Shown piece by piece: positions 1 to 64,000 of a DNA stretch of 64,000 bases; the first letter of the stretch is position 1; each line of letters opens with the position of its first letter. The notes below the pieces were generated by a model. That model saw only the letters and a program-made list of their open reading frames with translations. It ran no database searches and was not told the DNA's origin. Made by a program: the position numbers and the translations under genes. The stretch comes from Candidatus Kuenenia stuttgartensis (GTDB taxonomy: Bacteria > Planctomycetota > Planctomycetia > Planctomycetales > Planctomycetaceae). The stretch is taken from the NCBI GenBank assembly GCA_945904015.1, contig CAMDPK010000011.1:1-64000 (forward strand), given 5' to 3'.

Positions 1-17
1 CCGATTTCTTTAGCCAT
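1..17 (-). CDS. possible 5' fragment of a gene downstream of gyrB
   Basis: An ATG on the minus strand at 17-15 opens a frame reading MAKEI and leaves the window after five codons. It lies 142 bases beyond the gyrB stop and in the same direction, so it could be the next gene of the replication locus. Too little is present to name it. A weak GGAA lies roughly 8 bases upstream. Confidence 0.25.
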
Positions 18-81
18 CAGAGATTCCGCAGACAGCCGACTTTTCCAATCAAACGGCGCGTACCTACGGCTGTGTGATTCC

Positions 82-144
82 TGGCCAAGTATTGTGTCTC
101 ACTTGGCCAAGTATTGTGTCCCAAATGACAGGAATTGTGTCCCA
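82..144. repeat. three phased short direct repeats downstream of gyrB
   Basis: The word TGGCCAAGTATTGTGTC occurs at 82-98 and 104-120. Its core ATTGTGTC recurs at 134-141, so the core starts at 91, 113 and 134, i.e. 22 and 21 bases apart (about two helical turns). The GTGTCCCAAA flank is shared by the second and third copies. This could be an operator for the gene starting at 17 or a remnant of an insertion sequence end; the sequence does not decide. Confidence 0.5.
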
Positions 145-159
145 AACCAGCGCACTGCT

Positions 160-2697
<2,538 letters not shown>

Positions 2698-2748
2698 TCA
2701 TCCGTTTTCGTCTGGCTGACTCGTGCTACGTCCATTCTCATTTCAGTC

Positions 2749-2801
2749 GTAGCCGCACTCGTCAGAGTGCGGGGTTCCCACGTTCTGGCGAACGTGGCTA
2801 C
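2749..2801. repeat. GTAG-footed double-hairpin palindrome
   Basis: The element begins GTAGCC and ends GGCTAC, and encloses two perfect 8-bp hairpins: CCGCACTC/GAGTGCGG (2753-2772) and CCACGTTC/GAACGTGG (2778-2797). It would fold as a cruciform with two arms. It sits between the dciA stop and the gyrB start. Confidence 0.75.
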
Positions 2802-2835
2802 CTCCGGTTTGATCACTGACGCTGCACGAGTCTGG

Positions 2836-3186
2836 TTACTTCAGGTCCGTCTTCAGTCGGAATTTGATCTCTCGAATCTTCAAGTGTGCGAATTGTTGTT
2901 GGAGTTGTTCCAGCAACGATTGCTTGTGAAACCCGGCGAGTTCATTGAGTACTGCGGAGTTGCTGACACCGACGTTCAAGATCCCGCGAGTCAATTCGAT
3001 GACTCTCGATTTGCGTCCGAAATCGTCACCGGCAACCGATCGCCAAGCTTGCTGCAACTGTTCCGTGCCGTGAACTCGCGCGAGTCCCTTGAGAGCAATC
3101 AACTCCGAGAGCACTTTGCCGACATGGTGAGGCTCAGCCTTTTTCTGGGCGGTGAAACCTCGGAGGTCGCGATACGGGTCGGTCAT
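2836..3186 (-). CDS. DciA-like protein (DUF721)
   Basis: Small basic protein of about 116 residues matching the DUF721/DciA family. In many bacteria lacking DnaC, this family loads or recruits the replicative helicase DnaB. Recognisable features are the N-terminal helical region (VGKVLSELIALKGL), the family hallmark QLQQAWRSVAGDD and the C-terminal KIREIKFRL strand. The ATG at 3186 (MTDPYRD) is preferred; an in-frame GTG at 3210 would add eight residues. Its place between dnaN and gyrB is the common context for this family. The function is inferred from family and synteny. Confidence 0.85.
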   Translation of the reverse strand: MTDPYRDLRGFTAQKKAEPHHVGKVLSELIALKGLARVHGTEQLQQAWRSVAGDDFGRKSRVIELTRGILNVGVSNSAVLNELAGFHKQSLLEQLQQQFAHLKIREIKFRLKTDLK

Positions 3187-3266
3187 CTTTGAAGTACGGT
3201 GTCTCAGCACTGTTTTCGATCCGCGTCATGAAATCCAAAGCGGTGCTGACACACCGCACTTCCAAG

Positions 3267-4379
3267 TTACCGATCGCGTGCGAGGGGCATGATGACGTAG
3301 GTGTAGCCGTCATCGGTGCGGAGAACTGCGGCGCTTTCGCCGTCGGTGAGTTGCAGCTTGACGGACGTGGATGCATCCAGAATGCGGAGAAAGTCGGCGA
3401 TGTATCGCGGATCGAACGTGATGGTGATGGCAGTGCCGTCATAACTGATGGGCATTTCAATCGTCGATTGACCGATATCGGCTGCCACGCTGGTGAGACG
3501 TAGAACACCGTTGTCGAACGTGAAATCGACTCCGCGGCTTTCTTCATTCGTGACAATCTGAGCTTGCCGAATCGCCGAGTAGAACGGTGAAACCACCATG
3601 TCGATGATTGAGCCGCCGGCTGCCGGGATGACGTCGGCATATCGCGGGAAGCGACCTTCAACCAAGCGGCTGTAGATTGTACTGCTGCCGACTTTTACCA
3701 GCACACTGTTGGGGTACACCGCCACATAAACGTCCTGGTCGTTCTCGGTGATGCTGCGTTCGATCAAGCTGAGGGCTTTTGCAGGAACCACAGGTTGTGT
3801 CGCTCGCGGCTCGATCGTGCCGATCGTGCTGCTCGCGGTGCTGACGACCGCCAAACGACGACTGTCGGTCGCGGCCATCGTGAGTTTGTCGGCATTGAAT
3901 TCCATCAGCACTCCGCCGAGCGCATACCGCGTGCTCTCGGTATCCGTCGCGAAGACCGTTCGCCGAATCATCTCTTTGAATGACGCGGCTGGGACGACGT
4001 GATAGCTCGTCGCGTCAAAGGCTTGCACCGGTGGAAACTCAGCAGGGTCTTCAGCCGAGAGTTTGAATTCGCTGTGTCCTGACCTAACCCACAATGCCTT
4101 CTCGGTCACTTCGAGATCCACTCCATCGTCGGTCAGTTCGCGGAGGATCGCGATCAACCGATCCTTCGGCAGCAAGACTTCACCATCCGAATCGGTCTCG
4201 ACTCCGGGGATGTCGTAGCGAATGCCGACTTCCTGATCGGTGCCTACCAACGTTGCCTTACCGCCACCGACTTGCAGCTTCACATTTCGCAAGATGTCCT
4301 TGGGAGTCCGTGACGGTACAACGCCGCTTACGATCTGAAATGCGGTGGCCAATGTCGGACGATGGCAGTGCAACTTCAT
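3267..4379 (-). CDS. dnaN: DNA polymerase III beta subunit (sliding clamp)
   Basis: Ring-shaped processivity clamp of the replicative polymerase. The 370 residues fit the usual 365-380 and show the triplicated clamp fold. It begins MKLHCHRPTLATAFQIVSGV, contains LGGVLMEF near the start of the second domain, and ends with the hydrophobic-pocket segment YTYVIMPLARDR, closely matching the canonical family C-terminus (MPMRL-type). It lies downstream of dnaA after a 304-base gap and 80 bases before dciA, all in one direction. Confidence 0.97.
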   Translation of the reverse strand: MKLHCHRPTLATAFQIVSGVVPSRTPKDILRNVKLQVGGGKATLVGTDQEVGIRYDIPGVETDSDGEVLLPKDRLIAILRELTDDGVDLEVTEKALWVRSGHSEFKLSAEDPAEFPPVQAFDATSYHVVPAASFKEMIRRTVFATDTESTRYALGGVLMEFNADKLTMAATDSRRLAVVSTASSTIGTIEPRATQPVVPAKALSLIERSITENDQDVYVAVYPNSVLVKVGSSTIYSRLVEGRFPRYADVIPAAGGSIIDMVVSPFYSAIRQAQIVTNEESRGVDFTFDNGVLRLTSVAADIGQSTIEMPISYDGTAITITFDPRYIADFLRILDASTSVKLQLTDGESAAVLRTDDGYTYVIMPLARDR

Positions 4380-4683
4380 GGTTTGCTCGCTTGAGAGGGA
4401 AGCTGGAAAGTGGAGTGTTAAGCTTCTTCTAAAAGATCTTTAGAGAGCAGTCGTCGTATCAGAGAAGGCGATTTTTGTCAGTCAATTTGCAGGCAAGAAT
4501 GTAGCGGGAGAGTAGCGAAAAACTTACGTTCTCACAACGAGCCAAAGTGACTGTCGACAACGTGTGGAGTACCAGTCCAGCCGCGTGCAGGAGATCTGTT
4601 TTCGAGGTGTCCAAGGAACAGTGTCGTGGATTTGTTCCTAACTCCGTTGAGAAGCCCACCGTTCTCAACGGATGGTCAACCAC
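4380..4683. other. dnaA-dnaN intergenic region, candidate origin region
   Basis: No gene was found in these 304 bases. The region has an A/T-richer patch at about 4425-4520, a near-palindrome CTAAAAGATCTTTAG at 4429-4443 and a perfect 10-bp hairpin at 4644-4671. Only one near-consensus DnaA box was seen nearby (TTATCGACA at 4684-4692, overlapping the dnaA stop). The dnaA-dnaN gap is a frequent oriC site in other bacteria, but a box cluster is not evident here. Confidence 0.4.
4644..4671. repeat. perfect 10-bp hairpin after dnaA
   Basis: CCGTTGAGAA (4644-4653) pairs exactly with TTCTCAACGG (4662-4671) around an 8-base loop, 12 bases beyond the dnaA stop. No T-run follows on the minus strand, so it is not a classical Rho-independent terminator. 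It may be an attenuator or origin element. Confidence 0.55.
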
Positions 4684-5838
4684 TTATCGACAGGCTTCAT
4701 CCAGCCGAGTCAGTCGCTGTCGCAACGCGGGTTCTTTGTCGAGCCGAATTTCCAGTTTTCGGACGGCATGGATGACCGATGAATGTTGCCGCTCGAAAAA
4801 CGCGCCGAGCTCAGGATACGAAGCTTTGCAGAGTTTCCGACACAGCCACATGGCATATTGCCGAGGCAACACGAGTGCTTGCGAACGTCGGCTGGAACGG
4901 AGCGCGGCCAGAGTGATACCGAATTCTTTGGCCACGGCACGGCTGACCTTCAACGGAGTCACCCCCTTGCCGGGAAGTTCCTGTCGCAGGAACTCTTCGA
5001 TGTCGGCTCGTTTGAGCGACCGGTGCAACTCGGAAAGCTGAGTCACGATGCCGATCAGCTCTCGCGGAGAGACCTCCAACGATTCGGCGAGCAGCGCGAG
5101 GGCATCGCGGGAGATTGCCAAACGGTGTTGACGGCAAAAAAGCCGCAGCAGTTCGGCTCGGCTTTCAGGCCCCGGATGTTTGAGGACAATCACCGTACCA
5201 CTGCGGAGGCGGTTGACCAACTTGGCTGGGAAGGACTCCAACTGTCCCGGAAACTTGGTGCTCGTCACGATGACGTCGCGACCGTGAGCGAGCCGTTCGT
5301 CGATCGCCGCCAACAGTTGCCGCTGAGTTTCGGGACGGCGTTCGATCGCTTGGAGGTCTTCGCAGACCAGCACCGATACAGATCGGAAACGCTCTTGAAA
5401 TTCCGGGACTTGCTGATTGCTCGAGGCTTCCGCGAGTTGCGCGGCGAAGTCCGCCGCCGTGAGTCTGGCAAGTTCTCCGGGCGGGATCAGCCGGCACGCG
5501 CTAGCGTCCGGTTCGGGCTCAGTTTGCATGACCGAACCGGGGGCTAGCGCCCTGCGGCTGATTGATTGACCAGGCAGCCCCGCCGTTCCCACCGCCGTGA
5601 GTTGCAACGGGGTGACTTGCGAGGAAGGGAGTTCGCGGAAAGACTCCGCCAGCAACGCCGACTTCCCGCTACCGGCCGGGCCGACGAGGTACAACAAACG
5701 GCCTTTGCCCTCAGCGGCTGGTTTCAGCAGCCGGCGCAGTGTCGATCGAGCCAAGCGTTGCTCGGCAATCGGAATCAACGGTGGAACAGTGGTTGTCGGA
5801 GACATGGCGGAACAGTTTACCGAGGTCGTCAAGTCCAT
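4684..5838 (-). CDS. dnaA: divergent, short chromosomal replication initiator DnaA
   Basis: AAA+ initiator-like protein of 384 residues, against about 450 for typical DnaA. Domains I and II (helicase-binding and linker) are missing: Walker A (GPAGSGKS) already lies at residues 53-60. The Walker B position reads VLVCEDLQ (E160-D161 instead of DD), sensor 1 is VIVTSTK near 189-195, a sensor-2-like SPRELIGI near 257-264, and the C-terminal DNA-binding domain has PRQYAMWLCRKL and ERQHSSVIHAV (residues 325-359), a relaxed form of the DHTTV.HA signature. Residues about 92-118 are encoded by an in-frame palindromic element, which is not part of the family. Position upstream of dnaN supports the DnaA assignment. 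An alternative ATG at 5805 gives a protein 11 residues shorter. Confidence 0.85.
   Translation of the reverse strand: MDLTTSVNCSAMSPTTTVPPLIPIAEQRLARSTLRRLLKPAAEGKGRLLYLVGPAGSGKSALLAESFRELPSSQVTPLQLTAVGTAGLPGQSISRRALAPGSVMQTEPEPDASACRLIPPGELARLTAADFAAQLAEASSNQQVPEFQERFRSVSVLVCEDLQAIERRPETQRQLLAAIDERLAHGRDVIVTSTKFPGQLESFPAKLVNRLRSGTVIVLKHPGPESRAELLRLFCRQHRLAISRDALALLAESLEVSPRELIGIVTQLSELHRSLKRADIEEFLRQELPGKGVTPLKVSRAVAKEFGITLAALRSSRRSQALVLPRQYAMWLCRKLCKASYPELGAFFERQHSSVIHAVRKLEIRLDKEPALRQRLTRLDEACR
5488..5560. repeat. palindromic element inserted in frame in dnaA
   Basis: Two 29-base arms (5488-5516 and 5532-5560) are inverted copies with six mismatches around a 15-base loop. The core GCGCTAGC and outer CAGCCG/CGGCTG ends match the element between dnaA and the PfkB gene (5902-5972), so it is a dispersed element rather than a gene-specific structure. 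Read on the minus strand it has no stop and supplies about 25 codons to DnaA. Confidence 0.85.
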
Positions 5839-5891
5839 GCGTGACTTGGCGAGCCGGGCGGCGTCAGTTCAATGGCACTCACATTGATGGA

Positions 5892-5900
5892 TGTGGATGA
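5892..5900 (+). promoter_or_regulatory. near-consensus DnaA box upstream of dnaA
   Basis: TGTGGATGA differs by one base from the inverted consensus TGTGGATAA. It lies in the divergent gap between dnaA and the PfkB gene, directly before the palindrome at 5902. As a single 9-mer it could be chance. Confidence 0.25.
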
Positions 5901-5901
5901 T

Positions 5902-5972
5902 GAGCCGGAACGCGCTAGCGTCCGGTTTGTTGTTGTTTTGTGTCCGAACCGGACGCTAGCGCGTTCCGGCTC
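5902..5972. repeat. perfect 26-bp palindromic element (GCGCTAGC family)
   Basis: The arms 5902-5927 and 5947-5972 are exact inverted copies around a T/G-rich 19-base loop. The ends read GAGCCGG/CCGGCTC. It occupies the divergent promoter region between dnaA and the PfkB kinase and is the intergenic sibling of the element inside dnaA. Confidence 0.9.
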
Positions 5973-6002
5973 ACCTGTTGAATCGAAGAGAACGAGGAAC
6001 TC

Positions 6003-6986
6003 ATGGTATACGACGTTTACGGCGTCGGGAATTCGTTGGTCGATATTCAAGCTCGCGTCGATGATCGGTTTTTGGAGCTGATCGGATTCGCGAAAGGGAT
6101 CATGACGCTCGTCGATGAGGCGGCTCAGCGGCGTGTGCTGGAAAAGCTCGCTGATCGGCCGACGAATCGCTGCGCGGGAGGCTCGGCCGCGAACACGATC
6201 ATGGGGGTCGTCGATTTCGGAGGGCAGGGGGCCTATGCCGGCAAGACCGGCCGCGATGAGATCGGCGAGTTCTTTCTGTCCGACATGCGACAACGCGGCG
6301 TCAGCATCGAAGTGCCGCCGACGGCCGGCCAGTCCGGGACGTGTGTCGTGCTCATCACCGATGATGCTCAGCGGACGATGCTGACGAATCTCGGAGTGTC
6401 AGCGACGCTCGGCCCCGACGACATCAATGAAGCGGACGTTCGGCAAGCGAAGTACGTCTACATCGAAGGCTACCTCTTCACGAATGAAGGCCCGCGAGCC
6501 GCCGCTCTCAAGGCAATCGAGCTGGCCAAGAAGAATGGCGTGAAGGTCGCCTTCACTGTGTCTGACCCGTTTTTGATCGGGCTGTTCCGCGACCGCTTCT
6601 GGCAGCTCATCGAAGAGGACGTCGATCTGCTGTTCTGCAACGAAGAGGAAGCTCGCGCGTTGACCGGCAAACAAGACTCGATCGAGTGTGCTCGGATCAT
6701 CCACCAACATTGCGAGAACGTCGCACTGACGCTGGGCAAGAACGGCAGTTTGTTGATGCACCAAGGCGAGGTCATTCCCGTCGAAGGTGTGCCGGTGGTC
6801 GCGATCGACACGACCGGAGCCGGCGACATGTACGCCGCCGGAATCCTGTACGGCATCACCAACGGCCCGACTTGGAAGCAAGCCGGCCACCTCGCCTCAC
6901 ACGCGGCGGCCCGGATCGTCGGACAACTCGGAGCACGCTTGCAGCGACGGTTCACTCGCGATGAGATCACGGCGTTGTTGAAGTAA
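6003..6986 (+). CDS. PfkB-family carbohydrate/adenosine kinase
   Basis: Ribokinase-fold kinase of 327 residues that probably phosphorylates a sugar or nucleoside. It shows the first PfkB signature region ([16 protein letters not shown] near residues 60-75), a substrate-loop [12 protein letters not shown] and the second signature [12 protein letters not shown] near 268-279, whose last Asp is the catalytic base. The start [14 protein letters not shown] resembles adenosine kinase-like members, so adenosine is a reasonable guess, but substrate cannot be assigned from sequence. It is divergent from dnaA and flanked on both sides by palindromic elements of the same family. Confidence 0.9.
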
Positions 6987-7000
6987 CGAACCAGTCTCGG

Positions 7001-7066
7001 CGAGCCGGAGGGAATTAGCCCCCGGACATCGACCAATACGTCCGGGGGCTAACGCCCTCCGGCTCG
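7001..7066. repeat. palindromic element (GAGCCGG-ended family)
   Basis: 27-base arms (7001-7027 and 7040-7066) are inverted copies with two mismatches. The ends CGAGCCGG/CCGGCTCG match the elements at 5488 and 5902. It starts 15 bases after the PfkB stop and could act as a bidirectional mRNA 3' structure. Confidence 0.85.
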
Positions 7067-7094
7067 CCAGTATCAGGAAATCAAAGGAACGACG

Positions 7095-8411
7095 ATGAAA
7101 ACGCTCATTCGACTCTTCGCCGTGCTTGTCGCTTTGCAGGGAACGATCGCAGTCAACGCAGACGAAGAGGGCTTCACGCCGCTCTTCAACGGCAAAGATT
7201 TGTCTGGCTGGGTGCCGGTCAACGTCGCGCCGAACACGTTCACGGCGAAGGATGGTCTGATCGTCAGCACGGGCAAGCCGACGGGTGTCATGCGGACGGC
7301 GAAGCAGTACGAAAACTTCATCCTCGAACTCGAATGGCGGCACATGCAGCCGAAAGGGAACGCCGGCGTGTTTGTCTGGAGTCACCCGTTGACGGCTCAA
7401 GGGACGCCGTTCGCCAAGAGCATCGAAGTCCAAGTGCTCGATGGTCACGAGACCGCGAACTACACGAGTCATGGCGATGTCTTCTCGATTCACGGCGCGC
7501 GAATGAACCCGGATCGGCCACATCCCGCCGGTGCCGAGCGATGCCTGCCGAGTGAGAAACGCAGCAAGCCGTCGCCGGAATGGAATCACTATCGCGTCGA
7601 ATGTCGCGACGGAGTCCTCAAACTGGCGGTCAACGGCAAGGTGGTTTCCGGAGGCAGTCAGTGCAATCCGCGCAAGGGCTACCTCTGTTTGGAATCGGAA
7701 GGTTCGGAGTGTCACTTCCGCAACTTGCGGATCAAGGAGTTACCGTCGTCGAACCCGCCTGCGGACGAAGTCCAGCCGGTGATCGACGGATTTCGTTCGC
7801 TCTACACAGGACTCGATCTCACGAATTGGGTCAGCGATCCGGGTCACGTCGGCCACTGGCAACCGCAGGATTGGGTGCTCGACTACGACGGCAAGAGCGA
7901 AGCGAAAGGGACCAGCCCCGCCGATGCCGGGCATCTCTGGACGGAAAAAGAGTTCGGCGACTTCGAGTTGATCTGCGACTGGAAATGGACTGGCAAACCG
8001 AAGACCAGCAAGCGACCGGTCATTCAACCGAACGGCGACGAAGGCCCGGAGGAAGAAGAGTTCGCCGACGCGGGGGACAGCGGCATTTACTTGCGCGGCA
8101 ATGACAAATCGCAGATCAATATGTGGTGCCGCCCGATCGGCAGCGGCGAGATTCGCGGTTACCGGCTCGATAAGTCGATGCCCGCCGAGGTTCGCACCGG
8201 CTGCATTCCCAAGAAACGCGCCGACAAGCCAATCGGCCAATGGAACCGCTTCCACATCACGATGAAGGGGGACCGCACGACGGTCGTGCTCAACGGCGAA
8301 ACAGTCATCGACAATGTGCAGCTTCCAGGAATTCCTACTCGCGGCCGAATCGCGTTGCAGCATCACGGCGATCCGATCCAGTTCGCCAGTCTCTTGATTC
8401 GCGAGCTGTAG
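7095..8411 (+). CDS. secreted protein with two DUF1080 (3-keto-disaccharide hydrolase) domains
   Basis: 438-residue exported protein. Residues 1-22 form a signal peptide (MKTLIRLFAVLVALQGTIAVNA). Two lectin-like DUF1080 domains follow, about residues 27-215 (GFTPLFNGKDLSGW...) and 235-438 (GFRSLYTGLDLTNW...). Each has the family's EFGDFEL/ENFILELEW core strand and GNAGVFV/GDSGIYLRG segment. The family is expanded in planctomycetes, and some members hydrolyse 3-keto-glycosides; the exact substrate is unknown. The stop TAG lies inside the foot of the palindrome starting at 8408. A GGAAC lies upstream of the ATG. Confidence 0.88.
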   Translation: MKTLIRLFAVLVALQGTIAVNADEEGFTPLFNGKDLSGWVPVNVAPNTFTAKDGLIVSTGKPTGVMRTAKQYENFILELEWRHMQPKGNAGVFVWSHPLTAQGTPFAKSIEVQVLDGHETANYTSHGDVFSIHGARMNPDRPHPAGAERCLPSEKRSKPSPEWNHYRVECRDGVLKLAVNGKVVSGGSQCNPRKGYLCLESEGSECHFRNLRIKELPSSNPPADEVQPVIDGFRSLYTGLDLTNWVSDPGHVGHWQPQDWVLDYDGKSEAKGTSPADAGHLWTEKEFGDFELICDWKWTGKPKTSKRPVIQPNGDEGPEEEEFADAGDSGIYLRGNDKSQINMWCRPIGSGEIRGYRLDKSMPAEVRTGCIPKKRADKPIGQWNRFHITMKGDRTTVVLNGETVIDNVQLPGIPTRGRIALQHHGDPIQFASLLIREL

Positions 8412-8456
8412 GTTGGGACTCCGTCCCGACCCGGTCGGGACGGAGTCCCAACCTAC
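8408..8456. repeat. perfect 24-bp GTAG-footed palindrome
   Basis: Arms 8408-8431 and 8433-8456 are exact inverted copies with a single unpaired base at 8432. It begins GTAGGTTGGG and ends CCCAACCTAC. The TAG at 8409-8411 is the stop codon of the preceding DUF1080 gene. The same family recurs at 22186-22280. Confidence 0.92.
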
Positions 8457-8501
8457 TTTGCGGCGTCGCGTATTCGTCTGGTGACAAAGTGAGTTCCATT
8501 C

Positions 8502-9647
8502 ATGCCCACTCGCATCTATCTCGACCACAACGCGACGACTCGGCCGTGGCCGGAAGTGATTGAGGCGGTCGCGTATCACTTGCAGCACAGCTATGCGAAT
8601 CCCGGCAGCCGACATGCCGAGGGGCGGCAAGCTCGCAAAGTGTTGGAGTCGTCGCGCGAGTCGATCGCGTCGATCCTGGGTGCGCAGCCCGACGAAGTCA
8701 TCTTCACCAGCGGCGGTACGGAAGCGTCGAACCTCGCGCTGTTCGGTGCGGCGTTCTCGATGACACCGGGCACGATTGCGCTGACGGCGGGCGAGCATCC
8801 CGCGACGATCGAAGCCTGCAAGTCGCTGAAGCCGAGCGGTTGGGAGTTGACGGTGTTGCCCGTTGATCGCGAAGGGCGGTTGCTCCCTTTGGAGTGCGGC
8901 GGGTCATCGCCGCTGTGGACCGAGAAGATCAAACTCGCCACCGTCATCCTGGCTCACAACGAGACCGGCGTGATTCAAGACGTGCGACTGCTGACGACGA
9001 TTTGTCGCGAGCAGGGAGTGTTCTGTCACATCGATGCCGTGCAAGCGGTTGGGAAGATCGAGGTCAACTTCGCGGAACTCGGCGCGACCTCGCTGGCATT
9101 CGGTGCTCACAAGTTTCATGGCCCGCGCGGCATCGGCGGATTGCTGTTGAAGAAGGGGACGACCCTCGCACCGTTTGAGTTTGGTGGACATCAAGAATCC
9201 GGCCGCAGGCCGGGAACCGAGATGGTCGCGCTCGCGGCCGGCATGGCGAAGGCGCTGGAACTGTGGCATCGCGAGCGACACGAACGGACAGCGCGGCTTA
9301 AAGAACTTCGCGATCGGTTGGAAGCGGGATTGTTCGATCGTTGCCCGTGGGCGGTCGTGAACGGCTCGCGCGAGTTCCGCTTGCCGAACACGCTCAACAT
9401 CGCGTTTCCCGGCCTCGACGGTGAAGCGATCCTCGTCAACTTGGACTTGGAAGGGATCGCGTGCTCGCTGGGCAGCACCTGCGCCAGCGGCTCGGCCGAA
9501 CCCGCTCCGGCGCTGGTCGCGATGGGTGCTTCGCCGGAAGTCTACAAGGCGTCAGTGCGCTTCACGGTTGGGTTGGAGAACACGGTCGCTGAAATGGACG
9601 ATGCAGCCGAACGCATCGGCCGAGTGATCGCACGGCTGCGCGGTTGA
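8502..9647 (+). CDS. cysteine desulfurase, NifS/IscS-type
   Basis: PLP enzyme that removes sulfur from cysteine for Fe-S cluster or thio-cofactor assembly. The 381 residues start with YLDHNATT and include TSGGTEASNLAL, the PLP-binding lysine in GAHKFHGPRG (about residue 203), and the catalytic loop GSTCASGSAEP with Cys near 327. An R-P-GTE motif follows the lysine region. A short Ser/Gly/Ala loop places it with group I NifS/IscS proteins. No isc or suf partner genes are adjacent, so it stands alone between palindromes. Confidence 0.93.
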   Translation: MPTRIYLDHNATTRPWPEVIEAVAYHLQHSYANPGSRHAEGRQARKVLESSRESIASILGAQPDEVIFTSGGTEASNLALFGAAFSMTPGTIALTAGEHPATIEACKSLKPSGWELTVLPVDREGRLLPLECGGSSPLWTEKIKLATVILAHNETGVIQDVRLLTTICREQGVFCHIDAVQAVGKIEVNFAELGATSLAFGAHKFHGPRGIGGLLLKKGTTLAPFEFGGHQESGRRPGTEMVALAAGMAKALELWHRERHERTARLKELRDRLEAGLFDRCPWAVVNGSREFRLPNTLNIAFPGLDGEAILVNLDLEGIACSLGSTCASGSAEPAPALVAMGASPEVYKASVRFTVGLENTVAEMDDAAERIGRVIARLRG

Positions 9648-9654
9648 TGCTTTA

Positions 9655-9714
9655 AGTAGACCGGACGCCTACGTCCGGTCGATCATCCGTTCGGACGTAG
9701 GCGTCCGAACTACT
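9655..9714. repeat. palindromic element (CGGACGTAGGCGTCCG family)
   Basis: 23-base arms (9655-9677 and 9692-9714) are inverted copies with two mismatches, ending AGTAG/CTACT. It lies 7 bases after the cysteine desulfurase stop. A decayed relative (TTCGGACGT... CCGGACGTGGGCGTCC) is visible at about 50525-50575. Confidence 0.85.
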
Positions 9715-9753
9715 CTTGGGTTGCGGCCAAAGTTCACGGTAGGCTGCGCATCT

Positions 9754-11037
9754 ATGTCCGCTGTTATTCCAACTGCTCACATGACGCCGTCGTCTCGAAC
9801 CGAGCGTCGTTGTCTGATCGCGCTGCTGGTGCTCACCGCGTTGCTGCGGTTGGGAGTCATCTGCTGGAAGCCGGAGTCGCTGGCCGAGGACCGCGATCTC
9901 TATTGGGGCATCGCGCAGCGAATGGCCGCCGGTGATGGCTACGTGCATCCGGATTGGGGGCATCGCACGGCGTATCGTCCGCCGCTGTATCCGTTGTTGC
10001 TGAGTGCGATCTTATGTTGCGGCGGAGGTGTGAAGTCGCTGGCCGTTGTGCAGATCGCATTGAGTGTCGCGACGGCGTGGCTGACGTGGTGGCTGGCTCG
10101 GAAGTTGGAGTTGAAGTCGGGAGCACTGTTGGCCACAGGATTCGTCGCGTTGAATCCGTTGCTTGTGCAAATGACCGCGTTGGCGATGACGGAGACATTG
10201 TGTGGCTTCTTGCTGATGGCCATGTTGGCGTGCTCGATTGAAGGAAACAAACCGCAGCCTCGCGCGCCAATCGGAGTACTCTTTGGTCTCGCCGCGCTCT
10301 GTCGGCCGACCGTGTGGGCGTTTGCGATTCTGGCGTGTGTCGCGAGCGTGGTTGGTCGGTTGTGGCGACGCTCGTCGGACTCAGGTCGGTCATTCAGATC
10401 GGTCGCTTGCGGATGGCTCGCGGTTCTCTTCGCGACCGGCGTGACGGTCGCCCCTTGGGCGATTCGAAACGTGGATGTGTTCGACGCGTTCGTCGTGACG
10501 ACGACTCACGGAGGCTACACGCTGTATTTGGGGAACAACGACGAGGCATACCGCGCGGAGGTCGCGAATCCGACGGAGACACCGTGGGACTCGCGTGCCT
10601 GGCAGATGTCGCTGCCACATCCGTCCGCCGGTGAAAGGGCGGATCTGGAGCTACTGCGTGACCGCTGGATGTCGCAGCGCGCGCACGAATGGATTCGACA
10701 ACATCCGCGCGAGTTTGCGGAGTCGTGTTGGCTGCGTGTGCGTCGCTTTTGGAACATCTTCCCAGGCGGCGCGGATGCGGGATCGCTGCCGAAGTTCGCT
10801 CAATGGGGAGTGACGGTTTTCTTCGCCATCGAATTGCTGGCCGCAGCGGTCGGTCTGTGGCGTCTGCGGCGCGATGAACGGTCGCGGTGCTGGCCGCTCG
10901 TGCTGCTCGTGCTGAGCTTTGCGCTGGTACATGTGGTCTATTGGAGCAACCTGCGAATGCGTGCTCCGGTTGAGCCGGTGCTCGCGCTGCTGGCGGCGAG
11001 AGGGCTGGTTCGCAATCGTGTGGAAGTCCAGCCGTAG
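9754..11037 (+). CDS. polytopic membrane glycosyltransferase-like protein (GT39/ArnT-like)
   Basis: Membrane protein of about 427 residues with many hydrophobic segments. After the first segment (LIALLVLTALLRLGV) come DRDLYWGIAQRMAAGDGY and TAYRPPLYPLLLSAIL, the pattern of dolichyl-phosphate-mannose/ArnT-type (GT39/GT83, PF13231) glycosyltransferases, in which an early luminal acidic residue is catalytic. The C-terminal half is a further set of membrane helices. Substrate is unknown; transfer from a polyprenyl-phosphate sugar is the family expectation. ATG at 9754 is preferred over the in-frame TTG at 9721, and ATG 9781 is also possible. Confidence 0.75.
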   Translation: MSAVIPTAHMTPSSRTERRCLIALLVLTALLRLGVICWKPESLAEDRDLYWGIAQRMAAGDGYVHPDWGHRTAYRPPLYPLLLSAILCCGGGVKSLAVVQIALSVATAWLTWWLARKLELKSGALLATGFVALNPLLVQMTALAMTETLCGFLLMAMLACSIEGNKPQPRAPIGVLFGLAALCRPTVWAFAILACVASVVGRLWRRSSDSGRSFRSVACGWLAVLFATGVTVAPWAIRNVDVFDAFVVTTTHGGYTLYLGNNDEAYRAEVANPTETPWDSRAWQMSLPHPSAGERADLELLRDRWMSQRAHEWIRQHPREFAESCWLRVRRFWNIFPGGADAGSLPKFAQWGVTVFFAIELLAAAVGLWRLRRDERSRCWPLVLLVLSFALVHVVYWSNLRMRAPVEPVLALLAARGLVRNRVEVQP

Positions 11038-11174
11038 CGCAGCGGCCGATCTCACCTGACGATCGGATGACCGGCGGTCTCGGTGTTTCGGAGCGGCGTC
11101 AAAAGAAGAAGACTTCCGCAGCCGGGAAGGTTGCTGAAGTCTCCGGATGGAAACGAGCGGGTCGGCGAATTCGG

Positions 11175-11633
11175 CTACCGCGAAGTCAGTTTGAAATCAA
11201 ACGTTCCACCGCCGGCAGCGACGGTGCATTTCAAGGCGGTCATGGCGTGATCCGAGTATTTGCGAGGCATCGACTCGACCGCTCCGAGATTTGCCGGGGG
11301 AGTTTCCAAAGTCGCGACCACGGTTTTGCCTGCGGGGTCAATCAAGCGACTAATCATGATCTTGTAATTGCCCATCGGGGCTCCAGTGGCCCCTCCGGAC
11401 GTGGCCTCATAATTTCCTTTGGCGTCTGTGATCCCGATCGCTCCGTCCCCCATGTTTGCAGCGAGCGGCGAGAAGATCACCACAGCCCCTTCGATCGGCT
11501 TGTTGTCGATGGTCACGCAGCCTTTCGCCGGTGCGAGCGGCGATTCCGCTTTTGGACCAGCCGATGCACTTCCGCATCCCGCCAAGGTTCCGATTCCGCT
11601 CACAAGCAACATCAACTGATAAAGCACTTTCAT
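11175..11633 (-). CDS. small lipoprotein, carboxypeptidase-regulatory-like fold
   Basis: About 152 residues from the ATG at 11633 (MKVLYQLMLLVSG). It has a lipoprotein signal peptide with lipobox LAGC (Cys about residue 20) followed by a Ser/Gly/Ala linker. The body (GCVTIDNKPIEGAVVIFSP, ITDAKGNYEATSGG, GNYKIMIS) is a Gly/Asp-rich beta-sandwich typical of planctomycetal lipoproteins encoded beside DUF1559 genes. No enzymatic motif is visible. It follows the DUF1559 gene by 128 bases in the same direction, so co-transcription is likely. GGAGACACAGGTC before the ATG supplies a ribosome-binding site. Confidence 0.8.
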   Translation of the reverse strand: MKVLYQLMLLVSGIGTLAGCGSASAGPKAESPLAPAKGCVTIDNKPIEGAVVIFSPLAANMGDGAIGITDAKGNYEATSGGATGAPMGNYKIMISRLIDPAGKTVVATLETPPANLGAVESMPRKYSDHAMTALKCTVAAGGGTFDFKLTSR

Positions 11634-11761
11634 GACCTGTGTCTCCTCTTTCGTTTTGGTTTGTGTTCGATTTTTTCCAGATTCGGTTTCGATGAGCGTC
11701 GTCAAAAACATCACGGCGTGGGAGGCATTCCATCGAATGCCTGCCGCGATGGTGATCCACT

Positions 11762-12787
11762 TTAGAATTCACCAATGGTTTGGTTGTCGGCCATTGTTGA
11801 AAGCCGCTGCCGGGTCACGGTGTCAATCTTTTCGCTGATAAAGCGCACGGCGCCGTCTCCCATCACGGCCTGACACCCACCCGCGTGCAAGCTGCCTGCG
11901 GTCGCCCATTGTCCCAGACGGCCAGGGAGATATGAGGCCGGAACACCCGGGTAGTCCCAGCGATTGATCCGCTCCCAACCCAGATCGATCCCCGGATTCA
12001 CCCAGCCTCGATGAGCCCAACCGCTGAGCGAACCGTTGTATTTCTCCCGGACCTGCTCAATCAGAGCCACCGTGTTGCTCGTGCCGTCTCGGACATCACG
12101 AGTGCTGTAACTCTGATCGAACCCAAACATCGGGCGCGCACTCGGAGCTTGGTTCGCGACATAATGCGGATAAACATACTGGTTGTAATTTGTGCTGAAC
12201 TCATAGTTGGTCCGATAGCCGCCAGACTGAGTCGTGCTAATCGAATAATAGTTATCCATGCCCGCATAGTTCGAAATCCCGTTATCCGACGGACACGTGA
12301 CGATTTCCAGCTTCGTTTTCGAGATCGCCGCATTGACGTTCGGATTCCCCAACACCGTCGAGGCATTGAGCGCGGGATACGACGGATGCCAGGAAATACC
12401 CGCCGCGTCTTTGAAGCTCCACTTCTTGAAAAGCGTCGCCAGATCAAGATACGGGAGCAGCATCACGAAACCGCTGGTATTGGACTGCTTGGGGATCGCT
12501 GGAGCCCCGGCGATTCCCCAACTGTCTGACGTCGAAAATCCCGATGCGTATCCTGAGGCCGGGAAGTACTTGGTTGCGTCGTGATAATTGTGCAGAGCCA
12601 AACCAATTTGTTTGAGGTTGCTCTTGCAGGTCACTCGCCGTGCGGCCTCCCTGGCCTGTTGCACCGCCGGCAATAGCAATGCGATGAGGACCGCGATGAT
12701 CGCGATCACCACCAACAGCTCAATCAGAGTAAATCCTTTGGAACGAACGGTTTTTCTTGGGAACACAACAACACCCTTTCTCAACAC
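11762..12787 (-). CDS. DUF1559 prepilin-like (type II pseudopilin) protein
   Basis: The N-terminus has a type IV prepilin cleavage/methylation motif ([18 protein letters not shown]), then the DUF1559 signature [14 protein letters not shown] and [17 protein letters not shown]. The C-terminal part contains [19 protein letters not shown], the H-X9-DG motif common at the end of this family. The family is greatly expanded in Planctomycetota, probably as surface or fimbria-like structures; the exact role is unknown. The start may be GTG 12787 or, better placed after AGAAAGGGTG, GTG at 12766. Confidence 0.92.
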
Positions 12788-13290
12788 GAAGACACGTGAG
12801 TAAGCAGATTCCCCTCGGCATCAATTTGCCAAGCGCATCGCGCTCCAACGAGCCAGGCAGCAATGTGGCTCGCAAGCCAAAGAGCCAAACCATCGAGGCA
12901 GGAGCGGACAAGTGACTCGCGCGGCGAAGTGGGCTGGAGACAGTCGTCATCAGTTCTCTGATTCACGACCTGGCCGCTCGAAGATGCGCAATGAGTGGAA
13001 TCAACCTTTCCGAAACTCCGCTAAGCATTCAGCGGAGTTCACGTCACGACCCAAAGCAGTGAATGTGCCAACGGCAACCACATCGGTCACGAGAGGTCGA
13101 CAACTGTGGTCAACCACGCACATTCAGAGGTTCGGACTGCTTCCATCGCGGCTAGCCGTAACACAACGACGAGGATTCAAAGCAGCGATGACTGATTAAG
13201 CAGCAGCAGGGAAGCTTTGGTGCCAAAGTCGTGCGTCGGCAGATCATTGCCGTGATCGCGAGTCCGCCAGCCGCATCAAAGCAACGGAAC
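12788..13290. other. 503-base gap without recognised genes
   Basis: No convincing coding frame, RNA gene or strong promoter was seen. A modest hairpin CTCCGCT/AGCGGAG with an 8-base loop lies near 13017-13039. The region must contain the promoter of the DUF1559 gene (minus strand) and the 3' end of glgC. It lacks the strong palindromes seen in most other gaps. Confidence 0.4.
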
Positions 13291-14589
13291 TCACCTGACC
13301 ATCGAAACCGGCGATCTCGGCGTTTCGGCGATCGAAGTGGCGTGCTGAATTGAAGGTGTGATCGTGTTGGCCGCGAACTGGAAGTTCTTCGGGACAACGA
13401 CAACTCCTCCGTCGGAGACGGTGAAACGAGCGGCGTCTTGCTCCGCATCGAAGCCGATCCGCTCGCCACTCGGAATGCGGACGAATTTGTCGATGATGCA
13501 GTTTCGCAATCGAGCACCGGCTCCGACGGTGACGCCTTCAAACAGAATCGAGTGCTCGACGGTCGCGAGTTCCTCGACGCGAACGCTGGACGCCAGAATC
13601 GAATCTCGGACGGAGCCACCTTCGATCACGACGCCGGCGGACAGCATCGAATTGACCAGTTCGCCTTGCTGGCCGGTAGGGCCGAGGACCGTGCGCGCGG
13701 GTGGGACTTGCGGCTCGTAGGTGCGGATCGGCCAGTTGGGTTGGTCGAGGTTGATGGGAGGTGAAGGGGTCAACAGATCCATGTTCGATTGAAAGTAGGC
13801 GTCGATGGTGCCGACGTCGCGCCAGTAGCGGTCGCAGGAGACGCGGCCACGCTCGCCGCCAAAACGGTACGCCATGACCGAGTGCGTGTGGATCAGTTTC
13901 GGCAGGATGTCTTTGCCAAAGTCGTGATTCGAAATCTCGTTGTCGTGATCGCGCGTCAGCAGCTCGCACAACAGCGGAAGCGAGAAGACGTAAATGCCCA
14001 TCGAGGCCAGTGTGCGAGTGGGATCGTCGGGCATCGGGCGCGGTTCGCGCGGCTTCTCTTGGAAGTCGATGATGTGATGCTTGGTGTCGGTGGCCATGAT
14101 GCCGAACTCACGCCCCTCGGCCAGGGGCACCTCCATGCAGGCCACGGTGCAGTCCGCTTGCCGCTCGCGGTGGAACTCCAACATCGCCCGATAGTCCATG
14201 CGGTAGATGTGGTCGCCCGACAGAACCAGGACATTCTCGGCACCACTCCGTTCCAGCAGATACAGATTCTGATAGATGGCATCCGCCGTACCGCTGTACC
14301 ACGATTGGCCCGTCCGCATCTGCGGTGGGACCGGGGTGATGTACTCATGCAGTTCCGGATTGAAGATCGACCAGCCGTCGCGCAGGTGCTTTTGCAGCGA
14401 GTGCGACTTGTACTGCGTGAGCACGAGCACTCGTCGCAGTCCGGAATGCAGACAATTGCTGAGCGTGAAGTCGATGATGCGATACTTGCCGCCGTAAGGC
14501 ACTCCCGGCTTCGCACGATCCGCCGTCAACGGGTGCAGTCGCGAGCCAACGCCACCCGCCAGCAAGATTGTGAGAGTCTCATCGACCAT
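13291..14589 (-). CDS. glgC: glucose-1-phosphate adenylyltransferase
   Basis: Makes ADP-glucose from glucose-1-phosphate and ATP for glycogen synthesis. About 432 residues from ATG 14589 (MVDETLTILLAGG). The nucleotide-binding loop LLAGGVGSRLHPLT, effector/product segment RAKPGVPYGGKYRIIDF, LSGDHIYRMDY and the C-terminal left-handed beta-helix (VRDSILASSVRVEE, GARLRNCIIDKFVRIPSG) are all present. A GAAAG lies upstream of the chosen ATG; an upstream in-frame start at 14637 would overlap the kinase gene. It follows the Ser/Thr kinase by 26 bases, so the two are probably one transcript. Confidence 0.95.
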   Translation of the reverse strand: MVDETLTILLAGGVGSRLHPLTADRAKPGVPYGGKYRIIDFTLSNCLHSGLRRVLVLTQYKSHSLQKHLRDGWSIFNPELHEYITPVPPQMRTGQSWYSGTADAIYQNLYLLERSGAENVLVLSGDHIYRMDYRAMLEFHRERQADCTVACMEVPLAEGREFGIMATDTKHHIIDFQEKPREPRPMPDDPTRTLASMGIYVFSLPLLCELLTRDHDNEISNHDFGKDILPKLIHTHSVMAYRFGGERGRVSCDRYWRDVGTIDAYFQSNMDLLTPSPPINLDQPNWPIRTYEPQVPPARTVLGPTGQQGELVNSMLSAGVVIEGGSVRDSILASSVRVEELATVEHSILFEGVTVGAGARLRNCIIDKFVRIPSGERIGFDAEQDAARFTVSDGGVVVVPKNFQFAANTITPSIQHATSIAETPRSPVSMVR

Positions 14590-14615
14590 AATTGGGCTTT
14601 CAAAGTTGAGTGGAT

Positions 14616-15770
14616 TCAGGTGACTTCCTGCAGCCACAGGCGGATTTCATTTTCGTATTCGCTGGAGAGGTTGCCCTTCACGAGTTCGCGCTGAAAAGTG
14701 GCGGCTCCGTGATCGAACAGGTCGGCGGCTTCGGCGTTGGGGAAGCGGTTGGCGGGGTCCGGTGCGATCAAGCCGCGCAGCAGTGCGAGCAAGCGCTCAT
14801 CCTGTTTGATCTCCGGAGGCAGAAACTCCGACAGGCGTTCGGGGAGCTGTTTCTTGGCCGTGATGAGGTCGGCAAAGCGCTGCATTCCGGCGAAGGGAGT
14901 CATGCCGCACAGCAGATCGACCAGTACGTAACCCAGGCTGGCGAGATCCGACACCGGTGACGAATTCGCTCCGCGGAGCACTTCGACGGCGGCATATCGC
15001 GGCGTACAGGCGCGCGGGGCGGTCTTGTCGGCGATCTCGAAGGCGAAGCCGAAGTCGATCACCTTCGCGTTGCCCGTCCGCTTGAGCATGATGTTGGACG
15101 GCTTGAGATCGGCATGCACGATCCCGTTGCGGTGAATTGCCGCCAACGCCGACAAACATTCGCGCACGATCGCGATCGCGAAACCCGGTTTCAAACGGGA
15201 GTGTTGTGGCCCATCAGTAATCAGCACGTCGGTCAAGTATTCGACGCGTTCCGGGCTGAGTCGACTTTGCACGTTTCGCAGAGTGACCGGCCTCAGCAGA
15301 TACCGCAGGTCAAAGCCGTCGACCCATTCCATGACCAACATGCGGACTCCGCGGCATTGCACGAAGTTCTGGACGTCCAACACATGGTCTTGCTGGATCA
15401 ACGCCAATTGCATCGAGACTCGTGCCATCCGCTCCATTTCATGGCGGTAGGCTCGCGAGGAGCTGTGCAATTGCGGGGAAAAAACTTTCAGCGCGACCGG
15501 CAGCGAGATGTTGTGTGCTCCCTGGCGCTCAGCGAGGAAGACGATCCCTTGGCTGCCGGCCCCCAACTTTTCGATTAGCCGATAACGCGTGGTCCAACGG
15601 ACATCAGCGCTGGCAATGATGTTGTGAAATTGTTCTTGCAGCCCGCGCAGCGCGTGACTGGCGGCGTGCGGTGCATCGCGGCGCGTGAGAAATCGCGTCG
15701 AGGGCAGAGTCTCTTTCGGCATGGGATCAGAATCGAAGAGTTGCTGCGAGGAAGGAGTGTGGTCGATCAT
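14616..15770 (-). CDS. Hanks-type serine/threonine protein kinase
   Basis: 384 residues, cytoplasmic, with no membrane helix. Kinase motifs: glycine loop GAGSQG (70-75), VALK Lys95, catalytic loop HADLKPSN (Asp221, Lys223, Asn226; Ala replaces the Arg of HRD), DFG at 239-241, and SDLASLG (274-280) for the F-helix. The HAD variant marks a non-RD kinase, usually not activated by activation-loop phosphorylation. A 60-residue N-terminal and an 80-residue C-terminal extension show no known domain. It directly precedes glgC, so a link to glycogen control is possible but is inference from position. Confidence 0.9.
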   Translation of the reverse strand: MIDHTPSSQQLFDSDPMPKETLPSTRFLTRRDAPHAASHALRGLQEQFHNIIASADVRWTTRYRLIEKLGAGSQGIVFLAERQGAHNISLPVALKVFSPQLHSSSRAYRHEMERMARVSMQLALIQQDHVLDVQNFVQCRGVRMLVMEWVDGFDLRYLLRPVTLRNVQSRLSPERVEYLTDVLITDGPQHSRLKPGFAIAIVRECLSALAAIHRNGIVHADLKPSNIMLKRTGNAKVIDFGFAFEIADKTAPRACTPRYAAVEVLRGANSSPVSDLASLGYVLVDLLCGMTPFAGMQRFADLITAKKQLPERLSEFLPPEIKQDERLLALLRGLIAPDPANRFPNAEAADLFDHGAATFQRELVKGNLSSEYENEIRLWLQEVT

Positions 15771-15891
15771 GATTCAATCCTTTGACTGCGCGACCCTGGG
15801 CAAACTCTCCGAGTCCGCCGTTCGTTCTGTCAGAAGTCGCTCGATCATCGGAGTGTAGCGGAAGTCACAGGACTTCGGGTCTGCGAGAGCA

Positions 15892-15946
15892 GCACGACGC
15901 GCCAGCGAGTGGAATTCTCGAACGATCACTCGCTGGCGCGTCGTGC
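15892..15946. repeat. perfect 20-bp palindrome upstream of the kinase gene
   Basis: The arms 15892-15911 (GCACGACGCGCCAGCGAGTG) and 15927-15946 are exact inverted copies around a 15-base loop. It lies in the 205-base gap between the ABC ATPase gene and the kinase gene. Confidence 0.88.
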
Positions 15947-15954
15947 CGCTGTGT

Positions 15955-16047
15955 CTTGGGGACCGCGAGTCTTTTTCAGGCCGCGTCGTGGGACTTGGGT
16001 GTCACGGAAAATGTCCGCCGACCTGAAAAAGACCCGCGATCCCCAAG
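15955..16047. repeat. inverted repeat overlapping the 3' end of nrtD
   Basis: 26-base arms at 15955-15980 and 16022-16047 match with two mismatches (CTTGGGGA..CGCG.GTCTTTTTCAGG). The element spans the stop codon of the ABC ATPase gene and encodes its last 20-odd residues. A related half-copy (GCGAGTCTTTTTCCTG) occurs at about 61889-61904. Confidence 0.8.
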
Positions 16048-16890
16048 TTCGCGCGGGGGAATGTTGTGTGGATCGTTGGTCATCTCCTCACGGACTTTCG
16101 GATGTTGAGCATTGTCCTCCAGGAATGAGATCAGTCGTTGTCGCAAACGGTCGTATTCCGGATGCTCGAAGACATCGTGTCGGTCTCGTGGCCGAGCGAA
16201 CGGCACTTCCAAAATATCGCCGATGCGCGCGGCCGGGCCGTTGGTCATCATCACGATGCGGTCCGAGAGGAACAGCGCCTCATCGACATCGTGCGTGACC
16301 ATCAGCGCGGTCTTGCGATCGGTCGCCCACAGGTCGAGCAACACTTGTTGCAGCTCCATTCGCGTCAGGCTGTCGAGCATCCCGAACGGCTCGTCGAGCA
16401 ACAGCATCATCGGCGACAGCGCGAATGCCCGCGCGATGCCGACTCGTTGCCGCATCCCGCCGGAGAGCTGGTTCGGATGCACGTCCAGCGAATCGCCGAG
16501 TCCCACGAGATCCAAATAGTGCGCCGCGATCGCGCGCTGCTCCGCGCGGGACTTGTTCGGCGCAACCTGCTCGACGCCGAGGGTGACGTTCTGCAACGCT
16601 GTCATCCACGGCAACAGGCAGGGAGCTTGAAACACAACGCCGCGATCCGGCCCGGCCTCTTTGACTTCGCGTCCGGCCAGGACAATGCCGCCGCCGGTTG
16701 GATCATTCAGCCCGGCAATCATCGACAGAACGGTCGATTTGCCGCAGCCGGAGTGACCGATGACCGAGACGAATTCCCCTTCGGCCACGTTGAGCGTGAA
16801 GTCCTCGACGATCATGGCAGGCGGGCCGCTCGGCGACGGATACGACTTCTGCAGCTTCCAGATTTCCAGATATTTTTCGGGGTGATTCAT
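15976..16890 (-). CDS. nitrate-type ABC transporter ATP-binding protein (NrtD-like)
   Basis: Energises import with the NrtB-like permease. From ATG 16890 (preceded by AAGGAAC) the protein is about 304 residues. It has Walker [11 protein letters not shown]-loop [13 protein letters not shown], signature [14 protein letters not shown], Walker [12 protein letters not shown] and switch His in [10 protein letters not shown]. The LLPWMT and [12 protein letters not shown] segments are typical of the nitrate/sulfonate/taurine-type importers, close to NrtD/CmpD. The last 20-odd residues (after [12 protein letters not shown]) are encoded by a palindromic element and look unrelated to the family. A longer frame from 16959 overlaps the neighbouring gene and is less likely. 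Confidence 0.92.
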
Positions 16891-16907
16891 GTCGTTCCTT
16901 GCGTTCA

Positions 16908-17026
16908 ACGTAGCCATCATCGCTCCGCGTGATGAGCCGAATTCTTCTGATCGTCTCAATTGCTCACAACAAAAGGTTGGCGTCGTGAAGCGCTCGGCTC
17001 GTCACGCGGAGCGATGACGGCTACGT
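16908..17026. repeat. inverted repeat spanning the junction of the two ABC ATPase genes
   Basis: 31-base arms (16908-16938 and 16996-17026) are inverted copies with two mismatches, core ATCGCTCCGCGTGA. The right arm codes for part of the C-terminal tail of the NrtC-like protein; the left arm lies in the leader of the nrtD-like gene. Confidence 0.82.
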
Positions 17027-17891
17027 TCTCTCGGTGCGGCTTTTTCCGTGCCCCTTCACCGAGCAAATAGTCGAGCACCTCATTCCGCAGGCGTTTGAAA
17101 TGCGGATCGCGTTGAACCGTCTTGCGGTTGCGCGGGCGGTCCAGATCGACTTCGACGGCCGGACCGAGCGTCGCTCCGGGGCCGGCGCTGAGCGGGATCA
17201 CTCGGTCGGCCAGCAGCAAGGCTTCGTCGACGTCATTCGTGATGAGCAAAACCGTCTTGCGATCCCGTTCCCAGATTTGTTCGATCTCATCCTGCAACGT
17301 CGCGCGTGTGAGGGCATCGAGTGCGCTGAGCGGTTCATCGAGCAGCAGCATCTCCGGATTCATGGCCAGCGTGCGAGCGACGGACACGCGCTGTCGCATT
17401 CCGCCGGACAACTCATGCGGTCGTTTACTCCTCGCAGGCGTGAGATTCACCATCGAGATGTATTGCTCGATGTGTGCCTGTCGTTTTTCCTTCGACCAGT
17501 TGGGAAACAGTTGATCGACCGCGAGTGCGATGTTCTCGAAGACCGTCAGCCACGGCAGCAGCGAATAGTTTTGAAAGACGAGTCCACGCTCGGGGCTAGG
17601 CCCGGTGATCTCGCGACCGTCCATCATCACGGTGCCGAAGTCGGGCCGAATCAGACCGGCCAGTAGTGACATCAGTGTCGTCTTGCCCGAACCGGAGTAG
17701 CCGACGATCGCCACGAACTCACCGCGCGCGATGTCGAGGTTCAAGTCCTTAAGCACCTCGCGACGCTGCTGACCAAAGCCGTAGCTTTTCGAGACGTGCT
17801 TCAGTTTCACGAATGGCAGCGAAGACATGCGGACATAATCCGGCTCAGTGGATCGAGCGGTGATTGGCGGCGATTCCAGGAGAGCGGACAT
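16956..17891 (-). CDS. nitrate-type ABC transporter ATP-binding protein (NrtC-like, ATPase domain only)
   Basis: Second ATPase of the importer, 311 residues. Motifs are Walker [27 protein letters not shown], signature [16 protein letters not shown], Walker [12 protein letters not shown] and [14 protein letters not shown], where Asn replaces the usual switch His. Cyanobacterial NrtC carries an extra C-terminal NrtA-like regulatory domain, which is absent here. The C-terminal tail after LLGEGARKK is partly encoded by a palindromic element. It lies between the permease gene and the nrtD-like gene. Confidence 0.9.
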
Positions 17892-17928
17892 GGTCGATTC
17901 ACTTTCGGTGATTGTGATGATCGGCTGT

Positions 17929-18007
17929 GGGCTGAAAGCTGATGGCTGTCGGCTGTCATCCCAAACTCAAGCGGCTTGAATTGAAACGACAGCCATCAGC
18001 TTTCGGC
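17929..18007. repeat. inverted repeat between nrtB and nrtC
   Basis: GCTGAAAGCTGATGGCTGTCG near 17930-17950 is matched by its inverted copy at about 17987-18007, with extra GGCTGTCGGC-type words on both sides. It shares the GGCCGACAGCC word with the perfect palindrome at 18851. Confidence 0.75.
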
Positions 18008-18032
18008 CGACAGCCTTCAGCCGGCAAGAGGA

Positions 18033-18815
18033 TCATGCCTTCGCGACTTGCAGCCGGCGTTCGACGAGACCCATCAGGCGATCCAGGATGAAGCCGATCA
18101 CGCCGATGGTCACGATGCAGAGAATGATGTGTTCGTAGATCAGGCTGTTGTATTCCTGCCACAAGAAGCCGCCGACACCGGGGCTGCCGGTCAGCATCTC
18201 GGCGGCGACGATCACCAACCACGCGATGCCCAGGCTCAGGCGAAAGCCGGTGAACATGTACGGCAGAGTCGCCGGCAGCAGAATCTTCAGCAGCGTCTTC
18301 ATCCGTGACAGGTTCAGCACGCGAGCGACGTTGAGATAGTCCTGCGGAATCGCTCGCACGCCAACCGCTGTGTTGAGCACTGTCGGCCACATCGAACAGA
18401 GCGCGATTGTGAAGATGGCCGCAGGCTCTGACTTCTGAAACAAAACCAATCCCAACGGCAACCACGCCAACGGCGAGACAGGACGCAGGATTTGAATGAT
18501 CGGATCAAACGTCTTCGCGAACATCTTCGACATGCCCAGCACAAAGCCCAGCGGCGTGCCGATCAGCAGAGCGATCGTGTAGCCCTTCGCCACCAGAATC
18601 AGCGAGTACCACGTGAACCGCAGGATGCCTTGATCCAGCTCGCCACGCTTCTCGAACGGCTTCATCAGATACGGCTGACTGACTTCCCACGTCTTCCACG
18701 GCGTCGGCAGGTTCGGTGCCCATGTCTTGCTGGAGATGGCCCACAACACCACAACGGCGACGATGCCGAGGAATGGGAGGACGATCCAATCACCGCGAAA
18801 TTTGCGTTCGTTCAT
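18033..18815 (-). CDS. nitrate-type ABC transporter permease (NrtB-like)
   Basis: Inner-membrane channel subunit of about 260 residues from ATG 18815 (MNERKFRGDW). It has a first membrane helix (IVLPFLGIVAVVVLWAIS) and a BPD_transp_1 core with the LRPVSPLAWLPLGLVLF segment and the EAA-type loop YLNVARVLNLSRMKTLLKILLPATLPYMFTG region. The SPLAWLPLGLV sequence is characteristic of NrtB/CmpB-like permeases. The longer frame up to 18935 runs through a palindromic element and is not believed. It is co-directional with nrtA upstream and both ATPases downstream. Confidence 0.92.
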   Translation of the reverse strand: MNERKFRGDWIVLPFLGIVAVVVLWAISSKTWAPNLPTPWKTWEVSQPYLMKPFEKRGELDQGILRFTWYSLILVAKGYTIALLIGTPLGFVLGMSKMFAKTFDPIIQILRPVSPLAWLPLGLVLFQKSEPAAIFTIALCSMWPTVLNTAVGVRAIPQDYLNVARVLNLSRMKTLLKILLPATLPYMFTGFRLSLGIAWLVIVAAEMLTGSPGVGGFLWQEYNSLIYEHIILCIVTIGVIGFILDRLMGLVERRLQVAKA

Positions 18816-18850
18816 GGGAGAGCCCCGTGACTTTCTGAGGAATTCCTGTC

Positions 18851-18913
18851 TGGCCGACAGCCGTAATACCGTTTTTTGCGAATCACAAAAAACGGTATTA
18901 CGGCTGTCGGCCA
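18851..18913. repeat. perfect 28-bp palindrome between nrtA and nrtB
   Basis: Arms 18851-18878 and 18886-18913 are exact inverted copies around a 7-base loop. The outer part is TGGCCGACAGCCGTAATACC and the inner part is T-rich. In the transcript it would form a very stable stem in the nrtA-nrtB gap, suited to separating expression of the binding protein from the membrane components. Confidence 0.92.
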
Positions 18914-18935
18914 TCGGCTGACGGCGTTCGGCCAA

Positions 18936-20354
18936 TTACTTCAAACTGTTGATGGCGAATGACGTCGCGTACTTCTCCGGATCGGCGGGATCGAAGATGC
19001 CGCCGTCGAAGAACTTTTCGGGATCGGAGTTCGCCCCTCCATGAGCGAAGCCGATTTCTTTCATCGCTTCTTCGTAGAGGTCGGGCCGCATGACTTGTTT
19101 GGCGATGCCGTCGTAATCGGGAGTCCCCTCGACCATGCCCCAGCGGCGGAATTGCGACAGCCACCACGTTGCGTACTTGAGTTGCGGGTAGTTGCAGTTG
19201 CGGTCGTGGAAGATCATGTAGTTCTTGTCTTGGAACGAGCGGCCGTCCCCCATGTCGTAGTGGCCTTGCAAGCGGCCGAGGATGATTTCCTTGGGGCAGT
19301 TGATGTAGCTCGCGGCCGAGACGATCTCCGCCTGCTCCGGCCGGTTGTCCATGTTGTCGAGCCAGATGCTCGCCTCGTGCAGAGCCTTCAGCACCGCTTT
19401 GACCGTCTTCGGATTCTTCTCCGCGAACTCAGCGGTGAAGGCACACACCTTCTCCGGATGATCGGGCCACATCTCCTGCGTGGTGATCGACGTGAAGCCA
19501 ATACCGTCGGAGATAGCTCGCGCGTTCCACGGTTCGCCGACGCAGTAGCCGTCCATCTTGTCGACCTTCATGTTGGCGACCATCTGTGGCGGCGGCACAG
19601 TGGCGAGCGCGACGTCCTTGTCAGGATGAATGCCGCCGGCCGCGAGGTAATACCGCATCCACATGGCGTGAGTGCCGGGCGGGAAGGTCATCGCGAAGGT
19701 CAGCGGTGTGCCTTTCGCTTTGGCCTCATCGACGAACGGCTTCAACGCTTTCGGATCGTTGGTGACTTTCCCTTTGAAGCTGGCCTTGAGCGTGATCGCC
19801 TGCCCGTTTCGATTGAGCAACCACGGCACGATCATCGGTTTCTTGGGCGAACCGAGCAGCCCCATCGTCGAGGCAATGGGCATGCCGATCAGCATGTGCG
19901 TCGCATGCAGATCGCCATTGGTCAGCGAATCGCGAATCGCCGCCCAGCTCGCCCCTTTCATCACCGTCGAGTTGATGCCGTACTTCTTGAACAACCCTTT
20001 CTCGTGAGCAATCACGATCGGCGAGCAATCGGTCAGCGCGATGATTCCGAACTTCAAGTCGGTCACTTCAGGAGCATCGCTGACCGTCACCGCACCGGCG
20101 GTCGGCGACGGAGTCAGCTCGGCCGGAGTCTTCGCGCTGCCGGCCGGAGTCGCGGAACTCGAATCCGCGCAGCCGCTCAGACTGCCGACCACACCCGCTC
20201 CGAATAGCCCCGATGTCGCGGCGATAAACCGCCGACGGGTGAGTGATGCCACAACTCCCTGAGCACCGCTCACGCGCGTCGGAGGCACCAGCTCGCCGGC
20301 CGGCGAAGTTGTTGTTGACGGCGATTTCAATTTCTCACCGGACTTCTTGGACAT
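18936..20354 (-). CDS. nitrate/bicarbonate-type ABC transporter substrate-binding protein (NrtA-like)
   Basis: About 472 residues from ATG 20354, which follows GGAGAAACG. The N-terminus carries a Tat signal (TRRRFIAATSGLFGAG) ending in a lipobox-like SLSGC, so it is likely a Tat-exported lipoprotein. The body matches NrtA/CmpA: LKFGIIALTDCSPIVIAHEKGLF, GASWAAIRDSL, HMLIGMP, DGYCVGEPWNARA, TTQEMWPDHPEKV. In characterised homologues these segments bind nitrate or bicarbonate; the GEPWNARA and DCSP sites are intact. Nitrate is favoured, but bicarbonate cannot be excluded. Confidence 0.93.
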   Translation of the reverse strand: MSKKSGEKLKSPSTTTSPAGELVPPTRVSGAQGVVASLTRRRFIAATSGLFGAGVVGSLSGCADSSSATPAGSAKTPAELTPSPTAGAVTVSDAPEVTDLKFGIIALTDCSPIVIAHEKGLFKKYGINSTVMKGASWAAIRDSLTNGDLHATHMLIGMPIASTMGLLGSPKKPMIVPWLLNRNGQAITLKASFKGKVTNDPKALKPFVDEAKAKGTPLTFAMTFPPGTHAMWMRYYLAAGGIHPDKDVALATVPPPQMVANMKVDKMDGYCVGEPWNARAISDGIGFTSITTQEMWPDHPEKVCAFTAEFAEKNPKTVKAVLKALHEASIWLDNMDNRPEQAEIVSAASYINCPKEIILGRLQGHYDMGDGRSFQDKNYMIFHDRNCNYPQLKYATWWLSQFRRWGMVEGTPDYDGIAKQVMRPDLYEEAMKEIGFAHGGANSDPEKFFDGGIFDPADPEKYATSFAINSLK

Positions 20355-20390
20355 GAACCGTTTCTCCTCAATGGCCATTGGCGGCCCGGA

Positions 20391-20660
20391 TCAAAAGGTG
20401 CGTTGTGACGGCTGCAACACAGAGCCAGCCGCGACGTAAGCCAGCGCGAGGTATTCTTTGAATTTCTCGATCGCATCCGGCTGTGACCAATCGAGCTCGA
20501 ACTCTTCTTCGAGAGTCTCCAACAGCAACGTGCCGAGATCGTTGCGATCCCATTCGTACTTCTGCTCGCGCTTCATCACCTCGACGATGCGATGTGCGAA
20601 TCGCAATCGAAACTCGAATGACGCGGGCAGCGACACAGGCTCGATGCAGGTGGCAACCAT
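20391..20660 (-). CDS. small protein of unknown function heading the nrt operon
   Basis: 89 residues from ATG 20660 (MVATCIEPVSLP), preceded by GGAAAG. It is rich in charged helical sequence (RIVEVMKREQKYEWDRNDLGT) with an acidic centre (LEEEFELDWSQ). No signal peptide or membrane helix. Not recognised as a known family. It lies 36 bases before nrtA in the same direction and starts the apparent operon, so it may be a regulatory or accessory component. A longer frame reaching 20798 lacks support. Confidence 0.6.
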   Translation of the reverse strand: MVATCIEPVSLPASFEFRLRFAHRIVEVMKREQKYEWDRNDLGTLLLETLEEEFELDWSQPDAIEKFKEYLALAYVAAGSVLQPSQRTF

Positions 20661-21094
20661 GATGTCACGCTTTCCAAAAAACAGGTCCGTCAGATCCCAC
20701 CGACGGCTCTTTCGGAGACATCGAAGGCAATGGTCATACCGCATCGCGCGGCATGTGATAAAAGCGTGGCTAACCACGTATGCCGCGCGAGATTCCAACG
20801 ATGGACCGCACGGCGATGCAGCACAATCGGCGCGATCGGCTGGCAGTCAGCGACTGATGATCGGTCTTGCTCGATGCGTGCTGCCGATAACTCAGGCGTC
20901 ACCGTCGCGCGGTTGAGCAAGGGTGAATCCCGCCACCCCGCTTGCCGGGGTGGTTCCCGCGCTCTGAAGCTACGGGCCACGAGTGCTCAGCAATACTTCG
21001 ATCGTGGCATCTTTCTGCCGCTCAACGCCGTAGCTGCAGAGCGCGGGAACCACCGGGACAAGCCCGGTAGCGGAATTGATTCGCAGACTCGAAG
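20661..21094. other. divergent regulatory gap between the nrt operon and the kinase operon
   Basis: 434 bases separate the small nrt-operon gene (minus) from the histidine kinase gene (plus). No gene was found. It must contain both promoters. The right half is filled by the large inverted repeat at 20925-21082. No clear sigma-54 site or inverted operator was identified by eye. Confidence 0.5.
20925..21082. repeat. large inverted repeat upstream of the histidine kinase gene
   Basis: Arms of about 51-55 bases (20925-20975 and 21028-21082) are imperfect inverted copies sharing GGTGGTTCCCGCGCTCTG and GCTACGG at the inner end. The loop is about 52 bases. It ends 12 bases before the kinase ATG. 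Confidence 0.8.
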
Positions 21095-22189
21095 ATGCAC
21101 CGCATGGCGACAACCTCTTCGAGTGGGACGAGACACGAGCGGCGAACATTGGTCAACGTGGTGATCTTCGCCGCGCTGGTGTTTGTCGTGGACGTGCTGT
21201 TGCCATTGGGAGTCGCGAGCGGCGTGCTGCATGTCGGCGTGGTGTTGATCGCCTTGCGATCGACGTCCGAACGAATGGTGATTGGAACGGCGATCGCTTG
21301 TTCGTTGCTGACGTTGCTCGACATGCCGTTGTCGCCCGGTCCTGGCCTCACCGAGTGGTGGAAGGTGATCGTCAATCGCGGGCTATCCATCTTCGTGATT
21401 TGGGTAACGGCCATCCTTGGCCGGCAGCGCAATCGCGCGGCGGAGGCTCAGCGGCGGCACTTGTCGGAACTCGCCCATCTCGGCCGCGTGAAGACCGCCG
21501 AATGCCTCGCAGGAGCGCTCGCGCACGAGTTGAATCAGCCGCTAACCGCCGTCGCTTTGCAGGCAGAAGTCGCGCGGCAGCGGCTCGCCGGGCTGAGCGA
21601 TTCCGCAGAACTCGACGCAGCGCTTCGCGAGATCGCCGAGCAATCGCATCGAGCCAGCGACATCGTGCGCGCGCTCCGAAACATGGTGCGACGCACCGAT
21701 TCCGAACGGCAAGTCGTCGATCTTCGCGAATTGCTCGATGAGACGTTGCGATTGATGCAAACGGCCGCCAAGCAAGCAGAGGTTGAACTCCGTTCGCAAT
21801 CGGCTCCGCAGCCGCTGCTCGTCCAAGTCGATCGCGTGCAGGTCGAGCAAGTGCTGCTGAACCTGCTGCAAAACGCCGTCGATGCTTTGTCGATCACTAC
21901 GGCGAACCAACGACTCATCACGATCACGGCGAATCAAACCTCGCCGCGCGAGATCCGTGTGGAAGTCAGCGACTCCGGTCCCGGCATTCCGCCGGAGTTG
22001 GCTCAACGTCTGTTTGATCCATTCTGCACGTCGAAGTCGCACGGCTTGGGATTAGGCTTGGCGATCAGCCAGTCGATCATCGAATCTCACGGAGGCCGGC
22101 TGTGGCTGGCATCGGCCGAAGAGCCGAACAATCCGAAATCGCCTCGCCCCGGCACGACGTTCGCATTCACGCTACCGGTGGCTTCGTAG
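21095..22189 (+). CDS. membrane sensor histidine kinase
   Basis: 364 residues. The N-terminal third holds about four membrane helices (roughly 19-38, 42-56, 61-78, 93-109) with almost no periplasmic domain, so the signal is probably intramembrane or cytoplasmic. The HisKA phosphoacceptor is His144 in ALAHELNQPLTAV, followed by N box NLLQNAVDAL, G1 DSGPGIP, F box LFDPFCTSK and G2 GLGLGLAIS. HELNQPL is typical of FixL/TtrS-like kinases that work with FixJ/LuxR-type regulators, one of which is two genes downstream. The stop TAG overlaps the foot of a palindrome. Confidence 0.93.
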   Translation: MHRMATTSSSGTRHERRTLVNVVIFAALVFVVDVLLPLGVASGVLHVGVVLIALRSTSERMVIGTAIACSLLTLLDMPLSPGPGLTEWWKVIVNRGLSIFVIWVTAILGRQRNRAAEAQRRHLSELAHLGRVKTAECLAGALAHELNQPLTAVALQAEVARQRLAGLSDSAELDAALREIAEQSHRASDIVRALRNMVRRTDSERQVVDLRELLDETLRLMQTAAKQAEVELRSQSAPQPLLVQVDRVQVEQVLLNLLQNAVDALSITTANQRLITITANQTSPREIRVEVSDSGPGIPPELAQRLFDPFCTSKSHGLGLGLAISQSIIESHGGRLWLASAEEPNNPKSPRPGTTFAFTLPVAS

Positions 22190-22280
22190 GTTGGGACTCC
22201 GTCCCGACCACTTCCATCAACCAAGCGATTTCCACAAATGAGCGTCGCATCATGCAGGTCGGGTCGGGGACCCAACCTAC
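22186..22280. repeat. GTAG-footed inverted repeat between kinase and cld genes
   Basis: GTAGGTTGGGACTCCGTCCC at 22186-22205 opens the left arm, and the right arm 22257-22280 ends CCCAACCTAC. It is the same family as 8408-8456 but with a 47-base loop. The TAG stop of the kinase gene is within the left foot. Confidence 0.85.
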
Positions 22281-22313
22281 AAGTCTTCCGGCGACGACGA
22301 GGCGTGTTTTGAA

Positions 22314-22898
22314 ATGATCTCGCAAGGTCCAGAAACAAACCCTCGGCTCTTCACGTTTGTCGGCGGGACAACGGGGCTTTGGACGGTCACCGACGTGAAG
22401 GCGGTGATCGGAGAATCTCTCGCGGTGACTGAGCGGCTCGACATCATCAACGGATCAGTTTCCGTCCCACCCGACGGGTCGAAATGGATTCTGCGCGGCG
22501 CGACCAGCAACGAACGTTATGCGACTCGCTCCGAAAAAGATCTGATGGTCGCGAAGCAGACCGCGCTGGGTCGTCCCAAAGCGACCTGTGCGGCGTTGAT
22601 TCCAATTCGGAAAAATCCCCAATGGTGGAGTCTGACTCAAGACGAACGCCGCACCATTTTCGAGGACCGCTCACGACATGTGCAGATCGGGTTGAGATAT
22701 TTGCCGGCGGTCGCACGCCGTCTCCATCACTGCCGAGACTTGGAGGAGAGCGAACCATTCGACTTCGTGACCTTGTTCGACTATGCCCCGTCCGACTCGG
22801 CCGCGTTCGAGGAAATGGTGGCCGAGTTGCGAGCGTCTGAAGAATGGAAGTTCGTCGAACGAGAAGTCGACATCCGCATGAATCGCGACTGGGATTAG
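22314..22898 (+). CDS. cld: chlorite dismutase (short, dimeric lineage)
   Basis: Heme enzyme expected to convert chlorite to chloride and O2. The 194 residues match the short Cld type known from Nitrobacter. Recognisable are WILRGATSNERY, EKDLMVAKQTALGRP, AALIPIRKNPQWW, TQDERRTIFEDRS, LRYLPAVARRLHHCRDL, PFDFVTLFDYAP, ASEEWKFVEREVDIRM. The proximal heme ligand corresponds to His122 and the distal catalytic arginine to Arg135, spaced 13 residues as in characterised enzymes. No signal peptide, so cytoplasmic. It sits between a sensor kinase and a FixJ-type regulator, 6 bases before the latter, and close to a nitrate-type importer. Confidence 0.92.
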   Translation: MISQGPETNPRLFTFVGGTTGLWTVTDVKAVIGESLAVTERLDIINGSVSVPPDGSKWILRGATSNERYATRSEKDLMVAKQTALGRPKATCAALIPIRKNPQWWSLTQDERRTIFEDRSRHVQIGLRYLPAVARRLHHCRDLEESEPFDFVTLFDYAPSDSAAFEEMVAELRASEEWKFVEREVDIRMNRDWD

Positions 22899-22904
22899 TT
22901 TCGA

Positions 22905-23531
22905 ATGATGCCCGCACCGACGCTGTATCTGATCGACGATGACCGAGCCGTGACCTACGCGTTGGAAGCGGTTGGCAATTTGTTGCGCTTGCCGGTGTTG
23001 GCGTTTTCGTCGGCCGAAAGTTTTTTGAAGTTTGATTTGGCGAACGCGGTCGGCTGCCTGATCGTGGACATCAAGCTGCCGGGGATGAACGGTCTCGAAC
23101 TGCAAGCTGCGTTGCGCGAGCGTTCGTGCGAACTGCCGGTCATCGTCATCAGCGGTCACGCCGACGTGCCGCTGGCTGTCGAAGCGATGCGCCTCGGGGC
23201 ACTCACGGTGCTCGAAAAGCCGTTTCCGCTGGACCAACTCACGCCGCACATCCGACACGCGATCGAATTGGACCGAACACGTCGCGAGCTTTCACAGCAA
23301 CGCGAACTTGCGCGCAGCCGGATGGCGACGCTGACTCCGCGCGAACGCGAAGTGCTGGACCTGGTCACTCAGGGCAAGACGAACAAGGAGATCGCGGCGA
23401 AGTTGCATCTGACTCTGCGAGCCATCGAAGACCGCCGCTCGCGGTTGATGCGGCGTGTGGGAGTCAATTCGCTGGCGGAATTGCTCGCGCTGGTCCAGCA
23501 AGCCAATCTCGGCGAGGCACCAAAGAACTGA
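22905..23531 (+). CDS. FixJ-type response regulator
   Basis: 208 residues. The receiver domain (1-120) has the acidic pocket DDD (11-13), phosphoacceptor Asp55 in VDIKLPGMNG and Lys105 in EKPFP. A LuxR/FixJ DNA-binding domain follows at about 143-195 (LTPREREVLDLVTQGKTNKE, with RAIEDRRSRLMRR as recognition helix). It follows the cld gene by 6 bases and is the natural partner of the kinase at 21095. The regulated genes probably include this operon or the divergent nrt operon, which is inference from position. Confidence 0.93.
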   Translation: MMPAPTLYLIDDDRAVTYALEAVGNLLRLPVLAFSSAESFLKFDLANAVGCLIVDIKLPGMNGLELQAALRERSCELPVIVISGHADVPLAVEAMRLGALTVLEKPFPLDQLTPHIRHAIELDRTRRELSQQRELARSRMATLTPREREVLDLVTQGKTNKEIAAKLHLTLRAIEDRRSRLMRRVGVNSLAELLALVQQANLGEAPKN

Positions 23532-23565
23532 CGAACCACGAGCTTCGTCACGGAACTGTTCGCGC

Positions 23566-24387
23566 TCAACTACTCGCGCTGCGATAGCTCTTCAGTGACC
23601 AACGGAAAACGGTTCGTGCCAAAATCAGGCCGACGATCGAGGAGGCCAGCGCGATGGCCGGAAACTCCCAGCTTGTGAAGGGCTTGACGAGTACTTCGGC
23701 CGGAACGGTCACGACCAGCAGGATCGGCAGCAGGTAGGAGAAGCTGAATTGCAGAATCTCGCCCAGCTCCCACGCGGCGGGGTTCACACCGTTGTAGATG
23801 CTGCGCGGGTAGCGGGCGAAGATCGTGATGTAGAACCAGAAGTCGTACAGCCCTTGGTTGCGGCCCAGCCAAATGCTGGTGCTCGCGAGCACGATCATCA
23901 GGCTGTAGAAAAACGCCACGCCGACTCCGACATACAGCAGATACAACCCGACCTGCCACGCCGCGATCGGCTGCCCCAGGCTGACGAGCGCGTATCCCAG
24001 CAGCGCGACCGCCAGAAAGATCTGGTTGAACATCGCCAGGTCCATCTTCTCGAACGAGATCAGGAACTGCGTGTCGATCGGCTTCAGGAGCGCGAAGTCG
24101 AGATTGCCGGAGCGGATCAGCTCCGAAAAATTCGCCGCGTTGGGCATGAAAAACGCCTCGACGAGCGCGTTGATCAGCATCCCGGTCGCCATGAACGCGA
24201 AGTACTCCGGCCGCGACCAGTCGCCGATCCCTTTGACGTTGCGAAAGATGATCTCGAACAGCGTCAGTTGCGCCGCGAACCAAAACGTCCGCGTCAGGAT
24301 CGTGATGACGAAGTTGCCTCGAAACGTCAGCTCGCGAATGAGCGCGTTGCGGAAGAACATCAGCCAGACACGAAGGTAGTAACGCAT
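23566..24387 (-). CDS. ABC-2 family transporter permease
   Basis: 273-residue membrane protein from ATG 24387 ([20 protein letters not shown]), 14 bases after the purM stop. It has six predicted membrane segments and resembles the PF06182 (ABC2_membrane_6) permeases: [59 protein letters not shown]. Such permeases normally pair with a second permease and an ATPase; neither is adjacent here. A longer frame reaching 24699 is only the shadow of purM. Confidence 0.85.
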
Positions 24388-24401
24388 GAAACGATCGCAG
24401 G

Positions 24402-25442
24402 TCAGAGCAGTTCGACGCCGCGTTGACCGGCGACGACTTCGCCGATGATCCAAGATGCGAACGGGAACGCAGCCAGCCGTTCGCGCACGGCGGTGACCGC
24501 TTCCGGCGCGACGATCAGCGTGAAACCAATCCCCATGTTGAAGACGTGAAACATCTCGAATTGCTCGACGTTGCCGAGCCGTTGCAGCCAATCGAACAGC
24601 GGCAAGCGTTGCCACGCGGACGTGTCGATTCGCACGCGGACACCGTCGGGCAGGATGCGTTCGATGTTGTCTTCCAAGCCGCCGCCGGTGATGTGACACA
24701 GCCCGTGGATCGAACCGGCCGGAGCTGTTTGCAACACGTCGCGCACCGGTTTGACGTAGATGCGTGTCGGTGCAAGCAGCGCGTCACCGACCGTCTGACC
24801 CAGTTCAGCGACATGCGAATCGACGGTCAGCTTCGCGTGATCGAAGACCACTTTGCGGACGAGGCTGTATCCGTTCGAGTGAAAGCCGGTCGACGCCAAG
24901 CCGATCACGACGTCTCCCGGTCGCACTGCTTTGCCGTCGATCAGCTTCGGCCGATCGACGACTCCGACGCTGAATCCGGCCATATCGAAATCACCGGCGG
25001 CGTACATATCCGGCATGATTGCCGTCTCGCCACCCAGCAGCGCCGATTGACCTTCGACGCAGCCGGCGGAGACTCCAGCGACCAGCGTAGAGATCAGGTC
25101 CGGGTCGTCCTTGCCCAGCGCGAGGTAATCGAGAAAGAACAGCGGTTCGGCCCCGACACAGAGCACGTCATTGACACACATCGCGACGAGGTCGATGCCG
25201 ACGGTGTCGAACTTCTTCGCGTGGATCGCAACCTTCAGCTTCGTGCCGACGCCGTCGGTTCCCGAAGCGAGGACCGGGTCGGTGTAGCGCCCCGCGTCCA
25301 GTCGCAGCAGGCCGGCAAAGCCGTCGGCCAACTCGATGACGCGTGGCGTGTGTGTCCGCTTCATCAGAGCGGGCAGCCGCTCCATCGCCTGGTTGTACAA
25401 GCCGAGATCGACACCGGCCGATTGATATGTGAACGAGGTCAT
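24402..25442 (-). CDS. purM: phosphoribosylformylglycinamidine cyclo-ligase (AIR synthetase)
   Basis: Fifth step of purine synthesis, closing FGAM to AIR with ATP. The 346 residues contain the N-terminal [64 protein letters not shown] and [13 protein letters not shown] motifs in family order. Length is typical. It is followed closely by the ABC-2 permease gene. Upstream lies a perfect palindrome. Confidence 0.97.
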
Positions 25443-25528
25443 GCGCAGAGGGCCGCCGAAAATTTGGGATGAAGAGAAGTCGGGCGCGGAATGTAGCGAG
25501 CCGTCGTGCCGCGAGACAGGATGCTTTT

Positions 25529-25584
25529 GTGGGGCAGGTTTTCAACCTGCCAGTCCACACGGGCAGGTTGAAAACCTGCCCCAC
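25529..25584. repeat. perfect 23-bp palindrome (GGCAGGTTTTCAACCTGCC family)
   Basis: Arms 25529-25551 and 25562-25584 are exact inverted copies with GTGG/CCAC feet and a 10-base loop. An almost identical element lies at 59259-59316. It separates purM from the end of the giant gene. Confidence 0.92.
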
Positions 25585-25654
25585 GACAAACAAAACAGCC
25601 CGGCGACCAATTAGTCACCGGGCTGTGAATTCGTTCTTGACGTTCCGTCGGCGG

Positions 25655-28600
25655 TTAGGGGATGGAGGCGATCAGTGCGTCGAAACTGGCGTCCGAGAAG
25701 ATCGCTGAAAAATCACCGCTGAACTCGCCGGTACTCGACGAGTTCGTCCCGGTACCGCCGTCCAGAGAATCCGCGGTGCCGCCTTCGCCGGCAAGAGTGT
25801 CGTTGCCGTCCTGGCCTCGCAACACATCGTTGCCGGTGCCGGTGCCGCCGAGGAGGGAATCCGCTCCCGCTCCGCCCATGATGCAATCGTTGCCATCTCC
25901 GCCGTTGAGCGTGTCTTTGCCGGCACCGCCACGGATGGCATCATTGCCAGATCCTCCCAGCACTTTATTGAGACTGGTGGCGGTATCGAAGCTGGTGTTG
26001 TTGGCGCTGAACGAGCCCGTGTCGATGACATCGTGTCCATCGCCGCCGTCGATCGTGTCGTTGCCCGCTTCACCGAACAGGAAGTCATTTCCGCCTTGGC
26101 CGAGAATGCTGTCGTTACCAGCGCCGCCATGGATGATGTCATCTGAGTCGGCCAACGCGGAGGAGGGGGCTGTGCCAACGGTCGTTCCGCCAGCACCGCC
26201 GTCGAGCTTGTCGTTGCCGGCACCACCTCGGATCGTGTCTTTGCCACTCAGGCCACCGTTGATCGCGTCATCGCCGATGCCACCGTCCAGTGAGTCGTCG
26301 CCAGCACCGCCGTCGATCGAGTCGTTGCCGTCGCCACCAGCGATGACATCGTTGCCGCCGCCGCCGGACAAGGTGTCGAGTCCCACGCCGCCGTCGATCG
26401 AATCACCCTGGCTGCCGCCGGTCAGTGAGTCATTCCCCACATTACCGATCAATGTGATGTTGCCCGTCACCGCCGAGGCGTTGATCACGTCGTTGCCACT
26501 GCCGCCATCGACCGTCTTGATTGGCGTCGCACCTGACAGAGTGACGGTATCGACCGCAGTTCCGCCCAGCAACGTTTCGATATCCGACGCGATGTTGATG
26601 GTTCGCGATGAGGTGTTGACTTTGTAAGTGACGGAAAGAGCGCTGGACGTCCAGGTCGAGGCGGCGTTGAGCCCCTTCACCGAGTCGTTGGCAGCGGTAC
26701 TGCCCACGAGCGCGTTGATGTTGTTGAAACCGCTTGCAGGAATCGAGGTCGCTGTGCCCTTGAAGCCATCGCTCGTTCCAACCGCCGTCAACAAGATCGC
26801 CTGAGCGAGCGACGTGCCTGCGAAACTCAGTGTGTCGTTTCCAGTGCCGCCGTCGAGCGTACCACTCAATGACGGAGTGCCGCTTGAGTTTGAGAACACA
26901 AAGCTGTCTGGCCCACTACCACCCCGCAAATTCTCGATGCTCGCGAAGGCGATTGAGCCGATTGAGCCACTGTTGGCACCGCTGACCGTGAACACATTGC
27001 CGGCAAGACTGGCGGCCACCAGTGTATCGCTTCCCGATCCACCATCCGCCGTCGTGATTGTCGAGCCGCTCAGGGTAAAGGTGTCGGCCGCTGTGCCGCC
27101 GATCAAAACCTCGATGTCCGACAAGTTGATCGTGCGGGATGAGGTGTAGTTGACCGTCGCGCCGCTGGAAGTCCACGTCGCGGCTGAATTCAAGCCGCGC
27201 ACCGAGTCGCTGCCGCTGCTGCCGAACAAGATATCGATGTTCGTGAAGTTGGCGACGGTCACTCCCGCGTTGCCCGTGAATCCATCCGTGGTGCCGGTGC
27301 CGGTCAGAGCGATCGCCTGCGAGCTGGTCATGTCGGTGAATTGCAAGGTATCGCCGCCCGCACCACCGTTGATCGTGCCGGTGATCTTGCCATCTTCTTG
27401 GAACTCGAAACGATCCGCTTTTGTGCCACCTTGCAGGTTCTCAAACCCGGTGAAGCCGATCGATCCCGATCCGGCCGTGCCGCTGTTGAGACCCGTGATG
27501 ACGAAGGTCGTCGACGCACTCGGTGCTCCGACCAGCGTGTCGATCGCGGAGCTGCCGATCACATTTTCGAGGCTGATCAAACTGTTGATGTTGACCGTCT
27601 GACCGCTCGTCTTGCCCCGAAGGTCGAACGTATCTTCGCCGTCCCCGCCGTCGATGATGCCGTTGACGTTGCTGTCCCCAAGCAGAATGAATTGATCATT
27701 GCCGCCATTGCCGGAGAGGTTCACTGTCTGTGACAGACCCAGGATGCGGAATGTGTCATCGGCATCTCCGCCGATCAAGTTCTCGAACGAACGGAAATTG
27801 AGGTAATCCGCAGTGTCGATGTAGAGCACATTGTCGATCGTCAAACCCGGAGAGCTGTAGAAGTTATCGCCGTCGATTTTCCAGGCAGCGGTGTTGTCGT
27901 CGGGAGTGATGTCGTTGATGCCGTTGAGCGTGTCGCTGGCGGTGCCGCCGAGCAACGTGTCGATGTTTCGGAAACTGGTCAGGACGTTGGAATTGTTCGA
28001 TGACAGAACCACTCCGCCGCCGTATCCGCTCGACTGATTCTCGCCGAGCGTCGCGTTGAGCGCCGTGGTGTAGGACACGAAGCTCAGAGTGTCGTTGCCT
28101 TCGTCGCCGTCGATTTCGCCCGCCAACGTGGCTCCGGCCATGAAGCGGAACGTGTCGAGTCCGCCGCCGCCGCCGCCATGCAAGTCGCCAGAACGAATTC
28201 CGGTGATCGTGAACAAATCGTTGCCCCGTCCGCCGGTCATCGTTTCCCAAGCAGCGAAGGTCAGCGTTCGTCCGCCGGCCGAGTACGACATCGAACTGTT
28301 GATGTCCCAGACCGCATCCAAATCACGCAAAGGATTGGCCGAGTCTGGAATCGCTCCGACGAACTGATCGTCGGGCGACGAACCGCCGGTGATTGAATTA
28401 ATGTTTTTGAATCCGCCCAGGAGAGCGTCGCCAGTGTTTTCCGTCCCATTGAAGCCATCGAGCCCACCCAAGGCCGCCAGCGTGACCGTTCGGCCGGTTG
28501 CCAAGCCGGCGAAGTTGAGCAAATCGGTACCTAGCCCGCCGTCGATGGTACCGGTCAGGAAACCGGACCCCGTCAACTTGAACGTGTCCGCGCCGCTGGA

Positions 28601-31600
28601 GCCGGTCAAGTTCTGGAAGTTCTCGAACGTCAAGACGGGCGTGGTGGCTCCTGTCGGAGTGACCGTTCCCGAATCCTCAGAGGTGATGTCGAACACCGAA
28701 CCGGAGGTCAAACCGATCAGCGTGTCGATGCCGTCGCCGCCGATGACCGTCTCGATCGTGTCGAGATTGTTGAGGTTCACGGAGCCCACGATGCTGCCGA
28801 TCGTCGCCGCAGTCGTATTGCCTTCAAAGCTGACCGTGTCGTCGTTCGCTCCACCCGTGATGGTTCCATTGAGCGTCGCGCCTTCATTGAAGCGGAACGT
28901 GTCGTCTCCGGCTCCACCATTCAAGTTGGCGCTTTGGTTTCCGCTAATCCCAAAGAGATCAGAATTGTTGCCGCCGGTCAGGTTCTCGATGCTCGAGAAC
29001 GGCAACGTTGCAAATGGAGCGACGTTTTCCGCGTAGATGCTTGCCGCATCGAGCGTCCACGTCGCCGCCACGTCGCGTCCGATGAGTGTGTCGCCGCCAT
29101 TGCCGCCGGCGATGCTGTCGATGTTCTTGAAGTCCCCAGAAATCACCTTGGTCAATGGGCTGCCACTCTCCACTCTCCCATTGAAGCCGTCGGTGAGACC
29201 CAACCCCGTCAGAGTGAAGGTTTGACCGGTTGACGCCGGAGCGAAACTCAGTGTGTCGGTTCCAGCTCCACCATCGACATAGCCCGTGAGCTTGGCTCCA
29301 TCGCTGAAGATGAACGAATCGGTCCCGCCACCACCGATCAAGTTTGCGGTCTGTGTGCCGTTGCTGACCGTAAAGGTGTTGTTGGAATTCAGGCCAACGT
29401 TGAAATTCTCGAAGGCCGAAAACTCCAACGCCTGTCCGGACAACTGGTCGATGTAGCGGTTCGAGCCATCAATCTCCCAAGTCGCATTCCTGTCATCGAT
29501 GCCCTTCAACGAGTCAGTTGTCGCGGCCGTCGCGATGATCGAGTTGATGCCTTTGAATCCGCCAGTGATCGCGCCGGTGTCAGTTCCCGTGAAGCCAGTG
29601 CTGTCGTCACCAGTCAGCTCAACGGTTCGTGCGGTCCCCAGCAGAGACAGATTCAATGTGTCTTTTCCGCCCTTGCCATCAATCGCACCACCGATCGTCA
29701 CTCCGGACGAAATCTTGAAGGTGTCATCAGACGCTCCGCCGTTGAACGACTCAAAGAGGGAGTACGTGACCACGACCGTTCCAGCGGAGTTCGCGATATT
29801 GCCACCCGTGGACGACGTGAGATTCCAAGTGTTGATGGCATTGGGACCGGTCAGCGTGTCGCTGTTCGTCATGCCGCCGACAAAGGTTTCAATCCCCAGG
29901 ACCGTGCCGACCTTTGTCGATCCTATTCCGCCCACAATGACGCTCACAGGGGTGGTGTATGCGGCGTAACTCAGCGTATCCAAGCCGGGGGTGCCACCGC
30001 CGTTGATGGTGCCGGTGACCCCGAATGTGTCTGACAAAAAGAAGCGGTCGTTTCCGGTGCCACCCGTCAGGTTTTCAAAGCTGGTGAAGACCGGCGCAGT
30101 CGCGGCATTGGTGAAATTGCCGGTGTTGTCGGCCGTGATGTACCAATCCGTGGCGCTGTTTTTCCCGGTCAAAGTGTCCTTCAACGCCGTATTCGCGGTA
30201 TTGCCGACGTAGCTCTGGAGATTGCTAAATCCAGGTACGATACCGGTCGGTCCAGCGAGAATTCCGGTGGCCGTCGAGGTCTGCAAATTGACGGTGGCAG
30301 CCGTTCCATAGGTCGCGTAGCTCAGGACGTTACCAGTCCCCGTACCATTGATGGTTCCGGGTACCGATCCACCAGCGGCGAAGCCAAAGGTGTCCGCAGA
30401 CGCACTGCCCACCAGGTTTTCGAGTCCGAGGAAAGCCAGAGTCAACGGTCCAGCGGACGCGATGGTGCCAGAACCAAGTCCGTTGATGGTCCAATCGAGA
30501 GCCGCAGCAGCGCTCACGGCGGTGAACGTGTCGCTACCCAAGGAATCTTGTCCGGCACCGTCGATGGTGCGGCCCAAGGTGGTGAGCTTCGCTTTAACGC
30601 TGTCGTTATGGCTGGTCCCCACAAAGCCAGAGAATTCTCCGGTCAAAGTCACGGTGACACCGGGTGTGCCCGCCCCGAAGACGGTTTGAGCGGCCGTCGA
30701 GTCCATGTCGAAGGTCACGCCAGCCACAGCCCCCGTGAAATCCACCGTGTCTTGGCCAGTGCCACTGCTGTCGAGTGTTTGAATCGCACCGGGTGTCAAC
30801 AGCAACGGAAGCTTGTAGCGATCGTTATCGTCCCCGCCGACCAGATTGTCATTGCCGACACCGTCCACCAGGACGTCGTCCCCATCTCCGCCCTCCAGCG
30901 AATCGTTGCCACTTCCACCCGTCAGCAAGTCTTTCCCGCCCCCGCCGACAAGCGTGTCGTTACCCGATGAGCCTGTCAGGATGTCGTCCCCAGCGCCACC
31001 AATGACGTGCTCGATGCTGCTGATTTTGGAGAGATCCGTTGGATTGATTCCCGTGGCCAGGTTGACGGTCACTGGACTCCCGGCCCCGTAACCCGAATAG
31101 CTCAGCGTGTCCGTGGCGGATCCGCCTTGCAGGGTCTCGATATTAGAGAAATTGAAGCCGTTCAATGAACCAGCTTGGGGGCCGCTCATGTTGAACGTGT
31201 TCGGTGAAGACGCCAGGCCGATGAGCGTATCGTTACCCCCTCGACCGTTTACCGTGACATTCCCCCTGTTGAGCGACGGGTCTAACCCCAATAGCTTCAA
31301 GGTATCTCCTAAGGTACCGCCGACTCCATCCGCGTTGATCGTCAACGAGTTCGTTGGGTTCTGGAAGATCACCGTCTCGCTGGTGCCAGTGCTGGAAAGC
31401 ACGCTCTTACCATCCGCGTTCGTGCCGCTGTCGTTCAGCGTGATGGTGTCGGCCGAGTTGCTGAAGGTAAACGTGCGGTCTGTCGCCACGAGTTCATCGG
31501 AGATGGGTTCCAGACCCGAGTAGGTGACGACCTTTCCATCCACATTCACCGTGCCACTGCTAGCATTGGTGAAGGTATGGATGACTGTCCCGACCGTTCC

Positions 31601-34600
31601 GATGGCTTTGATCAATTTGAGACTGTCGCTGCCTGCGCCGCTGCCTCCTGCGAAGGCGACACCACCTGCGGGAACGGGAGTTCCACCAGAGCCACCGAAA
31701 TCAATGGTCAGTTCGTTACTGAATCCATTTCGGCCGGTGATCAGGACATCCGTGGTTGTGGCAATGGCCATTGGCGGAACCACGTCGTTAGCGGGAGTCA
31801 TACCGCTGGACTCGTAGACGTGTAGTATTCCACCGACGTTGACCAGGGTCACGTTGTCAAAACCTGCCGCCAATGTCACGGTCAACTGTTCGTTAAGGTC
31901 CGTCAAATTGATCCTGATTGTGGCCGTGTCAAACATTGTTTCCGTGATCGGGCTTACGATGTCTGCGACCTGCACGACGAGATCGAAGTACTGGTTGACT
32001 TCATAGTTCATTTGCGAAGCATCGTTGACGGCGATTTGTCCCTCGTTTGCGCCGCTGGTCACGATCGAAAATGCAGTGGGAACCGCCGTACCGCTCTGGT
32101 TGACGATTGAGAGGATTGAGTAACTGATCGCTTGACCGGGATTGGGATCAAGCGCCGCGACGGGCGTACCAGGAACCACGGCCCCGCTAAGCGAGTTCTC
32201 CACAATTGTGAAAGATTGATCGTTGATGACTGGCGCTTGATTGATATCGATATCCACCCTCCCGGTGTCCGTACCGCCGTTGCCGTCGCTGAGCGTATAT
32301 TCGAAGAAGTCAGTCAGTGCCCCACTGTTGTCAGGGGCGTAGGTAAACGAACCGTTGGGATTCCAGGTGAACACTGAGAAGAAATCTGGCATATCAGTAA
32401 TCGCCAGCACCGTCAGTGTATCCGCAGGGAGATCGACGTCCGTGTCGTTCGCAAGCACCCCATTGGGATTCACAGTGATCGTGAATCCAGCGCGAACGAC
32501 GTAAGTGTCGTCGACCGCGACGGGATCATCGTTGACCGGATTGATCTGAATGTCGAACGTGGCCGTCACAAAGGCGTTCGCGTTGGGAGCGGGACCATTG
32601 TCGGTGATTCTCAGCGTGACCGTGGCTGTCCCGTTCACGTCGTTGTCGAGAAGCGTGAACGTCAATTTTCCGGTGGAATCGATCGCTGGCTGGCCACCGG
32701 CCGTGAACAATCCCGAATTGTTATTGCTGAAGTTAGAATACGTCAGTGTCTGGGTGACTTCATCGTCGGCAGTGACCGGGCCCTTCAGACTGCTTGACGC
32801 GAACGTGTTTCCACCAGCAGTCACGATGTCTGCGGCGGTTGCCCCTTCGAGAACGACGAAAGGACTTGGCGGTGTAAACACCGCAACAGGGGCGTCGTTG
32901 ACGGCGGTCACAATGAAGCGACGTGTGTGTGGAAGCAGCAGATTATTGGTCTGCGGTGAGTCCTGCGTTCCGTTCACCGGATTGACCCAGTAGTTCCCCA
33001 GGTCGTTGACGGCGATGTCCAAACTGATGTCGTCGTTGGGGGCACCGAGTCCCGTAGGATCGTTCACGTCCTGTCCTGGCTTGAAGCTCAACCCATCCAG
33101 CGCCGCCTGCAGTTCCAACAGTGTTCCACGGAAGGTGGCAGCGATGACGCCTGCTCCGGCGGGTGCGGCGTCCACCGCGTTGTCAGAGCCGGCGGGGACC
33201 ATCGATCCACCGGGCAGTGTCTCCGCTGCGAAGCTGAAGTCCAATCCGAAGATCGTGGCGAGTTTGAAGGTTCCGTTCGTGGCGGTCAGCGTGACTTGCA
33301 ACTCGCCGTTATTCAAGAACGCATCCGCGTCTGTGATCTGGATGGCACTTGCACCCGAAAGCGTGACCTCGGTGTCTTCCGCTGTTGATGGCGTCGTCAG
33401 CGGCAGGACGATCAACGGTCGATCGTTGGAACCGTTCGTCACCAGGATGTTGAACTGGGTTGTGCCGTCCAATTGGTTCGGCTGAATCGTGTTACCCGCC
33501 GTGTCGCGAATCGCATTGGCATAGGCCGGATGCAGCGGATCGGCCTCGTTATTGACCTTGATGTTGTATCGCGCCTCGGACGGGAACACGGTCAGCGCGG
33601 TGAAGATGGATTGATTATTGTTCGCGTTGTAGGCGAAGGTGTAATCGACGTTCTGCACCAGGAGCTGCGGTGCATAGGTCACCAAAGCTCCGGCCAAGTG
33701 AGCCACGGGGAACGGGCGTGTGACCGTCAAAGTGGTCCCGTTAATTGCCGTGACTTTCATGGCCTCCGAGTCGACCAAAATCGTGAATGGAGCAGTGGTC
33801 GGGAAGCCAGTCGCAGTCGTGAGCTCGATGCTCGGATCAAGCGTCGCCGCATCGAGCGCGAGCGTCCCGGTCACAGCGGCAGAGGTCACCAACGCTCCGA
33901 TCGAGTGAGCCACTGGTGCCGTGCGACTCACGAAGAATGTGTTTCCGGCGATCGACGTGACCGTCATCGCCTCCGATTCGACGAAGATCGAGAACGGTGC
34001 TGCGGTGGGGAAACCTGATACGTTGCTGAGCGTGATCGACGAATCCAGCGTCGTGACACTTCCTGCGATCGTCCCGGTCACGATCGCGCTGGTGTAATTG
34101 GTGATGTCGATCTGCGTCAGTGTGAATGCCGAACCGGCGAGTAATCCGACCAAGCTGTCATCAACCCCCACGCCCGCGTTCGGGAGCGTACCTGGGTCAA
34201 CCAGCGAGACTACGAACTTTGTCAGCAGCGGAGGATTATCGATCGACATGCTGTTGTTGGTCAGATCGAGATCCACGCCCGCTTGATTGTCTGGAACCAG
34301 GGTGGTGTTGTCGGGAACCACGTTGAGCGAAGCGACGGGACCACTGAAGTCGGCCAGCTCGATCGCTCCGCGGTCCTTGAAGATGTTCGAACCGAGACCG
34401 GCTGAGACGTCAAAATTCGGCTGCTTGTCGGTCACTCGCTGTTGACCGTAGAGGTCGAAGTCCGGCGAGAAGAGGTTCTGCGTCGGAATCCCCAGCGCGA
34501 TCGTCACCGGCGTGTACGTTCCCCGTGCCACGCGAGTATTCAACGAGCTGTCGATGGCTCGATTGGGATCGGAGGCCGTACTCGGAGCCAGATAGAAGTT

Positions 34601-37600
34601 GCCGACGGACGGATTCAAGAACAATGGAGATAGCGGATTCGCAACTTGGATCGAATTGGTGCCCACAACGCCGTTGCTCGTGTTGTTCTGGAACAGCGTT
34701 GTCGTGACATCAGTGTTCGGTGACGAGGTACCGTCCACCGAAACTCCGAAGACTGTGTTGGCGACGATGTTGTTCATCAACGTCGGGCCGGCATTGTTGG
34801 CGACCAGAATGCCCGTACCTCTTGGGACCAGACCACCATAGATGGTGTTGTTGACGATCTTGCCCATCGGCACAGCCGCTTGCGGCGAGTTGCCAGGGTC
34901 ACCCCGGAATTCAATCCCCGCATTGTTCTGTCCGTAGTTCGACAACACGTTGTTGACGATCATCACGCTGGTCACCAGCCGGTTGGTGTTGGCGACCGGC
35001 GTATTGCGAGCGACTCCTGGATACGTGAATGAGCCGTTGTTATCGCGAGCGCCCGGTTCCACGACGATGCCCGAACCAGAGATGTCATGCACGAAGTTCC
35101 CTTGGATCACGACCATCCCTTGCGGTCGTGAAACGTTCTGATCGCCCGGAACGACGGACGACGTGTACATCGCGGTACCGATCGTGGCATACTGGCTGCC
35201 GATGAGCCGATCGTTGGTATCAAACGGTGTTGTGACCGACGGAATCACTTTACCGGGAATCGCGGCATCCATCCCGAACGTCATGTACTCTGCACCACGG
35301 CGGATTTCGAATTGATACGTTCCAGAGCCGATGACGACCGGAGGAGCAGGGAAAATTTTTGATTGCTGATCCGCACGGCTATTCGCAAAGCCTGTGTACA
35401 AGTCTGTGAACGAAGGCGCAGCGGCGGCTGGCCCACCGGCCGTCGGATAGGTGACCATCTCACCACGCTCCGCGAAGCCGACGATCAAGTCGTCAACATA
35501 GAAACCACCGTGGTTATTGTTCTGACCACGTCGGGCGGCGAGGTCGACATCGTCGCCAATTTCCTCAGAGAAATGACCAAAGCCATCGCCAGGTAACGCG
35601 GGTGCGTCTTGATCGAGCGCTTCACCGACGCTGCCGGCGGTCGAGAAATCGAACCGGAATTGAACGTTGGCGCTCCCGACAAAGGACGACAAATCCACGC
35701 GCGCCTGCCGCCATGTGTCGGTACTAAACAGTTGTTGGACGGCACCGTTGGCGGACATCGCCGCACTGCCATAGGTAGAGTCGTCGGCGAGGAACAGACC
35801 CAATTCGCCCGCTGCCGGAGCGGGGAAGACTACGGTCAACTGAGAGTTGTTGGTGGCCACCAGGTTCCAGGATGATCCCCCATCGGTGGAGACAAAGACG
35901 CGAGCACTGTCGCGCATGTTCTGGTCGGTCAGGTTGGAACCGCCGCCTGGCGTTCCGTCTCCGGTATCCAACAAGTAATTGAAGTAGAACGTCGGCTTGT
36001 CGGCGGCCGTGTAGCCGGAGAGGTCGATCGTATTGGTCTTCAGCCGTCCGAACGCTCCACCAGGGGTGTTGTAGTTGTTGCGGATATTCACGTTAGAGGT
36101 CAGGTCGTTCTGCCAGATATTATTCAGGACGCCTAACTGGCTTTCGCTCCCCTGATAGGCGTAATAGTTGTTGGTGGTGCTGCCGCCGGGGGTACGAAAC
36201 GTCTCCAACCCGAAGTACAAATTCGCACTGCCCACAGACTCTTGATAGCTGTCCTTGTTGTCATTCGTTGCCAACCCGTAGGTCAGATCACGAGGAGCGG
36301 CTTTCAAAGGATCAGAAGGATCACGGCTATTATCGGGAGTCGCATTGATCCCGTGACCGATCGAATTGTTCGTAAACGTCGTCGGATGCCACAGGTTGAT
36401 GTCCAACGGCGAAAACGCCAGACCACGAGCGCCGCTCAGGGTGGCGTTCGTCGCGATCACGTCATCGGGCAAGTAATCGCCTGGCACTGAAGAGATCGCG
36501 ACCGACGCGCTCGAAACGCCTCCCATACCAAAGTTGTCGACGATCAGCAGCGGTTGCGCGGTTCCGCCGTAAGTTGGTCCTATGAACTGAACGATATCCG
36601 AGCTGGCCGGAAGTCCTGCTCCAATGGCCGAAACGGTGACATCGGCGGCGGTCAGGGCCGGAAGTCCCACAAGTGCATCAAAGACGCTGAGACGGCCGTC
36701 CTGTTGTGTCGAGATCGGGAACGTCGCGACCGAGAAACTCAAACCCTTCCGAGTTTCAATCGCATTGAAGGACGCCGCATTTCCGCGGATGACGTCGCCG
36801 GTGACCGTGACGGTGCCACCAACCAAAGTAGTAGTCGCGAGGTCCACGGTAATCACGGGTTGATTCACGTCCACAAACAAAGTGGAGGTGCCCGTGAAGT
36901 CAATGTAGTAGGTGGCCCCTTGGTTCAAAGTTAAGCCGTTGGATGAAGTGACCGTGACACCGTTCGCTCCAATGCTGGCCAAGGTGTTGAGCTGTGCTTG
37001 AACGGTGGCCGCGGACGCGTTGAAGTTCATGGTGCCTGTGGTGTCAGGTCCGAAGGTCAGTGCGAACCGTCCACTAGCGCTCGGGGACATCGTCAACGCT
37101 TGGCGCTCGAAGTTCCACGACTGCGGCGTGGGAGTGACGAGGATTGCGGGCATGTCCCGATTCGCGCGCAGTCCCGTGAATTGGACCGTGAACGGACTGC
37201 CCGGCATCGGCCCGCCGGTAACGATGGCTTGGCTTCTGCCCAAAGCGGCGTCGAAGTCGGCCTGCAAGACTGCTTGGGTGACATTGAACGGAATGAAGGT
37301 TCCGATGGTCGTCGTCCCCGGCAAGATCGGATCATTCAAAGTCAGACTGAACGTGTTCACCGGGACGACCGCCGCCAGATTACTATGTGCGGCCGCCGTC
37401 GTGCCATTGGCTCCGCGAGTGACTCCGGTCACGACGTTTCCGAATTGCGTCGCGAGCAAGGTTGTGTAGGTGATCTGCTCATTGTCGATTTGGATCGTCC
37501 CGCCCGTTGAGGGGAAGCCGGCCGTGGAGCTGACCGGAATCGTAGGCTGAACCGCCGTAATCGCGCCGCTTACGTTGGAGGTCACTAAATACACGATGGC

Positions 37601-40600
37601 ATTGACGGAATGCGCCGCGGCGACCGTTCCGTTGACTCCACGAGTCACTGCGGTCCCAACCGACCCGAACGCCGTCGTACCAGTGAACGTCGAGTAAGTG
37701 ATCTGCTCGCCGTCAATCAGGATCGTCCCGGCGGCCGGGAAGCCGGTGGTGCTGGCCACGTTGATGATCGTGCTGATAGCAGTTGCGGGCCCGGTCATGG
37801 TGGTCTGACGCCCGCCGGTCATGGTGGCGATCGTCTGAATTTCATTGCCGTCAAGATTTGTCGGGTTACCAGTCAAGTCGTCCAGATTGCGCTGCCCCAG
37901 ATCGGCCCCACTGAACGTCAACTGGCTCACCGACATCGTGACCGTCGCGCCGGCCGCGTGGCTCGATGCCGCGGTACCGTTCACGGCGCGGACCAAGTTG
38001 AGGAACTGCGTTTGCGCCGCGTTCTTCCCGCTGTACGTCATCTGCTCTTGATCAATGGTGATCAACCCGTTGTTGGGGAAGTTGCCCGTGCTCCCAACGT
38101 TCAGCGTCGTGCCGTTGATCGTGACGTTCCCGGTGAGACCGGCGCTCAACGTTGCCGCCGAACCCGCGACAGTCCCGGCCCCGGGGTGAACCGCGGTGAT
38201 CGCGTTCTCAACCGCGACCGCGACTTGCGCGGCGGTGGAGACGTTTGCCGTCAGCGTCGCCGTCGTCAACACCCGAGAGATGGTCGCACCGCCGGCGTGA
38301 TTGGCGATCGTAGTGCCATTCGCGCCACGCGTGATGCCTGTGAAAGACGTCGGCGTCGTCCCCGTATAAATGATGTCTTCGGTGCCGATCCGAATCCTTC
38401 CGAAAGCCGGAAAACTGGTCGTGTCCACCGCACTGATATCGGCGCTGAGCGGGAAGATGGCCGACCCGTTCGCGTGGTTCACAATCGCCGTGCCATTTGC
38501 ACCACGCGAGACTCCCGTGAAGGACGTCGCTGTGATCCCCGTGTAAATGATGTCTTCGGTGCCGATCCGAATCGTTCCGAAAGCCGAGAAGCCGGTTGTA
38601 TCTACGACATTGATGTCAGTGAGATTCGTTGCCGAATCGGTGACGAGGCTGATTGGCGCATTCACCGCGTGGCTGGCAGCGGTGGTACCGTTCGCCCCGC
38701 GCGTGACCCCCGTGAAGGACGTCCCTGTTGTCCCCGTGTAAATGATGTCTTCGGTTCCAATGCGAATCGTGCCAGAAGCCGGAAAACTGGTCGTGTCGGC
38801 GTAGATGTCGCTGCTGCTGCTGCTGACGCTGAGCAGAGCGATGCCTGTTCCATCCGGGTGATCGACAATCGCGGTGCCATTCGCCCCGCGCGTGATTCCT
38901 GTGAAGGATGCCGCGGTAATCCCCGCATAAGTGATCTCTTCACTGCCAATCCGAATCGTTCCGGAACTCGGGAAGCCGGTCGTATCGACCACATTAATAT
39001 CCGCAACCGGATTGACTCCCGTAGCTCCACTCGTGGTGGCAATACTCGTTACGGTTATTCCACTCAGATGATTGACAATCGTGGTACCACCCGCCCCGCG
39101 TGTGACCCCGGTGAAGGATGTCGCTGTGATCCCGGTGTAAGTGATGTCTTCAATTCCAATTCGAATCATTCCGGAACTCGGGAAGCCGGTCGTATCGAAC
39201 ACATTAATATCCGCAACCGGATTGACTCCCGTGGCTCCAAACGTAGTGTCCGAGGGAGTACCCGACGTTGTCGAAATGGCTCCCGTGGCACCGCTTGCTG
39301 TGGTCGAAAGGGTGGCACCGCTTGTTGCCGTCGTCAGAACCTCGAACACGCTGGCCGTGTCGTTGTGTGGAACGGCCAACGTGCCATGAACTCCGCGTCC
39401 GAGCGGGGCGATCGTGAGGGTCGTCCCTGCACGACTTTGGACGAGCATCTCTTCGTTGTCGACTCGAATGATGAAGTTCGCTCCAGGCAGTCCGGCCGCG
39501 CTCTCGACGTCGAACGACGTATCAACATCATCGATGCTGTCTTGCAAGCTCGTGACGTGATACAGATTGTCCACGAAGCTCAGGGTGTAAGTCCCGCCGT
39601 AAGCGGCGGTGCTCACGAGTTGTATTTCATTCTGACTGACCACCGCCGGAGCGTTGTACGCGATGGGTGCCGTCGTCTGTGGTGCCGTGCCCGGAAGCCC
39701 GTCGTCGTCGAAGGACAGCGTGAAATAACTTCCCGCCGTCGGAGCGCCGGCGACGCTGATCGTCTGCGAAGAGTTCCCGCCGTCGAACGCGATCATGCTA
39801 TCGCCGATGTTCGCCAGAGTGGCATCGGTGTTGAGCGCCAGCAAGCTGCCGTCTCGTGTCACGGCGAGCAGAGTGTTCTTGAAGTAGCCGGGAATGCTGA
39901 TGCTGTCACCGGCGGCGTGGCCTTTGTCGACGCTTGCGTCGCGAGTCACATCGACCGTCGCAACGTTGCCGACCGTGCTGGACGCGGTCACGCTCATCAT
40001 TTCGTCCCCGATGAGCAGATCGAATGGTAACGTCGTTGGCAGCGTATTCAGGAGATTAATCGTGATTGTGGTCTGCCCCGCGGTGATGTCGGCCGCCAAC
40101 GTGCCGTTGATAATCGGCACGTTCTGTGGACCAAGGGCCAAGCCTTCAAATCCAGTGTCGCTGCCGTTGGGCTGCACATTGGTCCCGGCTGCACCGAAAC
40201 CCGATGCGCCCGTTCCGATCCCCAGCGATGAAAAGTCGCGACGGATTATTGCCACACCGGACGCCCGATCGATCTCAATCAACTGACTGCCGCGTCCTGC
40301 GGTTCCTTCACCGCTCGTCACCCCATAAAGAATGCCTCCGCCGCTACTGTCGATGCGATCGAACGCCAAACCGGTGACGTTGCCCTGAATGCGCTGGCCA
40401 GAGGGATCATCGCTGCCGCCGAGCGCCGTGATCGTTTGCCCGCCTCGAACTGTCGTTGCCGCATTTACGCCACCCGTCACCGCCGTCAGAACTTGCTGCG
40501 CCTGGGCCGCCAAGTTTCCTGTGCTAGCGGTCACGCCATTGACGGCGTCCACGACCGCTTGAATCGTTGCGAAGGTAGTGCCATCGTTGAAGGCATTCAC

Positions 40601-43600
40601 CGTGACCACACCGTTCGCGACGTTCGTGATTCGCGTCGGATTGTTACTCGAGGTGACGATCAATTGGACGCCGTTCGCCTGCGCGCCCTGTGCCCGAGTC
40701 TGAATGTTGATGGTTCCGGAGGTCGGAGCCGGGTCAAAGAAAAGGCCGCTCCCGCTGGCGGGATTGGTACCGGCCAACTGGATGTCGCCACGGATACCAG
40801 TGGCTAAGTTGGACCCCGTGGCTTGATTGAGCGCGGCGCTGCCGGTATTTGTCGCGGTATAAAGTTTCGAGTTATAAACCGTCCCACCTGCGGTGGTCGC
40901 ATCGAACCCGCTGTCACGCACGGAATAATACAAGTCATACGAAGGACCGGGATTGCCGGATCGTCGGAATGTCAAACCGTCCACATCGTCCGAATTCGTG
41001 AATTGTTCGAACGCCTGGCTGCCCACGCCGCTCTGGAACGCGGGCGATCCCGCCGAGATCGCGTCCGAGCCCACATCAGTGACGACGCCTGTCCCCGAAT
41101 CGATGGTGACCAGCGTGCCGACCTGACCATTATTGGTGCTGCTGTTGCCGGTATTGACGCGGCGATAGCCATAGAGCACGCCATCCGACCGGATCACCAC
41201 ATCTTGTAAATTGCTGCTGTTCGCATTGGTGCCCAGGCCCTGGTCTCTTGATGGGCGCGTGGCCCGGTTGGCAGTCAGCGGATTATTGGTCTCGATGAAG
41301 TTCAGACCCTGGACGTACAGCGCGACCTCTTGGAACGTCATCGGCGTCACTTGCGACGACACCGTATATTGGTCGTTGATGTTGATCAGCGGGACGGCCG
41401 AACTGGGTGCTCCGACATTCGACGCATCAATGGCTCCGACCGGATCGACTTGCGCGCCATTCGAGGTGTAACCCACGAAGCCGATATGATCTTCCGCGAT
41501 GCGTTTCAGCGAATCGACTGGCTCCAAGCGGACGGTTCGCTGGCCGTCGTTGCCGTCAAAGAAGGCCGTCAGCGCCGTGGGCATCTGCTCGTTGTTGACC
41601 ACCGCCAGATAGTACCGGACTGGCTGAGCGGTATCGTCAACCGCCGGCAATGAGATGGGGCCGATGAAGGCATCGTGAATTCCGGCGCTGCCGCGAGACA
41701 AATCCGTGTCGTTGTTTTGTCCAGGTGCTCGCTGATCGTCTTGAACGTTCGAAGAGCGGCCGACGAAGATCACTTTTCCGTTGGAATCGAACAGAGCCAA
41801 GGTCGTATCCGGCCGCGTGAGTCCGTCGGCCCAGTCCAAGTCGATGACCCCCGACCACTGCATTCCCAGACCGTTTGCGCCCGGAATGATTTGCACTGCT
41901 TGGTAACCCAGATCCAACTGATAGAAATCGATGTCCGTCGCCCCGGCCAGAAATCCCGCGACTCCGACACTGTTGAGGTCGGAGGCCATGAGGTTGCCGA
42001 GGTATTGGCCACCGAGTCGATTTTGGTTGTCACCGGCGATTTCACCCGCCTCGGCGGTCAGCGGGCTGTGATACGGCAGTCCCTTCACGTCGACACCAGT
42101 CGTCGCGTAGCGAATATCCGCGAACTGTACGGTGACGCCCGGCTGTTGATCGCGTTGCTGCAAACGAATCTGCAATTGGTATTGGCCGCTGGTCAGACCA
42201 CCCTTCAGATCGGTGAGGTTGGTCGTGTTGGTCTGATCCGTGGAGGATGGATTGCTCCGCACGCGCACGAAGTAGGTGTTGGTGGTTCCCGCATTACCAT
42301 TGAGCGTGACTCGCATCCCGGCATCGCGGATGGTGGTCGCATAGAAGTCGCCACCTTGCTCGACGGACTTGGTCAGCGTCGTGGGAGTGATCGTTCCCAC
42401 GGTCAACACAGGGACGAGCGCATTGCTGAGACCTTGCGAGCGGGCCAGCACGTTGCCATTCGCATCGATCATCTCCAGCACCGTGTCGAGCGCCGGATCG
42501 GTCTTGTCGATGTCCAACCAGATTTCCGTGCCGGCGTCGGCCGTGAAGCTGTACACGTCGACGTCTTTGGGTGAATCGACGCTGATGTAGCCATGGACTT
42601 CGTAGCCACCACGACGATGTTCATCGGCGGCTTTAAGATTGGGCGCGAGGTCACCCAGGAACTGCGCGTTGTTCAAGGAGGCATTGACCGTGCCGTTGAT
42701 GTCGGTGCCACCAGTCAGTGGCTTTTCGAGTTCGTTCACCGAAACGAAGTTCGCATCGTTCGAGTATTTGTCGAACAGGACGCGGTCCCAATCTCCCGCG
42801 ATCGGAGCGATTCCGACTTGCGTCCCCGCGTTGTGGCTAGTCGCGAGGGTGCCGTTCAGGCCGACGGCCAGAATTCGCAGAGTCGTCGCGTTGACGATGG
42901 TCAGTTGCATGACCTCGTGGTCGATCATCGCCAGGAAATTACCGCCGGGCAAATGACTGGTACTGACGACCGTCAGGGTATTGTTTCCAACCCCGAACGG
43001 TGCGGCAAACGCAGCGGTCAGCACCGTGTCGTTGCTATCGGTGTCGGTATGCGGGAAGCCCTTCGGATCGAGGCCGGCTCCGACCTGGTCATCCTTCAAG
43101 GAGGTCATCACCACCGGGAAGCCGGGAGTGCCAATGATCTGCATCGAAGCGCCAATGCGATCGGGAATGTCGATCAAACCGATCTTGGAGCTGCCGATAT
43201 CGAAGCCCGCCGAAGGTCCGAGTTTGATCACCAAGCTGGCGTCCGGAGCACTCTGCAATCGCAGCCCACCCGATGTATGGAACATGAAGTCCGCGATACC
43301 CGTCACCAACGAGACTTGATCACCACCGTTATGCGCGGTGGCTCCTGAGCCACCGGTTGCTGCCCGATTCACGGTCAGTTGAGCCCCGTTGACGGCCGTG
43401 ACGGTCATCCATTCGCCGCCAATTGCCACCGTGAACGGTGTTGCTGGGAAAACTGTCGCGTCCGTCACATTGAACTGCGTGGCTCCCGCTCCGATACCTC
43501 CCACGAGTGGGGTTTGCAGCAACGAAATCGGTGCGGCCGTGAGGATATGCACGATGTCGGTATCGTCCCACACCGTTTGAGTGTCCAAGGCACCCGCCCG

Positions 43601-46600
43601 GACTCGCATGCCCAGCAAGGCATTCAGAGTGAGCAGTGGGTTGTCCGAATCGCTCGACATACGATTGAGGCGAACCAGCGGACCTTGGTTGTCCGCGAAC
43701 TGCGGGAAGTTCGACAGCGAACCGGTCGATCGACCTGGATCGGTGACGTTGATCGCCTTCATGGCATCGGGGTCGATGCTGATGACGGATCCGTTGTTGT
43801 CCTTGAAGACGTTGTTGACGAGGACTGGTTGCGCACCCAGCACGAAGATGACAGCGGCGTCGTTGGTTTCGCGATTGCCGCGCTGGCCATCTGGCCCAGC
43901 GGCACTGACACCGTTGGCGTTGAACTCGAACGTCGTGTTGGCGACTCGCGCGGTCGCTTCGTGAATTTCGAGCGGATTGAAGCTGCCCGTTCCACCCTGA
44001 ACCGGAGTCTGGCCACCGGCGAACGCGATGTAGGCATGGTCGAGGCTGACGTGGCTTTGCACCTGGAAGACCAACCCACCCCAATCGCCAACTCTCGGCG
44101 CGTTCGCGTTGGCCGAGGTGAAGGGGCTGAAGCCATCTTTCTTGAGATCGAAGGTGCCGCTGGCTCCGCCATATCGGTCATCGAAGATCGACGTGAAGAC
44201 TACGGGAGTCCCGTCGATTCCTTCCGCGATGAGATTCGAAGTTCCGCGTTCCGCTTCGATGCGGGCACTCCCCAATTTCACGACGGTTCCCGGATCGATC
44301 ATCAGCCGTCCGCTCGGACGTGCCGTGCTGACCCCGCCTTCGGTGACGGTGTTCAGCTTCACGACGCCGTTTGTCATGGGAACAACGGCTGGGGATTCGA
44401 GCAAAGGCGAGTTATTGACGGTCAGCGGAGCGATGTTTTGGCTGCCGAGTTGAATCGTGAATTCAATGTAAATTGGAGCCTGCGGCAGATCGCCGCCCGT
44501 GACGTTCACGCCACCCGATCCAACCCCCGCCAAGTTCTCGAGTGCCGCTTGAATTTGAGCCGGCGTCGCTGTGCTCGCCAGCGGGACCGTCTTGAGTGAG
44601 AGGGTAATATTATCCAAAACAGAAACCGTAGCTCCCGAAGCGTGCGGGGCCGGTGTTGTGCCGTTGAAGCCGCGCTGCACGCCACCAGCCGCCGTTAAGA
44701 GCATCTCTTCGTTATCAATCTTGATGGCGATTGGACGAGTGGTGGGAAATCCCACCGTGCCGGAGAAGGGCATGACCACCACGGCGGCATTGACCGCTGC
44801 GGTCAACGTGTTGCCCGTAGGGTTGTAGCCGTGAGCGACCGCAGTTGTGCCATCGACTCCGCGCTGCACGGTGATCGTGTTGTTGACGATATTGATCACT
44901 CGCATCCGTTCGGCCCCGACGATGATGTCGTACGAGCCATTACTGACTGCCGGCAACGTCGTCGAGTCTGCGACCGTCATCGTCGTTTGACCCGCGGTGA
45001 TCGTCTTGGTGATGCTCGTTCGCTCGGTTGGAGCCACGCCGTTGTAGTTCAGCGTGAAGAATCCCGACGTCGGCTGGCCGAGGACATCCAACTGCTGAAC
45101 TTCATTACTGCTCAGCGTACCTCCCGCGTTGCCGACGATCTCCAAATTTTCCGTGATGATGTGCGTGATGTCGGTGTCATTGAAGCGAGCATTGACACTC
45201 AGTTTGTCGATCGGCGTGCCGTTCGCATCGGTCTTGATCCGGATGAACAAACCATTAAGCGAGTTGTTCGTGGCGGCGGTGCCACCGAGCAAGTTTTTGT
45301 GAATGTCTGGCCCGATGCGGCCGTTCGAGTCATCGAAGCTATTGGGGTCGGCGGAGATCGCCGCATCGTTGCTGTTAGTAATCGTGGAGTAAGCGACCGT
45401 GGGACGCTCGGTGAGGATATGGATCGGGTCGTAAACATCGACGACCGAATTCACGGAGACCTGGCCACCGCCGTAGCTGAGGCTGGCTTGAAAGACCGAG
45501 TTCAAGAAGACCATGTTGCCGTCGCGGTCTCTGAAGACGTTGTCGTTCATGTCCGAGTCTTGGCGGAACACGATGCCGCCCCAGTGTCCAGCAAACGGTC
45601 CCGTTGAGGAGGCGTCACTGTTGCCACCGATCGCATCATTACGGAACGAGGTCAAATACACCTGTCGCGACGGCGTGCCGAGCAACTGCAACGCTCCGTC
45701 CTGCCGATCCACATTCGCCACTGAAGAACCGACATCAATGTTCGCACTTTGCAATTTCAGGATCGCACCACCGTCGATCGTGACGGTCGCTCCCTGCGGA
45801 ACATCGAAGTTGCGACCGTCGGCCAAGGTCACGCTGGTGTTGTTGATGCCCACCAGATACGGAGCGTTGTCGGTGATGGTGGCCACGTCGTTGTCAGCTC
45901 CACCATTTCCCACGATGCGAATCAGGTTCTGAGCGGTCAGCAAACCGCTGGTTGTCGCGGGATTCGTCACTCCGCTGACATCCAGCGTGCTGGAACTGGT
46001 CAAGTCCACATAGGCATTCGTGGTGCTGACAATCGTCGCGGCAGCCGTTGTGAAGAACGTCCCGCTGGTGGCTCCATTGATGGCCGCCGCGATCGCTGTT
46101 GCGACATCGCTGGCGTTTGCCGCTGCCGAGATGTTTACGCGGATGTTCGGCGTCGTGACATTGGCTACAACGTCTTTGTCGAACTCGAAGGTCTTGGCGG
46201 GATTCGTGCCGTCACTGATTGTGAAGTAGTCGCCATCGTTAATGCCGATGTTGTTGACCGCGTCAAACGCTGGGCCAGCGACGGGCACGACAATCCGTGA
46301 GCCGGCTTTGCTCGTCGCCGCTCCGATGGTGCTAAACGGCTTCGCGATGGTGCCGTCTTGCTGAGCGACGGCGACGGTCGTGGCCTTGTCCACATAGATC
46401 GTGGTGCCCGATTCAAACCAGAAATTGAACGCTCCGCCCGAATGATTGTCGTTGTCACCGTCCAGCGCAGTGGCCGTGGAACTGTCGGCGTCCACAATGT
46501 TGGAAACCACATCCGACGCGAAGCCGAGCCGCAAGCCGTAGGCTCCGTCTGACTGCCCGCCAGCACCGGAATCCGAGACCGTTGGATCGTAACTGGTGTT

Positions 46601-49600
46601 TCCCTTCGCGGTGATACCCACATAGTAGGTGCCCGGCTGCAATTGAATGTTGAGGTACGGATCTTTGCCGTAGTAGTCATCATTCCGAGTGATGATCTCG
46701 CGGTTGCCGCCACCCAGCGCAATGACTGTCCCGGAGGCCGCGACGTTCGCCGCGACGTTGCTGGTTCCCGTTGCCGCAGCCGTGGTGAGTGAGGCTCGGA
46801 CCAACACGTTGACCTGCGCGTTCGCGTTCCAAGTGAGGATCAAGTTGTCCGCCGTCGTGCCGGAGGAATCGAGGTCGAGGTTGATCGTGTGGCCGCTGAC
46901 CGTGAACGTCGGCAGGTTGTTGGTCGCTCCAAGATGGTCGCTCTTGGTGACGTTGATGCGAATGTCATTTCCAAACGAACCCGCGTTCGCGGCCGTGAAG
47001 GTGACGGTCGCGCCGCTGGCGCTAAAGTCCGATGCCGCTATGGCGAACGGATCGCGGAACAACGTCAGAGCCGCGTCGAGCCGACTGGTCGTCGGTAATT
47101 GTCGTTCGGCAGTGACTTCAGCCGAGAAGGTTCCAGCAGTCGTGACATCGAACTTGTAGAGGTCGATGTCCGCTGAGAACGACTGATAGGACCGCTTAAA
47201 ATGTTCGATGTCCCAGTCCGTGAGTAATGTTTCGGACGGCTTGGGGGTTTGTAAGCCGCTCGTTTCCGAACCGCCGGCCATGATCGATCCGGGCAAATCG
47301 GATGAGTGCCCTAAGCCGAGGACGTGGCCGACCTCGTGCATCATGATATTCATCCACCCGCCACCCCAAGACTCATCGTTGTTGAGCGCGGCGTTGATGA
47401 TGGCCGATCCACCAGCGATACCGCCGGGGAAAATGTTCGGCTTGCTGGCTCGTGGATCGCCTGTGATGACCCCGAGTCCGCCATTTGCGGATTCCTCAAA
47501 TTGCAATCCTGTGTAGTGACTGAGAATCGCGAAGAAGCCACGAACGAGGTCTTTTTGCCCTGGTGTGATCTGATTGTAAAGGGCGTTGCCTTGCGGATCG
47601 TTGCCGTAGAAATCCGGGAAATTATACGTTCTGTAAGCGGACCCAACGGTAAGCCCACTGGACGTGAAAGCGCCATTGTGAGTTTCAGGCTCACCTGGGA
47701 AAACCGGAAACGTACGGTGTCCCGGTTCGTCGTTCGCTCCAGGCTCAGATGGGATGGGGGTGAATTGTGTGGTGATCGCCGAAGAGATCGTCTTGCCAGC
47801 GGTTCCGAGGGATCCCAAGTTGGTCGCAGTCGCGTAGCTACTGTTGTTATCTGTGCCCGTCGACGGGTCCGTCGCAGTTGTCGTAACACTCAATTGATAG
47901 GAACCGGTTGGGGGCCCTCCGCTGCTGGTGATCCGAACGTAGTAGAAGGGGTTCAGCGCCGTGTTCGCAGCGAGCGCCGTCTTTGCGAAGACTTCCGCAA
48001 CGCCCGCTGCATTGTCGGTGTAAGCCGTCGGAGCGATCACCGTACCGCTGCTGTCCAACAACTCAACCTTGCTGTTGAGCGATGCATCGGGGGCGATCGA
48101 GATTGTGAGATCACCAACCGTGTTGGCACTCAATTGATACAGATCGACGTCCGCTGCTCCTGAACCGTTATCGCCCAAGAATGCCGCTGTGCCCGATCCT
48201 GAGCCAGAATACAAAGTGCCCAACTTGATCGCAGTGGCCAGAGAGTCATCGGATTCCTGAGAGGCTCCGATTTGCAGCCGGTAGGTCGCGGTTGGCAGGT
48301 TGCCGCCGAAGTCGAGGACCGCCGTGTTGTGGACGTTGTCGTACACGACCGACGTTGGAATGCGGACGGTGTCGTCGCTGGTGCTGGTCGTCCCTTTCGT
48401 GTCGATTAACTGGTAGTAACGCGGATCGGTCGCCGACGCTGTGGAAAGTTGCTCCGGAGTGAACGAGACGTTGACCAAGTTGCTGCGCTGAGTGATTCCT
48501 CCAGCGGCCACGGACATCGCGCCGGCGGTTTTCTGTGAGAGCGTGAGTCGCGCGTCGAATGCGTTACCGCGAATCGTGACGAAATTATTGGAGGCCGTAT
48601 AAACTGCGGTGAGTCCCTGCATTTGAGTTGTCAGAGCGGCCGTGATCGCCGCAGCGATGCTGCTGGCGATGTCGGCGGTGGTGACCGCTGCGGAAATGTT
48701 GATCCGGTTATTGCCGGGTTGCACATTAGCAACTGCGTCGCGATCGAACTCAAACGCGAAGAGATTCGGAGTGCCCAATGTCGACAGCGTCCCTGGATCA
48801 ATCAGAAGCACGTCACCATCCGACACGTTCGCGGCGTTGAGCACCGTCAGCACTTGGTCACGAATGATTGGCTGTGGGACCACAGAGTTAATCTGTGCTC
48901 CCAAATCCAACGTGAAGGTCAGCCGCGTGTCAGCGCCATTGTTGACGGCTTCACCTCCGGCATTGGTCAGCGGATTCGCTCCGGTTCCGATCACTTGAAT
49001 GCGATATCGATCGTTGCCTAACGATTCCCCGAAACGGTAGATCACTTCGCGTGTGCTGCCGGAGTCCAGGTCGCGATAACCCGGGGTCAGCAACTGATCG
49101 GCACCGGAAAGTTGCAGCACCGTGCCGTCTGGCAATGCGGCTAGACTTGGACTGGACGCTCCAGTCTGAAACGCGACCGAGGGGGTCACGAGGGCGTTCG
49201 CAGCCGCGTTTGCTGGTCGACCCCAAGCGGAAATCAGGTCGGATGCACGAGTGAAAGCGGTGGCATTGCTGTTCAGCGTCACTTCGATCCGATTGCCAAC
49301 CACATTGATCAGCGGCTCTCGGATCGTTGCTCCCACGCTGCCCAGATCACGTCGCACGAACTGTAACGAAATCAGATTCCCCGCAGGGCCAGTCGCGTTG
49401 GCCCGGAACTGCAAGTTGAATCCGGCACCCGCGCCGAAATCCGACAAGGCCGATGCGGCACCAGCTCCGGTGAGTGTGAATGGCGGGAGGGTCGTGAATG
49501 CCGTGAGGCTGGTGTTGCCGGTCGTGCCAGGATCGGTCAGCAACTCAGCGGTCAGCAGCGTCTTTGCGGTGGGATCGGTTTGCAGGAAACTCAGCAACCC

Positions 49601-50209
49601 GTTTGCAGTGGTTCCGGTCCCGGAGGAATTCAACGTCAACGTGATTGTGCCAGGACCACTCGAGATCATCGGCAGCGCATTGACTCCGAGCGGCGACTTA
49701 ATGACGGTCAGCGTCGTGCCATTTTCGGCGACGCCCAACCGAGCCGTGCCGATGCGCAGCACAGCGGCTCCGCCGGAACCGAAGTCCGTCACCGTCGAGG
49801 CGGGACGGAAGCCGCCGTCATGCCCGGCTTCGTAGATTTGGATTGCACCGAGGGTGCCGGTGTTCAGCGTTTGACCGGGGCTGAACTGGAACAGCAGTTC
49901 GCGCGGCATCTCGGTCAGTGTGGTGCCGTCGGCGATGAACAACCCACCGTTGGGTGTCACCGACACGAAGCTTGGCGGCGTAAGCACCAAGCGCGGTTCA
50001 AGCCCTTCAGCGTGAGCGCTGACAACGATCGGGCCGTGCAACAACTTCTGGTGCTGTTGTGGGCTGAGTCGTTTCAGGCGACGTTTCGAGAAGCGGATTC
50101 GGCGAGAAAATGAGCGCAACCAAGGAGTAAAAAACATTGGATCACAGCCTCTTGGATAAGAGTTGGGCCCGCTGCGATACCGCCGAGAAAATGGCGTGAG
50201 TTTGGACAC
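25655..50209 (-). CDS. giant LEPR-motif, calcium-binding/adhesin-like exported protein with metzincin motif
   Basis: 8,184 codons. A basic N-terminus (SFSRRIRFSKRRLKRL) leads to AEGLEPRLVL at residues 67-76, the LEPR-XLL export-type signal of planctomycetal giant proteins. Then, approximately: pre-peptidase C-terminal (PPC) beta-sandwiches near 655-755 and 1010-1090; a metzincin motif HEVGHVLGLGH at 958-968 with SIM downstream; beta-helix-like regions near 1280-2100 and 5000-5170; another PPC near 2550; recurrent ~60-residue modules (about 1740-5500), densest at 3640-4300; cadherin/VCBS-like domains at 5600-6100 (VNDAPVA, VNDDPVAVDDTY, GVLANDTD); RTX repeats at 6400-6480; long 120-150 residue repeats at 6570-7840; and a final RTX block at about 7920-8165. 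It is probably surface-bound or secreted and stabilised by Ca2+. Start may be GTG 50209 or ATG 50137 (MFFTPWLRS). Confidence 0.9.
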   Translation of the reverse strand: MSKLTPFSRRYRSGPNSYPRGCDPMFFTPWLRSFSRRIRFSKRRLKRLSPQQHQKLLHGPIVVSAHAEGLEPRLVLTPPSFVSVTPNGGLFIADGTTLTEMPRELLFQFSPGQTLNTGTLGAIQIYEAGHDGGFRPASTVTDFGSGGAAVLRIGTARLGVAENGTTLTVIKSPLGVNALPMISSGPGTITLTLNSSGTGTTANGLLSFLQTDPTAKTLLTAELLTDPGTTGNTSLTAFTTLPPFTLTGAGAASALSDFGAGAGFNLQFRANATGPAGNLISLQFVRRDLGSVGATIREPLINVVGNRIEVTLNSNATAFTRASDLISAWGRPANAAANALVTPSVAFQTGASSPSLAALPDGTVLQLSGADQLLTPGYRDLDSGSTREVIYRFGESLGNDRYRIQVIGTGANPLTNAGGEAVNNGADTRLTFTLDLGAQINSVVPQPIIRDQVLTVLNAANVSDGDVLLIDPGTLSTLGTPNLFAFEFDRDAVANVQPGNNRINISAAVTTADIASSIAAAITAALTTQMQGLTAVYTASNNFVTIRGNAFDARLTLSQKTAGAMSVAAGGITQRSNLVNVSFTPEQLSTASATDPRYYQLIDTKGTTSTSDDTVRIPTSVVYDNVHNTAVLDFGGNLPTATYRLQIGASQESDDSLATAIKLGTLYSGSGSGTAAFLGDNGSGAADVDLYQLSANTVGDLTISIAPDASLNSKVELLDSSGTVIAPTAYTDNAAGVAEVFAKTALAANTALNPFYYVRITSSGGPPTGSYQLSVTTTATDPSTGTDNNSSYATATNLGSLGTAGKTISSAITTQFTPIPSEPGANDEPGHRTFPVFPGEPETHNGAFTSSGLTVGSAYRTYNFPDFYGNDPQGNALYNQITPGQKDLVRGFFAILSHYTGLQFEESANGGLGVITGDPRASKPNIFPGGIAGGSAIINAALNNDESWGGGWMNIMMHEVGHVLGLGHSSDLPGSIMAGGSETSGLQTPKPSETLLTDWDIEHFKRSYQSFSADIDLYKFDVTTAGTFSAEVTAERQLPTTSRLDAALTLFRDPFAIAASDFSASGATVTFTAANAGSFGNDIRINVTKSDHLGATNNLPTFTVSGHTINLDLDSSGTTADNLILTWNANAQVNVLVRASLTTAAATGTSNVAANVAASGTVIALGGGNREIITRNDDYYGKDPYLNIQLQPGTYYVGITAKGNTSYDPTVSDSGAGGQSDGAYGLRLGFASDVVSNIVDADSSTATALDGDNDNHSGGAFNFWFESGTTIYVDKATTVAVAQQDGTIAKPFSTIGAATSKAGSRIVVPVAGPAFDAVNNIGINDGDYFTISDGTNPAKTFEFDKDVVANVTTPNIRVNISAAANASDVATAIAAAINGATSGTFFTTAAATIVSTTNAYVDLTSSSTLDVSGVTNPATTSGLLTAQNLIRIVGNGGADNDVATITDNAPYLVGINNTSVTLADGRNFDVPQGATVTIDGGAILKLQSANIDVGSSVANVDRQDGALQLLGTPSRQVYLTSFRNDAIGGNSDASSTGPFAGHWGGIVFRQDSDMNDNVFRDRDGNMVFLNSVFQASLSYGGGQVSVNSVVDVYDPIHILTERPTVAYSTITNSNDAAISADPNSFDDSNGRIGPDIHKNLLGGTAATNNSLNGLFIRIKTDANGTPIDKLSVNARFNDTDITHIITENLEIVGNAGGTLSSNEVQQLDVLGQPTSGFFTLNYNGVAPTERTSITKTITAGQTTMTVADSTTLPAVSNGSYDIIVGAERMRVINIVNNTITVQRGVDGTTAVAHGYNPTGNTLTAAVNAAVVVMPFSGTVGFPTTRPIAIKIDNEEMLLTAAGGVQRGFNGTTPAPHASGATVSVLDNITLSLKTVPLASTATPAQIQAALENLAGVGSGGVNVTGGDLPQAPIYIEFTIQLGSQNIAPLTVNNSPLLESPAVVPMTNGVVKLNTVTEGGVSTARPSGRLMIDPGTVVKLGSARIEAERGTSNLIAEGIDGTPVVFTSIFDDRYGGASGTFDLKKDGFSPFTSANANAPRVGDWGGLVFQVQSHVSLDHAYIAFAGGQTPVQGGTGSFNPLEIHEATARVANTTFEFNANGVSAAGPDGQRGNRETNDAAVIFVLGAQPVLVNNVFKDNNGSVISIDPDAMKAINVTDPGRSTGSLSNFPQFADNQGPLVRLNRMSSDSDNPLLTLNALLGMRVRAGALDTQTVWDDTDIVHILTAAPISLLQTPLVGGIGAGATQFNVTDATVFPATPFTVAIGGEWMTVTAVNGAQLTVNRAATGGSGATAHNGGDQVSLVTGIADFMFHTSGGLRLQSAPDASLVIKLGPSAGFDIGSSKIGLIDIPDRIGASMQIIGTPGFPVVMTSLKDDQVGAGLDPKGFPHTDTDSNDTVLTAAFAAPFGVGNNTLTVVSTSHLPGGNFLAMIDHEVMQLTIVNATTLRILAVGLNGTLATSHNAGTQVGIAPIAGDWDRVLFDKYSNDANFVSVNELEKPLTGGTDINGTVNASLNNAQFLGDLAPNLKAADEHRRGGYEVHGYISVDSPKDVDVYSFTADAGTEIWLDIDKTDPALDTVLEMIDANGNVLARSQGLSNALVPVLTVGTITPTTLTKSVEQGGDFYATTIRDAGMRVTLNGNAGTTNTYFVRVRSNPSSTDQTNTTNLTDLKGGLTSGQYQLQIRLQQRDQQPGVTVQFADIRYATTGVDVKGLPYHSPLTAEAGEIAGDNQNRLGGQYLGNLMASDLNSVGVAGFLAGATDIDFYQLDLGYQAVQIIPGANGLGMQWSGVIDLDWADGLTRPDTTLALFDSNGKVIFVGRSSNVQDDQRAPGQNNDTDLSRGSAGIHDAFIGPISLPAVDDTAQPVRYYLAVVNNEQMPTALTAFFDGNDGQRTVRLEPVDSLKRIAEDHIGFVGYTSNGAQVDPVGAIDASNVGAPSSAVPLININDQYTVSSQVTPMTFQEVALYVQGLNFIETNNPLTANRATRPSRDQGLGTNANSSNLQDVVIRSDGVLYGYRRVNTGNSSTNNGQVGTLVTIDSGTGVVTDVGSDAISAGSPAFQSGVGSQAFEQFTNSDDVDGLTFRRSGNPGPSYDLYYSVRDSGFDATTAGGTVYNSKLYTATNTGSAALNQATGSNLATGIRGDIQLAGTNPASGSGLFFDPAPTSGTINIQTRAQGAQANGVQLIVTSSNNPTRITNVANGVVTVNAFNDGTTFATIQAVVDAVNGVTASTGNLAAQAQQVLTAVTGGVNAATTVRGGQTITALGGSDDPSGQRIQGNVTGLAFDRIDSSGGGILYGVTSGEGTAGRGSQLIEIDRASGVAIIRRDFSSLGIGTGASGFGAAGTNVQPNGSDTGFEGLALGPQNVPIINGTLAADITAGQTTITINLLNTLPTTLPFDLLIGDEMMSVTASSTVGNVATVDVTRDASVDKGHAAGDSISIPGYFKNTLLAVTRDGSLLALNTDATLANIGDSMIAFDGGNSSQTISVAGAPTAGSYFTLSFDDDGLPGTAPQTTAPIAYNAPAVVSQNEIQLVSTAAYGGTYTLSFVDNLYHVTSLQDSIDDVDTSFDVESAAGLPGANFIIRVDNEEMLVQSRAGTTLTIAPLGRGVHGTLAVPHNDTASVFEVLTTATSGATLSTTASGATGAISTTSGTPSDTTFGATGVNPVADINVFDTTGFPSSGMIRIGIEDITYTGITATSFTGVTRGAGGTTIVNHLSGITVTSIATTSGATGVNPVADINVVDTTGFPSSGTIRIGSEEITYAGITAASFTGITRGANGTAIVDHPDGTGIALLSVSSSSSDIYADTTSFPASGTIRIGTEDIIYTGTTGTSFTGVTRGANGTTAASHAVNAPISLVTDSATNLTDINVVDTTGFSAFGTIRIGTEDIIYTGITATSFTGVSRGANGTAIVNHANGSAIFPLSADISAVDTTSFPAFGRIRIGTEDIIYTGTTPTSFTGITRGANGTTIANHAGGATISRVLTTATLTANVSTAAQVAVAVENAITAVHPGAGTVAGSAATLSAGLTGNVTINGTTLNVGSTGNFPNNGLITIDQEQMTYSGKNAAQTQFLNLVRAVNGTAASSHAAGATVTMSVSQLTFSGADLGQRNLDDLTGNPTNLDGNEIQTIATMTGGRQTTMTGPATAISTIINVASTTGFPAAGTILIDGEQITYSTFTGTTAFGSVGTAVTRGVNGTVAAAHSVNAIVYLVTSNVSGAITAVQPTIPVSSTAGFPSTGGTIQIDNEQITYTTLLATQFGNVVTGVTRGANGTTAAAHSNLAAVVPVNTFSLTLNDPILPGTTTIGTFIPFNVTQAVLQADFDAALGRSQAIVTGGPMPGSPFTVQFTGLRANRDMPAILVTPTPQSWNFERQALTMSPSASGRFALTFGPDTTGTMNFNASAATVQAQLNTLASIGANGVTVTSSNGLTLNQGATYYIDFTGTSTLFVDVNQPVITVDLATTTLVGGTVTVTGDVIRGNAASFNAIETRKGLSFSVATFPISTQQDGRLSVFDALVGLPALTAADVTVSAIGAGLPASSDIVQFIGPTYGGTAQPLLIVDNFGMGGVSSASVAISSVPGDYLPDDVIATNATLSGARGLAFSPLDINLWHPTTFTNNSIGHGINATPDNSRDPSDPLKAAPRDLTYGLATNDNKDSYQESVGSANLYFGLETFRTPGGSTTNNYYAYQGSESQLGVLNNIWQNDLTSNVNIRNNYNTPGGAFGRLKTNTIDLSGYTAADKPTFYFNYLLDTGDGTPGGGSNLTDQNMRDSARVFVSTDGGSSWNLVATNNSQLTVVFPAPAAGELGLFLADDSTYGSAAMSANGAVQQLFSTDTWRQARVDLSSFVGSANVQFRFDFSTAGSVGEALDQDAPALPGDGFGHFSEEIGDDVDLAARRGQNNNHGGFYVDDLIVGFAERGEMVTYPTAGGPAAAAPSFTDLYTGFANSRADQQSKIFPAPPVVIGSGTYQFEIRRGAEYMTFGMDAAIPGKVIPSVTTPFDTNDRLIGSQYATIGTAMYTSSVVPGDQNVSRPQGMVVIQGNFVHDISGSGIVVEPGARDNNGSFTYPGVARNTPVANTNRLVTSVMIVNNVLSNYGQNNAGIEFRGDPGNSPQAAVPMGKIVNNTIYGGLVPRGTGILVANNAGPTLMNNIVANTVFGVSVDGTSSPNTDVTTTLFQNNTSNGVVGTNSIQVANPLSPLFLNPSVGNFYLAPSTASDPNRAIDSSLNTRVARGTYTPVTIALGIPTQNLFSPDFDLYGQQRVTDKQPNFDVSAGLGSNIFKDRGAIELADFSGPVASLNVVPDNTTLVPDNQAGVDLDLTNNSMSIDNPPLLTKFVVSLVDPGTLPNAGVGVDDSLVGLLAGSAFTLTQIDITNYTSAIVTGTIAGSVTTLDSSITLSNVSGFPTAAPFSIFVESEAMTVTSIAGNTFFVSRTAPVAHSIGALVTSAAVTGTLALDAATLDPSIELTTATGFPTTAPFTILVDSEAMKVTAINGTTLTVTRPFPVAHLAGALVTYAPQLLVQNVDYTFAYNANNNQSIFTALTVFPSEARYNIKVNNEADPLHPAYANAIRDTAGNTIQPNQLDGTTQFNILVTNGSNDRPLIVLPLTTPSTAEDTEVTLSGASAIQITDADAFLNNGELQVTLTATNGTFKLATIFGLDFSFAAETLPGGSMVPAGSDNAVDAAPAGAGVIAATFRGTLLELQAALDGLSFKPGQDVNDPTGLGAPNDDISLDIAVNDLGNYWVNPVNGTQDSPQTNNLLLPHTRRFIVTAVNDAPVAVFTPPSPFVVLEGATAADIVTAGGNTFASSSLKGPVTADDEVTQTLTYSNFSNNNSGLFTAGGQPAIDSTGKLTFTLLDNDVNGTATVTLRITDNGPAPNANAFVTATFDIQINPVNDDPVAVDDTYVVRAGFTITVNPNGVLANDTDVDLPADTLTVLAITDMPDFFSVFTWNPNGSFTYAPDNSGALTDFFEYTLSDGNGGTDTGRVDIDINQAPVINDQSFTIVENSLSGAVVPGTPVAALDPNPGQAISYSILSIVNQSGTAVPTAFSIVTSGANEGQIAVNDASQMNYEVNQYFDLVVQVADIVSPITETMFDTATIRINLTDLNEQLTVTLAAGFDNVTLVNVGGILHVYESSGMTPANDVVPPMAIATTTDVLITGRNGFSNELTIDFGGSGGTPVPAGGVAFAGGSGAGSDSLKLIKAIGTVGTVIHTFTNASSGTVNVDGKVVTYSGLEPISDELVATDRTFTFSNSADTITLNDSGTNADGKSVLSSTGTSETVIFQNPTNSLTINADGVGGTLGDTLKLLGLDPSLNRGNVTVNGRGGNDTLIGLASSPNTFNMSGPQAGSLNGFNFSNIETLQGGSATDTLSYSGYGAGSPVTVNLATGINPTDLSKISSIEHVIGGAGDDILTGSSGNDTLVGGGGKDLLTGGSGNDSLEGGDGDDVLVDGVGNDNLVGGDDNDRYKLPLLLTPGAIQTLDSSGTGQDTVDFTGAVAGVTFDMDSTAAQTVFGAGTPGVTVTLTGEFSGFVGTSHNDSVKAKLTTLGRTIDGAGQDSLGSDTFTAVSAAAALDWTINGLGSGTIASAGPLTLAFLGLENLVGSASADTFGFAAGGSVPGTINGTGTGNVLSYATYGTAATVNLQTSTATGILAGPTGIVPGFSNLQSYVGNTANTALKDTLTGKNSATDWYITADNTGNFTNAATAPVFTSFENLTGGTGNDRFFLSDTFGVTGTINGGGTPGLDTLSYAAYTTPVSVIVGGIGSTKVGTVLGIETFVGGMTNSDTLTGPNAINTWNLTSSTGGNIANSAGTVVVTYSLFESFNGGASDDTFKISSGVTIGGAIDGKGGKDTLNLSLLGTARTVELTGDDSTGFTGTDTGAITGGFKGINSIIATAATTDSLKGIDDRNATWEIDGSNRYIDQLSGQALEFSAFENFNVGLNSNNTFTVSNGTQTANLIGGGGTDSFIFSDGAKLTGYVDGGAGTDTLSFAPASTGQTFTLTGLGLTDGFNGRVESGSPLTKVISGDFKNIDSIAGGNGGDTLIGRDVAATWTLDAASIYAENVAPFATLPFSSIENLTGGNNSDLFGISGNQSANLNGGAGDDTFRFNEGATLNGTITGGANDDTVSFEGNTTAATIGSIVGSVNLNNLDTIETVIGGDGIDTLIGLTSGSVFDITSEDSGTVTPTGATTPVLTFENFQNLTGSSGADTFKLTGSGFLTGTIDGGLGTDLLNFAGLATGRTVTLAALGGLDGFNGTENTGDALLGGFKNINSITGGSSPDDQFVGAIPDSANPLRDLDAVWDINSSMSYSAGGRTLTFAAWETMTGGRGNDLFTITGIRSGDLHGGGGGGLDTFRFMAGATLAGEIDGDEGNDTLSFVSYTTALNATLGENQSSGYGGGVVLSSNNSNVLTSFRNIDTLLGGTASDTLNGINDITPDDNTAAWKIDGDNFYSSPGLTIDNVLYIDTADYLNFRSFENLIGGDADDTFRILGLSQTVNLSGNGGNDQFILLGDSNVNGIIDGGDGEDTFDLRGKTSGQTVNINSLISLENVIGSSAIDTLVGAPSASTTFVITGLNSGTAGSGSIGFTGFENLQGGTKADRFEFQEDGKITGTINGGAGGDTLQFTDMTSSQAIALTGTGTTDGFTGNAGVTVANFTNIDILFGSSGSDSVRGLNSAATWTSSGATVNYTSSRTINLSDIEVLIGGTAADTFTLSGSTITTADGGSGSDTLVAASLAGNVFTVSGANSGSIGSIAFASIENLRGGSGPDSFVFSNSSGTPSLSGTLDGGTGNDTLSFAGTSLAQAILLTAVGTSDGFKGTATSIPASGFNNINALVGSTAANDSVKGLNAASTWTSSALSVTYKVNTSSRTINIASDIETLLGGTAVDTVTLSGATPIKTVDGGSGNDVINASAVTGNITLIGNVGNDSLTGGSQGDSIDGGVGLDTLSGGGGNDVIAGGDGNDSIDGGAGDDSLDGGIGDDAINGGLSGKDTIRGGAGNDKLDGGAGGTTVGTAPSSALADSDDIIHGGAGNDSILGQGGNDFLFGEAGNDTIDGGDGHDVIDTGSFSANNTSFDTATSLNKVLGGSGNDAIRGGAGKDTLNGGDGNDCIMGGAGADSLLGGTGTGNDVLRGQDGNDTLAGEGGTADSLDGGTGTNSSSTGEFSGDFSAIFSDASFDALIASIP
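25720..26450 (-). repeat. C-terminal RTX nonapeptide repeat block
   Basis: The 3' end of the giant gene encodes tandem GGxGxDxhx nonapeptides such as GGAGNDKLDGGAG, GGDGNDSIDGGAGDD and GEAGNDTIDGGDGHD. These form Ca2+-binding beta-rolls in RTX proteins and often mark type I secretion substrates. The DNA is correspondingly repetitive. Confidence 0.9.
30780..31020 (-). repeat. internal RTX nonapeptide block
   Basis: A second, internal set of Ca2+-binding nonapeptides (GGAGDDILTGSSGNDTLVGG, GGDGDDVLVDG, GGDDNDRYKL) in the giant protein, residues about 6400-6480. It separates the cadherin-like half from the long C-terminal repeats. Confidence 0.88.
37300..39300 (-). repeat. tandem cluster of ~60-residue modules in the giant gene
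   Basis: Units follow the pattern TTGFPxSGxIRIGxEDIxYTG, then SFTGVTRGANGTxxxxH. Equivalent positions recur at 38371, 38548, 38743, 38932 and 39142, i.e. every 177-210 bases. Neighbouring copies share long identical stretches at DNA level, implying recent duplication or gene conversion. More diverged copies flank the cluster. Confidence 0.88.
47306..47338 (-). other. metzincin zinc-binding motif HExxHxxGxxH in the giant protein
   Basis: Codes for HEVGHVLGLGH (residues 958-968), preceded by a helical NIMM segment and followed by GSIM, which could be the Met-turn. The upstream region (FFAILSHYTGLQFEE) resembles matrixin/serralysin-like catalytic domains. All three His and the Glu are intact. 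Confidence 0.85.
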
Positions 50210-50565
50210 GATACTTAGCCGGTCAAAGCGCTGGCAATGGCCGTACTGAAATTCGCGGTCCTACAACCCTCGACTGATCTCAATGGTTCGCAACAAAACG
50301 ATCTCCTATGTCGTGCGACACGGAGAGCCGATGTCAAATTCGGACGTCGTGCGACTTGTCCGTTTGTCCGAATCAGCGAAGGACTGCGGTCTGACGAAGA
50401 TGACTTCGGCGGAATCGGCTGGAACCGCCCTACCGATTGCTAGTCGTGAATCGGTCGCACCGGCGCTTCGTCCCGTGACGATCGCTCCGCCGGCATGCGG
50501 AGGTTTCCTGACACGGGAAGTCGTTCGGACGTCTACTTCCGAACTCCCGGACGTGGGCGTCCAGG
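50210..50565. other. gap upstream of the giant gene
   Basis: 356 bases between the giant gene and the aminotransferase gene, both on the minus strand. No gene was seen. It should hold the giant gene's promoter; TTGACC occurs on the minus strand near 50221-50226, but no convincing -10 box follows. The right part has decayed palindrome words (TTCGGACGT, GGACGTGGGCGTCC) related to the 9655 element. Confidence 0.45.
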
Positions 50566-51486
50566 CTACACGATCACCGTCGGCGGAGAGATCAGCCGAA
50601 CCCCTTCGGAGCGAGTCAGCTCGGCAAACAATTCGCTCAGACGTTGGGTCATCGGGCCGTGTTGGCCAGTTCCGATTGTGCGGCCATCGACGTCGATGAC
50701 GGCGGCCAGTTCGCCCATCGTGCCGGTGCAGAACATTTCGTCGGCGCGATAGACCTCAGTCAGCGAGAGATCGCGTTCGGCGTGCGGGATGCCGTGCGTG
50801 CGGCAAAGATTCAGCACGGTCGTGCGCGTGATGCCTTCCGGGCAGGCGACCAGTCGGCTGGTGATGACCTCGCCGTGATCGACGAGGAAGACGTGCGTCG
50901 CGTTGGTCTCGGCGACGAAGCCTCGCGTGTCGAGCATCAAGGCGTCATCGGCCCCGGCGTGATTGGCTTCCAGCTTCGCGAGGATCGACTGGATCAAATT
51001 GTTGTGATGAATTTTCGGGTCGAGGCAGTCGGGCGGAAAGCGGCGCACGCTGCTGGTGATGAGTTTCAAGCCCGCTTTGTCGTAGACCGGCGGCTTGTGT
51101 TCGGCGAGCACGATCAGCGTCGGACCTACCGTGTTGAGCCGCGGGTCCATGCCCGATGTGTACTTCACTCCGCGAGTCAGCGTCAGCCGGATGTGGACGC
51201 CGTCGAACATCTGGTTGGCTTCGAGTGTCCGACGAATCTGTTCGATCAGCTCGTCGTCGGCCGGAATCTGCGAGAACGCAAGCGCCTTGGCGGAACCGCG
51301 CAACCGAGCGAGGTGCTCATGCAATTTGAAGATGCGGCCGGAGTACAACCGCAAGCCTTCCCAGACGGCGTCGCCCCCTTGCACGACCGAATCGAAAGGG
51401 CTGACTCCCGCTTGGTCGCGATGCACCAGCCGTCCGTTGAGGTTGACGATCAGATCACGATTCAGCGGATTAAATTTCTGGTGCAT
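50566..51486 (-). CDS. class IV aminotransferase (branched-chain amino acid aminotransferase-like)
   Basis: PLP transaminase of about 306 residues from ATG 51486 (MHQKFNPLNRDLIVNLNGRL). Family features are SVVQGGDAVWEGLRLY, PLP Lys in DPKIHHNNLIQSILAKLEA, DALMLDTRGFVAETNATHVFLV and the phosphate-binding EMFCTGTMGELAAV. These match the IlvE/D-alanine aminotransferase superfamily; IlvE-like activity on branched-chain amino acids is most likely. The longer frame to 51561 runs through a palindromic element. No partner genes of branched-chain synthesis are adjacent. Confidence 0.88.
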   Translation of the reverse strand: MHQKFNPLNRDLIVNLNGRLVHRDQAGVSPFDSVVQGGDAVWEGLRLYSGRIFKLHEHLARLRGSAKALAFSQIPADDELIEQIRRTLEANQMFDGVHIRLTLTRGVKYTSGMDPRLNTVGPTLIVLAEHKPPVYDKAGLKLITSSVRRFPPDCLDPKIHHNNLIQSILAKLEANHAGADDALMLDTRGFVAETNATHVFLVDHGEVITSRLVACPEGITRTTVLNLCRTHGIPHAERDLSLTEVYRADEMFCTGTMGELAAVIDVDGRTIGTGQHGPMTQRLSELFAELTRSEGVRLISPPTVIV

Positions 51487-51505
51487 GATTTCGTCACGCG
51501 AAGCC

Positions 51506-51564
51506 GACGTGGAGCACGTTTTTAACGTGCTCGTCACGGGCACGTTGAAAACGTGCCCCACGTC
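51506..51564. repeat. palindromic element (GAGCACGTT family), intergenic copy
   Basis: 25-base arms 51506-51530 and 51540-51564 are inverted copies with two mismatches (GACGTGG.GCACGTTTT.AACGTGC). It separates the aminotransferase gene from the hypothetical gene at 51574. The same family is inserted inside yggS at 53008. Confidence 0.9.
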
Positions 51565-51573
51565 ATTGCCGCC

Positions 51574-52662
51574 CTATTTGTTTTCGGGCGGGGCATCTGC
51601 CCCAGCGTCTTTCGCCGGAATCTTCTCAGCCGCCGCGATTTTGGGAACTCGTTTCACGACCGGAACGCGGATGTCGTCCGGCTGATAAATCCATTCGGGT
51701 TCGCCATCGACGTGGTACTCTTTTTCCTGGGTATTTCGTTCGTCGCCGGGTCGCCAGAAGCGTTGGATCAGCGTCTTGCGCCAGATGATCGGCTTCTCTT
51801 CGTCATCGGTCACTCGATCATAGGTCGTCGTGTAGAACCAGATGTTGGCCTCGGGATCGGCTGGGCCGGGTTTCTTTTCGTCGAAGAGGTTGTAGGTTTC
51901 GGAGGCGGCTTTCCAGGGAGATTTGCTGTCCCAGATTTGGTCCGAGAACGTGAGCTTGCCTTCCTTCACTCGATCCACGAGCGCCTGGTAGGTGACCGGG
52001 CCACGCACCAGTTTGTAGCCGTTCGAGAATCCCGACAGCATGATCGTGAAGCGGTCGGCCGCGGGATCGACACCGCGCCACATCGCGACTCCGTAGTGCA
52101 TTTGCGGTGGCATTCCAGGTGCCGCTTCGTTGGGGATAGCTCCGGAGATCTTCACGCTGTTCTTCAGCACAATGCCCAGAGGCAAGTGTGACGTTTTGCC
52201 TTCTTGTTCGCGTTTGCGAATTTCTTTTTCGGCGGCAGGGATCAGGCGATCGTCGTAGATGTTCTGCGGCCCGTTGTCCTGCGTGATGAGCGAAATCTCA
52301 GGGATAAACAGCGGCGGAGTGACTTCCGGGTCGAAGGTGTTCGTGGACGGTGCCTCGGTTTCTTCTTTGACTTCGCCAAGCCCCCGGTTCACGACTCGGT
52401 ACATCAAGTAGATGACGGATTCTATGCGCTTCTTGCCGGTCTTTGGGTCGGGCAGTTCAACCTTGATTTGCCGCAGAGATTTGTACTGGACCTCCAAGAC
52501 CCACAAGTTGGACTGGCTGGCTCGTTCATCGCCAGTGGTTTGGGACGACGCGACATACTTGAAGCCATAGTCCGGCTCCTTCTCCTGAGCGTGGCAGAGA
52601 GATACAGCCAGACTGGAGCAACCCGCCGCCAACAGACAAACGCAAGCGATGATTCGTGGCAT
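51574..52662 (-). CDS. conserved secreted protein of unknown function
   Basis: 362 residues from ATG 52662 (MPRIIACVCLLAAGCSS), after GGATGGCGAC. The N-terminus is a signal peptide, possibly a lipoprotein (LLAAGC) or cleaved at CHA-QE. The body is soluble, with a Tyr/Trp-rich centre (YLMYRVVNRGLGEV, GVAMWRGVDPAADRF, IQRFWRPGDE) and a charged Pro/Ala tail. No known domain or catalytic motif was recognised. The much longer frame extending to 53388 is antisense to yggS and is not believed. Confidence 0.75.
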   Translation of the reverse strand: MPRIIACVCLLAAGCSSLAVSLCHAQEKEPDYGFKYVASSQTTGDERASQSNLWVLEVQYKSLRQIKVELPDPKTGKKRIESVIYLMYRVVNRGLGEVKEETEAPSTNTFDPEVTPPLFIPEISLITQDNGPQNIYDDRLIPAAEKEIRKREQEGKTSHLPLGIVLKNSVKISGAIPNEAAPGMPPQMHYGVAMWRGVDPAADRFTIMLSGFSNGYKLVRGPVTYQALVDRVKEGKLTFSDQIWDSKSPWKAASETYNLFDEKKPGPADPEANIWFYTTTYDRVTDDEEKPIIWRKTLIQRFWRPGDERNTQEKEYHVDGEPEWIYQPDDIRVPVVKRVPKIAAAEKIPAKDAGADAPPENK

Positions 52663-52791
52663 GTGTCGCCATCCTGCGAAGTGAGATTCCGTTCCGACGG
52701 AGCCGCCGGAAATCGTGTCGGACTCTATTCGTGACGTCGCCGAAGGGTCAATACGTTGTCGGGGCTGGCCGACCGCCTCAGAATGCTCCGC

Positions 52792-53532
52792 ATGAATGAC
52801 CGCCTGGCCGACAACTTGCAGCGCGTTCGTTCGGAAATCGCGGCGACCTGCGCTCGCGCCGGCCGCTTGCCGAGCGACGTCACGCTGGTCGCCGTTACCA
52901 AGTATGCCGAGCTGGCTTGGGTCCGGCGATTGGTCGAGTTGGGCGTCCGCGACCTTGCGGAGAGCCGGCCCCAGCAATTGGTGGAACGGGCCGCCGAGTT
53001 TTCCGCTCGTGGAGCACGTTTTCAACGTGCTGGTGACGGGCACGTTGAAAACGTGCCCCACGTCCGCTGGCACCTCATCGGCCATTTGCAGCGGAACAAG
53101 GTCAAACAGGTTCTGCCTCGAACGACGCTGATTCATTCGGTCGACAGTCTGCGGTTGTTGGAACGGATCTCCGAGGTTGCCGCCGAACTGTCGCTGCGTC
53201 CGCGAGTGCTCTTGGAGGTGAACGTCGCTCGCGAAGCCGCGAAGGACGGCCTGCCGGTCGCCGAGTTGACGTCGCAGTGGGACGCTTTTCAAGCGGTGCC
53301 GCATGTGGACGTGGTGGGCCTGATGACGATGGCCCCTCTCACCGACGATCCCGAAGCCGCTCGGCCAGTATTTCGAGAACTGCGTCAACTACGAGACGCC
53401 CTCGCGGCGCGAGCGGCGCCGCACGTCAAACTGACGGAACTCTCGATGGGCATGAGCGGCGATTTTGCCGTCGCGATCGAAGAAGGCGCGACGCTCATCC
53501 GTGTCGGCAGCCGACTGTTTGAGGGCTTGTAG
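52792..53532 (+). CDS. yggS: PLP homeostasis protein, YggS/PLPBP family, with in-frame palindromic insertion
   Basis: PLP-binding, alanine racemase-like fold protein that buffers PLP. About 246 residues from ATG 52792 (MNDRLADNLQRVRSEIAATC). The PLP Lys lies in LVAVTKYAE; other motifs are RWHLIGHLQRNKVKQV, HSVDSLRLLE, VLLEVNVAREAAKDG, GLMTMAPLTDDPE, LSMGMSGDFAVAIEEGATLIRVGSRLF. About 20 residues (SARGARFQRAGDGHVENVPH) between QQLVERAAEF and VRWHLIGH are encoded by a palindromic element absent from the family. Homologues have only a few residues here. ATG 52783 is an alternative start. The TAG stop sits in the foot of the next palindrome. Confidence 0.93.
   Translation: MNDRLADNLQRVRSEIAATCARAGRLPSDVTLVAVTKYAELAWVRRLVELGVRDLAESRPQQLVERAAEFSARGARFQRAGDGHVENVPHVRWHLIGHLQRNKVKQVLPRTTLIHSVDSLRLLERISEVAAELSLRPRVLLEVNVAREAAKDGLPVAELTSQWDAFQAVPHVDVVGLMTMAPLTDDPEAARPVFRELRQLRDALAARAAPHVKLTELSMGMSGDFAVAIEEGATLIRVGSRLFEGL
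53008..53062. repeat. palindromic element inserted in frame in yggS
   Basis: 23-base arms 53008-53030 and 53040-53062 are inverted copies with one mismatch (CGTGG.GCACGTTTTCAACG). It is nearly identical to the intergenic element at 51506-51564, so insertion of a dispersed element into yggS is a direct reading. The frame stays open throughout. Confidence 0.92.
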
Positions 53533-53596
53533 GATGGGCACGCTTGCCCGTTCTCTTTTTCATGAAACTCAAGACGGGCAAGAGTGCCCATCCTAC
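53529..53596. repeat. GTAG-footed palindrome carrying the yggS stop codon
   Basis: GTAGGATGGGCACGCTTGCC at 53529-53548 is matched by an inverted arm at 53573-53596 ending GGGCACTC-type sequence and CATCCTAC. The TAG at 53530-53532 ends yggS, and the right arm touches the stop of the convergent gene at 53593. It may act as a bidirectional terminator. Confidence 0.88.
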
Positions 53597-54975
53597 TCCG
53601 GCGTTTTCCCACGCGGCTTGCCGATTCGGTAGCCGATGTCCTCGGCCTTTTCAAACAAGCCGCCATCGTCTGTGCCGTTCTCACCGACGCTGAAGATCAA
53701 CGCACCGTCCGCGTCACGCCGATACCGCAGCGCCGTCTTCGGTGGCGCATGCGTGTCTTCCGGAACGGTCGGCAAGAAATCGGGGACCAACTCATCGAGC
53801 TTCTCCGGGAAATGCCCTTGCTCCCGCGCGAAGAGTTCCAGAGCCAGCACGGTGAGCAGCACTGTGTCTCGCGCAGCCTCGCGGTCGGTGGCGTTGAAAA
53901 ACTGTTGACCGGACGGAACGAGCAGCGCCGCCATCACCGACTTTTGAATGTAGCCGCTCACTTCGCTGGCGGAGGGTTGCGTTTTGGCACTCGCCGGGTC
54001 CGGCTCAAACACAAACAGTCCAGGCAAAGTCTTCGTGCGCTGTTGCCGAGGCAGATCGGCTTGAGCGAGCCAGTTGGCGAAGAGATGCCGAAAATTCCGC
54101 TCGTTGAGTTCCGATTCGCCAGTCAGGTTGAACAGCACCGATTCGACACCGCCAGGCCACAGAGATTCCCAGGTTGCCATCACCGAAAGGTATTCTGCCT
54201 GCAAGCAGGCAGAGAGCAGTGGCGTCCGCTTCTGTTCGAGTTGTAATTCTCGCATTGCGCGACGCAACAATTCGGCAGTCACTTGCGGGTCGTTCGCCCA
54301 ATTCACCATGCCTTCGGCTGTGAGCGAGTGCGTCGCGACTCCCACAAGCCGCTCGATCATCGGGCCGTGACGACCGAACTGCCGGCTCATGCGAAAGCTG
54401 GTCAGTAGCCAACTCCACGCTTCCTCGGTCTGGCCATCGGCGAGCAACCGCGACGCCTCCAGCCGCACGAGCCGCGAGAACTCTCTCGCGTTTTGAACCT
54501 CCGGCACCAGAGATGTGGCAGCATTCAGTTCGCTGGCCCGGACATACTGAGCATCCGACTTGGCCGTTCCCTTTCGCACGAGTTCCATGTACGGCCGGTT
54601 TGCGTCGAGCCAGTTTCGCACTGGCTCAGTTGCATGTTCCCAGCCGTCAGACTGCGCTTTTTCAAACAATTCGTAATCCGCCTTGGGGTCGCGCGAGATC
54701 AACATTTTGCTCGCAGCGCGGTATTCGACGAAGGCGTTGTCGACGTCGGGGACCACGAACGCCAGTACGGTTTTGGTGTCGAACGGCTCATCCGCCGGCG
54801 GCACGCGCATCAAACGGATGGTGCGAAAAGCCAATGGAGCAGAGAGCAACAACAAGAGCACGATTACCGGGATTGCGAACTTTGGCTGACACAGAAACAC
54901 AATCCAAGACCCGGCTCGCGATGTGTTTCTGCTGGAATCTTTAGAACTCGAGTCGTCCAGCGATTCGGATGACAT
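53593..54975 (-). CDS. hypothetical membrane-anchored protein
   Basis: 460 residues from ATG 54975 (MSSESLDDSSSKDSS). A Ser-rich cytoplasmic start precedes one membrane helix (AIPVIVLLLLLSAPLAF, about residues 33-50), then a large soluble domain of mostly helical repeats (VRNWLDANRPYMELVRKG, SWLLTSFRMSRQFGRHGPM). The C-terminus contains AREQGHFPEKLDELVPDFLP, a motif also seen near the end of other planctomycetal hypothetical proteins. No function recognised. It is convergent with yggS and divergent from the FadB-like gene. Confidence 0.75.
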   Translation of the reverse strand: MSSESLDDSSSKDSSRNTSRAGSWIVFLCQPKFAIPVIVLLLLLSAPLAFRTIRLMRVPPADEPFDTKTVLAFVVPDVDNAFVEYRAASKMLISRDPKADYELFEKAQSDGWEHATEPVRNWLDANRPYMELVRKGTAKSDAQYVRASELNAATSLVPEVQNAREFSRLVRLEASRLLADGQTEEAWSWLLTSFRMSRQFGRHGPMIERLVGVATHSLTAEGMVNWANDPQVTAELLRRAMRELQLEQKRTPLLSACLQAEYLSVMATWESLWPGGVESVLFNLTGESELNERNFRHLFANWLAQADLPRQQRTKTLPGLFVFEPDPASAKTQPSASEVSGYIQKSVMAALLVPSGQQFFNATDREAARDTVLLTVLALELFAREQGHFPEKLDELVPDFLPTVPEDTHAPPKTALRYRRDADGALIFSVGENGTDDGGLFEKAEDIGYRIGKPRGKTPE

Positions 54976-55137
54976 CAGCAGGCTCCAATGCGGTTGTTCG
55001 TCGTTGACTCCGGGATTCGTCAAAGACCCCTCGAACTTGTAGGACAAACATCCGCTCCCTGGCAAACAACGGGTTTGCTACAACCTCCACCGTTGGAATC
55101 ATTCTCCGACTGCCCCCGCTCCGCGAAAGGATTCACG

Positions 55138-57282
55138 ATGGGCTTCTTCCGCTTCGAAGAGATGTCAGCCGCTTCCGGCTCCATTGGATTGCTGACGTTC
55201 GACGTCCCAGACAAGAAGGTCAACACGCTGTCAAAGGCGGTACTGACCGAGTTGGCGACACACATCGAGCAACTTGAAAAACGATCGGATCTCAAGGGCG
55301 TGCTGTTTCGCAGCGGCAAGCCGGGGCAGTTCATCGCCGGTGCGGATTTGAACGAACTCGCCGCGCTGATCGACGCGAGTCGCGAGCAGTGTCAGCAGGC
55401 GATTGTCAGCGGGCACGCGCTGTTCAGCCGCGTCAGCCAGTTGCCGTTTCCGGTCGTCGCGCTGGTGGATGGCAACTCGATGGGTGGCGGGACTGAGCTG
55501 ATCCTGTCGATGGACTACCGGGTCGCTTCGACGAATCCAGCGACGAAGATTGCGCTGCCGGAAACGAAGATCGGACTCATCCCTGGTTGGGGCGGGACGC
55601 AGCGGATGACTCGGCTGGTCGGCGTGCAGCACGCGATTGAAATCATCTGCGGTGGCGAACCTGTCCCGGCCACGAAGGCGGTGCAGATTGGACTGTGCTT
55701 CGATGCGGTCCCGGCCGACAAGCTGATCGAAGTCGGCACGACACTGATTGAGCGCGTGCAATCGACTGGCGAGTGGAAGACGGATCGGCAACGCCGTTCG
55801 CAACCGCTGGGACTCAGCGAGACCGAGTTGACGTTCGCGTTTGCGTGTGCCGAGGGAGCGATCAAAGGCAAAACGAAAGGGCAGTATCCGGCTCCGCTCG
55901 CGGCGCTCAAAGCGATCAAGCTGGGCATCAACCGGCCGCTCGACGAGGGACTGAAGATCGAACAAGAGGTCGCGCTCGAAGTGACCGGTACGCCGATCTC
56001 GTCGAATTTGATCTCGGTCTTTTTCATGAACAACGCCCTCGGCCGCGATCCGGGATTCCTGCCGGCGAGTGCGAAGGCTCGCGACGTGAAGAGCGTCGGA
56101 GTGCTCGGCAGCGGCCTGATGGGAGCGGGAATTGCAACGGCTCACGCACGGCGCGGAGTGCCGGCGGTGATGGTCGATGTCGGGCAGGATCGGCTCGCCG
56201 ACGGACTGAAGCGCGCCTGCCAAGTTATCGAGGGCCGCATCAAGATTGGGCGTGCGACTCCGCAAGACATGCAGGAGATGCTCACGCGGTTAAGCACATC
56301 AACCTCGCGAGCGGTCTTTTCCGATGCCGATGTCGTCGTCGAGGCGATCACCGAAAACGAGGCTCTCAAGAAGCAAGCGTATGGCGAACTGAAGTCGCTG
56401 CTGCGCGACGACGCGATCCTGTGCAGCAACACGTCGACGATCTCGATCACGCGCATGGCCGAAGCGGCACCGCATCCCGAACGGTTCGTCGGCATGCACT
56501 TCTTTTATCCGGTCGATCGCATGGAACTGGTCGAAGTCATTCGCGGCGCGAAGACCGACGACGACACGGTCGCGACGATCGTGGCTCTCGCCAAGCGGAT
56601 TGGCAAGACGCCGATCGTGATGCAGGACTGCCCCGGCTTCCTCGTCAATCGCGTGCTGCTGCCGTACATGAATGAGGCGGTGCTGCTGCTGCAAGAGGGA
56701 GCGTCGATGGACGACATCGATAAAGCCGCGACGAAATTCGGGATGCCGATGGGACCGATCACGCTCAGTGATCTCGTCGGTTTGGACACCGCGTACTACG
56801 CCGGCCAAGTGGTCTCGACGGCCTACTCCGATCGAGCGAAGCCGACGCCGATCCTCGGTGAACTGGTCAAAGCGGGACGACTCGGCAACAAGAGCGGCTC
56901 CGGCTTCCGCAAGCTCAACAAGAAGGGCAAGCCGGAAGCCGACCCCGACTTCGTTCCGTTTCTCGAAAAGCATCGCACAGACAACCGTCAGTTCACGCTC
57001 GACGAACTCACCGACCGCTTGTTCCTGCCGATGCTGCTGGAAGCGACACGCGTCCTCGAAGAAGGCATCGTCGCCGAGCCACATCATGTGGACATGGGCC
57101 TGATCCTGGGTATCGGCTTCCCACCATTCCGAGGCGGCATCCTGCACTGGTGCGACACCGAAGGTGCGTCCGCGATCGCGGATCGCCTCGGCAAGTACAC
57201 GAGCCTTGGCAAGCGATTCGAGCCGACCGATTCGATCACATCGCAGCGCGTGTTTTTCCCACGAGCGAAGACCGTCGGTTGA
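55138..57282 (+). CDS. 3-hydroxyacyl-CoA dehydrogenase/enoyl-CoA hydratase fusion (FadB/FadJ-like)
   Basis: Bifunctional fatty-acid beta-oxidation enzyme, 714 residues from ATG 55138 (AAAGGA upstream). The N-terminal crotonase domain (about 1-290) has the oxyanion-hole GQFIAGADL, MGGGTELILSMDYRVA and LPETKIGLIPGWGGTQR. The NAD-binding dehydrogenase starts near residue 323 with GSGLMGAGIATAHA, continues with NTSTISITRMA and HFFYPVDRMELVEVI, and ends in two 3HCDH C-terminal domains (CPGFLVNRVLLPYMNEA; FRGGILHW). A thiolase (FadA) gene is not adjacent. Frame upstream of 55138 looks noncoding. Confidence 0.93.
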   Translation: MGFFRFEEMSAASGSIGLLTFDVPDKKVNTLSKAVLTELATHIEQLEKRSDLKGVLFRSGKPGQFIAGADLNELAALIDASREQCQQAIVSGHALFSRVSQLPFPVVALVDGNSMGGGTELILSMDYRVASTNPATKIALPETKIGLIPGWGGTQRMTRLVGVQHAIEIICGGEPVPATKAVQIGLCFDAVPADKLIEVGTTLIERVQSTGEWKTDRQRRSQPLGLSETELTFAFACAEGAIKGKTKGQYPAPLAALKAIKLGINRPLDEGLKIEQEVALEVTGTPISSNLISVFFMNNALGRDPGFLPASAKARDVKSVGVLGSGLMGAGIATAHARRGVPAVMVDVGQDRLADGLKRACQVIEGRIKIGRATPQDMQEMLTRLSTSTSRAVFSDADVVVEAITENEALKKQAYGELKSLLRDDAILCSNTSTISITRMAEAAPHPERFVGMHFFYPVDRMELVEVIRGAKTDDDTVATIVALAKRIGKTPIVMQDCPGFLVNRVLLPYMNEAVLLLQEGASMDDIDKAATKFGMPMGPITLSDLVGLDTAYYAGQVVSTAYSDRAKPTPILGELVKAGRLGNKSGSGFRKLNKKGKPEADPDFVPFLEKHRTDNRQFTLDELTDRLFLPMLLEATRVLEEGIVAEPHHVDMGLILGIGFPPFRGGILHWCDTEGASAIADRLGKYTSLGKRFEPTDSITSQRVFFPRAKTVG

Positions 57283-57302
57283 TCGAGCGGTCTGATCTCG
57301 CC

Positions 57303-57394
57303 CTTCTCCCCCTGGGAGAAGGTGGCCGAAGGCCGGATGAGGGATTCAATCACCATCGGCTCCCTCACCCCGACCCTCTCCCAAAGGGAGAGGG
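57303..57394. repeat. pair of short hairpins between the FadB-like and NfeD genes
   Basis: CTTCTCCC/GGGAGAAG (57303-57321) and CCCTCTCCC-AAA-GGGAGAGGG (57374-57394) are perfect hairpins with partly related sequence. Together they form an inverted unit in the 231-base gap. The type resembles dispersed CCCTCTCCC repeats found in many high-GC genomes. Confidence 0.75.
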
Positions 57395-57513
57395 AGAGAA
57401 ACGGAACAATGACCGGCTGATCTGCGGTCGCGCGAGCTACTTGTTTGACCATCTCGGCCCGGTACACTGCGCCTCGTTTCGAAATGGTGCTCTCGCGAAG
57501 GGTGCGGTCGGTC

Positions 57514-58104
57514 ATGGACAGTTACGCGTTGATGGCGGTGCTGACGTTGGCCTTGGGGCTGGCGCTGTTGGCCGCCGAAGTCTTTATTCCGTCCGGCGGA
57601 GTCATCATGACGGCTGCCGGGATCGTCTTCATTATTTCGGTGTGGAGCGCGTGGCAAGCCTGGGGCAAGTCGGGTGAGTTGACGCTGTTTTTGATCTACA
57701 TCGCGGCGCTGGTCGTGTTATTTCCGTCGGTGTTGGGGGGAGCGTTTTACGTTTTCCCGCGCACGGAATACGGCCGGCGGATGATGAATCCGCCCAGCCT
57801 GGACGAGATGGAACCGTTCGTCGCCGAGACCGAACGGCTCACGCGATTGATCGGCAAAACCGGGACCACACTGACTCGTCTAGGCCCCGGTGGCATGGTG
57901 CTGGTCGAAGGGGAGCGGATGCACGCCGAGAGCGAAGGGATGCTCATTTTGACCGACACGCCGGTGCGTGTGCTGGCGCTCAAAGGCAATCGTCTGCTGG
58001 TCCGGCAAGTGCGCGAGAGTGCGGTGCCGGAGCCTGCACCCACCGAGGAATCACTCGCCGAGCACGAACGCACGCCGCTTGACGATGATTTCGGACAGAG
58101 CTAA
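57514..58104 (+). CDS. NfeD-like membrane protein
   Basis: 196 residues from ATG 57514 (MDSYALMAVLTLALGLALLAAEVFIPSGGV). It has three membrane helices within the first 85 residues, then a soluble OB-fold-like NfeD domain (LIGKTGTTLTRLGPGGMVLV, GMLILTDTPVRVLALKGNRL). AEVFIPSGG is a hallmark of the family. NfeD proteins are partners of flotillin/stomatin-type SPFH proteins, and a FloA gene follows directly, consistent with a membrane-microdomain operon. Confidence 0.9.
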   Translation: MDSYALMAVLTLALGLALLAAEVFIPSGGVIMTAAGIVFIISVWSAWQAWGKSGELTLFLIYIAALVVLFPSVLGGAFYVFPRTEYGRRMMNPPSLDEMEPFVAETERLTRLIGKTGTTLTRLGPGGMVLVEGERMHAESEGMLILTDTPVRVLALKGNRLLVRQVRESAVPEPAPTEESLAEHERTPLDDDFGQS

Positions 58105-58173
58105 ACAAGTTTTGATTTTCGATTTTCGATTTTTGATTGAGAATGCGGACTGCGGTTTAATCGAAAATCCTCC

Positions 58174-58193
58174 GTCAGCCTGGAAAGGCTGAC
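58174..58193. repeat. short hairpin between nfeD and floA
   Basis: GTCAGCCT (58174-58181) and AGGCTGAC (58186-58193) pair perfectly around GGAA. It lies 17 bases upstream of the floA ATG and could influence its translation. Confidence 0.6.
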
Positions 58194-58210
58194 CTACTTT
58201 GAAAGCCATC

Positions 58211-59254
58211 ATGCTGAATCATCTGTCTCTGCTGGCTGCGGACAACTCGAACGCGGTGTTGTTGGGCGTGTTTGTGTTGGTCGCGTTTTTCGCGCTGATC
58301 TTTCTGGCGGTCTTCTTCCGGTATTTCGGACTGTGGATTCAGTGCGTGACGACGCGAGCCAACATCTCGCTGCCGAGCCTGCTGATGATGTCGCTGCGGA
58401 AAGTCAGCCCGACGATCATTGTCCGCTGCAAGATCATGGCGGTGCAGGCTGGGTTGACGCGGTCGTACCCGATCAGCACGCGAGCGTTGGAGGCTCACTA
58501 TCTGGCCGGCGGCAACGTGCCCAACGTGATTCGCGCCTTGATCGCCGCGCAGCGCGCCGGCTTGACCGATCTGGATTGGCAAACAGCCGCCGCGATTGAT
58601 CTGGCCGGCCGCGATTTGCTCGATGCCATCCGCACCAGCGTCTATCCAAAAGTCATCGACTGCCCGGACCCGAAGCGCGGCAGCACGCTGAGCGCTGTCG
58701 CCAAGGACGGCATCGAGTTGAAAGTGCGGGCCAGAGTCACCGTCCGCACCAACATCAAGCAATTGGTGGGCGGTGCGACGGAAGAGACGGTCATCGCTCG
58801 CGTGGGGCAGGGGATCGTGCAGGCGATTGGCTCGACCGCGTCGTACAAACTGGTCCTGGCGAATCCCGATTCGATCTCGCGGACGGTGCTCAGCGAAGGA
58901 CTCGAGGCGCAGACCGCGTTCGAGATTGTCTCGATCGACATCGCCGACGTGGACGTGGGCGAAAACATTGGTGCTCGGTTACAGGCCGATCAGGCGGAAG
59001 CTCAGGTCCGAGTCGCTCAAGCCAAAGCGGAAGAACAGCGCGCCGCCTACACGGCCGCCGAACAGGAAATGGTCGCTCTGATCCAAGAGAACCGTGCGAA
59101 GGTCGTCATGGCCGAGGCGGCGATTCCGTTGGCGATCTCGCAAGCTTTGGCCAGCGGCAAGCTCGGCCTGTTGGATTACTACGAACTCAGAAACATTCAA
59201 GCCGATACCAAGATGCGCGACTCGATTTCCGGTGGTGAGCCGACGACGAAATAG
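58211..59254 (+). CDS. floA: flotillin-like protein FloA
   Basis: SPFH-domain scaffold of membrane microdomains. About 347 residues from ATG 58211 ([12 protein letters not shown]), after GAAAG. One N-terminal membrane helix ([23 protein letters not shown]) is followed by FloA-specific segments: [56 protein letters not shown], then an Ala/Glu-rich coiled region ([20 protein letters not shown]) and the end [19 protein letters not shown]. Length and order match YqfA/FloA. It lies between NfeD and an unknown partner. Confidence 0.95.
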
Positions 59255-59258
59255 TCAA

Positions 59259-59316
59259 GTGGGGCAGGTTTTCAACCTGCCCTGCCAATGACGGGCAGGT
59301 TGAAAACCTGCCCCAC
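59259..59316. repeat. perfect 23-bp palindrome (GGCAGGTTTTCAACCTGCC family), second copy
   Basis: Arms 59259-59281 and 59294-59316 are exact inverted copies, identical to the arms at 25529-25584 34 kb away; only the loop differs. It begins 5 bases after the floA stop codon. Confidence 0.93.
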
Positions 59317-59334
59317 GAGGAAAGGCAGATCGTC

Positions 59335-60039
59335 ATGTTCATTCCAAATCCCATCCTGGCGGCGGTTGGAGGGACGATCTCGTTGTTGTTTGCGGTGATC
59401 GCGTTCATCGGTTGGCTGTGGAACGTTTTCAACGGCAATCAAAACGCAGCGGGTGCTGGCCGGCGACCGCAACCTCAGGTGGGCGGCAAAAAGATCGAGA
59501 ATGAACTGCAAGCAGAGATCAATCGCTTCCTCAAAAACGTGATGGGCCAGAAGCAAGAGCCCGCAGAAGAGTTGGAAGTGCTGGTCGTCGAAGAAGACAA
59601 CGAGAAACCTCGCAGCCGGAAAAAGCCACGATCGAAAATCGAGGCGGCCAAGCGGAAGAACGCGGCCGCTGCTCCCAAGCTGGAGGAATCCGAAGGCCCC
59701 GGAGACGTTCGTCCCGGAGGCCGCATCGCTCAGCGGAAAGGACCGGGTACGACGAATCTCGGTTCTGGCATGCGGGAGCACCTCGCCCAGCACATGCAGG
59801 AGGGCCGCGTCCTGCAACAAGCTCAGGATCATCTCGCGCATGGCGTGTCCGAGAAGGTTCAGCAGGATCTCGGAACGTTTACAGGTCTCAATCCCGCCGG
59901 TGCGGCCGCCACGGTGACGACCTCTCGTCAGACCGCGACTGCGTTAAGCGTCGCCAAAATGATGCGCGACCCTGTGAGCCTCAAAGAGGCCTTCGTGCTG
60001 AACCTGATCCTGGACCGGCCGAACTTCGGCAAGAAGTAG
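59335..60039 (+). CDS. hypothetical membrane-anchored protein of the floA operon
   Basis: 234 residues starting MFIPNPILAAVGGT, with GAAAGGCAG upstream. One N-terminal membrane helix (about 7-31), then a low-complexity charged region (acidic VVEEDNEKPRSRKKPRSK, basic/alanine-rich) and a helical C-terminus (REHLAQHMQEGRVLQQAQDH; SLKEAFVLNLILDRPNFG). No known domain. The final MRDPVSLKEAFVLNLIL looks conserved and may be an interaction motif. Its place after nfeD-floA suggests a role in the same membrane complex. The TAG stop is in the foot of a palindrome. Confidence 0.75.
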   Translation: MFIPNPILAAVGGTISLLFAVIAFIGWLWNVFNGNQNAAGAGRRPQPQVGGKKIENELQAEINRFLKNVMGQKQEPAEELEVLVVEEDNEKPRSRKKPRSKIEAAKRKNAAAAPKLEESEGPGDVRPGGRIAQRKGPGTTNLGSGMREHLAQHMQEGRVLQQAQDHLAHGVSEKVQQDLGTFTGLNPAGAAATVTTSRQTATALSVAKMMRDPVSLKEAFVLNLILDRPNFGKK

Positions 60040-60087
60040 ACCGGTCACTCCGTGACCGGAGTTCGAGTCACGGAGTGACTCGTCTAC
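60036..60087. repeat. GTAG-footed palindrome carrying a stop codon
   Basis: 21-base arms 60036-60056 and 60067-60087 are inverted copies with two mismatches, GTAGAC...GTCTAC. The TAG at 60037-60039 is the stop of the preceding gene. Confidence 0.85.
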
Positions 60088-60235
60088 GCCTCGCGCAGAT
60101 TTCGCCGCCGAGTTTCCATGCGGATGCTGGGAAGAGCTTGCCGATCAAGAAGGTGGTATCGGTGTCGGCTGAGTCTCTGCCGCCAGTGGCGCGCCGAGGC
60201 AAGCCAGGCAAGTTGGCCAAGGAAGGTTCGAGCAC

Positions 60236-61240
60236 ATGCCGCGACGAAATTGGGTTCGAGGTTTCGTCGTGCTGGCCGCGTTGTGGCTGCTCGGCACGAA
60301 ACCTTGCGCCGCCGAAGACGCCAAGCCCACGATCGACGTCGAGGTCGTTTCGTCCGGCAGTTCCGTGGCCGCGGTTCGCAAGAAGGCGCTGGCGGATTTG
60401 CCGCTCGACAAAGTCACTGCGGACTTGCGTCCCAAAGTGGACGAGATCACTAAAAACGTCAGTCTCTTTCGGCACATGCCAACGTTGAAATTCGTTTCGG
60501 AGCCAGAGGTCTACAATTTCTTTCTCGCGCATCCCGACGTCGCCGTCAGCTTGTGGCGAGTCATGGACATCTCGACGTTCGAGATGTGGCAGACCGGTCC
60601 GACTGGTTACGAAGCGGACTCGCACGACGGTTCGAGCGGCACGATCGAAGTGTTGCACTCGTCCGCCGAGCGACAGCTCGTGATGTGCGAAGGCTCGTTC
60701 AAGAGTCCGTTGCTGCTCAAGCCGATCAAGGCACGAACACTGCTGCACCTTCAACCGACGTTTCAGAAAGCCGCGGATGGCCAAACGACGGTGACACATT
60801 CGCTCGACATGTTCGTCTCGTTTCCATCGCAACCCGTGGACATCACGGCGAAGCTGATCTCGCCGGTCAGCCACGCGATGGCGGATCGCAACTTTCGCGA
60901 AGTCAGTTTATGGGTCGCGATGATGAACGTCGGGATGATCCAGCAACCCGGCTGGATCGAGCAACTGGCCGGCAAGATGGACGGTGTGCTGGAAGTTCGC
61001 CGCGGCCAACTGCTGAAGCTGGCGTTGCAGACGAACATCGCCGCTCGCAAACGCGAACTACAACGTCAAGCGGGCAATCGCGAGCTGTCACTCGACGAAG
61101 TGATGGCCGTGCTCCGCAAAGCCGCTCAGGATGGAGCCGCCGCGAAAGCTCCGCCGAAAGAGGGAGCCATTCCCGCCAGCGGCGAACAGATCAAAAGCGA
61201 ATCGCGCGTCGAACCCGCGTCCGGCCAACGGACGCCGTGA
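60236..61240 (+). CDS. conserved secreted protein of unknown function
   Basis: 334 residues. Signal peptide at 1-26 (MPRRNWVRGFVVLAALWLLG, cleavage after CAA). The mature part (VDEITKNVSLFRHMPTLKFV, YNFFLAHPDVAVSLWRVMDI, GTIEVLHSSAERQLVMCEGS, LLHLQPTFQKAADGQTTVTH) is a compact conserved-looking domain, followed by a polar Ala/Pro/Lys tail. No known fold was recognised. An AAGGTTCG lies before the ATG. Convergent with the membrane-protein gene at 61257. Confidence 0.8.
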   Translation: MPRRNWVRGFVVLAALWLLGTKPCAAEDAKPTIDVEVVSSGSSVAAVRKKALADLPLDKVTADLRPKVDEITKNVSLFRHMPTLKFVSEPEVYNFFLAHPDVAVSLWRVMDISTFEMWQTGPTGYEADSHDGSSGTIEVLHSSAERQLVMCEGSFKSPLLLKPIKARTLLHLQPTFQKAADGQTTVTHSLDMFVSFPSQPVDITAKLISPVSHAMADRNFREVSLWVAMMNVGMIQQPGWIEQLAGKMDGVLEVRRGQLLKLALQTNIAARKRELQRQAGNRELSLDEVMAVLRKAAQDGAAAKAPPKEGAIPASGEQIKSESRVEPASGQRTP

Positions 61241-61256
61241 GGCGATGACGGGCGAA

Positions 61257-61799
61257 TCAGCTTTCGCTTTTCGGTGTCTCGGCCGGAGTCGTGGGGGTCG
61301 TCGCTTGAGGCTTCTTCGGCGGAGCGGCGTGCGGTGTGTTGTAGGCGACCACCACGATGCACACGGCCATGCCAATCATGCCGACCCACAACCACGGGCT
61401 AGGTGCATGTGCTCCCGCTTGGCCGTGCGACATCAGGAGATTCGTCAGAGCTGTGACGGTGACTGCTCCTCCAAATACGATCGGCATCACGATTTCCGGA
61501 CGCGGCTTCATGCCCGTGGGAAAGCTGAACATCGCGAGCGTCAGCGTGAGTGCTCCGAACGCACCCAGGCTGCCAGAGATCAAGCCCCATTTCAGGCCGT
61601 CTCCGCTGAAAGCGAACGGCACGTTGGTGTACTTCATGCCGATCGCTCCGCCGAGGATCGCCCACACCAGGTAGGCCACGCCGATCAGCAGGTAAGGCTT
61701 GAACGGATTCTGCTCGGCGGCTCGAGCCAGTCCCAAGACCGGTCCGTACAAACCCCAAAACAAAGCGGTCAGCAACGCAAAGATCACAGGCAGTTTCAT
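61257..61799 (-). CDS. small DMT-like membrane protein
   Basis: 180 residues from ATG 61799 (MKLPVIFALLTALFWGLYGP). Five or so membrane segments; LTALFWGLYGPVLG at the N-terminus resembles the first helix of drug/metabolite (EamA/DMT) transporters, but only about half a transporter length is present. The tail is Pro/Thr-rich (KKPQATTPTTPAETPKSES). It could be a half-size transporter or an unrelated membrane protein. The frame upstream of 61799 is not supported. Confidence 0.75.
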   Translation of the reverse strand: MKLPVIFALLTALFWGLYGPVLGLARAAEQNPFKPYLLIGVAYLVWAILGGAIGMKYTNVPFAFSGDGLKWGLISGSLGAFGALTLTLAMFSFPTGMKPRPEIVMPIVFGGAVTVTALTNLLMSHGQAGAHAPSPWLWVGMIGMAVCIVVVAYNTPHAAPPKKPQATTPTTPAETPKSES

Positions 61800-61931
61800 G
61801 GTGTCCTCTGAGTTCGTAGTTCCGCCTTCAGGCGGTGCAGTTTTGAGGGGCGAGATCGTAGCGGGTGAGCGGTGAGTGCGAAGGGGTCGCGAGTCTTTTT
61901 CCTGCCACACGCGAACGCCCGCAACCTCATC

Positions 61932-62011
61932 GGCGAGCGGGGGACGTCAGTCCCCCGAGGCGCGGCCGAATCCGGATCGTGATCTCGGGGGATTGACATC
62001 CCCCGCTCGCC
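61932..62011. repeat. inverted repeat of two hairpins (GGCGAGCGGGGGA family)
   Basis: 28-base arms 61932-61959 and 61984-62011 are inverted copies with two mismatches. Each arm is itself a hairpin (CGGGGGA...TCCCCCG), so the unit resembles a BIME made of two REP-like palindromes in opposite orientation. Confidence 0.87.
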
Positions 62012-62031
62012 AGGGACACGTCACGTCGCAC

Positions 62032-62580
62032 TCAGAAGAACGCATCCCACGCCACAACGAGCACCATCACGACGCCGACGACCATCTTGCCGAGCACTCC
62101 CAGCGTGCGACCGATCGCGACTGCTTTGCCGACGGCGACGGCTTGTGACTCGCTGCGACCTTTCCAAGTTTCGCCGAGGTACGCGCCTAGGAATGCTCCA
62201 CCCGCGCCGCCCGCCAAAATGCCGAACAAGGTGCCGAAGACCGGTACGACCGAACCACCGCCGGCTCCGGAGATCGCGCCCGCGATTCCGCCCAGCAGCG
62301 CGAGCCAGACGGCGCGTCGACTGGCTCCCTGTTTTTTCGCAGCGACGGTCCCCACGGCGAGTTCCAACACTTCCCCGATGACCGCCAAGCTGAACACAAT
62401 GCCGACCGTCAGCCAGCCGACGTTGAAGCGTGTTTCTTCCGGCATCAGCCACGCGGCGATAGCAGTGAGCAACACCATCAGCCAGTTGCCGGGCAATTGC
62501 AGCACGGTCAGGAACCACGCGAACAAACTGCCCAGCACGAGCAAGATGGCTCCGACGAACGGAAGGATGTGCGGATTCAT
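62032..62580 (-). CDS. DUF456 family membrane protein
   Basis: 182 residues from ATG 62580 (MNPHILPFVGAILLVLGSL). Strongly hydrophobic, with Gly-rich helices typical of DUF456: LTVLQLPGNWLMVLLTAIAA, GEVLELAVGTVAAKKQGAS, GGIAGAISGAGGGSVVPVFG, GGAGGAFLGAYLGE. Function unknown. Its start codon overlaps the start of the divergent SxtJ gene. Confidence 0.88.
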   Translation of the reverse strand: MNPHILPFVGAILLVLGSLFAWFLTVLQLPGNWLMVLLTAIAAWLMPEETRFNVGWLTVGIVFSLAVIGEVLELAVGTVAAKKQGASRRAVWLALLGGIAGAISGAGGGSVVPVFGTLFGILAGGAGGAFLGAYLGETWKGRSESQAVAVGKAVAIGRTLGVLGKMVVGVVMVLVVAWDAFF

Positions 62581-62998
62581 GGCGGTGATCTCAATCAACT
62601 GGAAGCCGAGTTCGCGCGAGCTGCGCTGGTTTGCCGGCCTGTTGATCGTGTTCTTCGCGATTGCCGCCGGAATCTGGAAGCTCAAATCGGGACAAACGCA
62701 GGGACCGGCGATTTTGGTCGGTGTGACCTCGACCATCGGGTTGCTGGGGCTCGCGGCTCCGCAGGCGATCCGTTGGGTCTATGTCGGCTGGATGATCGCA
62801 GTCTTCCCGATTGGTTGGGTCATCTCACACCTCCTCTTGGCGGCGATCTTCTTCGGGGTCATTATGCCCATCGGTTTGATCCTGCGAGTGCTCGGCCGTG
62901 ACCCGATGCGGAAGTCGTTCGACCGGTCGGCTTCGACGTATTGGATTGCTCGGCCAACCGAGCCGACCGATTCGCAACGCTACTTCCGACAGTTTTGA
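62579..62998 (+). CDS. SxtJ-like membrane protein
   Basis: 139 residues from ATG 62579 (MAVISINWKPSSRELRWFAG). Family features are the N-terminal WKPSSRELRWFA, two or three membrane helices and the C-terminal GRDPMRKSFDRSASTYW. SxtJ proteins commonly accompany a DUF5989 protein and a carbamoyltransferase; the DUF5989 gene follows here, but no carbamoyltransferase was seen. GTG 62585 is an alternative start. The stop TGA is part of the ribosome-binding region of the next gene. Confidence 0.85.
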   Translation: MAVISINWKPSSRELRWFAGLLIVFFAIAAGIWKLKSGQTQGPAILVGVTSTIGLLGLAAPQAIRWVYVGWMIAVFPIGWVISHLLLAAIFFGVIMPIGLILRVLGRDPMRKSFDRSASTYWIARPTEPTDSQRYFRQF

Positions 62999-63006
62999 GG
63001 CAGCAC

Positions 63007-63225
63007 ATGGCTGACAATTCTCAACCTCCGACTAACACGCCGCCGAGCGACTTCGAGCGCCAAGCCGAAGAGGCCACGCCGGGACTGATCGCCGAGTTCA
63101 TCGACTTCCTGAAGACCAGCAAGAAGTGGTGGCTGACACCGATCCTCGTCGTGCTGTTGTTGATCGGAGTGTTGATCATCCTGAGCGGCACCGCGGCAGC
63201 CCCGTTCATCTACACGCTGTTTTGA
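63007..63225 (+). CDS. DUF5989 family small membrane protein
   Basis: 72 residues (MADNSQPPTNTPPSDFERQA). A polar N-terminus is followed by GLIAEFIDFLKTSKKWWLTP and one membrane helix (ILVVLLLIGVLIILSG), ending PFIYTLF, the typical DUF5989 C-terminus. GAGG overlaps the sxtJ stop and supplies a ribosome-binding site, so the two are translationally close. Function unknown. Confidence 0.88.
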   Translation: MADNSQPPTNTPPSDFERQAEEATPGLIAEFIDFLKTSKKWWLTPILVVLLLIGVLIILSGTAAAPFIYTLF

Positions 63226-63244
63226 GAGGTGGGTCGTCGTAGCC

Positions 63245-63343
63245 GTAGGGTGGGACCAGCGGCGCTTCGACGCGCCGGCCCACCACAAAACGACGGAATG
63301 AAGTTGGTGGGCCGTCGCTCGAAGCGAGCTTGTCCCACCCTAC
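63245..63343. repeat. GTAG-footed large inverted repeat
   Basis: Arms of about 40 bases (63245-63285 and 63305-63343), GTAGGGTGGGA...TCCCACCCTAC, imperfect inside. The right foot CTAC contains, on the minus strand, the TAG stop of the gene ending at 63340. Confidence 0.85.
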
Positions 63344-64000
63344 TTTTCCGGCAACTTGGCACCCTTGTCTAAGTGCTCGGGGATGCCGAGAAGTTTTGGG
63401 TCGGTGGTGTTGTCGCTGGTGATCTCCGGAATGGGATTGGTGTCGAGCCACTCTGCCAGCGTGATCTTGCCATCGATGGGATATTGGAAATTGCCGGGGA
63501 CGAGAATCGGGCCAAGCCACAATTCCGAATTCTCTTGCAGGGTTCGTTCGCGAATTCGCAGCGCGAAGACGATGCCGTACTGCGCCAGACCTTGAACCGC
63601 CTCTGCCGACCGCTTCGCGCCCGTGTCAACGTAAATGATGTCATTGAGGGCGATGTCCGACTGCCCGGTGAAGTCTGCGAGTCGATACTTCGCCGACCAA
63701 CGATCACCCGTTTGCAACACTTCCAACTTGACCGGCTCGTCGGTCGGAAATGGCTCCGTGCGATCGCTCGTGCGGCGAGTGAGCAGCACGTCCTGCATCA
63801 TCTGATCGGTGAACAGCGAGGGTGTCGCTTTCAGCGCGCGTTCGATTTCCAGCCGCACGAAAAGTTGCGAACCGGTGATTTTTTGGCCCAGTGCCAACGG
63901 CTGATTGGTCTCATCGATCAACGTGAGCCGCATCGTCGCCGTCCGATAGTACCCGCCGTTGAAAAGTTTCTCGCTGCGTTCGTCGTTGCCGCGATAGTAC
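63340..64000 (-). CDS. hypothetical protein, 5' end beyond the window
   Basis: The frame is open from the stop at 63340 to the window edge. Upstream of an internal ATG at 63933 it continues as YYRGNDERSEKLFNGGYYRT, which looks coding, so the true start lies beyond 64000. At least 220 residues are visible: a beta-rich protein (MRLTLIDETNQPLALGQKIT, LFVRLEIERALKATPSLF, LWLGPILVPGNFQYPIDGKI) with a conserved-looking end (PKLLGIPEHLDKGAKLP). No family recognised. YYRGNDERSEKLFNGGYYRTATMRL suggests a repeated strand pattern of a planctomycetal surface or periplasmic protein. Confidence 0.7.
   Translation of the reverse strand, partial: YYRGNDERSEKLFNGGYYRTATMRLTLIDETNQPLALGQKITGSQLFVRLEIERALKATPSLFTDQMMQDVLLTRRTSDRTEPFPTDEPVKLEVLQTGDRWSAKYRLADFTGQSDIALNDIIYVDTGAKRSAEAVQGLAQYGIVFALRIRERTLQENSELWLGPILVPGNFQYPIDGKITLAEWLDTNPIPEITSDNTTDPKLLGIPEHLDKGAKLPEK

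What the first reader, a model, noticed from the sequence alone, without database searches (positions are those of the whole stretch)
15976..23531. Nitrate importer next to a kinase-chlorite dismutase-FixJ operon
A cld gene sits between a membrane histidine kinase and a FixJ-type regulator, divergent from an nrt-type operon. Cld residues His122 and Arg135 are intact. Known chemistry: nitrate transporters and reductases can take up and reduce chlorate to toxic chlorite, which Cld destroys. The three-gene signalling/Cld unit could therefore sense and detoxify chlorite during nitrate use. It could also use the heme Cld protein as a sensor module for the kinase. I know of no described system with this arrangement.
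Basis: partly seen in the sequence, partly recalled or inferred. Interest (0 to 1): 0.82.

Follow-up and report, generated by a model that had tools for sequence, protein, structure and literature searches.

The report
Chlorite detoxification within a nitrate-import locus
A planctomycete bacterium keeps a gene for a chlorite-destroying enzyme beside its nitrate importer, and comparison with relatives suggests such genes joined nitrate importers several separate times, probably as protection against chlorate taken in along with nitrate.

Summary
In detail: at 15976-23531 an nrtABCD operon lies divergent from a histidine kinase-Cld-FixJ-type operon. The detoxification idea is supported; Cld as the kinase's haem sensor is not. 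In the same family a kinase-FixJ pair of this type stands beside nrtA in 7 genomes. Cld lies between kinase and regulator (2), before the kinase (1), inside the nrt operon (2), or was not found in the genome (2). Nrt-linked Clds belong to different lineages: 54% identical where NrtA is 87%; a single clade is rejected, p 7e-8. No export signal was seen in 14 nrt-linked Clds; in the window Cld's own clade 9 of 13 unlinked ones have a twin-arginine motif. The genome also has a narK-nirBD-nasA-like operon, and a palindrome, CGTGG-N4-CCACG, lies upstream of both nitrate operons. Best reading: chlorate enters as a nitrate mimic, is reduced in the cytoplasm to chlorite, and Cld removes it as part of the nitrate regulon. 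The cld-nitrate-transporter association is already published (PMC9751292): a new variant of a known kind. No activity or expression was measured.

The parts
15976..16959 (-). NrtD-type ATPase of the nitrate ABC importer
   Evidence: TIGR01184 328.1 bits, cut-off 291.8
16956..17891 (-). NrtC-type ATPase, 311 aa, without the C-terminal solute-binding-like domain of cyanobacterial NrtC
   Evidence: TIGR01184 300.7 bits, cut-off 291.8; length and Pfam
18033..18935 (-). NrtB-type permease
   Evidence: TIGR01183 238.3 bits, cut-off 209.05
18936..20378 (-). NrtA-type nitrate/nitrite-binding protein with an apparent twin-arginine lipoprotein signal (by eye)
   Evidence: PF13379 9e-96; best solved structure NrtA 2g29 305 bits versus CmpA 252; GTH and HPEK as in NrtA
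20391..20660 (-). conserved 89-codon ORF of unknown function ahead of nrtA
   Evidence: tblastn: 67-89% identity in G504, G512, G455, G500; weak match in G411; DNA conservation; no Pfam match at E 0.001
20764..20779 (.). palindrome GCGTGG-N4-CCACGT, candidate operator between the divergent operons
   Evidence: GCGTGG-N4-CCACGC at up to 1 mismatch in 6 of 7 nrtA-HK (or nrtA-Cld) intergenic regions; at most 1% of 400 shuffles of each region have one
21095..22189 (+). membrane histidine kinase: short multi-helix membrane region, then HisKA and HATPase_c; no PAS match
   Evidence: PF00512, PF02518; alignment of 9; model with 4 N-terminal helices, mean pLDDT 69
22314..22898 (+). clade-2 (lineage 2a type) chlorite dismutase, 194 aa, no signal peptide seen
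   Evidence: PF06778 above cut-off; 9gtj 1e-80, NwCld 3qpi, CCld 5k8z; H122, R135, E177, K100 invariant in 7 aligned sequences; no N-terminal extension
22905..23531 (+). FixJ/TtrR-type response regulator (receiver plus LuxR-type HTH)
   Evidence: PF00072, PF00196; NF006900 172.5 bits, below its cut-off of 255

Best explanation
This is a nitrate-uptake locus whose divergent two-component regulatory operon has captured a cytoplasmic chlorite dismutase. Proposed working: NrtABCD imports nitrate and, inadvertently, chlorate; the NasA-like Mo reductase encoded elsewhere in the genome (with a NarK-type transporter and NirBD) reduces chlorate to chlorite in the cytoplasm; Cld converts chlorite to chloride and O2 before it harms the cell. 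The kinase-FixJ pair is most likely a regulator of the nitrate system, acting through the CGTGG-N4-CCACG palindrome, so that Cld is made when nitrate (and chlorate) import is switched on. Shown here: gene content, linkage, repeated independent linkage, lack of a visible export signal, presence of a nitrate/nitrite operon, shared palindrome. Inferred: chlorate transport and reduction, chlorite activity, the signal sensed, and FixJ binding to the palindrome.
For: (1) Linkage: among 150 family genomes NrtA (E<=1e-60) is in 21, Cld (E<=1e-20) in 26, both in 11 (Fisher p 6e-5), or 12 counting G473, whose nrtA is cut by a contig end; 9 of those 12 have them within 8 kb. (2) Independent recruitment: in the window's genus Cld of G455 is 54% and NrtA 87% identical to the window's; nrt-linkage needs 8 changes on the Cld tree, at least 6 forced by starred branches; one clade of the 8 family nrt-linked Clds in the tree is rejected, p 7e-8. 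(3) Six positions: HK-cld-fixJ, cld-HK-fixJ, nrtA-cld-nrtBCD, nrtAB-cld (G497, contig ends there), nrtABCD-cld, and upstream of nrtA. (4) Compartment: a twin-arginine motif in 0 of 14 nrt-linked Clds; in the window Cld's 25-row clade 0 of 4 linked, 9 of 13 unlinked and 5 of 8 with too little flank (0/4 against 9/13, p 0.03, rows related). (5) Contig C114 of the same genome: NarK-family MFS, NirB-NirD fusion (1068 bits, cut-off 578), DmsB/C-like, NasA-like Mo enzyme. (6) CGTGG-N4-CCACG: 12 places in 7.43 Mb, one at nrtA-HK, one 232 bases before narK; at up to 1 mismatch also before narK in G455 and G473.
Against: No activity, transport or expression data exist. The NasA-like enzyme scores best on a formate dehydrogenase model (503 bits; NasA model 454; both below cut-off), and NarK is below its cut-off, so nitrate or chlorate reduction is inferred from operon context. 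Three genomes have both genes unlinked (G216, G392, G443), 10 of 21 nrt genomes have no Cld match, and most Clds are not nrt-linked: 14 linked, 59 not, 28 with too little flank, of 101 counted. The linked label is more clustered on the tree than in shuffles (8 changes against a mean of 13.2), so part of it is inherited. The signal evidence rests on motifs in longest frames with unverified starts; by a hydrophobicity threshold only 9 of those 21 rows pass, and 4 of 13 unlinked rows have no motif. The palindrome is not enriched genome-wide (15-base form: 5 places, control 8) nor in the window at 2 mismatches (6, expected 8.4); it is missing in G425, before narK of G500 and of G504 (a 41% homologue), is present in G443 without the kinase pair, and at narK lies upstream of a sigma-54-like promoter, so another activator may bind it. 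In G473 and G508 the kinase-FixJ pair is not beside nrt.
Confidence: 0.7

Rival explanations
1. Cld is a haem sensor or signalling partner of the kinase: it binds chlorite, nitrite or NO and sets kinase activity.
For: The gene lies between kinase and regulator in the window and G504, and before the kinase in G425; [quoted passage not shown]
Against: Related kinase-FixJ pairs occur in genomes where no Cld was found (G512 same genus, G411, G508; these are 87-97% complete assemblies) and with a Cld of another lineage inside the nrt operon (G455, G500). Catalytic residues are kept. No cld remnant was found in the G512 locus.
Confidence: 0.05
2. Cld works on chlorite (or another oxidant such as peroxynitrite) formed by oxidative or photochemical reactions, and is next to nrt only because the same conditions or regulator suit it, not because of chlorate import.
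For: Barnum and Coates discuss chlorite from chlorine oxidation and Cld in organisms without a reductase (PMC9751292, passages). Many family Clds are unlinked, and several of these carry export motifs.
Against: Repeated independent linkage to nitrate importers, and no export signal seen in those copies.
Confidence: 0.15
3. The adjacency is chance or hitch-hiking on mobile DNA.
For: Cld is widely transferred (PMC9751292, section 6); repeat-like inverted sequences lie in the spacers (by eye).
Against: 9 of 12 genomes with both genes have them linked; chance expectation about 0.3% per genome. Several lineages and positions.
Confidence: 0.04
4. The locus belongs to (per)chlorate respiration or uses chlorite as an O2 source.
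For: Cld makes O2.
Against: All five PF00384 matches in the genome lie on other contigs; of the four matching proteins scanned with NCBIfam, three score 88-193 bits on the type-II DMSO reductase model (cut-off 985) and one does not match it at E 1e-20. Transporter and reductase genes look assimilatory.
Confidence: 0.03

Closest known systems
Cld neighbourhood group 11 of Barnum and Coates 2022 (PMC9751292)
   Same: Cld beside nitrate-type ABC transporter genes; suggested chlorate transport; NarL/FixJ regulators and histidine kinases also listed near cld (Table 1)
   Different: No kinase-Cld-regulator operon is described in the sections and passages read, nor repeated recruitment to one kind of nrt locus within a family, nor a shared operator; the paper does report periplasmic copies among lineage 2a Clds (section 6)
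Clade-2 (lineage 2a) dimeric chlorite dismutases: NwCld 3qpi, CCld 5k8z, and 9gtj (source organism not seen)
   Same: Length and catalytic residues; match over nearly the whole protein
   Different: Gene context; activity of this protein unmeasured
Bradyrhizobium narK-bjgb-flp-nasC system (PMC4724949, abstract and passages read)
   Same: A detoxifying haem protein built into nitrate assimilation genes, under a nitrate-responsive regulator
   Different: Haemoglobin against NO and NasS-NasT regulation, not Cld against chlorite with kinase-FixJ
Cyanobacterial NrtABCD (2g29; 8w9m, 8wm7)
   Same: NrtA, NrtB and two ATPases
   Different: NrtC here lacks the fused C-terminal binding-like domain
FixLJ / TtrSR two-component systems
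   Same: Kinase core and FixJ/TtrR-like regulator
   Different: No PAS match; scores below FixL, TtrS, FixJ and TtrR cut-offs

Membership tests
Clade-2 chlorite dismutase | Cld family match and short (about 180-195 aa) length | tested here: met
   PF06778 35.7 bits, cut-off 25; 194 aa; 3qpi 5e-57
Clade-2 chlorite dismutase | Proximal His with Glu-Lys network and distal Arg | tested here: met
   H122, E177, K100, R135 invariant in 7 aligned sequences; roles of His, Glu, Lys and Arg from passages of PMC7611857; which residue is which by alignment to 5k8z and recalled CCld numbering
Clade-2 chlorite dismutase | Chlorite to chloride and O2 activity | not testable with these tools
   needs purified protein
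NrtABCD nitrate importer | Nitrate-type ATPases and permease | tested here: met
   TIGR01184 twice and TIGR01183 above cut-off
NrtABCD nitrate importer | Nitrate-type rather than bicarbonate-type binding protein | tested here: met
   2g29 305 bits versus 2i48 252; GTH and HPEK as in NrtA; the roles of these residues are recalled
NrtABCD nitrate importer | NrtC with fused C-terminal regulatory domain (cyanobacterial type) | tested here: not met
   311 aa, ABC domain only
FixLJ | Sensor with haem PAS domain | tested here: not met
   No PAS match in Pfam at E 0.01; membrane helices then kinase
FixLJ | FixJ equivalog score | tested here: not met
   172.5 bits, cut-off 255
Cld-nitrate transporter neighbourhood (Barnum and Coates group 11) | cld near nitrate-type ABC transporter subunits | tested here: met
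   14 of 101 Cld loci counted, window included, have nrtA or nrtB homologues within 8 kb
(Per)chlorate respiration island | Pcr or Clr reductase genes next to cld | tested here: not met
   five PF00384 matches in the genome, none in the window; four proteins scanned with NCBIfam, none near the type-II cut-off

The most novel reading that the evidence does not exclude
Chlorite dismutases have been drafted repeatedly and independently to the nitrate-import module within a single planctomycete family, at different positions including inside its two-component regulatory operon, with the drafted copies cytoplasmic although their relatives are often exported. If so, accidental chlorate import and reduction through nitrate assimilation is a real and recurring selective pressure at natural chlorate levels, and Cld is a regulated part of the nitrate regulon.
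Probability: 0.55. Interest if true: 0.68.

Novelty: new variant of a known kind. Interest (0 to 1): 0.55.

Why it matters
[quoted passage not shown] Repeated recruitment of a chlorite-destroying enzyme to nitrate-import loci would be natural-selection evidence that it does, and the family supplies close pairs (with and without cld, same importer and regulator) in which the question can be tested directly.

Tried and rejected
Cld as kinase sensor: rejected on the phylogenetic distribution. Palindrome hit at G000 C93:3757: inside a coding frame, taken as chance. CmpA-type bicarbonate importer: rejected. Respiratory chlorate reduction: no reductase of that kind seen. Sigma-54-like site: found before narK in G000, G455 and G473, and once in the nrt region of G425 out of 7, so not built into the model. 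A paper naming 9gtj was not found. Literature searches on cld with nitrate transporter (2 papers), histidine kinase (13), nitrate assimilation (3) and peroxynitrite (2): judged from titles and abstract beginnings, only PMC9751292 bears on this arrangement; the others were not opened and supplements were not read, and most subscription journals are not in the library.

The palindrome was found by eye in 5 aligned regions; only G411 (found), G425 (not found) and the narK regions are independent tests. The second AU test group (p 0.016) was chosen after the tree was seen; G424 has a long branch.
Full report
The observation. The nrtABCD operon runs on the minus strand from 20378 to 15976, and a histidine kinase, a Cld and a FixJ-type regulator run on the plus strand from 21095 to 23531. 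ATPases and permease pass nitrate-specific models, and the binding protein is of NrtA rather than CmpA type. The Cld matches solved clade-2 enzymes over nearly its full length and keeps the expected haem-pocket residues. The kinase is a short membrane region plus catalytic core without a PAS match; an AlphaFold model of moderate confidence (mean pLDDT 69) shows four N-terminal helices. The window lies in a 7.43 Mb, 286-contig genome, 91.7% complete, with a single Cld match; the nearest Cld records, apart from one titled Kuenenia, are titled Planctomycetales and Planctomycetia.

Synteny. Of 150 family genomes, 21 have an NrtA at E<=1e-60, 26 a Cld at E<=1e-20, and 11 a kinase match at E<=1e-50, of which 9 include the membrane region. 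I fetched neighbourhoods and read them with blastp against the window's genes. A kinase-FixJ pair of this type stands beside nrtA in 7 genomes: with Cld between kinase and regulator (window, G504), Cld before the kinase (G425), Cld between nrtA and nrtB (G455, and G500, where the locus is split over two contigs within nrtA), and with no Cld found in the genome (G512, G411). G504, G512 and G500 loci are cut by contig ends within or after nrtA. G473 has nrtA-cld-nrtBCD but its kinase pair is elsewhere; G508 has the kinase pair without NrtA or Cld matches. Other family members have nrtAB-cld up to a contig end (G497), nrtABCD-cld (G424), or cld upstream of a more distant nrtA (G419). Outside the family, nrtABCD-cld occurs in planctomycetes G004 and G220, nrtA-B-D-cld in beta-proteobacterial MAGs L070, L087 and L089, and nrtABC with cld a few genes away in Oxalobacteraceae L088.

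Independent recruitment. In the genus of the window, NrtA of G455 is 87% identical to the window's, but its Cld only 54%; Clds of G455, G500 and G473 are 77-88% identical to each other. On a tree of 85 Clds the label 'nrt-linked' (14 rows) needs 8 changes, at least 6 forced by well-supported branches; shuffled labels need 13.2 on average, so the label is also partly inherited. Forcing the eight family nrt-linked Clds into one clade is rejected (p 7e-8); forcing only the window group with G455 and G473, a group chosen after the tree was seen, gives p 0.016. Changes may be gains or losses, and 28 of 101 loci have too little flank, but one old linkage does not explain the data. Co-occurrence in the family is enriched (11 of 21 nrt genomes have Cld against 15 of 129 others, p 6e-5), and 9 of 12 genomes with both have them within 8 kb, counting G473. 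Genomes are related, so these p-values are rough.

Compartment. None of the 14 nrt-linked Clds has a hydrophobic N-terminal extension above my threshold, against 10 of 87 others, 59 unlinked and 28 with short flank. By twin-arginine motif the counts are 0 of 14 linked, 9 of 59 unlinked and 6 of 28 with short flank. In the 25-row clade that holds the window Cld they are 0 of 4 linked, 9 of 13 unlinked and 5 of 8 with short flank, the last including L023, the nearest relative outside the linked group. Only 9 of these 21 rows pass the hydrophobicity threshold, start codons are unverified, and four unlinked rows have no motif, so this is a tendency. It fits a need for Cld in the cytoplasm, where an assimilatory reductase would form chlorite.

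Nitrate metabolism elsewhere and a candidate operator. Contig C114 carries a NarK-family transporter, a NirB-NirD fusion, a DmsB/DmsC-like protein and a NasA-like Mo enzyme on one strand. The last scores below the equivalog cut-offs and slightly better on a formate dehydrogenase model than on NasA; its role is inferred from its neighbours. A palindrome, GCGTGG-N4-CCACGC, lies between nrtA and the kinase in 6 of 7 such regions at up to one mismatch; at most 1% of 400 shuffles of each region have one; of six nrt loci without the adjacent kinase pair one has it. Its core occurs at 12 places in the genome (7 for the reversed control), one of them 232 bases before narK. At up to one mismatch it is before narK in 3 of the 4 close narK homologues found among 15 genomes searched, and not near the fifth, a 41% homologue in G504. 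It is not enriched in the genome as such nor in the window at two mismatches. FixJ as its binder is a proposal.

Mechanism and verdict. The most economical reading is a nitrate regulon that carries its own chlorite disposal. Related kinase-FixJ pairs occur without Cld, so Cld is more likely cargo of the regulatory operon than its sensor. The chlorate-import idea for cld next to nitrate transporters is already in print (PMC9751292), and a haem detoxifier inside nitrate assimilation has a tested parallel in Bradyrhizobium (PMC4724949). What is added here is the kinase-Cld-regulator arrangement, the repeated drafting of different Cld lineages to one kind of nrt module, the compartment tendency and the shared palindrome.

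Noticed in passing
L138 (G500) 5942-6406: The G500 cld, inside the nrt operon, has one in-frame TAG over the matched stretch: either a broken gene or an assembly error.
   Followed up: no
window 22190-22313 and 20935-21075: Inverted-repeat, REP-like sequences in the HK-Cld spacer and upstream of HK; the first is not seen in the shorter G504 spacer (repeats judged by eye).
   Followed up: no
L220, L221, L223 (upstream of narK in G000, G455, G473): Sigma-54-like TGGCACG-N4-TTGTA site upstream of narK, near the palindrome.
   Followed up: partly
L130 7713-8600; L193 10445-11155; L196 8952-9632: In genus g291 a LuxR-type regulator without a Pfam receiver match precedes nrtAB-cld (G497) or stands directly next to cld without nrt nearby (G493, G513).
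   Followed up: partly
L088 3312-10579: Oxalobacteraceae locus with nrtABC, a PilJ-Hpt-HATPase sensor, a receiver protein, a CheX-like protein and Cld in a row: an independent nrt-signalling-cld grouping.
   Followed up: partly
window 20391-20660 (-): Conserved 89-codon ORF before nrtA, no Pfam match; clear relatives only in four genomes of the genus among the loci searched, weak match in G411.
   Followed up: partly
L031 473-1243 and 2563-3066: Two Cld frames on one 3,064-base contig, the second cut by its end.
   Followed up: no
L021: A contig titled Candidatus Kuenenia stuttgartiensis matches six window proteins at 80-96% identity and appears to be genome G504, placed in the window's genus, so its title looks wrong.
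   Followed up: partly
window 25655-50209 (-): Single 8184-aa ORF with many repeats that look like calcium-binding haemolysin-type repeats (by eye).
   Followed up: no
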